This document shows, in pieces, positions 1 through 33,871 of a stretch of 33,871 bases of DNA (position 1 is its first letter; each line of letters begins with the position of its first letter). The stretch lies in the IMG/VR virus record IMGVR_UViG_3300022752_000221, positions 1-33,871 of that record. One strand, given 5' to 3'. Below the pieces are notes generated by a model. That model was not told where the DNA came from. It saw nothing but the letters and a program-made list of their open reading frames with translations, and did not search any database. The stretch comes from a virus. The position numbers and the translations under genes were made by a program.

Positions 1-3
1 TCT

Positions 4-327
4 TTGAATGTAAAAAAAGAAATGCTTAATACAATGAAAGAGTTTACTCAATTATTGAGAGGAGGTGCAACACCACCACCACCAAGACCACAAGCACAAC
101 CACAAGAACCAACGCCACCACCATCAACTCCACAATATGAGTACACGCCATCGCATAATCCCGACACTAATGTGAATGATTTTGTGAATCAGATGACGGG
201 TTCTATTGTGCCACAAATTAAAAATGAAATGGATTATCAAGAGCCAATGGTAGTGGATAGTTCAGACGTAGAAGTGTTTGTAGAAAAGAAGAAGGTAAAA
301 AAAGGAAGACCATCTAAAAAGGCTTAA
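4..327 (+). CDS. Hypothetical Pro-rich protein with basic tail, possibly 5'-truncated
   Basis: I do not recognise this protein. It has a Pro/Gln-rich linker at about residues 23-48 and a lysine-rich tail ending in GRPSKKA, which resembles an AT-hook-like or nucleic-acid-binding tail. The frame is open to the window edge; the TTG at 4 is only the first possible start, and ATG codons at 22 and 34 are alternatives, so the true N-terminus may lie outside. The next gene starts inside its stop codon, which implies co-transcription with the packaging ATPase gene. A role near the packaged DNA is a guess from the basic tail and the position. Confidence 0.55.
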   Translation: MNVKKEMLNTMKEFTQLLRGGATPPPPRPQAQPQEPTPPPSTPQYEYTPSHNPDTNVNDFVNQMTGSIVPQIKNEMDYQEPMVVDSSDVEVFVEKKKVKKGRPSKKA

Positions 328-506
328 TGAAAAATTATACCATTTATGATAACGCTGATGGTGGGTTCACTATTTGGTGGACTCAATTTGATAAGTACAA
401 CAATCAGTACGTTAAAAAGAAAATGGTGGTGAATACTAAAGAAACTATGTTGATGTGGAAACGTAGATTAGAAAATGATGGTTATAAATTTGTAGGTAAA
501 TTATAG
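327..506 (+). CDS. Small hypothetical protein (59 aa)
   Basis: A 59-residue reading frame whose ATG overlaps the previous TAA by one base and which stops three bases before the packaging ATPase start. This tight spacing supports a real gene. The product is soluble and rich in aromatic and basic residues (WW at 17-18, MWKRR at 43-47). It contains YDNADG near residues 7-12, which weakly resembles the NADG peptide found in the capsid protein; that may be chance. The family is not recognised. Confidence 0.6.
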   Translation: MKNYTIYDNADGGFTIWWTQFDKYNNQYVKKKMVVNTKETMLMWKRRLENDGYKFVGKL

Positions 507-509
507 ACA

Positions 510-1358
510 ATGGCAAGAGAATGTAGAATAGTCATAGCGTGTGGTAAAAGAGGTGTCGGAAAAACCGTAGAAACAATCCGAGTAATCGATGAATACATAC
601 AAGGTAATCCCTCAAAAGGAATACCACCACGCAAAGCGTTGATTTTCGATGTGAATGATGAGTTCTCATCCTTTTGGTATTTTGGTGCAACAAGAAGCAT
701 CAAAGCGATTGCTATAAGAGATATTATGAAGTTTTCTATTCACCCAAATATTGAGGTAAGAAGGATAAGACCTTTTTGGGATGATGGAAAAAAAATGACC
801 ATCAATGATATGGCTGAAGTATTGGGTATTATACTTGACAACTATCGAAATGGATTATTATTGGTAGAGGATATAAACAAATACTTGAGTGATGCGATGC
901 CTTCAGATTTAATTGGGTCTTTGGCTACATCTCGTCACATTGGTTTGGATATTATAAGTCACTTTCAGAACATTGGAAGGGCGGGTAATCCGAAGTTATT
1001 AGGTAACTTGAATATGATACGTTTGCACAAGACAAACGACACCGTTGAACGTCATAAAAACAAATTTGAAGAGAAGACCGAAATACTACAAATTGCTGAA
1101 TACATAATCAACAAAAAATACTTTGATGGCGACACAAGATATTTCTTGTACGTTGATATTGAAAACATGAAGGTTCGTGGCAAATTCACTAAAGAAGAGG
1201 CTGAAGATGGTATTCACCAATACATTACCGAAAGATATGCTCGTATCGTATCTCCAATGCTACAATTAAGGGATAAAAAAGGTAAGAAAATACATACCGA
1301 AGAATCGGCTCTAAAGTCGGCTAATGAGAATTTAATGAGGGCATACTTCAATTTCTAA
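510..1358 (+). CDS. FtsK/HerA-type genome packaging ATPase
   Basis: A P-loop ATPase expected to pump the viral genome into a preformed capsid. The Walker A motif GKRGVGKT lies at residues 12-19 right after the first beta strand. A Walker B-like strand ends in acidic residues (LLLVED, 116-121). An SRH at 141-143 and a polar strand end at HFQ (151-153) fit the sensor region of packaging ATPases such as PRD1 P9 and PM2 P9. The 282-residue length suits that family and is far too short for a tailed-phage large terminase. It sits just upstream of the capsid gene, the usual neighbourhood in double-jelly-roll viruses. It could be a different P-loop ATPase, but context makes packaging the best call. 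Confidence 0.8.
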   Translation: MARECRIVIACGKRGVGKTVETIRVIDEYIQGNPSKGIPPRKALIFDVNDEFSSFWYFGATRSIKAIAIRDIMKFSIHPNIEVRRIRPFWDDGKKMTINDMAEVLGIILDNYRNGLLLVEDINKYLSDAMPSDLIGSLATSRHIGLDIISHFQNIGRAGNPKLLGNLNMIRLHKTNDTVERHKNKFEEKTEILQIAEYIINKKYFDGDTRYFLYVDIENMKVRGKFTKEEAEDGIHQYITERYARIVSPMLQLRDKKGKKIHTEESALKSANENLMRAYFNF

Positions 1359-1401
1359 AAATTATTTTTTAAATGGAGTCCACCTCCATCCTATACAAAA
1401 A

Positions 1402-1431
1402 AGGACTTTAACCCCTAAAGTCCTCTTATTT
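1402..1431 (+). terminator. Rho-independent-like hairpin after the ATPase gene
   Basis: A perfect 9-bp stem (AGGACTTTA at 1402-1410 with TAAAGTCCT at 1416-1424) and a 5-base loop are followed by a weak T-rich stretch. It lies about 45 bases after the ATPase stop and would separate ATPase transcription from the capsid unit. Confidence 0.6.
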
Positions 1432-1479
1432 TGATGACCTCTCTTTGTTTACTTAAATAAAATAGTGATAATAGTATAA

Positions 1480-1507
1480 TACATTTGATACGCAAATGTT
1501 TTTATAG
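1480..1507 (+). promoter_or_regulatory. TANNTTTG box overlapping a hairpin upstream of the capsid gene
   Basis: TACATTTG at 1480-1487 matches the Bacteroidota -7 box, but no TTG lies 17-23 bases upstream. The same bases form a perfect 7-bp inverted repeat (ACATTTG 1481-1487, CAAATGT 1493-1499) followed by TTTTTAT. It could be a promoter, an operator or a weak terminator. Its place in the 367-base gap before the capsid gene makes a control role plausible. Confidence 0.35.
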
Positions 1508-1560
1508 GCTCGTGTCATAAAAACGCAAACAAAAAGTTTTTACCCTTAAATTATCTAAAA

Positions 1561-1677
1561 ATGAATTGGAAGCAATTAGGAGTCGATGTTTTAGTAGTAG
1601 TGGTTGGTGTACTTGTAGCAATGAAAGTTAAAGAACAACTTGATAGAGCAAGTGTATCATCACCTTCGAGAAAATAA
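1561..1677 (+). CDS. Tiny single-pass membrane protein (38 aa)
   Basis: A 38-residue frame with a strongly hydrophobic segment at about residues 8-21 (valine and leucine rich) and a basic C-terminal tail. It starts with ATG after an A-rich leader typical of this genome and ends 49 bases before the capsid gene. Small membrane proteins are abundant in the virions of membrane-containing viruses, and this one probably belongs to the internal membrane. The precise role is unknown. Confidence 0.6.
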   Translation: MNWKQLGVDVLVVVVGVLVAMKVKEQLDRASVSSPSRK

Positions 1678-1725
1678 CAAACAACAAAAAAGAAACAATT
1701 TTAAAAACCCATAAATTTTAACACT

Positions 1726-2475
1726 ATGTCTTATATCAGACAATACATGCAAAACGCAAGAAATTTTGCAAACGAAAATTACTTAAACGCTGATGGTTTC
1801 ATCGATGATGATACATCTTACTTCACGGGTAACGATGATTTCTTCAATGCTGATGGAATGCCAATGGCAAGTATGCCACAAGCGTCAGTACCAACATCAC
1901 AACCTTACATCATTACTATCTCTAACGCATCAGCGACTTCGGTTAGTAACTTTGATGTTTTGGGTGCTTATCAGTACTTACAAAATACAGGTTTTAACTC
2001 GTCTACGGGTAACTTGCTTATTAGTGGTATCACTATTTCAAGTGGTATCTCTAACGTAACTTACCAACAATTCTTGTACCAATCAATGAACTCTCCTTTC
2101 AGCGTAGGTTTGACTTACGTTCAATCAATCGGAGGTTCTACAGCACAAATTACTCAACCGATGACGTTGAATACTCAAGATGCTAATGGTAACCAAGCGT
2201 TAAAGGCAATCATTGTTACGATTGACCCTTATCAACAGCAGACGGGAGTTGTAGCGGTTAAGCAACTTTATCGTATCGATGGTTATACAAAAATCACTAT
2301 CGCAACGATATTACCAAGTGTTGTTTTCCAACTTCAATTCTACCCTGCTGATAACATCAACCTTGCAAGAGGATTGAGTGGTCGTCCTGCTTCTCGTCAA
2401 TATGGTAACCCTAAAATCGTAAAAGATTCGGTTAGCGTAATCGGTGGAGATGTAGTTAGGGCTCGTTTGGGATAA
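1726..2475 (+). CDS. Major capsid protein candidate (jelly-roll type)
   Basis: A 249-residue protein. Residues 1-50 are acidic and low in hydrophobics, with two copies of a peptide (NYLNADG 18-24, DFFNADG 38-44). Residues 52 onward are rich in beta-branched and polar residues, as expected for a jelly-roll fold. The gene lies next to the packaging ATPase and has its own strong terminator, consistent with a highly expressed product. Its size is close to that of the PM2 capsid protein (269 aa). Its C-terminal part, about residues 112-215, is clearly similar to the 156-residue protein at 19992-20462, including shared GNQ-L and TIDP-Q-Q blocks. Whether it has one or two jelly rolls cannot be settled by eye. 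Assignment is from context, composition and paralogy. Confidence 0.72.
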   Translation: MSYIRQYMQNARNFANENYLNADGFIDDDTSYFTGNDDFFNADGMPMASMPQASVPTSQPYIITISNASATSVSNFDVLGAYQYLQNTGFNSSTGNLLISGITISSGISNVTYQQFLYQSMNSPFSVGLTYVQSIGGSTAQITQPMTLNTQDANGNQALKAIIVTIDPYQQQTGVVAVKQLYRIDGYTKITIATILPSVVFQLQFYPADNINLARGLSGRPASRQYGNPKIVKDSVSVIGGDVVRARLG

Positions 2476-2502
2476 TAAAATAACCCGACATATATAACAA
2501 CT

Positions 2503-2544
2503 AAAAGGGGGTGGTGGGATTAAATTTTCCCCTACCCCTTTTTT
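2503..2544 (+). terminator. Strong terminator after the capsid gene
   Basis: A G-rich arm (about 2504-2519) pairs with the C-rich arm TTTTCCCCTACCCC (2525-2538), followed by TTTTTT (2539-2544). It lies 28 bases after the capsid stop and probably isolates a highly expressed capsid transcript. Confidence 0.7.
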
Positions 2545-2558
2545 AAATTAAAAAAGTA

Positions 2559-2954
2559 ATGGATTTATATACATACGTTGCGTCAAGCAATCCTTATCAA
2601 GCAAAAGCCATTCTACACAAGTATGGTTACTCTATTAGAGATGTAAAAACTCAAAGTGATTTGGGTAATTGTCTTAAAAGTTTAGTCGCCTATGAGGGTG
2701 AAGACGCTTTTCATGACATCCTTGATAGTCACCCCGACAAAGGGATTATGATGGAGGTTTACTCAAAGCAAATGATAAAACCCGAAGAGTCAAAAAAATG
2801 TAATTGTAATGGTAACTCTTGTTCATGCAATAGAGAGCATTACTTTTTAAATGCAAGTGGTAGCGATACTACAAGCAAATCGGTAAGAGAAACAAGCATT
2901 TACATAATGGCTGCGGCACTACTATTAGCCGCGGCAATAATCGTTAAAAAATAA
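2559..2954 (+). CDS. Cys-cluster, C-terminally anchored virion protein with NASG motif
   Basis: Residues 1-75 look like a soluble helical domain. A cluster CNCNGNSCSC (81-90) could bind metal or form disulfides. It is followed directly by HYFLNASG (94-101), a version of the peptide found twice in the capsid protein N-terminus. One membrane segment lies at about 114-128 before a KK end, so the protein is tail-anchored. It is the first gene of the long run of small membrane proteins after the capsid gene. No family is recognised; a minor virion protein attached to the internal membrane is likely. Confidence 0.65.
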   Translation: MDLYTYVASSNPYQAKAILHKYGYSIRDVKTQSDLGNCLKSLVAYEGEDAFHDILDSHPDKGIMMEVYSKQMIKPEESKKCNCNGNSCSCNREHYFLNASGSDTTSKSVRETSIYIMAAALLLAAAIIVKK

Positions 2955-2964
2955 AAATTCAGAT

Positions 2965-3594
2965 ATGACTCATAATCAAGCACAACAAGGCGAAGAATTG
3001 GTAACAAGGGCGATTGCTCTTATGTCAGAGTATGACAAACCAACTTTATTAGAAATATTAAAACGTAGTGGTTCTCTTGTAACCGAGTTGTCATCACAAC
3101 AAGAAATACTTGATGCCTCGTTCAAAGCGTTGAAGGATAGCGAGAGATTCAGACAAGACCTTTTGGATTATATCAAAGCAACTACAAGTGAAAGTGGTGA
3201 TGCTAACTTTTCTTATGTTGATGGTAAAAAAGTTAATTGGCTTACAAAATTATTCGCATCTAAAGAAGGGGGAACTCGTGTTGGTAATGGTTTAAAAAAT
3301 ATTTTCAGTCAAGAAAACATTTCAGCGTTGGCGGGAGCGGGAATTATGTATGCAACTACACGCTTACAAGATTCGGCTTCAAAAAAAGGAAACCAACAAG
3401 CCATAGATTATAAAAACGCTGAAGCAAACTCATACCTTGCACAAGAAAGAGCAAACTTATCAACATCTCAAGGTGGTGGTGGTACAACTCCTCCTCCTTC
3501 ATCACAAACACCTAAATGGGTTTTACCCGTAGCCATCGGTGGTGGTGTTCTCGTTATTGGAGTTATTTTGTATTTCGTATTCAAAAAAAAATAA
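2965..3594 (+). CDS. C-terminally anchored virion protein with helical ectodomain
   Basis: A 209-residue protein. Residues 1-75 are predicted helical and polar. DANFSYVDG (79-87) matches the recurring virion peptide. A Gly/Ala-rich segment at about 122-130 is followed by a flexible Gly/Pro-rich linker (about 171-185). One membrane segment (about 188-206) ends in FKKK. This tail-anchored layout recurs in the neighbouring genes. Short intergenic gaps (10 and 11 bases) indicate an operon. The family is unknown. Confidence 0.65.
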   Translation: MTHNQAQQGEELVTRAIALMSEYDKPTLLEILKRSGSLVTELSSQQEILDASFKALKDSERFRQDLLDYIKATTSESGDANFSYVDGKKVNWLTKLFASKEGGTRVGNGLKNIFSQENISALAGAGIMYATTRLQDSASKKGNQQAIDYKNAEANSYLAQERANLSTSQGGGGTTPPPSSQTPKWVLPVAIGGGVLVIGVILYFVFKKK

Positions 3595-3605
3595 AAAATT
3601 AAAAC

Positions 3606-4043
3606 ATGGAAAAAGCAACATTTGTAAATGACAATAAATACTCTAATGTTACGGGGGCGTATTCACCTTTATTCGATGATGTAAGACAAAAACGTAATAA
3701 AGCATTGCTAAAAAAGAAGGCTGATGCCGCTTATGAACAAGCCGAATATGATAAGAAAATGGCTAAAATAAAATTAGACCAAGCAACTTCTCAAAGCGAT
3801 ATTGCAAGAGCAACTGCCGAGTATGAACAAGCCAAAGCCGATTCAAGAAAAGCAAAAATGGAACAAACTAAAGCCGACCTTGAACAAAAGGACTTAGAAT
3901 ACCAAGCAAAAAAGTTAGAAGAGGCTAATAACCCAACGCCAACACCAACGCCAACACCTTCTTTTATGGAAAAGAACAAAAATTATATTTTAATTGGTGG
4001 TGCTTTGCTTGTTGGTGCGTTTTTGTATTTCAGAAAAAAATAA
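3606..4043 (+). CDS. Coiled-coil tail-anchored virion protein
   Basis: Residues 28-110 are almost entirely Ala/Lys/Glu/Gln with heptad-like spacing, a long coiled coil. A Pro-Thr linker (about 111-118) precedes a single C-terminal membrane segment (about 127-142) ending in RKK. A tail-anchored rod could bridge membrane and capsid. No family is recognised. Confidence 0.65.
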   Translation: MEKATFVNDNKYSNVTGAYSPLFDDVRQKRNKALLKKKADAAYEQAEYDKKMAKIKLDQATSQSDIARATAEYEQAKADSRKAKMEQTKADLEQKDLEYQAKKLEEANNPTPTPTPTPSFMEKNKNYILIGGALLVGAFLYFRKK

Positions 4044-4049
4044 TCTACT

Positions 4050-4277
4050 ATGGCTACTTATGGTCAAGACTTGTTAGACAAAATAAATGTCAACAAGAAT
4101 AAAGATGCTAACGACATCATTAAAGAACAAACTAAAGGTACTATGAGAGGTAGTGCAATAGGTTTGTTTTTAGGTTTATACTTTGCTCATACGAGGAATT
4201 TCAGCCTTGTAATTGGGGCGGGTGTGGGTGCTTTAGTTGGTGGATTTATTACAAAACAATTTTTAAAAGTAGATTGA
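4050..4277 (+). CDS. Small glycine-zipper membrane protein (75 aa)
   Basis: After about 30 polar N-terminal residues come two hydrophobic stretches (about 32-46 and 52-69) rich in spaced glycines, which resembles a glycine-zipper hairpin. Such proteins often oligomerise in membranes. It lies 6 bases after the previous gene and 1 base before the next. It is probably a structural protein of the virion membrane or part of a channel for DNA delivery; the sequence does not decide which. Confidence 0.6.
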   Translation: MATYGQDLLDKINVNKNKDANDIIKEQTKGTMRGSAIGLFLGLYFAHTRNFSLVIGAGVGALVGGFITKQFLKVD

Positions 4278-4278
4278 T

Positions 4279-4449
4279 ATGGAAAAGACACAAATAGGTA
4301 GTACACTTGGTACAATAGGAATTGTAGGTGGTATGTTTTACGCTATGAAACAAAACAAAGGTTTTATGGGTTACGCCACTTTTGGTTTATTATTTGGATT
4401 AGGTGGATTATTAATAGGAAATGCTTTAGAGAAGTTTTACGAAAACTAA
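4279..4449 (+). CDS. Small two-pass membrane protein (56 aa)
   Basis: A 56-residue frame beginning one base after the previous stop. Two hydrophobic segments (about 8-23 and 31-48) with repeated Gly spacing resemble the preceding 75-residue protein, so the two may act as a pair in the viral membrane. No family is recognised. Confidence 0.6.
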   Translation: MEKTQIGSTLGTIGIVGGMFYAMKQNKGFMGYATFGLLFGLGGLLIGNALEKFYEN

Positions 4450-4470
4450 AATTTGTTTTAATTTTATAAC

Positions 4471-4764
4471 ATGGAAAAAAGTTATAACCAAAAATGGAAG
4501 GAGAGTGGTACAACTCTTACTTATAAAGAATGGAGAAAAAGAGAAGACGAAAAGATGGCAAGTTTTGGTGGTGTTAGTCCAAAAAACTCATTAACCTCTG
4601 ATAAGTCATTTCTTGAAACAAAACAAAAGATGAGTGAGGAAGGTGGTTATAAAACCGACACCCCAAATAAAACAACGTTTGGAATTAAAAATTATATTTT
4701 AGTGTTGGGTGGCTTAATTATAGTTAGTGCCATCGCATACAAAATTTACAAAAAAAATAAGTAA
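4471..4764 (+). CDS. Tail-anchored virion protein (97 aa)
   Basis: A polar, charged N-terminal region of about 70 residues is followed by one membrane segment (about 75-90) and a KIYKKNK end. It shares the tail-anchored plan of its neighbours. The next gene begins one base after its stop. The function is unknown. Confidence 0.6.
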   Translation: MEKSYNQKWKESGTTLTYKEWRKREDEKMASFGGVSPKNSLTSDKSFLETKQKMSEEGGYKTDTPNKTTFGIKNYILVLGGLIIVSAIAYKIYKKNK

Positions 4765-4765
4765 G

Positions 4766-5047
4766 ATGAAGACAAAAAATATTCTTTTGTTAGGTGCTTT
4801 AGCGTTAGTTGGTTATATGATTTATAAAAGAGCAAAGAAGCCAAAAGCATCAATAGTTGAGCCACAAGTGGATGAGTCGGCTAATTTAGAAGAGAAAAAA
4901 ACAATCGTTTTAGATTTAAGACAACAACCAAGACTCAATAAAAGACAAAGGTATCTTAAGTCTTTTCAAAAAGGATATGACGCAAGACAACAAAGTACAA
5001 TAGCACCACCAATGGTGACAATAAAACCTTTTGTAAATGATTTATAA
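4766..5047 (+). CDS. N-terminally anchored virion protein (93 aa)
   Basis: I place the start at the ATG at 4766, because the longer frame would run 39 bases into the previous gene and lose the usual N-terminal anchor. It has KTKN then a hydrophobic segment (about 6-19) and a basic YKRAKKPK stop-transfer stretch, followed by a polar tail. Its end overlaps the metallopeptidase gene by 11 bases, so the two may be translationally coupled. Confidence 0.6.
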   Translation: MKTKNILLLGALALVGYMIYKRAKKPKASIVEPQVDESANLEEKKTIVLDLRQQPRLNKRQRYLKSFQKGYDARQQSTIAPPMVTIKPFVNDL

Positions 5048-5822
5048 GTTACCAACGAGATACGAGGAGTTCACCTTGTTAATTAAGATAAAAACGCCAA
5101 AACCCGAAAAGATACACTTAAAGGTTTATGACGAATATCTTAAAAACACAATATTCACAAATAGATGGAAAACCATTAATGGTGAATGTTCTTTTTTTGT
5201 GCGTATGCCAATTAGTGGAAAAAGTGCCTTAATAAAAGTTTGGAATGATAGGATTGGCGACAACAAGGAAGAAGACAATTCATTTGAGGTTGTTGAAATC
5301 AAGAAACTACCATTAGAAAAAAGATTGGATGTGCTTGATTTTACAAATTCAACGTTGAGGTCGTTCATTAATTTTTGTACAAGGTTTTGTTTCAATGCGG
5401 GTCATTTGTCATCGGGTACTTATGTATCATCTGATGGCAAGTTTACTATTGAGTACGTTCCTACTATCATAAGTAGTAAGAGTGGTAAAGAACTCGAAAC
5501 CCCTGCTCGTATCAACAAGGATTCGGGAAGGATTCAAGTTTCTCAAAAGAAAATGATTCCCGACACTATTCCAATGAGAATGGCTATATTGCTACACGAG
5601 TATAGTCACTTCTATGTTAATAAGGATATTGACAATGAGAGTGAGGCTGACTTGAATGGCTTACTTATCTATTTGGGATTAGGTTACCCAAGATTTGAAG
5701 GTCATGAAGCGTTCTTAAAAACTTTTATCAACACACCTACCGAGCAAAACAAGGTGAGGTATGACAAGATTAAAGCGTTTATTGACGATTTTGAAAAAAA
5801 CAACTATATCGTTTACGAATAA
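5037..5822 (+). CDS. HExxH zinc metallopeptidase-like protein
   Basis: The motif HEYSH at residues 187-191 lies in a hydrophobic helix and is followed 9-13 residues later by NESEAD (200-205), which supplies candidate Glu/Asp third ligands. This matches the HExxH...E arrangement of gluzincin-like zinc peptidases. Residues 1-95 look like a beta-rich accessory domain. There is no signal peptide or membrane segment, and the gene is embedded in the virion operon, overlapping the previous gene. Two roles fit: a maturation protease for virion proteins, or a virion-borne enzyme acting during entry. The exact peptidase family is not recognised. Confidence 0.65.
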   Translation: MIYKLPTRYEEFTLLIKIKTPKPEKIHLKVYDEYLKNTIFTNRWKTINGECSFFVRMPISGKSALIKVWNDRIGDNKEEDNSFEVVEIKKLPLEKRLDVLDFTNSTLRSFINFCTRFCFNAGHLSSGTYVSSDGKFTIEYVPTIISSKSGKELETPARINKDSGRIQVSQKKMIPDTIPMRMAILLHEYSHFYVNKDIDNESEADLNGLLIYLGLGYPRFEGHEAFLKTFINTPTEQNKVRYDKIKAFIDDFEKNNYIVYE

Positions 5823-5832
5823 AAAATACACA

Positions 5833-6387
5833 ATGTCAAACAAAGCATTTGAAGTTTATAAGGGTTTACCATCATGGGCAAAAGGAGTTGTTGTTATTGG
5901 TGGAATAGCAATAGTTTATTTCACTACAAAGTCTTTTTTAAAGAGAATTAAACAATCGGCTGAAAAGAAAAAAGATATGGAGGTTGTTGTTGAGCAAAAG
6001 AAAGAGTTAGATACACTCGTTAAAAATGGTGTTTATCCTACATTTTCGGGTTCACAATATAAGGCTTGGGCTGATGCTTTACAAAAACAATTTGATGGAT
6101 GCGACCCAAGTATAAGAATACCATTGTTAGCACCAACATCTCTTTGGAATAGTCAATGGAGTGGAAGTGGTGCAAAATTTGTAAACATAATTTATAAATT
6201 TAAAAACGATGCTGATTTTTTACAATTAAGTCAAGCGTATGGTGTGAGAACTTATGACCAATGTGGATGGGGAACGGGTAATTTTACGGGTTCTTTAGCA
6301 GCGGCGATTTCAGATGAGTTAGATGAAAGTGAAATAAATGCAATAAATCAAGCATTAAGTAAACAAGGCATAAAATATAAATTTTAA
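5833..6387 (+). CDS. N-terminally anchored virion protein (184 aa)
   Basis: The start is set at the ATG at 5833, after the upstream stop and an A-rich leader; the longer frame from 5761 would overlap the metallopeptidase gene heavily. One membrane segment (about 16-34) is followed by a charged helix and a soluble domain of about 130 residues containing NSQWSGSGAKF and CGWGTGNFTGS. The family is not recognised. The layout suggests a membrane-anchored virion protein with an outward or inward facing domain. Confidence 0.65.
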   Translation: MSNKAFEVYKGLPSWAKGVVVIGGIAIVYFTTKSFLKRIKQSAEKKKDMEVVVEQKKELDTLVKNGVYPTFSGSQYKAWADALQKQFDGCDPSIRIPLLAPTSLWNSQWSGSGAKFVNIIYKFKNDADFLQLSQAYGVRTYDQCGWGTGNFTGSLAAAISDELDESEINAINQALSKQGIKYKF

Positions 6388-6399
6388 AAAATATACACT

Positions 6400-6963
6400 A
6401 TGGGATTAGAAATGATTGAACAAAGCGAAATGAGTGCTTTATCACCAAGTAGATTGGGTGATAAGTGCTTTATCAATGATAACAATGACAACAACTTCAG
6501 CAACTTTACTTTGCGTAGTCACAAGTATTTTGATAAAAAAAGGTCACAAAATGATGCGTCTAATGTTCCAAATCAATGGGTAATAGACGCAACTAAAGAA
6601 AATGATTGTGATTACTTGCAAGATAGATTGATTGCAATACAAAATGCTATCGAAGTGGAATTAAGTTCAGCACCAAGTAAAGCAAGAATACAAAATGTTG
6701 TTGGTGCATTAAAAAATGCTGAAGCAAATTACAAGAACAAAATTTCAACATTGAAATGTGTTCAAAAACAACAAGCATCTGATTTGCAAAAGCAAAAGGA
6801 AGATACTTTGGCTGAAATAAATAAAGCAAGTGCATCATCACCCGATTTAACACAAGCACCTATAAGTGGTGGTAACAAGACAACTAAATATCTTATGTAT
6901 GGTATTGGTGGTGTTGTTGTTTTAGTTACTTTAGTTATTGTAATTAAAGCGTTAAAAAAGTAA
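6400..6963 (+). CDS. Tail-anchored virion protein (187 aa)
   Basis: A polar Asn-rich N-terminal region contains NNFSNFT (about 29-35), a weak relative of the recurring NF-x-N peptide. A helical middle region (about 70-140) includes two Cys-containing stretches. One membrane segment (about 165-183) ends in KALKK. The next gene starts one base after the stop. Confidence 0.62.
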   Translation: MGLEMIEQSEMSALSPSRLGDKCFINDNNDNNFSNFTLRSHKYFDKKRSQNDASNVPNQWVIDATKENDCDYLQDRLIAIQNAIEVELSSAPSKARIQNVVGALKNAEANYKNKISTLKCVQKQQASDLQKQKEDTLAEINKASASSPDLTQAPISGGNKTTKYLMYGIGGVVVLVTLVIVIKALKK

Positions 6964-6964
6964 A

Positions 6965-7465
6965 ATGAAAAAAGCACTTTTGATAATAGGTGGTTTAGGT
7001 CTTTTAGGGTTTGGTTTGTATAAATACTTTACATACCAAGCCAAAAAACTATTAGAATTTGATTGGTCATTTTCGGGAATCAAGATAAACAAGTTATCTC
7101 TAAATGAACTAAACATTGTCCTTACTATCAGATTTATAAGTAAGGCTGACATTGAAGCGAAAGTCGAAAAGTTATACTTGGATTTGTATTTGATGGGAGT
7201 TAGGGTTGGTTACATTAATGAGGACAAACCCTTCATAATTCCCGCTCGTGGTTCTTCAGACATACCCCTAAACATATCAATTAATCCACAAATCATTTTT
7301 AAAAACATAATTGATGTAACTTCGGGTATTGGAAAGAATAAAGACGTTATGTTTAAATTTGATGGTTTCGCAAAAATAAAAAGTGGTTTTGTATCTACTA
7401 CGTTACCAATCACTTATGAAACATCAATCAAACAATACTTGGCAAGTATTATACCTACTAAATAA
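6965..7465 (+). CDS. Anchored protein with LEA14/WHy-like domain
   Basis: An N-terminal membrane segment (about 3-19) is followed by a beta-rich region of about 140 residues with the pattern of LEA_2/WHy domains: a strand giving LTIRF near residue 45, a conserved-looking GV-VG-IN turn, PFIIPARGSSDIPLNISI, and a final strand ending TLPITYE. WHy domains are immunoglobulin-like beta sandwiches found in stress and membrane-associated proteins and occur in small numbers in phage genomes. Here it is probably a membrane-tethered structural or adhesion module in the virion. The domain call is by eye. Confidence 0.55.
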   Translation: MKKALLIIGGLGLLGFGLYKYFTYQAKKLLEFDWSFSGIKINKLSLNELNIVLTIRFISKADIEAKVEKLYLDLYLMGVRVGYINEDKPFIIPARGSSDIPLNISINPQIIFKNIIDVTSGIGKNKDVMFKFDGFAKIKSGFVSTTLPITYETSIKQYLASIIPTK

Positions 7466-7483
7466 CAATTAAAACCGATTAAA

Positions 7484-7897
7484 ATGCTCGATTTCATTAC
7501 TGAAAAATTCACCGACATCGTATCTAAATGTTTGGAGAGAAATGCAAAAGAATTAAACACTCAAAAGAAAAACGTACAACTCGTTTTTAAATTAGGACAA
7601 GATGGAGAAGCCGAATACCTAATAACTAAAGATTACACCAATGTAAAGGTTCTCGATTTTATGGAGGTATTAGGAGTTAGGATTGATTTCAAAGGGTATA
7701 GTTTTTTTGTACCCAATTTTATAAAAGGTGCTTTGAATAGATTTTGTGAGAGTGATAATATAGAAACAAGTAAAGTAAGCGTTGTAACATATTTTAATGA
7801 TAAGGAAATGGTGATGTGGTTATACAATGGCAATCAATATGTAAAACAAGTTGAGTTAGAGTCATTGTTTAATACCGAAGACATCCTTTCTGAATAA
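7484..7897 (+). CDS. Hypothetical soluble protein (137 aa)
   Basis: No signal peptide or membrane segment is present, unlike its neighbours. Predicted mixed alpha/beta. The start follows an A-rich leader after the upstream stop. It sits between the anchored virion block and the small beta-rich genes before the spike, so it may be a spike-base or assembly protein. The family is not recognised. Confidence 0.55.
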   Translation: MLDFITEKFTDIVSKCLERNAKELNTQKKNVQLVFKLGQDGEAEYLITKDYTNVKVLDFMEVLGVRIDFKGYSFFVPNFIKGALNRFCESDNIETSKVSVVTYFNDKEMVMWLYNGNQYVKQVELESLFNTEDILSE

Positions 7898-7908
7898 AAC
7901 ATAAATTA

Positions 7909-8175
7909 ATGAGATTTTGGACATATACATTAACATCGGGTTCAATATCCATCAATCAAATTGATGGTGCTATGTTCGTTTCGGTACAATGTGATATTGT
8001 GTCAGCGAGTTGTAGAGTTGTTGGCTCAATTCCTTTCAAAAATCTTTTACCAACAGCGGTGACGCTTTCATCAGGTCAAGGCATTAATATATCAGCACTA
8101 AGTCCCGCCTCCCCACTCGATGGCATAACCATAACTTGGGTTTCGGGTAACATAGACATTTTAATAGGGTTTTAA
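7909..8175 (+). CDS. Small beta-rich protein (88 aa), possible spike or vertex component
   Basis: Nearly the whole sequence is short beta strands with Ser/Thr/Ile content and turn residues, resembling the small beta-sandwich modules that follow spike or fibre genes in Bacteroidota phages. It lies three genes upstream of the spike. No catalytic motif is visible and the function is not established. Confidence 0.5.
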   Translation: MRFWTYTLTSGSISINQIDGAMFVSVQCDIVSASCRVVGSIPFKNLLPTAVTLSSGQGINISALSPASPLDGITITWVSGNIDILIGF

Positions 8176-8186
8176 AAAAATAAATT

Positions 8187-8561
8187 ATGGCTGATAAATT
8201 ATATAATACAATACACATTTTTGGATTTGGTATCGTTAAAGTAATAGGTAATGGGTTTAATTATCAAATACAAGGGTCAATGGTACAAATGGAATTAGAC
8301 TCTTGCATCAATAATGTTTATGAAAATAAACCAACAAACTCAACAACTCCAAATACATATCACGCTATCAATGTTTTTAATGATTCATTTACCGAGTGGT
8401 TAGCAAAAGAAGAAGGTCAAGAATCTTTTAGGGTGGAATCGTCTAAATTAAACACAACTTTATTTGACGCTTTGGCTATGGCTGTGATTGGATTTAATCC
8501 CTCAACATCACTACCAATAGTAGAACCACCATTGCCATCATTTGATGCACCAACAACTTAA
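8187..8561 (+). CDS. Hypothetical protein (124 aa), spike-proximal
   Basis: A soluble alpha/beta-looking protein with a Pro-rich C-terminal tail (about 108-122) that could dock to a partner. It ends 12 bases before the spike gene. Candidate roles are adaptor or chaperone for the spike, based only on position. Confidence 0.5.
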   Translation: MADKLYNTIHIFGFGIVKVIGNGFNYQIQGSMVQMELDSCINNVYENKPTNSTTPNTYHAINVFNDSFTEWLAKEEGQESFRVESSKLNTTLFDALAMAVIGFNPSTSLPIVEPPLPSFDAPTT

Positions 8562-8573
8562 AATATTTAAACT

Positions 8574-10604
8574 ATGGATTTTGGAAGTAGAAATTCGGGG
8601 TTTTTCGGTGCATCGGGAGGAGGTGGAGGTTGCACCATAGTATGTTGTACGACTTGTTGCACAACCATTAACCAATGTGGTGTCGAAGTTTTAGGTTGTG
8701 GTACTTGCTCAACTTATAGATGTTGCGTTAATAACGCATCTTGTGGCGATTATAGTACTTCTTTGGGAGGACTATGCAATATCTCATGTGAGATTTTTTC
8801 TACCATTGTAGGTGGGTGTTGTAATAAAGTTCAATGTCAACGTGGATTTATTGGAGGAGGTGGATGTAATACAGTTTGGGGTGCTGATGGAACAATAAGT
8901 GGAGGGTATCGGAACACAACTTGCAATAATGGAAGTGTTGTTGTTGGAGGAGTTGCCAATACATCTAATTGCTATTCTTTTGTTGGAGGAGGTTATTGTA
9001 ATACTTCAAGTAGTAGTTATTCAAATTATGGTAGCGTAGTCGTTGGTGGTCTTTGTAATTGTTCTTGTGGAATTGCATCAGTAATAGTAGGAGGTGTGTG
9101 TGGGGTGTCAACTGCAGAAAGGAGTGTAATTGTAAGTGGATTTTCTAATACAAGTAGTGGTCAATACGCATTTATTGGAAATGGGTGTATAAATATTTCA
9201 AGTGGGAATAATTCATTTATTGGAAATGGAAGATGTAACACCATTGCTTCAAATTTTTATAGTGTAATATTAAATGGTTGTTTTAATTCAATTAGTGCCT
9301 ATTCATTAAATACAATAATCAATGGTCAATCAAATAGTATTTCGGGAACTTATGTTGACCATAGCACCATAATTAGTGGTTATCTAAATAGTATTTCGGG
9401 TTATGGAAATACTTATAATTCAATAAATCAAGGTTTTTGTAATAGTATTTCGGGTATTTATATATATCATAATTTAGTAGGTGGTGGTTCTCAAAATACT
9501 ATTATTGGTAACGATAATTGGTTTAATTTAATAAGTAGTGGAAACTTAAATAATATATCAAATACTTGTAATAGGTATAATATTATTGATGGTGGGTATA
9601 ATAACACTATATCGGGTTATAGAAGTAGGTATAATATTATAGGTAATGGTTGTTGTAGTTGTATTATTGGTGCTAACCAAACTTTTGCCAATGTAGAAGG
9701 ATATATAAATAAAATTTGTGGAGATGAAGGAGGTTGGAATTTTATTAGTAGTGGTGGTACAAATTGTATTGTAGGAAGCAATATGTTTGTAAATTCAATT
9801 CATAATGGTTATGGAAATACAATAAGTGGTGATTACATTGAAAGAAACACAATAATAAGTGGAACTAATAGTTGTATTATAGGTGATTGTAGTGGTTATC
9901 AGACTATTTCAAATGGTTTAACAAATACTATATCGGGTTATCAAAATTGTTATAATACCATAGAAAATGGATGTTATAATTCAATATGTAGTAGTATATA
10001 TTCATCAATAATAAATGGTACTAATAATACTATTAATTCTAATTTTTCAAGCATTGTAAGTGGATTTGGTAACTTTGCTTGTGGGTGTGGCTCTCTTGTA
10101 AGTGGATTAAATGCAGGTAGTTATTTATATTTTCAAAGCGTTCAATCAAGTGGTTATTTAACAAGTCAATCCGACGCACAAACATCACAAGTAATTGCAA
10201 GGAAACAAGCAACATTAAATGCAAGTGGAACTTCTCCTATGTATTTGGATGGTGTGGGCGAATTAATCATCCCAAGAGGAAATAATAGAGCATGGAATGT
10301 TCAAGTAAGTTGGGTTATTGTGGTGACGACTTTAGGAAGTGGAACAGGTGGTGGATTGGCGGTTGGTGCAGTTCATGTTGGAAATGATGCTTTCTTTTTC
10401 AAGCGTGTTGGAGGTACTTCTTCCATATCAGCACAAACAAATATTTCAAGCCATAATGATAGTGGTATGGCATCATCAAATGTAACAGTTTCGGTGGGTG
10501 CAAGTCAAAATTTATTATTGACATTAGTAGCACCAACAACGGCGGGAACGGGAACGACTTTTAGGGCAGTTGCAAGTGTTAAATTAGTTGAAGTTGCGTG
10601 GTAA
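8574..10604 (+). CDS. Cys-rich beta-roll spike / receptor-binding protein
   Basis: The largest gene here (676 aa). Residues 1-20 are Gly-rich, followed by a dense cysteine region (six Cys within residues 20-34). From about 40 to 520 the sequence is an irregular tandem repeat of about 15-25 residues built around N-[TS]-I-S-G, SxIxGG and IINGxxN, like the left-handed parallel beta-rolls of YadA-type heads and phage fibres. Residues about 535-676 form a different, non-repetitive beta-rich C-terminal domain, likely for trimerisation or receptor binding. No tail genes exist, so it most likely forms the vertex spike. The high Cys content through residue about 180 and sporadically after is unusual. 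Confidence 0.65.
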   Translation: MDFGSRNSGFFGASGGGGGCTIVCCTTCCTTINQCGVEVLGCGTCSTYRCCVNNASCGDYSTSLGGLCNISCEIFSTIVGGCCNKVQCQRGFIGGGGCNTVWGADGTISGGYRNTTCNNGSVVVGGVANTSNCYSFVGGGYCNTSSSSYSNYGSVVVGGLCNCSCGIASVIVGGVCGVSTAERSVIVSGFSNTSSGQYAFIGNGCINISSGNNSFIGNGRCNTIASNFYSVILNGCFNSISAYSLNTIINGQSNSISGTYVDHSTIISGYLNSISGYGNTYNSINQGFCNSISGIYIYHNLVGGGSQNTIIGNDNWFNLISSGNLNNISNTCNRYNIIDGGYNNTISGYRSRYNIIGNGCCSCIIGANQTFANVEGYINKICGDEGGWNFISSGGTNCIVGSNMFVNSIHNGYGNTISGDYIERNTIISGTNSCIIGDCSGYQTISNGLTNTISGYQNCYNTIENGCYNSICSSIYSSIINGTNNTINSNFSSIVSGFGNFACGCGSLVSGLNAGSYLYFQSVQSSGYLTSQSDAQTSQVIARKQATLNASGTSPMYLDGVGELIIPRGNNRAWNVQVSWVIVVTTLGSGTGGGLAVGAVHVGNDAFFFKRVGGTSSISAQTNISSHNDSGMASSNVTVSVGASQNLLLTLVAPTTAGTGTTFRAVASVKLVEVAW

Positions 10605-10621
10605 TTTTTTGTATATATTTG
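10588..10621 (+). promoter_or_regulatory. Bacteroidota-type promoter for the decoration cassette
   Basis: TATATTTG at 10614-10621 matches the TANNTTTG -7 box. A TTG at 10588-10590 (23-base spacer) or at 10594-10596 (17-base spacer) serves as the -33 element. It lies 18 bases upstream of the methyltransferase start, so the decoration genes may be expressed separately from the spike. Confidence 0.55.
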
Positions 10622-10639
10622 TAAAAAAATCGATTAAAA

Positions 10640-11302
10640 ATGATAGAACCGACTACCATCGAGTCATTCAAAAGAGAATACTCGATAAACCTAAACAACA
10701 ACGAATTTAAGAACGTTGTAAATAAAATTCTACAAGAAAACGAAGTGGATGAGATTGTAGAGACGGGTGCTTTTAATGGCTTGGGAAGTACAAGTGTATT
10801 TGCTCAAACAAAGAAGTACGTTTTCTCAATAGAATGTAACTATAACAATTTTGTCAATGCTACGAATAATCTTATCAATTACGAAAATGTGTGTGTCGTT
10901 CATGGCTTGTCATTGAGCCGAAACGATTTAATCAGAGGTCTTCTAAACGAAAGATTCGACATAGAAACTAAATACGACTCTGATTATCCCAAAGCATTTT
11001 ACATGAGGGAAATCTCCCATCAAGTGGTAGTAGAAAACGCCCTTGATATATTTTGCAATAATTATAGAAAGCAATTAGTTTTTTTGGACTCGGCGGGTGG
11101 TGTTGGGTATTTGGAGTTTAATGCCTTTATGAGTTATAGCAAGTCATACTTGTCTAACAAAATACTTATGCTTGACGACATTAGTCACATCAAACATAAA
11201 AGGTCGGTTGAAAAACTCGAAGAGTTAGGATATGAAGTACATCAATCAAGCGACAATAGATTCGCATGGTGCATATTAGGTAACAAAAAAACAAACGCAT
11301 AA
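10640..11302 (+). CDS. Class I SAM-dependent methyltransferase-like protein
   Basis: A SAM-binding loop candidate VETGAFNGLGST lies at residues 40-51, followed by an acidic strand end (FSIECN, about 62-67). A later FLDSAGG and KILMLDDISH fit the motif IV/V region of FkbM-like or surface-polysaccharide methyltransferases. A sugar or protein O-methyltransferase is likely, acting with the adjacent glycosyltransferase and sulfotransferase on a glycan. Substrate unknown. Confidence 0.55.
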   Translation: MIEPTTIESFKREYSINLNNNEFKNVVNKILQENEVDEIVETGAFNGLGSTSVFAQTKKYVFSIECNYNNFVNATNNLINYENVCVVHGLSLSRNDLIRGLLNERFDIETKYDSDYPKAFYMREISHQVVVENALDIFCNNYRKQLVFLDSAGGVGYLEFNAFMSYSKSYLSNKILMLDDISHIKHKRSVEKLEELGYEVHQSSDNRFAWCILGNKKTNA

Positions 11303-11306
11303 AATA

Positions 11307-12182
11307 ATGAAAAACATTGTATTCCAAATAGATGGTGGTATTGGCAAGGTAATAGCCTCCACTTCAGTTGCAAAAGCCATTAAAAAGAAATACCCAAATG
11401 ATAACTTGATTATCATATCGGGTTACCCCGAAGTTTACTTAAATAACCCAAATATTTACAAGTCACTTCAGTTTGGTAACATAAGTTATTTCTACACCGA
11501 CTACATTGAAAACAAAGAGGCGTTGTTATTTTTACACAACCCATACCTTGAGGTTGACTACGTTAAAGAAAACAAGCACTTGATTCAAGTGTGGTGTGAA
11601 ATGTTTGACATTCCTTATGATGGGGAAATGCCCGAAATTTATCTTACAAGAAGAGAGTTGGACTTCTATCAACATAAGTATAAATCAGATAAGCCATTGT
11701 TCTTAATGCAAACCAATGGTGGTGCAAATTCTGACATTAAATACTCTTTCGCAAGAGATTTACCAATAGGCGTTGTAGACAAGGTAATTGAAAGATACAA
11801 GAAGGATTTTAATATTCTCCATGTTAGAAGAGAAGACCAAATTGGTTACGCAAACACTACTCCTATACACGCCCACTTCAGAGAGATTTTAGCACTCACC
11901 TTGCTTACTTCAAAGAGATTATTAATAGATTCATTCTTGCAACACGCTTGTGCTTCTATGGGTCTAAAATCAAGCGTATGTTGGATTACTAACTCTCCAA
12001 AGGTTTTGGGTTACGAGTTACATGACAACATCCTTGCAAATCCATTTAACCACCAACCCGAATTGAAAAATAGTTTCCTATCAAAGTTTAATATTGTTGG
12101 CGACCCAATCGAGTTTCCATATAAGTCAGAGGAAGACATCTTCGACATAGAAAAGATATTTGCTTCATTAGATAAACAATAA
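11307..12182 (+). CDS. Glycosyltransferase family 9-like (heptosyltransferase-type)
   Basis: The N-terminus (FQIDGGIGKVIASTSVAKAIKK, about residues 5-27) matches the GGIGD-x-xxxTPALRALKK pattern of GT9 heptosyltransferases, with Lys in place of the usual Asp. The C-terminal half has a second Rossmann-like set: FLMQTNGG (131-138), and an LLIDSFLQHACASMG stretch (about 210-224) equivalent to the D-GxxHxAxALG donor-binding region. It probably transfers a sugar to a viral or host glycan. Genes on both sides are 4 and 2 bases away, so one operon. Confidence 0.6.
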   Translation: MKNIVFQIDGGIGKVIASTSVAKAIKKKYPNDNLIIISGYPEVYLNNPNIYKSLQFGNISYFYTDYIENKEALLFLHNPYLEVDYVKENKHLIQVWCEMFDIPYDGEMPEIYLTRRELDFYQHKYKSDKPLFLMQTNGGANSDIKYSFARDLPIGVVDKVIERYKKDFNILHVRREDQIGYANTTPIHAHFREILALTLLTSKRLLIDSFLQHACASMGLKSSVCWITNSPKVLGYELHDNILANPFNHQPELKNSFLSKFNIVGDPIEFPYKSEEDIFDIEKIFASLDKQ

Positions 12183-12184
12183 AA

Positions 12185-13012
12185 ATGTCACAACAACTAT
12201 TCTTTCAATCGTCTATGCCAAGAGCATTGTCAACTATGTTTCAAAACATAATAGGTCAAAACCCCGACTTCCATGTAACACCAACCGATGGCTTACTTGA
12301 ATTGATATTTGGTGCAAGAGGTAACTATACTAATTCACCCGAATTTTTGGCTCAAGATTCAGAGGTCATGGCTAAAGCGTTCAAGTCGTTTTGCTACAAT
12401 GGGATGATGGGGTATGCAAATGCCTTAACCGACAAAAAGTACCTTATGATTAAAAGTCGTGGGTGGGGAACATATCGTGGTTTTCTAAATGAGGTTTATC
12501 CAAATCCAAAGATTGTTTGCATGGTGCGTAACCTAAAAGATATAGTCGCTTCATACGAAAAGATTTATCGAAAAAATCAGTTAAGACATGACCCAATAAG
12601 GAATGATGCTGAAGGTAGAGGTACAACCATTTACAAGCGTATTGATGAGTGGATGGATGGTAGGAATACGATTGGTCGTGCCATTGAAAGATTGCTTGGT
12701 ATTATTAGCGAAGGTTATGACGACAAAATTTTGTTTGTTAAAGCCGAAGACTTATGTTTATATCCCGAAAACACAATGATTAGAGTTTATGAATATTTGG
12801 GAGTTCCTCACTATGAGCATGACTTTGATAATATACAACAAATTACAACCGAAGATGATAGTGTATATGGTCTTACTAAAGATTTACATACTATCAGACC
12901 AAAGTTGCAATTAAAACAATCTGACGCTGACACAATCATACCTAAAGATGCTCGTGAGTGGCTATATGATAGATTCAAATGGTATTACACCAAATTTGAT
13001 TACAAAAAATAG
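12185..13012 (+). CDS. PAPS-dependent sulfotransferase
   Basis: The 5'-phosphosulfate binding loop is at SSMPRALST (9-17) right after the first strand. The 3'-phosphate binding element is VRNLKDIVASY (114-124), with R115 and S123 as the expected contacts. Its 275-residue length suits single-domain sulfotransferases. These use PAPS to sulfate hydroxyls on glycans or proteins. The next gene encodes an APS kinase that makes PAPS, and a glycosyltransferase gene lies upstream, so sulfation of a virus-encoded glycan is the simplest reading. The acceptor is unknown. Confidence 0.8.
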   Translation: MSQQLFFQSSMPRALSTMFQNIIGQNPDFHVTPTDGLLELIFGARGNYTNSPEFLAQDSEVMAKAFKSFCYNGMMGYANALTDKKYLMIKSRGWGTYRGFLNEVYPNPKIVCMVRNLKDIVASYEKIYRKNQLRHDPIRNDAEGRGTTIYKRIDEWMDGRNTIGRAIERLLGIISEGYDDKILFVKAEDLCLYPENTMIRVYEYLGVPHYEHDFDNIQQITTEDDSVYGLTKDLHTIRPKLQLKQSDADTIIPKDAREWLYDRFKWYYTKFDYKK

Positions 13013-13019
13013 AACGATT

Positions 13020-13475
13020 ATGGTAGTGTTACTCTTTGGTCAACCCTCTTCGGGCAAAACGACCCTCGCTGATAAACTTGTACCTTTCATGCCATCTCAT
13101 ACTATGAGGATTGATGGCGATGTTTGGAGAGAAATAACCGATAACAAAGACTACTCGGAAGAAGGAAGAAAAAGAAACTTAAAGGGTGCATACGACATGG
13201 CTATTTATTTGTCACAAAATGGGTTCGTATCACTAATGAGTTTTGTTTCTCCATTTGAAGAGTTGAGGCAATATTTGAGGAGTAAAACCACTCTGATTGA
13301 GATTTATCTTGAGTATAACCAAGATAGAGGTCGGAATGATTACTTTGCCAAAAAATTTGATGAGCCGAAAGATTGCTTACGAATAAATACATCGGAAAAA
13401 AATATTGATGAATGTGTTAACGAAATTAGGAATTATATAAAAGAAAAAACAAACTATTTGTATGGAGTGGAGTAA
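13020..13475 (+). CDS. cysC: Adenylylsulfate (APS) kinase
   Basis: Phosphorylates APS to PAPS with ATP. The start is set at the ATG at 13020, which puts Walker A (GQPSSGKT, 7-14) at the usual place; the longer frame overlaps the sulfotransferase. IDGDVWRE (31-38) matches the LDGDNVR signature, YSEEGRKRN (45-53) matches F-x-x-E-x-R-x-x-N, and FVSPF (75-79) matches the SFISPF loop. It is slightly shorter than typical CysC (about 200 aa) but has all core motifs. Adjacent sulfotransferase and nucleotidylyltransferase genes make a PAPS supply role very likely. Confidence 0.85.
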   Translation: MVVLLFGQPSSGKTTLADKLVPFMPSHTMRIDGDVWREITDNKDYSEEGRKRNLKGAYDMAIYLSQNGFVSLMSFVSPFEELRQYLRSKTTLIEIYLEYNQDRGRNDYFAKKFDEPKDCLRINTSEKNIDECVNEIRNYIKEKTNYLYGVE

Positions 13476-13497
13476 AAAGATTCATGTCGAGAGTTCA

Positions 13498-13875
13498 ATG
13501 GAAAAAAAGAAAAACCAATATTCAATGTTTATTGGTAGGTGGCAACCATTACATCAAGGTCACAAAATGATGTTTGAAAAAGTATTAGAGGAAGGTGGGA
13601 ACGTATATATTGCTATTAAAGATGTAGAACCCGATATGAAAAACTCATTTACCCCACTTGAAGTTTTAGGAAATATAATGAATGAATATGATGCCTTAAT
13701 TCAAGAGGGAAGGGTGAAGGTTCAAGTCATCCCCGATATATGTTCGGTTGAGTTTGAAAGAGGGGTTGGGTATTCTATTATTGAACACATACCACCAACC
13801 GATGTCGCTGAAATATCAGCAACCAAGATTAAAGAAAAAATGCTTTTAGAATCAAAAGGTAAGTATGGGTTATAA
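13498..13875 (+). CDS. HxGH nucleotidylyltransferase, candidate ATP-sulfurylase-like enzyme
   Basis: GRWQPLHQGH (13-22) is the HxGH-type nucleotidylyltransferase signature and ISATKIKE (106-113) is the matching ISxTxIR motif. These are shared by ATP sulfurylase, NMN adenylyltransferase and cytidylyltransferases, so substrate cannot be read from the motifs alone. At 125 aa it is a minimal one-domain enzyme. It follows directly after APS kinase, which suggests it makes APS from ATP and sulfate, but a nucleotide-sugar or NMN role is possible. An alternative start at 13462 would overlap the APS kinase gene by 14 bases. Confidence 0.65.
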   Translation: MEKKKNQYSMFIGRWQPLHQGHKMMFEKVLEEGGNVYIAIKDVEPDMKNSFTPLEVLGNIMNEYDALIQEGRVKVQVIPDICSVEFERGVGYSIIEHIPPTDVAEISATKIKEKMLLESKGKYGL

Positions 13876-13922
13876 ATAAAATAATCTAAACGAGGACTTT
13901 ATGTTGACAACAAATTAAAAAA

Positions 13923-14110
13923 ATGGGGTTTATAAGTCTATTTTAAAGACCATAACTTCTCAAATTATAGGAACAAGTAGTACATTTGGTTTGAGTTTTG
14001 CGACAATGGGAAATTTTGGTGTGGCATTCATGCTTGGATTTTCTGATTTAGTGCTGAAACCTTTGGTGTATTTTATACATAAAAGTCTTTGGTCATTGAA
14101 ACAAGATTAA
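13923..14110 (+). pseudogene. DUF2061-like membrane protein gene with frameshift at its start
   Basis: From 13928 a 60-codon frame reads VYKSILKTITSQIIG then two hydrophobic segments and ends LVYFIHKSLW-type, matching the DUF2061 family (short two-pass membrane proteins with RS-xK-xxT-xR-xxGT and KPxLYYxHE-xxW). It has no start codon. The only suitable ATG (13923-13925) is followed by GGGG in the wrong frame; one extra G would restore a normal start. So the gene is either recently broken, carries a sequencing error in the G run, or uses slippage. The role of DUF2061 is poorly known. Confidence 0.5.
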
Positions 14111-14132
14111 TAACCCTATACTTTGAAATAAT

Positions 14133-14426
14133 ATGGAAGAGTCTAATTTAGAGTCCATACGAACAATGCTAACTGAAGTTAAAAACACTCAAAGCGATAT
14201 GCAATATATGTTGCGTGAGATGGAAAAAACTTTAACTCAACTAAATCAAACCGTAATTGGTAACCCCACTTATGGTCAAAAAGGCTTGGTTTCTGAATTG
14301 AACGAAGTCAAGAAATATGTTGAAAACGACAAGATGCTGAAAAACAAATTAGTTGGAGGTTTAATGGTGGTTGGCGTAATATGGTCTTTTATTTATAGTT
14401 ATATTAGTGATTTTATAAAAAAATAA
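14133..14426 (+). CDS. Tail-anchored coiled-coil membrane protein, holin-associated type
   Basis: Residues 1-75 form a polar helix with heptad-like leucines. One membrane segment (about 76-92) ends with SDFIKK. The sequence TVIGNPTYGQKGLVSELNEVKK-like (about 41-62) is characteristic of small phage membrane proteins often annotated as holin accessory or hemolysin XhlA-like. Placement next to peptidoglycan-binding proteins fits a role in lysis or genome entry. Confidence 0.5.
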   Translation: MEESNLESIRTMLTEVKNTQSDMQYMLREMEKTLTQLNQTVIGNPTYGQKGLVSELNEVKKYVENDKMLKNKLVGGLMVVGVIWSFIYSYISDFIKK

Positions 14427-14437
14427 AAAAATAAAAA

Positions 14438-15163
14438 ATGGCACAAAAAAACAAAATTTTACCTTATATCATATTTGGAGTTCCCATTGCAATAGGACTC
14501 TATTTGGTTTATAAGGCTATTAGAAATTCATTAGCGAAGGGTAAAGATGCACCCGATAACTATAACCCACAAGAAAATAGCCAAGTAGAAAGCAACTCTA
14601 AAGGTGGCATAACTCCAAGTGTAAAAAAACTATTCCCATTAAGAAAGGGTAGTAAAGGTGGTAAAGTAATAGAATTGCAAAATGCAATCCTACAATACGA
14701 TAATACTTTATTGGGTAAGTATGGTGCTGATGGTGACTTTGGTAGTATTACCGAAAAAGCATTACAAACCATTTTAGGTAAAACAAGTGCTGACTCTCAA
14801 GATGATATTGATGCAATAATAAGCAAAACATCTAAAAAGAAATCGGATGCCGAAACAATGGCAAAACAAAAAACACTTGAAGATAATAGAAAATCCCTAT
14901 CTTCTAAATTAATTGCCGAGTTCAAAAAAAGTCCTTCTTCAAATGATTGGTATGCGGTTAGCGACACACAAATTCAAAAAGGAAAATATACATCGGATGG
15001 TAGAACTCCTAATAATAAATTTGTTGTTATTAAAAATGGAGATAGAATAGATGTAGGTAGTAGTTCAACATTCACAATTTTATCAAATGGAATGATTGAA
15101 ATACGAGACCCATATAATATGAATTATTATTTAATTAGTCCTTATGGATTTGAAATAAAGTAA
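14438..15163 (+). CDS. Membrane-anchored peptidoglycan-binding protein
   Basis: An N-terminal membrane segment (about 9-27) is followed by a linker and a PG_binding_1-like domain (about 65-115). The domain has LRKGSKGGKVIELQNAI and the Gly-Asp-Phe-Gly turn DGDFGSITEKAL, the core features of that family. The C-terminal 110 residues are beta-rich and unrecognised. There is no catalytic motif, so it likely holds an enzyme or the virion against the cell wall during entry or release. Confidence 0.7.
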   Translation: MAQKNKILPYIIFGVPIAIGLYLVYKAIRNSLAKGKDAPDNYNPQENSQVESNSKGGITPSVKKLFPLRKGSKGGKVIELQNAILQYDNTLLGKYGADGDFGSITEKALQTILGKTSADSQDDIDAIISKTSKKKSDAETMAKQKTLEDNRKSLSSKLIAEFKKSPSSNDWYAVSDTQIQKGKYTSDGRTPNNKFVVIKNGDRIDVGSSSTFTILSNGMIEIRDPYNMNYYLISPYGFEIK

Positions 15164-15182
15164 GTTTTAATTTTAAAACAAT

Positions 15183-15608
15183 ATGGCAAGTAAAAGTAAA
15201 GTTGGAGTTATGATTGGAGTATCGGTTATTCTTATCGGAGTAACCTCATATTTAATTTATAGAGGCATCAAAAATTCAAAAGATGCTATGGAAAAACTAA
15301 ATGCTCAAGGTGATAAAACTTCTACTCCATCAACAACTGATGTTACAAAATCAACAACTTCAACGACAACTACAACACCAACAACGTCTATAATTCCTAC
15401 AACATTGATGGTTCAACCTAAAAGCCAATCTATATTGAGAGAGAAACCAAACACATTAAGTAAAAAACTTGTGACGTTTGGTAGTGGTCAACAAATTCAA
15501 GTTAATGGTGTCGTTAGTAGTGGTGGTTATAATTGGTATAATTTAATCGAACCTAATTCAAAACAAAGTGGCTTTATTCGTGCTGACCAAGTTTTAGTAT
15601 TAGGATAA
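15183..15608 (+). CDS. Membrane-anchored SH3-like domain protein
   Basis: A membrane segment (about 7-26), a long Thr/Ser/Pro linker (about 45-75) and a C-terminal bacterial SH3-like domain (about 77-141) with LREKPNTLSKKL, GYNWYNL and GFIRADQV, the standard SH3_3 pattern. Such domains bind peptidoglycan peptides. It is one of a pair with the protein at 15993. Confidence 0.7.
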   Translation: MASKSKVGVMIGVSVILIGVTSYLIYRGIKNSKDAMEKLNAQGDKTSTPSTTDVTKSTTSTTTTTPTTSIIPTTLMVQPKSQSILREKPNTLSKKLVTFGSGQQIQVNGVVSSGGYNWYNLIEPNSKQSGFIRADQVLVLG

Positions 15609-15618
15609 AAAATAAAAA

Positions 15619-15987
15619 ATGGAAAAGACAACAAAAACAATATTGATATTTTCATCGGTGATAGTACTTGGTGGTATTGCTTATTTGATTATAAAGGGTA
15701 GAAACAAAAAACCTACTTTAGAAAATGAGATAAAAGATTTCACACCTTTACCATTACAACAACCTACAAAGCCAAAGGTTCTTGGTTCATTAGGTCTTGA
15801 AGTACCAAAATTAAAACCATTAGTTATGCCAACATTGAAAGAAATGTTGCAAAGTACTAATTGGCTTAAAATAGGTGAACAAGTGCCATCTAAAACAACA
15901 ACAAATTTAATAACACCATCAAGTTCTAATTATGGTATTGACCAAGATAAACTTGCTCAATGGAACGCCAAATATGGCACTAAATAA
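15619..15987 (+). CDS. N-terminally anchored Pro-rich protein (122 aa)
   Basis: A membrane segment (about 8-25) is followed by a basic stop-transfer stretch and a Pro/Leu-rich region without recognisable domain. It lies between two SH3-like proteins in the same operon and is probably another virion membrane protein. Confidence 0.6.
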   Translation: MEKTTKTILIFSSVIVLGGIAYLIIKGRNKKPTLENEIKDFTPLPLQQPTKPKVLGSLGLEVPKLKPLVMPTLKEMLQSTNWLKIGEQVPSKTTTNLITPSSSNYGIDQDKLAQWNAKYGTK

Positions 15988-15992
15988 ATAAA

Positions 15993-16364
15993 ATGAAAAA
16001 AGATACAATCATAAGAGTCGTTTCAATATTAAGCGTTGCAACCATTTTATACCTTGTTTATAGAAAAGTAGTACATCCAATAGTTAAAGGTGATAATGGT
16101 GTTGATAATACATCAAAAGATGATAAAACGCCAAGCACAACTACTGAAAGTGGTAGTGATTACGAAAAATATGTAGTTACTACACAATCAACTACTCTTA
16201 ACGTTAGAGAAACGCCAAGTCCGAGTGGAAAGAAAATTGGTAAGTTGAATAAAGGTCAAGTAGTTCTTTTGAAGAAGTCAGCAATCGATGGTTGGATGGA
16301 ATTAACTACTAATGGTAAAGCAACTATGGGGTATGTTTCATCTCAATATGTAACTAAACAATAA
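15993..16364 (+). CDS. Membrane-anchored SH3b domain protein
   Basis: A membrane segment (about 6-22), a polar linker, then an SH3b domain (about 57-123): STTLNVRETPSPSGKKIGKL, GQVV, DGWMEL, MGYVSSQYV. These are the conserved features of bacterial SH3 wall-targeting domains. Function is probably cell-wall contact, parallel to the 15183 protein. Confidence 0.72.
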   Translation: MKKDTIIRVVSILSVATILYLVYRKVVHPIVKGDNGVDNTSKDDKTPSTTTESGSDYEKYVVTTQSTTLNVRETPSPSGKKIGKLNKGQVVLLKKSAIDGWMELTTNGKATMGYVSSQYVTKQ

Positions 16365-16436
16365 GACATAAAGTCGAAGGTTGTGCTTTAGTCAATAAAT
16401 TATAAATAAAAATTTACTAACCAAAAAAAAACAAAC

Positions 16437-16772
16437 ATGAATAAAAATGTAAAAAACATCCTAATGATTGGTGGCGTTGTAGTCGTAGGGTATTTACTAT
16501 ATCAAAAATATGGTAAAAATAAAATGATGCCTACATCAAAACCAAATGATAACAAGGAAAGTAATTTCAGTTATGCAAGTGGAAGATTAACAGGTAGAAG
16601 AGCAAGTAGTGGAGATAACGTACCCGCTTGTCCTTCATGTTCATCAAATGGAGAGTGCTACACAATAGTTCCTTCTACGAGTACAACAGTTGCTTCGGGA
16701 ATTGCGGGTACTAAAGCAATTAATTCATGTACTCCAACATCATCAACATCAGCATCTCGTAGAAGATATTAA
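16437..16772 (+). CDS. Small anchored protein with NFSYASG motif (paralogue 1)
   Basis: The start region KNILMIGG-type membrane segment (about 7-22) and the following LLYQKYGK stretch match the next two genes. ESNFSYASG (41-49) is the recurring virion peptide. The C-terminal part has a CPSCSSNGEC cluster and is Ser/Thr-rich. The three genes at 16437, 16797 and 17036 look like a local duplication that kept the anchor and the peptide and varied the tail. Confidence 0.65.
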   Translation: MNKNVKNILMIGGVVVVGYLLYQKYGKNKMMPTSKPNDNKESNFSYASGRLTGRRASSGDNVPACPSCSSNGECYTIVPSTSTTVASGIAGTKAINSCTPTSSTSASRRRY

Positions 16773-16796
16773 AATTAAACTTTAAAAAAAATAAAA

Positions 16797-16967
16797 ATGG
16801 ATAACAAGACAAAAAAATACCTATTGATTGGTGGTGCTTTAGTATTAGCATATTTACTTTATAAAAAGTATGGTTCTAAAGTAGGTTTGCCAACAATGTC
16901 AAAAGGTAAAGGCGAAAGCAATTTTACTGAAATGGATTCATTGATGGAATCGGCAATGAACGACTAA
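16797..16967 (+). CDS. Small anchored protein with ESNFTEMDS (paralogue 2)
   Basis: A 56-residue frame after an A-rich leader. The anchor (KKYLLIGGALVLAYLLYKKYG, about 6-26) closely matches its two neighbours. ESNFTEMDS (40-48) is a diverged copy of the recurring peptide that has lost the A-x-G end. It has almost nothing else, so the peptide and anchor may be the functional unit. Confidence 0.65.
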   Translation: MDNKTKKYLLIGGALVLAYLLYKKYGSKVGLPTMSKGKGESNFTEMDSLMESAMND

Positions 16968-16992
16968 AAAAAACAACCTTTCAAAATAGATT

Positions 16993-17018
16993 TGGATGGG
17001 TTGTAATTAACTCATCCA
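16993..17018. other. Imperfect inverted repeat in a 68-base gap
   Basis: TGGATGGGTT (16993-17002) pairs with AACTCATCCA (17009-17018) with one mismatch, just before the third paralogue. It could be a stem-loop controlling the 3' end of the upstream message; there is no clean T run. Confidence 0.3.
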
Positions 17019-17035
17019 TTTCGCATTTAATTATT

Positions 17036-17323
17036 ATGGACAAGAAAAAACAAAGACTATTAATCGGAATTGGCTTCGCCATTGTCGGTTATTTTGTATT
17101 TAAAAAGTATGGTGCAAAATTGTTTACGCCTAAATTGGTTGAAAAACCTACAAGCGATTCACAAGAATCAAACTTTTTAAACGCTAATGGTGGTAATGAT
17201 TATATTGCAAAGCAATATGACCCAATTAAAAAAGCAACATGGATTTCTTATCAGAATAGTGACGTTGTCGGTTATTGGCTATCGGGCAAAATTCAAGAAG
17301 GGACTCCAATAAGTTCAATTTAA
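17036..17323 (+). CDS. Small anchored protein with ESNFLNANG motif (paralogue 3)
   Basis: The membrane segment (about 7-22) followed by FKKYGAKLF matches paralogues 1 and 2. ESNFLNANG (44-52) is the best non-capsid copy of the recurring peptide. The tail has AKQYDPIKKATWIS and is soluble. Probable virion membrane protein. Confidence 0.65.
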   Translation: MDKKKQRLLIGIGFAIVGYFVFKKYGAKLFTPKLVEKPTSDSQESNFLNANGGNDYIAKQYDPIKKATWISYQNSDVVGYWLSGKIQEGTPISSI

Positions 17324-17333
17324 ACTATTAAAA

Positions 17334-17867
17334 ATGGAATCGAATAAAGAAATTGTTTTAGAAGAAAACTTCAACATCGGTCAAAGGATGGATGAAATAG
17401 AGGCTTTAATGTGTAAAAATTTTGAACCATTAACGTTACCTTTGGTACATAGATTCACCGATGGTTTATACCTAAGAGAGTTAGCAATACCACAAGGAAC
17501 TATTATTACGAGTAAGACTCACAAGACACAACATCAATTCATACTTTTGAAGGGTGTTATTTCAGTTTGGGATAATGATGGTACTGAACATATACTTCAA
17601 GCACCTCATTGTGGTATAACACAACCTAACACGAGGAGGATTGCGTATGCTTGGTGTGATTGTTTATGGACAACGATTCACCCAAATCCCGAAAACAAAA
17701 GTTTAGAGGATTTAGAATTGGACTTGTTTGAGGATTATGACAATACTTTGTTAGATGATGAGGCGAAGGCTAAAATAAAAGATGCTCAAGAGTCTTCAAA
17801 TGCTTTGAGCAAAACTATAAACCCATTATTAAAAGATAAAAAATTAGAATTATGTCAGCAGCAATAA
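17334..17867 (+). CDS. Cupin-like protein
   Basis: Residues about 55-120 form a single cupin-like beta barrel: GTIITSKTHKTQHQFILLKGVISVWDNDG followed by QAPHCG and AWCDCLWTTIH. H65 and H69 are candidate metal ligands along with later His/Cys residues. The C-terminal region (120-177) is acidic and helical. Similar cupin proteins are encoded by many phages without assigned function. It overlaps the next gene by 16 bases. Confidence 0.6.
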   Translation: MESNKEIVLEENFNIGQRMDEIEALMCKNFEPLTLPLVHRFTDGLYLRELAIPQGTIITSKTHKTQHQFILLKGVISVWDNDGTEHILQAPHCGITQPNTRRIAYAWCDCLWTTIHPNPENKSLEDLELDLFEDYDNTLLDDEAKAKIKDAQESSNALSKTINPLLKDKKLELCQQQ

Positions 17868-18220
17868 TAGGCGTTTGTGTCGGAGCGGTTGGGGCGGCGA
17901 CGGGTGTGTTTTCAGCCATTAGTCAAGGCAAAGCACAACAAGAAGCAATGGCAATGCAAGATGCCCAAAGCCAACTTGATAGGATGCAAAAAGGTCAGTT
18001 AGAAAAAGCGTTGCAAAAAACCAATAGCGACACTCAAAGGTTAAAAATCTTAACTGACTCGGTGGCTAATATTAAGATGGCTCAACAAAATGCGTTAATA
18101 TCAACAACCATTGCTTCAAGACAAGAACAAGCCAAAGCCGATAAAAGAAATTTGATTATTGTGGGTGTTGGTGGAGGTATGATTGTTGTGGGTGCATTGG
18201 CAGTACTTAAATTAGCATAA
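17852..18220 (+). CDS. Two-pass membrane protein with coiled-coil middle (122 aa)
   Basis: A Gly/Ala/Val-rich segment (about 3-24), a long Gln/Ala/Lys helix (about 25-97) and a second hydrophobic Gly-rich segment (about 99-118). It overlaps the cupin gene and is 2 bases from the next gene. The shape would suit a protein spanning the viral membrane twice with an extended loop. Confidence 0.6.
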   Translation: MSAAIIGVCVGAVGAATGVFSAISQGKAQQEAMAMQDAQSQLDRMQKGQLEKALQKTNSDTQRLKILTDSVANIKMAQQNALISTTIASRQEQAKADKRNLIIVGVGGGMIVVGALAVLKLA

Positions 18221-18222
18221 CT

Positions 18223-18675
18223 ATGTCAACATTTCCAACATTTACGCCACAAACTCTTGCGAAGTTAAAGGATGTGGCAAAGGCTCAAAAAAATGCAAAA
18301 ACTGCCGACGCAGTTAATCAAATTATTGCGATTGTTGGTCAAGTGGCGACAAGTATTATAACAACTTCTTATGCTATAAAAAATGAGGAACAAAGACAAT
18401 TATTATTAGGGCAAATACAATACCTTGATGAGAAACAAGCAACTGAATTAGAAAACTCATTAAGGGCGTTACAAACTCAAGATGCAAGACTTGGTTATAT
18501 GATGGATTTCTTATCCAAAGTGGAGGGTGAAAAGTCAGCAAATAAAATTAAGAGTTCAATAGAGAATAAAAATTTGGGAGGAGTTATGGGAGAAAGAAAA
18601 AAAATATTTTTGATTTTTGGTGGGGTTATTGTTTTGTTGGTAGGTTTGATTATTATTAAAAAAGTAACTAAATAA
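18223..18675 (+). CDS. Tail-anchored helical virion protein (150 aa)
   Basis: Helical, Gln/Ala-rich body with a possible hydrophobic helix (about 36-50) and a clear C-terminal membrane segment (about 127-146) ending IIKKVTK. Spacing to both neighbours is 2 bases. It resembles the preceding gene in plan and composition; shared ancestry is possible. Confidence 0.6.
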   Translation: MSTFPTFTPQTLAKLKDVAKAQKNAKTADAVNQIIAIVGQVATSIITTSYAIKNEEQRQLLLGQIQYLDEKQATELENSLRALQTQDARLGYMMDFLSKVEGEKSANKIKSSIENKNLGGVMGERKKIFLIFGGVIVLLVGLIIIKKVTK

Positions 18676-18677
18676 TT

Positions 18678-18998
18678 ATGGATGATTTATCAGTTGTAAA
18701 TGAAATAAAGTCTTTGCTAACCGAAGCAAAGGATAAATTAAAGAGTGATGATTTATCAAGTGTGGTTTTCACACAAGTTTCCAACAATGCAAAGTTGTTG
18801 CAAAACAAGTTGGATGAGTTATTAAACAAGAAAGGTTTATATACTCAATCTGACGTTAATGACGCTTATCTGACAATACAAGAGTATAAAAGAAAAGAGT
18901 TAGAATTAATGAGCAAGAAATCAAAAAACAAACTAATTTTATATAGTGCTTTAGGTGTCTTGGTAGTAGTGGTATTAGTAAAAGTATTAAACAAATAA
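18678..18998 (+). CDS. Tail-anchored helical virion protein (106 aa)
   Basis: An acidic and lysine-rich helical domain of about 80 residues followed by a membrane segment (about 86-102) ending KVLNK. Two bases separate it from each neighbour. No family is recognised. Confidence 0.6.
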   Translation: MDDLSVVNEIKSLLTEAKDKLKSDDLSSVVFTQVSNNAKLLQNKLDELLNKKGLYTQSDVNDAYLTIQEYKRKELELMSKKSKNKLILYSALGVLVVVVLVKVLNK

Positions 18999-19000
18999 TT

Positions 19001-19390
19001 ATGACAATAACAAACGACCATAAAAAGGCTTTATTTGTAGTTGGTATGGGATTACTTGTGTTTTGGTTTTTCAAGCCAAAATTGAACGTAGTAAACTCTG
19101 ATACTAAACTTAATTATAGTGAGAAGGAGGATGACCCTAAAGATAGAAAGCCAATGAAAAGTCCGACTATGTCCACACAAACCTCCAAGACAAATCCAAT
19201 GGCAAAAAATGGCTTCGCCGCCCTCAAAGCATATATTGATGCCTATAATAATGGGGAGTCGCAAAGCACCCTTGATGAGTTAAATCGTGAGTTCGCTAAA
19301 GAGTTCAAAGTAAAAGTTTATCGTAGGAAGTCAGATAGCAAATTAGTAGTTTGCGACCTCGAAGGAAAAGAAATAATGATAAATAACTAA
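19001..19390 (+). CDS. N-terminally anchored virion protein (129 aa)
   Basis: A short N-terminus, a membrane segment (about 8-23) with FFKPK stop-transfer, a Lys/Ser/Thr linker and a small C-terminal alpha/beta domain (about 65-129). NSDTKLNYSEKEDD (about 30-43) has no clear motif. It sits 2 bases before the glucosaminidase gene and may serve as its partner in the virion membrane. Confidence 0.58.
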   Translation: MTITNDHKKALFVVGMGLLVFWFFKPKLNVVNSDTKLNYSEKEDDPKDRKPMKSPTMSTQTSKTNPMAKNGFAALKAYIDAYNNGESQSTLDELNREFAKEFKVKVYRRKSDSKLVVCDLEGKEIMINN

Positions 19391-19392
19391 TT

Positions 19393-19992
19393 ATGAATTT
19401 AGACCAAGAGATATACAATTTAGCAATACAAGAGGGTTTCTCTCCCACTTCGGCTAAATTAATTGTTGCACAAGCAAGACTTGAAAGTGCCAACTATGGC
19501 TCTAATGTATTTGCTAACAACAACAATATGTATGGGATGAAGTATGTTGGTCAAGCATTTGCTTCAAGAGGAACACTTGCACCAATGAATGAAAGGTCAT
19601 CATCTTGTCAGAATGGTGGTAATTGCGTTGATAGAGATTATTACGCAAAGTATAATACGCCTACCGATAGTGCAAAGGATGTAATTCAAAGACTTTACAA
19701 AAAGACAAGAAAAGGAATTGGTTTCAATGAATTAAAAGATGTTAAGGATGCTCAAGAGTTTGCTGATAAATTGAAGACAAGAAACTATTTTGGATTTTAC
19801 GAAATAACCACACCCGAAGGTCAAGTCGAAGCAAATAAATATGCTTTGGGTTTAAATGCAAGACTATTGTTAGTCAACGTTCTTGAATTTTATAGAAGTA
19901 ATAAAAAAAAAATTAACTTTACCATTGTGGGTTTAGTTTTGATAGGAGTAACAACGTTGTCATATTTGTATTATAAAAAGAAAATTGGATAG
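19393..19992 (+). CDS. Tail-anchored glucosaminidase (GH73-like) muramidase
   Basis: Residues 1-155 match the GH73 endo-beta-N-acetylglucosaminidase fold: VAQARLESANYGSNVF (25-40) carries the catalytic Glu (E31), and NNNNMYGMK (42-50) is the conserved N-NxFGxK element. Later DYYAKY and DSAKDVI regions also fit. A C-terminal membrane segment (about 174-192) ends YYKKKIG. A wall hydrolase fixed in the viral membrane suits local opening of peptidoglycan during genome entry, as with PRD1 P7. The stop overlaps the next start. Confidence 0.75.
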   Translation: MNLDQEIYNLAIQEGFSPTSAKLIVAQARLESANYGSNVFANNNNMYGMKYVGQAFASRGTLAPMNERSSSCQNGGNCVDRDYYAKYNTPTDSAKDVIQRLYKKTRKGIGFNELKDVKDAQEFADKLKTRNYFGFYEITTPEGQVEANKYALGLNARLLLVNVLEFYRSNKKKINFTIVGLVLIGVTTLSYLYYKKKIG

Positions 19993-20462
19993 TGGCAACA
20001 TTTACACCAACCATAACAAACAATTCAATACCCGCGATTTCAAACACACTTACGGGAACGACAACATATTCTCAATTCAAAAACTCATTGGGTCAATATA
20101 ATTATGATGTAAACAAAATTTATTTGAATACCGACACATTGGTTCAAATTCAAGGTAATTTTCAATATTCTAAATATGATAGTAGTGGTAATCAAAATCT
20201 ACAATCGGTTTTAAGTACAATAGACCCATTTCAATCGCAAAACTCAATATACATTGAAACAAAAGACAAGAGTCTTGTAATCGATGGTAGAGATTTTTTT
20301 AGATTTAAAATGCAACCAAATACAAGTCTTCAAATCAAATTATATTCGGAAAGAATAAGTAACGCTGATACTCTTGACGCTAATGGAATAAATAATTTTA
20401 AGGCATTAGAATACGCTTCCGACAAATACGATTTCTTTGACCAATACAAAGACATTCTATGA
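19992..20462 (+). CDS. Minor capsid protein, paralogue of the major capsid candidate
   Basis: A GTG start overlaps the previous TAG. Most of this 156-residue protein aligns with residues about 110-230 of the 1726 capsid candidate: TTTYSQF against NVTYQQF, an AQI/VQI strand, SGNQNLQSVLSTIDPFQSQ against NGNQALKAIIVTIDPYQQQ, then a shared VIDG/RIDG turn and a QLQFY/QIKLY strand. It lacks the acidic N-terminal peptide region. A likely role is a single jelly-roll vertex or penton protein, or a spike base. The similarity is direct from the sequences; the role is inference. Confidence 0.65.
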   Translation: MATFTPTITNNSIPAISNTLTGTTTYSQFKNSLGQYNYDVNKIYLNTDTLVQIQGNFQYSKYDSSGNQNLQSVLSTIDPFQSQNSIYIETKDKSLVIDGRDFFRFKMQPNTSLQIKLYSERISNADTLDANGINNFKALEYASDKYDFFDQYKDIL

Positions 20463-21127
20463 TAGAGATACTGAATTTTAATATACAAAATACTACATCG
20501 GGCATTGTTCCCGTTAGTTTTTTTGGTAATAATTCAGACCCAATGGACAACTCCAATGCAACTACGCAATATCAATGGAATACTTCATCATTGGTTATAA
20601 ATACTGAGAATTTTGTTTCTATTCAATTCAAAAGTAAAAATGACTCTTTTTATTCTTTAGCAAACATATCATTTGGTGGAGGTAATTTGATTAATGTGGT
20701 TAATGCTCTAAATACTTTAAACATAGGTGCTTTTTTTCTCGATGCAAACAATAGAATAAACAACTACAACGACAACATCCAATACGCTAACCTTACTATA
20801 TACAATAATGTTTCTAATACTTTTGTTAACTACTCATTTTCTTATAGTGGGTTTGGTTTAGGTGCTGAAATATTAAAAAATGCAGTTTCTCAAGTGATAA
20901 CCACATCGCCTTCTAACACAAGTGGTCAATTTAATATAAGTGTAGGAAACAATATAGTTTTAGATATAGTAGGTTTTGGAGTTAATAAACTCACCAATTA
21001 TTTCGTTTTTAACCTATCTACTAATTCATATTTGGTTAATAAAACTGAAGTTATCAATACTGACTTTCAAGCCGCGTCATTCGTAGCACAAGCAAATTGT
21101 TCTTACTTAATTGGTGTGCAAAATTAA
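20459..21127 (+). CDS. Beta-rich structural protein (222 aa), last late gene
   Basis: It overlaps the capsid paralogue by 4 bases (ATGA). The whole sequence is Asn/Ser/Ile/Phe-rich beta strands. The opening (FNIQNTTSGIVPVSFFG) resembles the opening of the capsid jelly-roll region (IITISNASATSVSNFDVLG), so it may be a third member of the capsid family. It ends at a strong two-way terminator. A role at the vertex or as a minor capsid protein is plausible. Confidence 0.55.
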   Translation: MIEILNFNIQNTTSGIVPVSFFGNNSDPMDNSNATTQYQWNTSSLVINTENFVSIQFKSKNDSFYSLANISFGGGNLINVVNALNTLNIGAFFLDANNRINNYNDNIQYANLTIYNNVSNTFVNYSFSYSGFGLGAEILKNAVSQVITTSPSNTSGQFNISVGNNIVLDIVGFGVNKLTNYFVFNLSTNSYLVNKTEVINTDFQAASFVAQANCSYLIGVQN

Positions 21128-21160
21128 AAAGGTGGCATTTAGCCACCCTTAATTTTTTAG
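21126..21160. terminator. Bidirectional terminator between late and early transcripts
   Basis: GGTGGC (21131-21136) and GCCACC (21142-21147) form a stem with a 5-base loop. A-rich and T-rich flanks lie on either side, giving a T tract on both strands. It separates the plus-strand late genes from the converging minus-strand early genes. Confidence 0.8.
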
Positions 21161-22065
21161 TTCTCATCATTTTGCTCAACCTCTTGAGTATCTTCACTCG
21201 ATGTATTGAGAGTTCCATAAATGTTTCGAAATTTACTTTGCTTGGTAGGGATTTTAGATTCAATAATCTTGACATTGTTATTATCATCCAATGTAAGCAA
21301 AGCACCACTTTCAAGCATAGAGTCCATACCAATGGCTTTTTTTGAATAGTAATCTTTTGGCAACATCTTGCTCAACTGAATCAAAGCACACTTGCGTTCC
21401 ATCCAACGATTAATACCCATCTTGTCATTGAAGTAAAGGTCGTTTGAGTTCTTGGACATATTTCTAACCCCTTCTATTTCGGCTCTCGTCATAACGCAAA
21501 ATTGGTACTCACCCGACTTCATCTTCGCCACTGCGTAGGCGTATTTAATTTTGTCACTTGTTCTTGGAACATCAAAGTTTGGCTTATGAATGATGTTAGG
21601 TTCTAAACCATAAATAGGCTCAAATACGTCACCCTCATACACTACTTCGGTATGCACCCTTGATACTTCACCACCTCTTAAAATGATGTTCACCAAACCC
21701 TTGTAACCAATCAATGGAGTTACACTCATTTTATACTTGCCATCGGCTTGTTTTAGGTTTCTTGGGATTAGGTAAAACTCGCCAATCATATCACTTGGAA
21801 TTAATCCAATTTCAGCACCCGCCAAAATCGAGGCAAACATTGACGAAGGATTTTCCATAAACGCTTGAAGCAACTTCTCGTTCTTCTTGATTTCTGACAT
21901 TACCACTTGGATGAATTGTGGTACGCTAATCCCATGCTTTTCCAACAAATCGGGCAATACCTTCTTCTCATAGTTAGAGAATTGATTGTTTAAGGTCGCA
22001 ATAGCCGATTGCTTGGGGGATAATTTAACTTGAGGGATTTCCTCTACACTCGTTTGTTTTGACAT
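21157..22065 (-). CDS. recT: RecT-family single-strand annealing protein
   Basis: Anneals complementary single strands during recombination or replication. Length (302 aa) and the order of conserved blocks match RecT: FIQVVMSEIKKNEKLLQA, SMFASILAGAEIGLIPS, GEFYLIPR, VTPLIGYKGLVNIILRGG and later KMKSGEYQF, RKCALIQLSKMLPKDY. The C-terminal 30 residues are acidic and disordered, typical of annealing proteins. Its partner nuclease is encoded just upstream in the same operon. Confidence 0.88.
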   Translation of the reverse strand: MSKQTSVEEIPQVKLSPKQSAIATLNNQFSNYEKKVLPDLLEKHGISVPQFIQVVMSEIKKNEKLLQAFMENPSSMFASILAGAEIGLIPSDMIGEFYLIPRNLKQADGKYKMSVTPLIGYKGLVNIILRGGEVSRVHTEVVYEGDVFEPIYGLEPNIIHKPNFDVPRTSDKIKYAYAVAKMKSGEYQFCVMTRAEIEGVRNMSKNSNDLYFNDKMGINRWMERKCALIQLSKMLPKDYYSKKAIGMDSMLESGALLTLDDNNNVKIIESKIPTKQSKFRNIYGTLNTSSEDTQEVEQNDEN

Positions 22066-22085
22066 TGTAATCGGTTTAAAAATGA

Positions 22086-22871
22086 TTAATAGTAAATTGT
22101 ATCTACCAATGGGAAGTCGACTTTATATTGACATTTATGTGCAAGAGGACACTTTGAGCATCTTTGCATAGTAGGTCTTGCAACAAAATTATCATTTTGC
22201 AATTTCCCAATGACATTGTTGATAGCAACGATATGGTTTTGTTTCTTAGTTTCGTCAACCTCTTGCAAGATAATTTTAACGTTGTTTGGGTCGGTTGAAG
22301 AAAACACAAAATAGTAGAATGGAATATCCTCAATACCCAAACATTTTTCAGCAAGTAATTTGTAATGAACACCTTGAATCATTAGGCTATCTTTTTGAGG
22401 TAGGCTTTCCAAATCCCAACCCATTTCATTCCACTTGTCGTCAATTAGACCACTATACTTTAAGTCTATGAAAACCTTTTGACCTTTCCATTCAGCAAAG
22501 ATGTCAATTACGCCACTAATCTCTCCATCGGTCAAGGAAAGACCAACCTCTAAAATTTTGATGTCATAATGCTCAATAATGCTTTTGAAAATTTTAGCAC
22601 TCTCGGTGGCTCTTTCAAATGGTGCTGACATTTTCTCATTAGGCTTACCCTTGTAAACTACATCGGGTTCGGGTATTTCGCCACTCTTTGGCAATGCACC
22701 CGTACATAAATACTCAAAGTAAATTCCCGACCTCATTGCGTCTGAAGGTTCTCTTTGTGCTTCGGGGTCTTTTTGGATGTAGTTGGCATGAAAAAACACG
22801 CCACACTCTTTTTCGTTAAGATAGTCAACATAACCCTTGATTAAGGATTGACTGATTTTAGGTAGATTCAT
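22086..22871 (-). CDS. PD-(D/E)XK exonuclease with likely Fe-S cluster (Cas4/AddB-like)
   Basis: The nuclease core reads GVIDIFAEWKGQKVFIDLKYSG with D123 and the D136-x-K138 pair as the PD-(D/E)XK residues; an upstream RSGIYFEYL (47-55) supplies motif I. Cysteines at 23, 238, 241 and 247 match the one-plus-three arrangement that holds a 4Fe-4S cluster in Cas4 and AddB. Located 20 bases upstream of RecT, it most likely resects DNA ends to make substrate for it. The 261-aa length suits a stand-alone nuclease. Confidence 0.8.
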   Translation of the reverse strand: MNLPKISQSLIKGYVDYLNEKECGVFFHANYIQKDPEAQREPSDAMRSGIYFEYLCTGALPKSGEIPEPDVVYKGKPNEKMSAPFERATESAKIFKSIIEHYDIKILEVGLSLTDGEISGVIDIFAEWKGQKVFIDLKYSGLIDDKWNEMGWDLESLPQKDSLMIQGVHYKLLAEKCLGIEDIPFYYFVFSSTDPNNVKIILQEVDETKKQNHIVAINNVIGKLQNDNFVARPTMQRCSKCPLAHKCQYKVDFPLVDTIYY

Positions 22872-22888
22872 ACTCGTTTTATTTTAGA

Positions 22889-23206
22889 TTATTGTTTACG
22901 TTTACTCAATGCTAATTGTCTTCTATACTCGTCTTCGGGCAACCACCCTCCCTTTACTTTTGACTCACCCACCCAAATATATTTGACACCCTTAACCACC
23001 TTTTCGCTTACGCCAAGAAGAGGTATAATGATGGTTTCGCCAACGATTTTAGACTCCCTATATCTATCAGAAAGTTTCTCAATGATTTCTTTAATAATCA
23101 TCCTTGCTTCTTGCTTGTTTCTTGCTTCAATAGTTATGGGTTTTTCTACTTGGTAGAAATAATAATTGTAGAAACGAATACCATGTTTCTCTACGGGATA
23201 GTCCAT
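22889..23206 (-). CDS. Hypothetical early protein (105 aa)
   Basis: Soluble, with alternating strands and a lysine/arginine-rich helix (about 31-52). It ends with a basic RRQLALSKRKQ tail. It is co-directional with the recombination genes, 17 bases upstream of the nuclease gene. The family is not recognised; a role in replication or recombination is suggested only by position. Confidence 0.55.
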   Translation of the reverse strand: MDYPVEKHGIRFYNYYFYQVEKPITIEARNKQEARMIIKEIIEKLSDRYRESKIVGETIIIPLLGVSEKVVKGVKYIWVGESKVKGGWLPEDEYRRQLALSKRKQ

Positions 23207-23214
23207 ATATGTAA

Positions 23215-23508
23215 TTAATTAGAAAATTTAGGTTCAAATAATATACTAAAACCCGCCCTACTCGCCACCTTCATAGCCGTAGCCAACATCATTTCAGCCA
23301 TCATATCATTTTCAGTCTTATACCTCTTTATAATCTTAAAGACTTTATTCTTTCTATCAATCCTAATCTTTGCTTCGTCAACATCCAAATCTATTAAATC
23401 GGGCAAATACTCATCATTAATGGCTTCAACAAAATGTTGAACATCTGATTTGGTAATTTTAACATCAAGGGATGTCAAGTTGTAAAATATTTTATCGTCT
23501 ATATACAT
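23215..23508 (-). CDS. Hypothetical early protein (97 aa)
   Basis: A small soluble alpha/beta protein with an acidic N-terminal half and a C-terminal helix rich in Met and Ala (EMMLATAMKVA, about 71-81). Eight bases separate it from the next gene. No recognised family or motif. Confidence 0.55.
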   Translation of the reverse strand: MYIDDKIFYNLTSLDVKITKSDVQHFVEAINDEYLPDLIDLDVDEAKIRIDRKNKVFKIIKRYKTENDMMAEMMLATAMKVASRAGFSILFEPKFSN

Positions 23509-23548
23509 ACCACAAAGTTAAGTTATAAGCAAATACAAGCAAAATAAA

Positions 23549-23854
23549 TTATTTATTTTTTTTGTTTTTATTTCTCTCCAAAAGATATGGAAGTAAATCA
23601 GTTTCTTCACTTTCCAACTTTAGAGTTTCTTCATTTACAAAGGTGTGGTTTTCACAAACGTAAAAGTCTTTGACTAATGCGTAAACACTCTTGTCATGGG
23701 TAAAAGCGAAGTATAGATTCATCAATGCACAATAGCCTATCTTATCTTTGTCTTCTACTAATCTATAATGTGTGCAATTACCACATTTTCTGATAATGGG
23801 TACATTCACTTTATTTTTGTATGTTTTATTCATCATATTTGTTGTATTGGTCAA
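23549..23854 (-). CDS. Small Cys-rich, possibly zinc-binding protein (101 aa)
   Basis: CGNC at 24-27, a further Cys near residue 42 (GYCALM) and CENH near 67-70 form a plausible zinc site in a compact domain. Small zinc-finger-like proteins of this type are common in phage early regions. The tail is acidic then very basic (RNKNKKNK). It overlaps the next minus-strand gene by 29 bases. Confidence 0.55.
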   Translation of the reverse strand: MTNTTNMMNKTYKNKVNVPIIRKCGNCTHYRLVEDKDKIGYCALMNLYFAFTHDKSVYALVKDFYVCENHTFVNEETLKLESEETDLLPYLLERNKNKKNK

Positions 23855-24029
23855 TTTTTTTAACTGAAATTTCTATGACATATATAACAACAACAATAAA
23901 AACTAAATCAATAAAATAAGAAATGTAATGATTCCAATGGTAATATCCATACGCCATTATGAATGTCATTCCATAAATGATACAAAAAAATAAAACAAAT
24001 AATAACAACCCAAAAAGCAATTTTTTCAT
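23826..24029 (-). CDS. Small two-pass membrane protein (67 aa)
   Basis: Two hydrophobic segments (about 3-23 and 33-51), rich in aromatic residues, with a polar tail. It is the only clear membrane protein in the early block, so it may act on the host envelope, for example in exclusion, rather than in the virion. It overlaps the Cys-rich gene. Confidence 0.5.
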   Translation of the reverse strand: MKKLLFGLLLFVLFFCIIYGMTFIMAYGYYHWNHYISYFIDLVFIVVVIYVIEISVKKIDQYNKYDE

Positions 24030-24069
24030 TTATCTTCGTTTAAGATTTTTAGTTGCATGATTTTTATTT

Positions 24070-24103
24070 TAAGGTAAGAAAGAAACCTCACTCGTGTGGG
24101 GTT
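24070..24103 (-). terminator. Minus-strand terminator after the polymerase-like gene
   Basis: AACCTCAC (24084-24091) and GTGGGGTT (24096-24103) form an 8-bp stem with a TCGT loop and overlap the stop of the gene. On the minus strand it is followed by a T-rich TCTTTCTT, and on the plus strand by a T8 run, so it may work both ways. Confidence 0.5.
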
Positions 24104-24840
24104 TTTTTTATGGCGTAAAGTTGTTTCATTGACATATTTTGCTCTTTGAGATATTCCCTAACCATCTTTCTATTTTCGGGTACATCAACATAATATATAC
24201 AATCGGTACGATAACAAATAAAATCATCGCCAAGCATTTTCTTGAGGATTTGCATATACTTGAAACAAGTGTACCTAATGGCTTTGTACAAGTTATCCAT
24301 ATCCTCGTCATATCCAATCTTTACAACCTCGTTGGTAAGTTTACCTTCTTTTATAACAAAGTAATCTTTTCCCTTTCCCATAGTTGATAAAGCCGACAAC
24401 CTCACCACCTTAAAATCATCATCCAAACCTTTTTGATAAGTAGTTTTTGAAATAATACCCAAGTTAAAAGCAATACGCCAATAAGCATGGTTTAAATCAG
24501 TTCCACCCATCTTAAATCCAAATTTATCGAAATTATCATTATACTCATTGGTAGGATATTTATTGGGTACTTTTATAGTCTTACCCGACTTGATAAACGC
24601 TTTAGCATCCTTGCGTACCATACCAAACAAGAACATACCTCTTGTATATGATTTTACATCATTGTCACTTGGAAACATATAGGATTTCTTATCCCATACC
24701 AATTCAGTAGAGAAGTTACCTTTGCGATAATAACCATTACCACCATTGGCTTTGATTAAATTCAGCATTAATAGTTCTTTGTCTTTGGTTTTGTAATCTT
24801 GAGTTTTAATTACGCTACCAACATATTTAATCGTTTTCAT
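24088..24840 (-). CDS. Possible minimal family B polymerase-like replication protein
   Basis: Three blocks are reminiscent of family B DNA polymerase palm motifs. TDLNHAYWR (114-122) resembles motif A (D-x-x-S-L-Y-P). KVVRLSALSTMGK (144-156) could be motif B (K-x-x-x-N-S-x-Y-G). CYRTDCIYYVD (209-219) resembles motif C (Y-G-D-T-D-S), with the first Asp replaced by Arg and the second kept as D213. There is no exonuclease domain, and at 250 aa it is less than half the size of phi29 polymerase. It may be a reduced or inactive relative, or unrelated. It overlaps no gene and is 1 base from the 312-aa basic protein. Confidence 0.4.
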   Translation of the reverse strand: MKTIKYVGSVIKTQDYKTKDKELLMLNLIKANGGNGYYRKGNFSTELVWDKKSYMFPSDNDVKSYTRGMFLFGMVRKDAKAFIKSGKTIKVPNKYPTNEYNDNFDKFGFKMGGTDLNHAYWRIAFNLGIISKTTYQKGLDDDFKVVRLSALSTMGKGKDYFVIKEGKLTNEVVKIGYDEDMDNLYKAIRYTCFKYMQILKKMLGDDFICYRTDCIYYVDVPENRKMVREYLKEQNMSMKQLYAIKKTPHE

Positions 24841-24841
24841 T

Positions 24842-25780
24842 TTAAATTATTCCACCTTCTTTTTTTACTTGTTCAATTAAAATATCAAGTTCATTATTGA
24901 ACTTATCAAATTGTTCTTGGGTAAGGTTACCCCTATTAAACGCCGTCTGAAGTTGCTTCTTTGCTTTTAAAAATTCCTTTAATCTTTCAAATGCTAATCT
25001 TCTTTTGAAGTCGGGTGATTTTGCTTTCTTTAAACGCTTGTTTTTCTTCTTTATTTCGCCAATATTTTTGATGGCACTTTTTCTTGCGTTTTTGCGTCTT
25101 TTTTTCTTATTAGATAGGTCTTTAACCCTTGATAGTATTGCGTTTCGGACTGATGTAACTTGTTTTTTTTGAGTAGTAGAAAGAGTGTAGGAAATGGGAT
25201 TAATTGAACTTGTTGGAACGCTATTTATAACAAGTATAAAATCAATAAAATAATTTTCGGGTGTACCATCATTGGCTTTGTTAGGTTTTAACTTCTTCAC
25301 CCCCGTAAACGAGGCACTACTTGAGTTATTTACCTCATCTCGAATATTGTCAATTATTTTTCTAACGCCACTTCGGTTATAATCATAATTGAGAGTGTTG
25401 AATATCCTCGTTTTACCCGCACTATCTCCATCAACTCTAATGAAAATACATTTTGGAAGTACATCCCTAATGAACTCATCCAATTCAAACCACATAACGT
25501 CAGCGTAAACCGATGGGGAAATAATATTAGGGTCACAACCCTCTTGAGGTATTATAGAACTAACAACGCCATCTATACCCTTTCTAATCGCCTTTACGCC
25601 TACTTTAGTTGGGTCAATACCTTTAAATTGAGGATATAAGACTTCAGTAATATACTTACGCCTATCAGCAAGTGATACCTTTCTATCTTCGGGTAACGAG
25701 TTATTGACTTTCGTAAATTCCTTTAGAATCTTGTTATAGAGCCGAACTCCCTTGTTTATATTTTTCCCTTTTTTCGCCAC
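24842..25780 (-). CDS. Very basic DNA-associated protein, candidate replication protein
   Basis: A GTG start overlaps the HTH gene stop by one base. Residues 1-200 appear folded, with an acidic-hydrophobic stretch (about 94-122) and many Asn/Ser. Residues about 215-260 are extremely Lys/Arg-rich (KKKRRKNARKSA), followed by a charged helix. The strongly basic C-terminus suggests nucleic acid binding. Next to the polymerase-like gene, a terminal protein or replication initiator is possible, but there is no diagnostic motif. Confidence 0.5.
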   Translation of the reverse strand: MAKKGKNINKGVRLYNKILKEFTKVNNSLPEDRKVSLADRRKYITEVLYPQFKGIDPTKVGVKAIRKGIDGVVSSIIPQEGCDPNIISPSVYADVMWFELDEFIRDVLPKCIFIRVDGDSAGKTRIFNTLNYDYNRSGVRKIIDNIRDEVNNSSSASFTGVKKLKPNKANDGTPENYFIDFILVINSVPTSSINPISYTLSTTQKKQVTSVRNAILSRVKDLSNKKKRRKNARKSAIKNIGEIKKKNKRLKKAKSPDFKRRLAFERLKEFLKAKKQLQTAFNRGNLTQEQFDKFNNELDILIEQVKKEGGII

Positions 25781-26025
25781 TATTTAGCCGATACCTTTTT
25801 TGATTTTAACCAATCCATAATTTCATTTCTATCAAACAAAACTTTTCTACCAAGCACCTTTATGTGTGGTATCTTTTTGGTTGATGTAAGAGTGTAAATG
25901 TGAGATGCACTCATCTTTAGCATTGTGGCTACTTCGTTAACATCTAACAAATCATTATTAGGTTCTAATCTTTTGGGTTTTTCGGGTCTTCCTCTACCTC
26001 TTTTTTTAGGTTTTAATAAAGTCAT
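25780..26025 (-). CDS. Excisionase-like (MerR/HTH_17) DNA-binding protein
   Basis: Residues 25-76 form a typical HTH_17 domain: LLDVNEVATMLKMSASHIYTLTSTKKIPHIKVLGRKVLFDRNEIMDWL, where V-E-A-x-x-L is the helix, S-x-x-T/IYxL the recognition helix and the wing gives V-GRK-VLF. A basic N-terminus (RGRGRP) adds an AT-hook-like contact. Proteins of this type control replication or act as recombination directionality factors. No integrase is present, so early gene control or replication initiation is likelier. Confidence 0.75.
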   Translation of the reverse strand: MTLLKPKKRGRGRPEKPKRLEPNNDLLDVNEVATMLKMSASHIYTLTSTKKIPHIKVLGRKVLFDRNEIMDWLKSKKVSAK

Positions 26026-26051
26026 AATAAATAAAATTTAGTGTGGGGTGA

Positions 26052-26083
26052 CAAATTTAACAAACAAAAAAATATAATCACAA
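26052..26083 (-). promoter_or_regulatory. Bacteroidota-type promoter for the HTH and replication operon
   Basis: On the minus strand, TAAATTTG (reverse of CAAATTTA at 26052-26059) is a TANNTTTG box. A TTG (CAA at 26081-26083) lies 21 bases upstream, the normal spacing. The HTH gene ATG starts about 27 bases downstream. Confidence 0.6.
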
Positions 26084-26142
26084 TTATAAAAATTCCATTG
26101 GGAACTTAAAGTTGATTTTATTGGTCTTTGCTTGTAGATAAT

Positions 26143-26346
26143 TTATTTTTCGATATAAGTGTTTACTTTAGAATTAGCGTAAATAAAAATTCTATACTCC
26201 CTTTTGAGTCCATAAAGACATTTTATGTCTTCGAATTTTTTATAAAGCATTTCGGGTGAGTTGACTTTATATACCAACATAACCTTCCACTCACCTTCGG
26301 TTAGTGATTCTAATTCTATTCTCAAGGGGAATGCTGATTTTCTCAT
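26143..26346 (-). CDS. Hypothetical small protein (67 aa), last gene of the modification operon
   Basis: A soluble protein with predicted beta-alpha-beta structure. Its ATG overlaps the stop of the preceding 121-aa gene by 4 bases, so it is translationally coupled to it and belongs to the same message as the methyltransferase. The family is not recognised. Confidence 0.55.
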   Translation of the reverse strand: MRKSAFPLRIELESLTEGEWKVMLVYKVNSPEMLYKKFEDIKCLYGLKREYRIFIYANSKVNTYIEK

Positions 26347-26708
26347 TTTAATGTTTGAAATACTAAATCCATATATAGTGTTACGAAAATTGGGTTTAAC
26401 TCGCCAAACTTAATTGCAATGACTTTGTCATTCAAAAACTCATCGGCTTGTACAATACTCATTTTATCTCTTTGACATAAAATCTTTCTCATCACACCAA
26501 TGTCATAAACCAAGCAACCATCATTCGACAATCCAATCAAGGCATCGTCAAACCTTTCTAAAACGATTGCATCGGGGTCAGCATCTTTTTTCAACATTTT
26601 AATTTTGTAATCATTAAAGTCGGTGTCAACCATTTGTTCCAAAATGTTTAGTTCTCCTTCTAAATCAAGAATTTCACTTAATGTTTTTGTTTTTACTTCT
26701 TTTTTCAT
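26343..26708 (-). CDS. Hypothetical acidic protein (121 aa), coupled to the DNA methyltransferase
   Basis: Its start overlaps the methyltransferase stop by 4 bases. The sequence is acidic, with a helical N-terminal half (about 8-45) and mixed alpha/beta rest. It contains AIVLERFDDALIG and CLVYDIGVMRKIL; no motif identifies it. Tight coupling suggests it may act with the modification system, but it also resembles generic phage early proteins. Confidence 0.6.
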   Translation of the reverse strand: MKKEVKTKTLSEILDLEGELNILEQMVDTDFNDYKIKMLKKDADPDAIVLERFDDALIGLSNDGCLVYDIGVMRKILCQRDKMSIVQADEFLNDKVIAIKFGELNPIFVTLYMDLVFQTLK

Positions 26709-27799
26709 TTTTTTGTTTTTTTTAAAATTGATTGATAAATATGTTCTGATATGGCTTTCATCATAAGTGGTGCAACTGCTCTACCGAGCCTCTCGCATTT
26801 TTGAATGTACTTGTCGCCAACATAGTAATCATCGGGAAAAGACATTATTCTTTTGATTTCAGAAATGGTAAGTTGTCTTGTTTCTATTGGATGAAGTATA
26901 GATGATTTGTTTCCTTGTCGAGCAAGTATAGTAAAGCAAACGTCATCAAAGATTGGTCGTTTCAAACCAAAGTATTTGGTCTTTGTTATTTTGTCACCAC
27001 TTTCTCCTTGCTTCAGTTGATATGCAACCTCCTTTACCTTACCCTCACTCATAGAAGACTCCTTTGATTCATTTTCGGGATTGTTTAAACCCTCAAACGC
27101 CTCCCTTATAGTAACTATATCACGATTTCCTTTAGGAAACGTAATTTGTGCATCTATATCCTTTCTAACGCCAATAAAAATTAACCTCTCCCTTTGTTGA
27201 GGTACTTCATAATCTTTGGCATTTAAAACCTTGTATCTGACATTATAGCCACAATTAACAAGAGTATTGTATATGGTGTCGTCTTCGTAACCAAACATTC
27301 CTATTTGATTGCTTCCAAGTAAATTAGAGGCTGAACCCAACGTAAGACCTTTTACATTTTCAGCAACAAAGACTTTGGGTTGAATTTCTTTTACCAACCT
27401 TGCATACTCAAAAAACAAGTCATCAATCCTTTGGGTAGTGTCGCTATATTTCTTTTCAGTTCCCCAACCCTCTTCCCTAATTCCCGCCATACTAAACGAG
27501 GCACAAGGTGGCGAACCATCCAAAATATCCAATTCTCCAACTTTCAATCCAATTTGGTCGAGTATCATTTTACCACTTAATTCCCTAATGTCATTTTTAA
27601 ATATAAAAGTTTCGGGATAGTTCTTTTCATAACATTCATAAGCCGATGGAATAAACTCATTAATGGCTAATACGTTACCACCACCGAGCCTATAACCTGT
27701 GCTTGAACCACCACACCCCGCAAACAATGAAACCACGTTAAAAAGGTTCTTTTTTGAAGACTCTTTCACATCATTTAGACTATAAATTGTCGGTAACAT
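26705..27799 (-). CDS. dcm: C5-cytosine DNA methyltransferase, predicted carboxymethyltransferase variant
   Basis: All diagnostic C5-MTase motifs are present: motif I FAGCGG (26-31), motif IV GSPPCASFS (95-103) with catalytic C99, motif VI ENVKG (147-151), motif VIII QQRER (201-205), and the IX region LTISEIKRIMSFP (310-322). A target recognition domain of about 90 residues lies between 212 and 300. Motif X is aberrant: RLGRAVAP (337-344) replaces Q-x-G-N-[AS]-V, so the near-invariant Asn is Arg (R340, codon at 26780-26782) and the preceding Gln is R337. A basic residue there could bind the carboxylate of carboxy-SAM. Genes for prephenate and carboxy-SAM synthesis lie directly upstream and overlap it, so the predicted product is 5-carboxymethylcytosine. 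No partner restriction enzyme is present. Confidence 0.9.
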   Translation of the reverse strand: MLPTIYSLNDVKESSKKNLFNVVSLFAGCGGSSTGYRLGGGNVLAINEFIPSAYECYEKNYPETFIFKNDIRELSGKMILDQIGLKVGELDILDGSPPCASFSMAGIREEGWGTEKKYSDTTQRIDDLFFEYARLVKEIQPKVFVAENVKGLTLGSASNLLGSNQIGMFGYEDDTIYNTLVNCGYNVRYKVLNAKDYEVPQQRERLIFIGVRKDIDAQITFPKGNRDIVTIREAFEGLNNPENESKESSMSEGKVKEVAYQLKQGESGDKITKTKYFGLKRPIFDDVCFTILARQGNKSSILHPIETRQLTISEIKRIMSFPDDYYVGDKYIQKCERLGRAVAPLMMKAISEHIYQSILKKTKK

Positions 27800-28040
27800 T
27801 TTCTTGAATTTTGACTGAAATTTTATGAATTAGGTTGAATATGTCTTCTCCATATTCGCCTAACCCATTTTTGTATTTTGATAAAGCCAATTTGTAAGCA
27901 TCATTATTTAAAATTGGAATGTTTTTTTTCTTTTTTTCATCACCAATAATATAAGCGTATTGAAATCTTTGAATTAACAACTCAACAATTTCTTTATCTA
28001 TGTTTGAAATTTTTTCTCTGAAAGATTCTATTTTATTCAC
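27780..28040 (-). CDS. AroQ-type chorismate mutase
   Basis: Converts chorismate to prephenate. The 86-residue length and helical pattern match the AroQ fold: FREKISNIDKEIVELLIQR (7-25) is the signature first helix. Against the E. coli PheA mutase domain, R11, R28, K39 and Q88 correspond to R8, R25, K36 and Q79. The positions of R51 and E52 appear to hold Ala and Tyr, unless the alignment shifts there. Its ATG overlaps the CmoA-like stop (ATGA) and its end overlaps the methyltransferase start by 20 bases. Prephenate is the co-substrate of CmoA, which explains the placement. An isochorismate-pyruvate lyase is the main alternative. Confidence 0.78.
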   Translation of the reverse strand: MNKIESFREKISNIDKEIVELLIQRFQYAYIIGDEKKKKNIPILNNDAYKLALSKYKNGLGEYGEDIFNLIHKISVKIQENVTDNL

Positions 28041-28660
28041 TTGATTGCAATTATACCTTTAAAATTAAACATTTGCCAAAATGTAGTTACATTATGAAAT
28101 CCAACGTCTTGTAACATAATATCCAACTCCCTTTCTGAGTTAGGTTTCATTATGTATCTCAAATCTCTTTCTTTTTTAAAAATTTCATCAGTTGAAAAAT
28201 TATTAAGTTTATAGTCATAATGACTAAAAGAAAAAATCTCTTGCATCTTACCATTGTCTTGATATAATTTTTCGCAAATAAATAAAGCACCACCTTCATT
28301 CATACCATCATAAATAGTTTTCAAATAATTGTGTCTTGAGGATGGCTTCAAAAATTGCATAGTGAAAATTGAATAAACAACACAAGCATTCATCAATGGG
28401 AAAGGTTCATTTAAGTCAACATAAGAAAAACCTTCTTCTTGTGGTAACAAAGTGGCAACGTCATAGCCATACTTATAACATTTTATGTCAAGGCTTTTAA
28501 GCAACTTACCTGTGCTACAACCCAAGTCATATACATTAGTGTTGTCAACAAAAAAGTATTCACTCATACTACTTATTGAGTTCCAAAGTATGTCATAATT
28601 AGGTATGCTCTTATTGATGTGGTCATCAAAATTTTGAATAGTGTTAAAGTCAAATTTCAT
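28037..28660 (-). CDS. cmoA: CmoA-like carboxy-SAM synthase
   Basis: CmoA converts SAM and prephenate to carboxy-SAM and phenylpyruvate. From residue 11 to 207 the similarity to E. coli CmoA is extensive: SIPNYDILWNSISSM (18-32) against SVPGYSNIISMI, VYDLGCSTG (43-51) identical to VYDLGCSLG but one residue, FTMQFLKPSSR (99-109) against FTLQFLEPSER, IYDGMNEGGAL (116-126) against IYQGLNPGGAL, and FWQMFNFKG (194-202) against WFQCFNFGS. It is about 40 residues shorter, partly between 55 and 80. The column of E. coli R199, which contacts the carboxylate, holds E164, with R165 next to it. No CmoB is nearby, so a tRNA role is less likely. Confidence 0.82.
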   Translation of the reverse strand: MKFDFNTIQNFDDHINKSIPNYDILWNSISSMSEYFFVDNTNVYDLGCSTGKLLKSLDIKCYKYGYDVATLLPQEEGFSYVDLNEPFPLMNACVVYSIFTMQFLKPSSRHNYLKTIYDGMNEGGALFICEKLYQDNGKMQEIFSFSHYDYKLNNFSTDEIFKKERDLRYIMKPNSERELDIMLQDVGFHNVTTFWQMFNFKGIIAIK

Positions 28661-28661
28661 A

Positions 28662-28832
28662 TTAATATTGTTTTACGCATTTCATAACCTCTCTCCACCA
28701 ATCAGTAGCGTGGTCATCCATTTTCATAACTTTCTCTACAAAATAGATTGAACACTCTTTGGATTTTTCGGTGTCGTTTACTATGTCATTAAAATCCTCA
28801 ATGAGTACTTGTGCTTGTTGTTCGGGAGTCAT
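28662..28832 (-). CDS. Small acidic hypothetical protein (56 aa)
   Basis: An ATG-started frame directly upstream of the CmoA-like gene, ending 1 base before it and overlapping the preceding 99-aa gene by 35 bases. The product is acidic and helical with a WW pair (45-46). Spacing suggests it is part of the same operon. Not recognised. Confidence 0.55.
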   Translation of the reverse strand: MTPEQQAQVLIEDFNDIVNDTEKSKECSIYFVEKVMKMDDHATDWWREVMKCVKQY

Positions 28833-29097
28833 AATTAGTTGTTTTAAATTTTAAAAAACCAAATTGTTTTACAAGCGAAAATAACCTTAAATATTTAATG
28901 CAATCATCATCGGCACGACTACACGCCTCGTCAAGTTTATTATCGCAAATAGCCTCTACAAAACTCCCACCTCTTTGATAGCCATCTCGGTGCATCATTA
29001 CGCTAATCATAACATTAACTATATGTATAGAAACATTGTTATAGCCATAACGATTGGCTAAATCTCTTGCGACTATGTCGTATTGTTCTCTTCTCAT
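28798..29097 (-). CDS. Hypothetical early protein (99 aa)
   Basis: A helical, soluble protein with a His/Met-rich middle (about 24-36) and a Ser/Thr-rich tail. Two Cys and several acidic residues in the second half (DEACSRADDDCIK, about 55-67) have no obvious metal motif. It is the second gene of the operon starting at 29346. The family is not recognised. Confidence 0.5.
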   Translation of the reverse strand: MRREQYDIVARDLANRYGYNNVSIHIVNVMISVMMHRDGYQRGGSFVEAICDNKLDEACSRADDDCIKYLRLFSLVKQFGFLKFKTTNYDSRTTSTSTH

Positions 29098-29118
29098 TTG
29101 AATAAGTTTTTAAAATGA

Positions 29119-29346
29119 TTAATCTTTAATGGTGTTAAACTTTTCTTGAATGTCAGCAATACAACCATCAATGTATTTATTAACAATACTATCTTGGGTC
29201 ATGCTTTGAACATTACGCAAATGAGCAATAGAGTTTCCAATAATTTCAGCCAAATCCAAACTTCTTTTCATTTGTTTATGATAGGCTTTGATGATAGGGT
29301 CTACGCTATCGTTTACAATTTTTTCGATTTCTTGATTTGTGTCCAT
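29119..29346 (-). CDS. Small helical hypothetical protein (75 aa), first early gene
   Basis: Almost wholly alpha-helical and charged, with a leucine-rich middle. It is the first gene after the early promoter at 29384-29415. Its small size and promoter-proximal place suit an early regulator or anti-host protein, but there is no sequence evidence for that. Confidence 0.55.
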   Translation of the reverse strand: MDTNQEIEKIVNDSVDPIIKAYHKQMKRSLDLAEIIGNSIAHLRNVQSMTQDSIVNKYIDGCIADIQEKFNTIKD

Positions 29347-29383
29347 GATTTGATTTTTTGATTAATAATTAAGCATTTAAAAG

Positions 29384-29415
29384 CAAAGATAAGCAATCAT
29401 AGTTATTTCTAACAA
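29384..29415 (-). promoter_or_regulatory. Bacteroidota-type promoter for the early/modification operon
   Basis: On the minus strand, TATCTTTG (29384-29391) is a TANNTTTG box and TTTG/TTG (29413-29415) lies 21 bases upstream, the standard arrangement. It drives 29346 onwards, including the carboxy-SAM and DNA methyltransferase genes. Confidence 0.65.
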
Positions 29416-29423
29416 ATTTTTTT

Positions 29424-29431
29424 TATTTTTG
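29424..29431 (+). promoter_or_regulatory. TANNTTTG box before tRNA-Gln
   Basis: TATTTTTG lies 7 bases before the tRNA 5' end. No TTG is seen at the usual distance upstream, so this is a partial match. It is back-to-back with the early operon promoter. Confidence 0.4.
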
Positions 29432-29438
29432 TAAAAAT

Positions 29439-29509
29439 TGCGATATGATGTAATGGTAGCATCAGAGATTTTGATTCTCTTCGTTAAGGTTCGAGTCCTT
29501 ATGTCGCAT
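29439..29509 (+). tRNA. tRNA-Gln (anticodon UUG)
   Basis: A full cloverleaf: acceptor stem TGCGATA with TGTCGCA (one G-T pair), D arm GATG...CATC, anticodon stem AGAGA/TCTCT with loop TTTTGAT and anticodon TTG, variable loop TCGT, and T stem TAAGG/CCTTA with loop TTCGAGT. CCA is not encoded. It reads CAA, the dominant Gln codon in the Gln-rich virion genes here, so it may raise translation of late genes. Confidence 0.93.
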
Positions 29510-29521
29510 CAAACTTTTTTT

Positions 29522-29692
29522 ATGACAAATGAAGTTATAATAGCAAAAATTAATCAATTAAATTTGAGTAATCAAAGAGTAGAACACATTAAAAAACAAA
29601 CTAAAGGTGAAAGGATTTTGTTACTTATTTTTCAAAACCAACAAAAAATAATAAATGCAAAAAGAAAAAGAAAGTGGTATCAAATATTCTAA
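29522..29692 (+). CDS. Small basic hypothetical protein (56 aa)
   Basis: The ATG at 29522 is preferred because the longer frame would run through the tRNA. Predicted helical with a highly basic end (NAKRKRKWYQIF). Possibly nucleic-acid binding. It overlaps the next gene by 38 bases. Unrecognised. Confidence 0.5.
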   Translation: MTNEVIIAKINQLNLSNQRVEHIKKQTKGERILLLIFQNQQKIINAKRKRKWYQIF

Positions 29693-29906
29693 AATTGAGA
29701 ATCCACTTATAAAATTGCTATTTTCAAGAGAGTTTTACATTAGCCTCATAATACCTATGTTTATTGGGTTTTTGCTAAGTTTAGTAGAAGAGAAAAGATT
29801 TATCATCTTTTTGTCTTTCCTATTAGGAATATGTAGTTTACCTTTGATAGTAATCATTAAAGAAATATTTAAAAACAACAAAGATGAAATTAAAGACATG
29901 GCATAA
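29655..29906 (+). CDS. Two-pass membrane protein (83 aa)
   Basis: Hydrophobic segments at about 29-43 and 48-67 separated by a charged turn (EEKRF), with a basic-acidic tail. It overlaps the downstream anchored CHAP gene by 23 bases. Two-pass topology and position before lysis genes make it a possible holin or pinholin-like protein. Confidence 0.5.
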   Translation: MQKEKESGIKYSKIENPLIKLLFSREFYISLIIPMFIGFLLSLVEEKRFIIFLSFLLGICSLPLIVIIKEIFKNNKDEIKDMA

Positions 29907-30516
29907 AGTAGCCTTCTTTGGCTCAATAGGAATACTTATTGTGTACCTTCAGCGTGAAAAGGTATTTAAGGCATATAAATACACAAAAAAAGCGTTTGGT
30001 GATTTGGTTTCAATGTTTGCTTCCCAATGGGTAGGCGTTGAAGAGATTGGAAATAATCAATCATTTGCAAACAACGCTTTTCAATCAATGTTAAAACAAG
30101 TTGGTTGGCACTCAACTGACCAATGGTGTATGTTTTTTGCAAAGGCTATACACTACAATGTATTTAAAAATAATCCAACCGAACAAGCGAAGATTGATAA
30201 GGTGCTTGGTGGAAGTAGTCAGCAATCATTTATAAATGCGAAAAACGACCAAAGTGGAACTTACACTACATCCAATACGCCAAAGGTGGGTGACATCATT
30301 ATCTTTCAGCACAAGAACACGCCATCGAAAGGACATGCGGGGGTGGTGGTAAAGGTTAACAATGACAATAGCGTAACTACCATAGAGGGTAACACTTCAG
30401 ATAAAAGTATTAGTGATGGCGACTTGGTTGCTAAAAAGACAAGAACAAGTGTAGTTGGTAAGTCAATAGGTGGTGACCTTGTAGTTAGAGGATTTATTCG
30501 TAAATTGAATGTCTAA
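29884..30516 (+). CDS. Membrane-anchored CHAP endopeptidase (paralogue A)
   Basis: An N-terminal membrane segment (about 8-22) is followed by a CHAP domain. Catalytic residues are C82 in DQWCMFF, H151 in SKGHAGVV and E168 in IEGN. It is clearly paralogous to the 31282-32004 protein (shared GNN-x-x-F, QVGW/SVGW, RTxxxG and GG-L blocks). CHAP enzymes cut peptidoglycan peptides or amides. The anchor suggests a virion enzyme for entry or a signal-arrest-release style endolysin. Confidence 0.78.
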   Translation: MKLKTWHKVAFFGSIGILIVYLQREKVFKAYKYTKKAFGDLVSMFASQWVGVEEIGNNQSFANNAFQSMLKQVGWHSTDQWCMFFAKAIHYNVFKNNPTEQAKIDKVLGGSSQQSFINAKNDQSGTYTTSNTPKVGDIIIFQHKNTPSKGHAGVVVKVNNDNSVTTIEGNTSDKSISDGDLVAKKTRTSVVGKSIGGDLVVRGFIRKLNV

Positions 30517-30527
30517 ATATAACTACT

Positions 30528-30740
30528 ATGAAAAATTTTTCATTTAAGGGTTATTTCTTACCCACTCCAAAAAGATTTAGGGTGCTTGGTGACTCATTAG
30601 CATCAGCATCAGTTTTCGTATCATCTTACGCTATCCTAAATGACCATCAATCTTTTGGCATTGTTGTCCTCATTTCGGGATGGGTAGGAAAATTTTTAAC
30701 AAACTTCTTCAGCGATGAAGAAACTAAAAAACCCGAATAA
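30528..30740 (+). CDS. Holin-like membrane protein (70 aa)
   Basis: Two hydrophobic segments (about 21-36 and 45-61) joined by a short polar loop (LNDHQS) and a charged C-terminal tail. Size, topology and position between two CHAP endopeptidase genes match the class II holins of Bacteroidota phages. Confidence 0.62.
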   Translation: MKNFSFKGYFLPTPKRFRVLGDSLASASVFVSSYAILNDHQSFGIVVLISGWVGKFLTNFFSDEETKKPE

Positions 30741-30741
30741 T

Positions 30742-31191
30742 ATGGCATTAGGAAAATCAGCATTAGAAATTGCTAAAACACAAGTAGGTGCAAAAGAAAA
30801 CCCATTAGGTTCTAATTGGGGTAAACCTATACAAGACTATTTAAAATCAGTAGATATAAACTTCCCCGCCTCTTGGTGCATGGCTTTTGTTTATTGGTGC
30901 TTTGACCAAATAAAAGATGGCGAAAACCCACTTATAAAGACGGGTGGAGTACTTTCACATTGGAATCAAGCCGAAAAAAAATATAAAGTAGTAGGCGAAC
31001 CTCAAGAGGGTGACATCTTTATTATGGACTTTCGTAATGGATTGGGTCATACGGGTATTGTTTATAAGATAGACGAGAACTTTATATATACCATTGAAGG
31101 TAACACCAATGATAGTGGCTCAAGAGAGGGAATAATGGTTTGCTTCAAACAAAGAACAAGAACAAAAATTAAAGGGTACTTGAGATACTAA
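30742..31191 (+). CDS. Soluble CHAP endolysin
   Basis: I start at the ATG at 30742, one base after the holin stop; an upstream start at 30715 would overlap the holin gene. The CHAP catalytic residues are C46 (SWCMAF), H103 (LGHTGIV) and E119 (IEGN). No membrane segment is present, so it is the best candidate for the cytoplasmic endolysin released by the holin. It ends 32 bases before the terminator. Confidence 0.78.
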   Translation: MALGKSALEIAKTQVGAKENPLGSNWGKPIQDYLKSVDINFPASWCMAFVYWCFDQIKDGENPLIKTGGVLSHWNQAEKKYKVVGEPQEGDIFIMDFRNGLGHTGIVYKIDENFIYTIEGNTNDSGSREGIMVCFKQRTRTKIKGYLRY

Positions 31192-31222
31192 AAATTAAAG
31201 CATCAAAGTTATAAATTAAAAA

Positions 31223-31255
31223 ACCCTCTCGGAGAAATCCTTGAGGGTATTTTTA
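31223..31255. terminator. Bidirectional terminator between converging CHAP genes
   Basis: ACCCTC (31223-31228) pairs with GAGGGT (31243-31248), with two inner G-C pairs, followed by ATTTTTATT on the plus strand and TTTTTTAATTT on the minus strand. Confidence 0.72.
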
Positions 31256-31281
31256 TTATAGACAAAGGCTAATGAAAAAAA

Positions 31282-32004
31282 CTATTTTGATTGAAAATTA
31301 TATGGATTTAACGGGTTAGTTGACCAACCTTTAGGGTTCACAACATCTTGTCCACTAAAAACAAAAGTACCTTGAGCATCATCATATCTTAATTGCTCTC
31401 TTTCAGCATCGGTGAAATTTCTTCTCCAATAACCTTTTAAATTACCACCAAGCGTATTTTGACCTATTATCATCGTTCTTGTTAGGATTGAAGTTTTATC
31501 CCCTTCACGAGTACCACTTGATGCGGTGTTACCTTCAATAGTTTTAACAACAAATCCATTACCCGATGCACCTAAAATTTCAGTAACAATCCCCGTATGT
31601 CCACCCTTCGTATAAGTTAAACAAAACACATCACCAACTTGTACATCATTTTTTCTTGAAGCAATGTATCTATTATCACCTTGTTTATTATAGTTCTCAA
31701 TCATAAGAAGATTATTATACGCACCACCACTAATATTTTTTGATAACCAAACTCTATCGAAAGAATACATTTGCATAAAAATCAACTTAACATAGTAGGC
31801 ACACCAAGCCTGTGATGACACCCATCCAACCGACTTCATCATAGCCTCAAATGAAGCATCTACAAATCCTTTGTTATTGCCAATTTTTTCATATTGAGAA
31901 TCCAATTTATTAGTAGAAATCGCTTTAGTTAAGTTTGTAGTAATCAATAGTGGTGTTGGTTCACCAAATTTTGGGGTATTAAATTTTGGAGTATTAAAAG
32001 CCAT
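31282..32004 (-). CDS. CHAP endopeptidase, unanchored (paralogue C)
   Basis: CHAP catalytic residues C68 (QAWCAYY), H136 (GGHTGIV) and E157 (IEGN). The N-terminal tandem TPKF repeats (NTPKFNTPKF, 4-13) and the C-terminal extension after residue 205 set it apart. There is no membrane segment. It is paralogous to the 29884 protein but lies on the opposite strand with the small anchored protein upstream. It may be a virion-associated lysin. Confidence 0.75.
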   Translation of the reverse strand: MAFNTPKFNTPKFGEPTPLLITTNLTKAISTNKLDSQYEKIGNNKGFVDASFEAMMKSVGWVSSQAWCAYYVKLIFMQMYSFDRVWLSKNISGGAYNNLLMIENYNKQGDNRYIASRKNDVQVGDVFCLTYTKGGHTGIVTEILGASGNGFVVKTIEGNTASSGTREGDKTSILTRTMIIGQNTLGGNLKGYWRRNFTDAEREQLRYDDAQGTFVFSGQDVVNPKGWSTNPLNPYNFQSK

Positions 32005-32017
32005 AGTTTAGATTTTT

Positions 32018-32179
32018 TTATTTGAATATTTGATATTGGTTAGCCATATCCTCAACTGATTTCTTATAAATTTCAGCCATTTTCTTTTCTTGTCTTTTAG
32101 AATATATGAAATACCCAATACCCATTAGGGCAATTACGCTTGACACAACGAGTAATATTCTTGATGTTTTCTTGTCCAT
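32018..32179 (-). CDS. Small N-anchored membrane protein (53 aa)
   Basis: An N-terminal membrane segment (about 8-25) with SKRQEKK stop-transfer and a charged helix. It is between the alpha/beta hydrolase and CHAP genes on the same strand. It probably anchors or positions one of these enzymes at the membrane. The frame is too short for standard gene callers but has an ATG and the usual spacing. Confidence 0.55.
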   Translation of the reverse strand: MDKKTSRILLVVSSVIALMGIGYFIYSKRQEKKMAEIYKKSVEDMANQYQIFK

Positions 32180-32237
32180 TTTTATAAAATTTATAGTAAA
32201 AGTAAATAATTTTCAGACATTAAACAAAAACACATAT

Positions 32238-32897
32238 TTAAAGCAAATACTTGGAGTGAGTTTTAAAAAAATATTTAGGGATGGAAGCATGACTCAGATT
32301 TACCTCTTCAACCATACCACCACCATTACTAATGTTATTGGCTATTTTAGGTTGTAATGCTTTGATATTAGGGTAAGCACCCCAATTAGAGTTATTGTAA
32401 ACCATGTGCGTATTCTTTCCAAAATTAATGTCAGCGTATTGGCTTTTTGTCGATGGGTCAATCAAACCAACAAACTTCATACTCCTATCATAACCCGATT
32501 GAACACTCAAACCACCTGCCGAAAACCCAACCAAAGACAAAGACTTCTCATCATACCCATTAGACTTCATATATGAATTGACAATATCCCTTACACTCGT
32601 ATAAGATTTTGTGTATGGTGCAATGAAAACCAAATAATTCAATAAGACTTCTCTTGGTATTTGCTTGTACATCCATTCGGGGTCAGCATAAGACATACCA
32701 CCAAACACAATTAGAACCTCAAATTTCGTTTTATTGTTTGGCTTGACTACAATTAGTCCATTGTATGAACTCTTTGAAAATTCGGTAGATTTAGACCCTA
32801 CATTTGCAAAAGTTTTGCTCTTCAACAAGAAATAAACCAAAACTGATGTTATTGCAAACGATATTGAAGCGTACAAGTATATTTTTTTCTTTTCCAT
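32238..32897 (-). CDS. Membrane-anchored alpha/beta hydrolase
   Basis: Numbered from the ATG at 32897. A membrane segment (about 6-25) precedes an alpha/beta-hydrolase domain with nucleophile elbow GFSAGG (S126), acid D147 (LIDPST) and H203 (LSHASIP). The strand before the oxyanion region is VLIVFGGM. I prefer this start to 32912 because the TANNTTTG box (32902-32909) would lie inside the longer gene. Likely an esterase acting on host surface polysaccharide or lipid. Confidence 0.68.
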   Translation of the reverse strand: MEKKKIYLYASISFAITSVLVYFLLKSKTFANVGSKSTEFSKSSYNGLIVVKPNNKTKFEVLIVFGGMSYADPEWMYKQIPREVLLNYLVFIAPYTKSYTSVRDIVNSYMKSNGYDEKSLSLVGFSAGGLSVQSGYDRSMKFVGLIDPSTKSQYADINFGKNTHMVYNNSNWGAYPNIKALQPKIANNISNGGGMVEEVNLSHASIPKYFFKTHSKYLL

Positions 32898-32901
32898 AGT
32901 A

Positions 32902-32909
32902 CAAAAATA
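32902..32909 (-). promoter_or_regulatory. TANNTTTG box before the alpha/beta hydrolase gene
   Basis: On the minus strand the reverse of CAAAAATA gives TATTTTTG. No TTG is seen 17-23 bases upstream. The transcript would start almost at the ATG at 32897, so the message could be nearly leaderless. Confidence 0.4.
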
Positions 32910-32979
32910 CAAAATATTTTTTTTATGAACGGAGATACACCCGATTGTTTCTACTTTCGGGTTTTTTTGTATATTTACG

Positions 32980-33000
32980 CTCCACCAAATCCTCTTTTGA
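32980..33000 (+). repeat. Direct repeat copy 1 before the SGNH hydrolase gene
   Basis: CTCCACCAAATCCTCTTTT recurs with one mismatch at 33754-33773. It starts 24 bases before the SGNH hydrolase start and follows a T-rich, TATATTTA stretch, so it may be a leader or promoter-linked element. Confidence 0.5.
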
Positions 33001-33023
33001 TTTAGTATTTTAAATTTAAAGTA

Positions 33024-33611
33024 ATGAAAAACAATGCAATAAAGGGAATCGGATTAGCAATATTAATATCAATCCCAATAATCATAATTCTTAACAAAGT
33101 ATTAGGCAAACCTAATTCAAATGATAATTTAGACCTTAATGGAAGGAAACTCGTAATTGGAGATAGCCATTCGGTAGGTATAGGTAGAGCCACTAAGGGA
33201 GTAGAAGTAGATACTCAAATTGCGGTAGGTGGTTGGACGCTATCTAATTTAATGAGTGCTTTAAAATCCTATCCAATAAGTAATGATGTTACAATAATTT
33301 TTATATCTATTGGAACTAATGGACAATTTTCAAGTAATGATAATATTGAAGATTTAATTGATTTGATACACCAAAAATTTCCAAACGCAAAATTATTCAT
33401 ATACAAAGGCTCTTATGGTTGGAGTGGTAGTAGAACAAAGGAGCAACTCGTAGATAGAATGAACGCATACTACAAAAGATTCGCTGACAAAGGTGTTAAA
33501 GTCTTAAAAAATGGCTTAGGATACTTTTCAGATGGTGGAGATGCACACAATAAAAATACACCTCAAGCAAAAGCAATAATCAATGAAATAGAAAACATAA
33601 TCAACGCATAA
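33024..33611 (+). CDS. Membrane-anchored SGNH hydrolase
   Basis: An N-terminal membrane segment (about 7-26) precedes a GDSL/SGNH domain with all four blocks: GDSHS (46-50, S48 nucleophile), GG at 69-70, IGTN (96-99, N99) and the DAHNK end with H175 and nearby D170/D173. SGNH enzymes are esterases or deacetylases of polysaccharides and lipids. Together with the alpha/beta hydrolase on the other strand, it suggests an anchored esterase pair acting on the host envelope or a polysaccharide. Confidence 0.72.
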   Translation: MKNNAIKGIGLAILISIPIIIILNKVLGKPNSNDNLDLNGRKLVIGDSHSVGIGRATKGVEVDTQIAVGGWTLSNLMSALKSYPISNDVTIIFISIGTNGQFSSNDNIEDLIDLIHQKFPNAKLFIYKGSYGWSGSRTKEQLVDRMNAYYKRFADKGVKVLKNGLGYFSDGGDAHNKNTPQAKAIINEIENIINA

Positions 33612-33871
33612 ACAAGTCAATATTTATTTTATAAAATAAGCAAATCACGAATTTTTTTAATGAATTGAAGATTTTTTTAATGAGTAGATAGATAGACTTG
33701 ATTGTTACCCTTTGTTTCTCGTTACACCCTATGTTTTTTTTAACTCCCTTCTTCTCCACCAAAACCTCTTTTCAATTCGTAAGACTCCAATCACGTTCTC
33801 CCCCACGCACACACCCTCCCTTCACCCATTATGTTGTTATGACCATATCCATTATCCATTATACCCATTAA
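33612..33871. other. Non-coding right end with short repeats
   Basis: No credible gene is seen in these 260 bases. It holds two copies of GA-T(7)-AATGA (about 33648-33680), pyrimidine-rich stretches, a second copy of the CTCCACC element, and four CCATTA(T/A) units in the last 46 bases (33826, 33849, 33856, 33865). It could be a leader, an origin-like region or a genome end. Confidence 0.5.
33754..33773 (+). repeat. Direct repeat copy 2 after the SGNH hydrolase gene
   Basis: CTCCACCAAAACCTCTTTT matches copy 1 (32980-33000) at 18 of 19 bases. Both follow T runs. The repeats bracket the SGNH gene at 774 bases apart, so it may mark a duplicated leader or a past insertion. Confidence 0.5.

Follow-up and report, generated by a model that had tools for sequence, protein, structure and literature searches.

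The window, a 33,871-nt stretch of viral DNA, contains a gene for a 676-aa repetitive protein that is directly followed by five open reading frames on the same, plus strand (Table 1). The preliminary description took the genes at 10640-13875 for a cassette with its own promoter that could make PAPS and sulfate a glycan. The genes for the GT9-like glycosyltransferase, the sulfotransferase (ST), the APS-kinase-like kinase and the HxGH nucleotidylyltransferase (NT) proved real, whereas the methyltransferase and the promoter were not confirmed. The product of the first of the five frames had no significant match in Pfam, PHROG or NCBIfam (sub-threshold matches only, such as Erm at 0.048) and no relatives among phages or the fetched loci, and we ruled it out as a core cassette member because it is restricted to the window. 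Promoter-like signals were not above chance, as there are 35 sigma-70-like sites compared with 33.8 in shuffles, and 63 TAnnTTTG boxes window-wide, one of them at 10614, compared with 57.9 expected.

The start used in the kinase family is the ATG at 13020, within a frame that opens at 12948. A DUF2061 membrane-protein homologue, overlooked previously, is encoded just outside 10640-13875 and is the fifth core gene; its frame is without a usable start codon in the window.

Table 1. Genes of the spike-proximal region; positions are those of the window.
Feature	Position	Strand	Remarks
Small protein	8187..8561	+	Often just 5' of the GT9 gene in related viruses; relatives in 15/80 viral NT loci
Spike, Cys/Asn/Gly-rich, repetitive, adhesin-like beta-roll repeats	8574..10604	+	Candidate target, outside the enzyme set
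Putative class I methyltransferase-like protein	10640..11302	+	VETGAFNG motif; accessory, window-specific
GT9-fold glycosyltransferase	11307..12182	+	AF2 model matches GT9 structures
PAPS-dependent sulfotransferase (ST), Sulfotransfer_3	12185..13012	+	PF13469, E 2.6e-14
APS-kinase-like P-loop kinase, shortened C-terminal lid	13020..13475	+	PF01583, E 4.7e-13; PDB APS kinases, 4.7e-10
Small HxGH nucleotidylyltransferase (NT), proposed compact sulfate adenylyltransferase	13462..13875	+	PF01467, E 5.7e-6
DUF2061 membrane-protein homologue	13919..14107	+	Family PF09834; HMM E 2.6e-22

Recurrence of the cassette in viruses

Single-sequence scans of viral contigs with the kinase and NT found no relatives, and alignments were required. 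The cassette recurs in viruses as a module: among 80 viral NT loci the kinase is present in 78, DUF2061 in 70, ST in 58 and GT9 in 51, and the corresponding counts for the 52 loci with good flanks are 52, 47, 42 and 39. These genes are always on the same strand and occur in at least five gene orders, and DUF2061 is a constant companion of the cassette. All genes are kept in L004, the nearest relative of the window. Viruses without Sulfotransfer_3 carry Sulfotransfer_2, separated from the kinase by 3 nt in L158 and by about 0.5 kb in L149; as the ST partner is exchangeable, the linkage follows the donor and not one ST family. A clear sulfotransferase is missing from 7 of the 45 viral records with the NT. 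There are also relatives (L006-L009) that have GT9 and ST without a nearby kinase-NT pair, and in the 50.8-kb record of L006 the ST is present and no NT was seen.

The same kinase and NT domains are fused in the "kinase" of phrog_10255 (Casjensviridae, Stenotrophomonas phage DLP6), which belongs to a distant clade that groups with alphaproteobacterial fusions. Among those checked, only DLP6, a laboratory-cultured phage isolate, has an annotated sulfotransferase together with the fusion, the two genes being AAY80_227 and AAY80_051. In three related Casjensviridae phages that encode the fusion no sulfotransferase is seen nearby, and scans of two of these genomes in full found none above the cut-off. 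The Casjensviridae fusions adjoin NADAR and MazG-like genes.

The two transferases and their proposed acceptor

The assignment of the glycosyltransferase is supported by its predicted fold. While the protein has no Pfam or other sequence-family match to a GT9 profile, its AlphaFold (AF2) model (pLDDT 93.6) matches GT9 structures in the PDB, with 3tov the best (4.1e-11), followed by WaaF (3.6e-9), WaaC (1.4e-7) and TibC (5e-6). The fold is thus held in common with GT9 heptosyltransferases, including TibC, at an identity of 5-14%. The GT9 profile also had a weak PDB match, to a lipase, which was taken as chance. Based on its linkage, this enzyme may add a sugar that bears the sulfate or lies beside it.

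The sulfotransferase was confirmed by its match to PF13469 (54.5 bits, compared with a curated cut-off of 27). Its binding motifs for the 5'-phosphosulfate and the 3'-phosphate are present (PRxxST), and P12, R13, S16, T17, K90, R115 and S123 are invariant among 32 aligned sequences. Position 15 is L in the window ST and G in nearly all others. The family profile matches tyrosylprotein sulfotransferase (7.7e-11), with TPTSG aligned where that profile has GEETR; in tyrosylprotein sulfotransferase a catalytic Glu follows the PAPS loop. By homology, the ST would transfer the sulfuryl group to the acceptor.

We consider a surface structure of the virion, such as the neighbouring adhesin-like spike, to be the most probable acceptor, with a host surface glycan as the main alternative. 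The gene directly upstream was correctly described as a spike gene, in that it is repetitive and members of its family match the adhesin repeats UspA1_rep (best 5.4e-19), LbR_Ice_bind and YadA_head, the window copy having no Pfam match of its own. Adjacency is what points to the spike or virion as the target of sulfation, a target that is plausible, if somewhat short of an even chance. It is also conceivable, although we lean against it, that the PAPS made by the cassette serves to sulfate glycans or lipids of the host surface in infection, for receptor masking or superinfection exclusion, instead of the virion. Such a role is consistent with the finding of spike-family genes within the fetched flanks of only 24 of the 80 viral NT loci, with the LPS heptosyltransferases WaaC and WaaF being among the GT9 relatives, and with kinase-NT-DUF2061 loci that are far from recognisable spike genes and among glycan-modifying genes, as in L158, where Methyltransf_24 and a GT2-like protein (assigned by eye) are found. 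However, the genes come immediately after those for adhesin-like spikes in the window and many relatives, and TibC, another of the structural matches, is a heptosyltransferase that modifies an adhesin.

The kinase-NT pair and the probable supply of PAPS

The kinase had been called an APS kinase, and its relationship to that family is clear (APS_kinase, 49.9 bits compared with a Pfam cut-off of 21.1), but it is below the cut-off for the apsK equivalog TIGR00455 (53.2 compared with 138.7 bits, matching 15-123 of 184). The viral kinase is without the full APS-kinase lid and has the conserved motifs GxxxxGK, DGDxxR, SxxGRxxN and SxxxPY/FxxxR. An APS-kinase-like enzyme, CDP-phosphoramidate kinase, also acts in the methyl-phosphoramidate pathway.

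The NT is indeed an HxGH nucleotidylyltransferase, based on its match to CTP_transf_like (Table 1), its motifs (HxGH as GRWQPLHQGH and ISxTxxR/K as ISATKIK) and the superfamily fold. Its AF2 model (pLDDT 88) has the alpha/beta NMNAT/PPAT fold, with an NMNAT match at E 4.6e-4, and its closest matches by sequence and modelled fold are NMN adenylyltransferase and PPAT, with ATP sulfurylase only at rank 49. The best match of the NT profile is NMNAT (1.7e-11); ATP sulfurylase PF01747 is absent from the Pfam matches up to E 1, and the fold matches ATP sulfurylase 8a8g only at E 0.098. The NT motif GRDVGY would seem to resemble the ATP-sulfurylase motif GRDHAG. Assignment as an NMNAT equivalog was rejected (29.7 compared with 127 and 24.3 compared with 181.2 bits, both below the curated cut-offs), and a weak PDB match to NEQ068 was taken as chance. 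Since the NT is closer to NMN adenylyltransferases than to ATP sulfurylase, APS formation is a step that we infer: the NT would convert ATP and sulfate to APS, and the APS-kinase-like enzyme would, by homology, phosphorylate APS to PAPS.

We think it rather unlikely, as a reading for this virus, that the PAPS branch is decaying and that function is left only in the GT9 enzyme and the ST, with PAPS coming from the host. Among 68 aligned copies the window NT has the most changes at conserved sites, differing at 5 of the 41 near-invariant positions (one change is G99E in GRGVGY), and it may be impaired. The DUF2061 frame without a start codon and the relatives with GT9 and ST alone also fit with decay. 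However, the kinase and NT frames are both intact, the window kinase differs at a single one of its 23 near-invariant positions, and L004 retains the whole set.

The kinase-NT pair, often fused, is also found in haloarchaea, Omnitrophota, Acidobacteriota, Alphaproteobacteria and candidate-phyla bacteria, and the NT of haloarchaea and Omnitrophota is fused to a full-length APS kinase domain (154-193 bits). Of 57 genomes, 24 encode a sulfotransferase no more than 5 kb from the pair, compared with 0.46 expected. These include 12/12 haloarchaea, in each of which the neighbour of the pair is the only Sulfotransfer_1 match of the genome. Neither Sat nor CysD was found in 46 of the 60 genomes with the pair, including all 12 haloarchaea, although many of the assemblies are incomplete; in these genomes the APS kinase would otherwise be without APS. 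A paper on haloarchaeal sulfotransferases leaves PAPS supply unmentioned.

It is quite unlikely that the pair makes some other nucleotide cofactor (e.g., a dinucleotide of the NAD/NMN type or a different 3'-phospho-adenylyl donor) while the ST uses host PAPS. This would agree with the NMNAT-like profile and fold of the NT, with the NADAR and MazG-like neighbours of the Casjensviridae fusions that were found without a sulfotransferase, and with ST-bearing viral records such as L006. However, the kinase is a relative of APS kinase and not of NRK or NadR, sulfotransferases of several kinds are linked to the pair, in viruses and in several phyla, far more often than expected by chance, and most genomes with the pair show no canonical ATP sulfurylase. 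The usual reading of viral cysC, listed in virome papers as a sulfur-metabolism auxiliary metabolic gene (PMC9789665, PMC8066274, PMC12766990) and here implying a boost to host cysteine synthesis, is very improbable for this kinase given that its constant partners are the NT, DUF2061, ST and GT9.

The kinase and NT thus probably supply PAPS to the linked sulfotransferase. The PAPS-making and sulfation role proposed earlier has good support in the recurrence of the viral module and in cellular fusions beside sulfotransferases in genomes where no classical ATP sulfurylase was found, while its APS step is less direct because of the NMNAT-like NT. Judged from genomic context, the pair would be a compact PAPS synthase in which the NT replaces ATP sulfurylase. 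More tentatively, the small NT may represent a sulfate adenylyltransferase class that has so far gone unrecognised, forming with APS kinase a compact PAPS synthase common to viruses, haloarchaea and candidate-phyla bacteria, with which phages build sulfated glycoprotein spikes.

Relation to known systems

Literature searches, with subscription papers outside their scope and novelty therefore not proven, found nothing relevant on a fusion of kinase and NT, a part played by DUF2061 in the use of sulfate, or sulfation cassettes of phages. If correct, our proposal would give a function to a widespread, unnamed kinase-nucleotidylyltransferase family and a PAPS route to organisms without recognisable ATP sulfurylase. 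Some viral "cysC" genes would be reassigned to sulfation instead of sulfur assimilation, and the proposal predicts sulfated phage or phage-modified surfaces, so that the reason for phage-borne sulfotransferases becomes directly testable.

Sulfated virion glycans had been called an unusual trait for a bacterial virus. Because cyanophages, OM43 phages and DLP6 were already known to have sulfotransferases, what is unusual is the self-made PAPS supply and not the sulfotransferase. The sulfotransferases of cyanophages S-SRM01, S-SKS1 and S-SCSM1 and of OM43 phages, whose function was called unclear (PMC10580990), are of the Sulfotransfer_3 type and 25-29% identical over 87-98%; the sequence fetched around each of the three cyanophage genes contains no kinase, NT or DUF2061. 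The bacterial CysD-CysN/CysC and Sat-CysC systems have the same proposed product, PAPS, but genomes with the pair mostly have no Sat (56/60) and no substantial CysD match (48/60). A parallel in layout is the bifunctional PAPS synthase of animals, PAPSS, in which APS kinase precedes ATP sulfurylase, so that the order of activities, a kinase and then an HxGH nucleotidylyltransferase providing PAPS for sulfotransferases, is the same. Unlike in PAPSS, the NT is an NMNAT-like domain of roughly 110-135 aa and not the large PF01747 ATP sulfurylase, and the viral kinase, with its shortened lid, and the NT are encoded by separate, overlapping genes.

Composition and layout of the cassette

Five ORFs follow the repetitive spike protein in the window (a 33,871-base IMG/VR virus record, which may be a fragment), and neighbouring ORFs overlap or lie within 35 bases of each other. 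The kinase ORF as called opens at 12948, inside the sulfotransferase gene; the start codon of its family corresponds to ATG 13020.

Features of the window
Feature	Position	Strand	Basis
Repetitive protein, 676 aa (spike)	8574-10604	+	ORF
Five ORFs behind the spike	starts 10640, 11307, 12185, 12948, 13462	+	ORF calls
DUF2061 frame	13919-14107	+	homolog of PF09834 family; no start codon in window
Tail fiber adhesin, second candidate receptor-binding protein	17334-17867		phrog_24280, 1.8e-22

The functions assigned in the preliminary description were partly borne out. The sulfotransferase is a clear member of PF13469 (54.5 bits versus the Pfam cut-off of 27), and a profile of 32 viral sequences, in which the PAPS-binding residues are invariant, matches tyrosylprotein sulfotransferase in the PDB (7.7e-11). 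The HxGH nucleotidylyltransferase (NT) has the motifs GRWQPLHQGH and ISATKIK, and its model (pLDDT 88) is nearest to archaeal NMN adenylyltransferase and PPAT. ATP sulfurylase ranks only 49th, and the NT has no match to PF01747, the classical ATP sulfurylase, so by this profile it falls outside that family. The proposed APS kinase is an APS kinase relative by its first two thirds (4.7e-13; PDB APS kinases, 4.7e-10), but its lid is shortened and its score falls below the apsK equivalog cut-off. The GT9-like assignment stands at the level of fold only, the model (pLDDT 93.6) matching GT9 3tov, WaaF, WaaC and TibC. The methyltransferase proposed at 10640 was not supported: profile searches with this protein gave no significant match. 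The earlier list omitted a DUF2061 membrane protein (PF09834 in relatives), which begins directly behind the NT; the missing start codon in the window perhaps reflects a frameshift or decay.

Relatives of the spike bear UspA1 and YadA-head adhesin repeats. Elsewhere, the protein encoded at 31282-32004 (-) is related (43% identity) to one at 10956-11561 (+) in L004, the nearest relative of the window, place and orientation differing between the two viruses.

Linkage and partner exchange among viruses

A scan of viral contigs with the NT alignment gave at least 578 relatives, of which the best 80 were read; removing one duplicate contig and adding one locus from an earlier scan gave 80 loci. The kinase was found in 78 of these 80 loci, DUF2061 in 70 (nearly always behind the NT, as in the window), the sulfotransferase in 58 and GT9 in 51, always on the strand of the NT. 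In 67 of the 78 loci with a kinase, its gene overlaps the NT gene or lies no more than 30 bases from it. The flanks covered contain spike-family genes in 24 of the 80 loci. Since the loci are akin, some almost identical, and do not represent independent events, the reshuffled gene order is a stronger argument than these counts: the orders among 52 loci with good flanks include gt9-st-kin-nt-duf (16), st-kin-nt-duf-gt9 (14) and st-gt9-kin-nt-duf (7; st, sulfotransferase; kin, kinase).

The sulfotransferase partner varies while the kinase-NT pair is constant. The window's sulfotransferase family occurs in 34 of 45 NT-bearing viral records, and four of the remaining 11 have Sulfotransfer_2 instead. 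In one viral locus (L158) this gene immediately precedes the kinase gene; in another (L149) some 0.5 kb separates the two. No clear sulfotransferase was found in the other seven, several of which are short fragments and three 169-297 kb long. The isolate Stenotrophomonas phage DLP6 (KU682439.2) encodes a sulfotransferase as well as a kinase-NT fusion, at two unlinked sites (38223-38837 and 129043-129774); a term search of its genome paper turned up no reference to the sulfotransferase.

Additional genes recur in the cassette: one for an unnamed protein of 77-82 aa (L158:6369-6602, KIRYNT...WRILINGVEH; L004:6832-7080; about 40 viral loci) and one for a HAD-like phosphatase between or behind kinase and NT (L158:5625-5966; L168, a further viral locus, 5587-5958; about 16 viral loci). 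A GIY-YIG endonuclease gene between GT9 and sulfotransferase in L004 (5310-6002) suggests a homing-type insertion.

In the NT tree (only 112 columns) the viral copies form one clade (support 99/97), within which the window and L004 pair up (100/84). Split kinase-NT genes from marine Bacteroidota and from Marinimicrobia lie close to this clade; the Casjensviridae and DLP6 fusions are placed apart, with Alphaproteobacteria. Of 41 near-invariant positions in the family, five are substituted in the window NT (R53K, P62S, G99E, D105S and R124K), the highest number among 68 copies.

The kinase-NT pair in cellular genomes

The cellular scan (one genome per species) identified 112 NT relatives. Most of them are joined to an APS kinase domain or have one next to them, and this domain is full length in haloarchaea and Omnitrophota (154-193 bits). 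With coordinates matched by hand, a sulfotransferase lies within 5 kb of the pair in 24 of 57 genomes versus 0.46 expected, uncorrected for the genomes' kinship, and none of 200,000 random draws gave more than five such genomes. The cases span haloarchaea, Diapherotrites, Patescibacteria, Omnitrophota, Planctomycetota, Acidobacteriota, Marinimicrobia and Alphaproteobacteria. In all 12 haloarchaeal genomes the sole PF00685 match, weak in each (E 1e-5 to 0.05), adjoins the fusion or sits within about 1.5 kb; the one neighbouring protein tested matched PF13469 (1.6e-8). A YqcI/YcgG family gene is located behind the fusion in the haloarchaeal locus L041 (5404-6147), and other haloarchaea have similar-sized genes there.

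Of 60 pair-bearing genomes, four have PF01747 and 12 have a substantial CysD match (>180 bits). These make up 14 genomes in all; the other 46, with all 12 haloarchaea among them, showed neither. Absence from any single genome is weak evidence because completeness is unreported and the set includes many assemblies from single cells or metagenomes; the haloarchaea carry most weight, some being isolates with named plasmids.

Proposed function and relation to known systems

Homology shows that the cassette holds a PAPS-type sulfotransferase, an APS kinase relative, an HxGH adenylyltransferase-type fold and a GT9 fold. Judging from genomic context, the NT would form APS, the kinase would convert it to PAPS for use by the sulfotransferase, and the GT9 protein would prepare the sugar. 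We tentatively favor the virion spike as the sulfated target, at somewhat below even probability, because the genes adjoin adhesin-like spikes and the GT9-fold model matches TibC, which glycosylates an adhesin. The main alternative is that the host envelope is sulfated.

Phage sulfotransferases are already on record, their function termed unclear (PMC10580990), and viral cysC genes are usually classed as sulfur metabolism or assimilation (PMC9789665, PMC8066274, PMC12766990); the literature searched gave no description of the kinase-NT pair or the cassette. We infer that the pair works like PAPS synthase. Because its order of activities resembles that of the animal enzyme, but its NT, lacking a PF01747 match, differs from the ATP sulfurylase of that enzyme, we class the cassette as a probable variant of sulfate-activation/sulfation systems.
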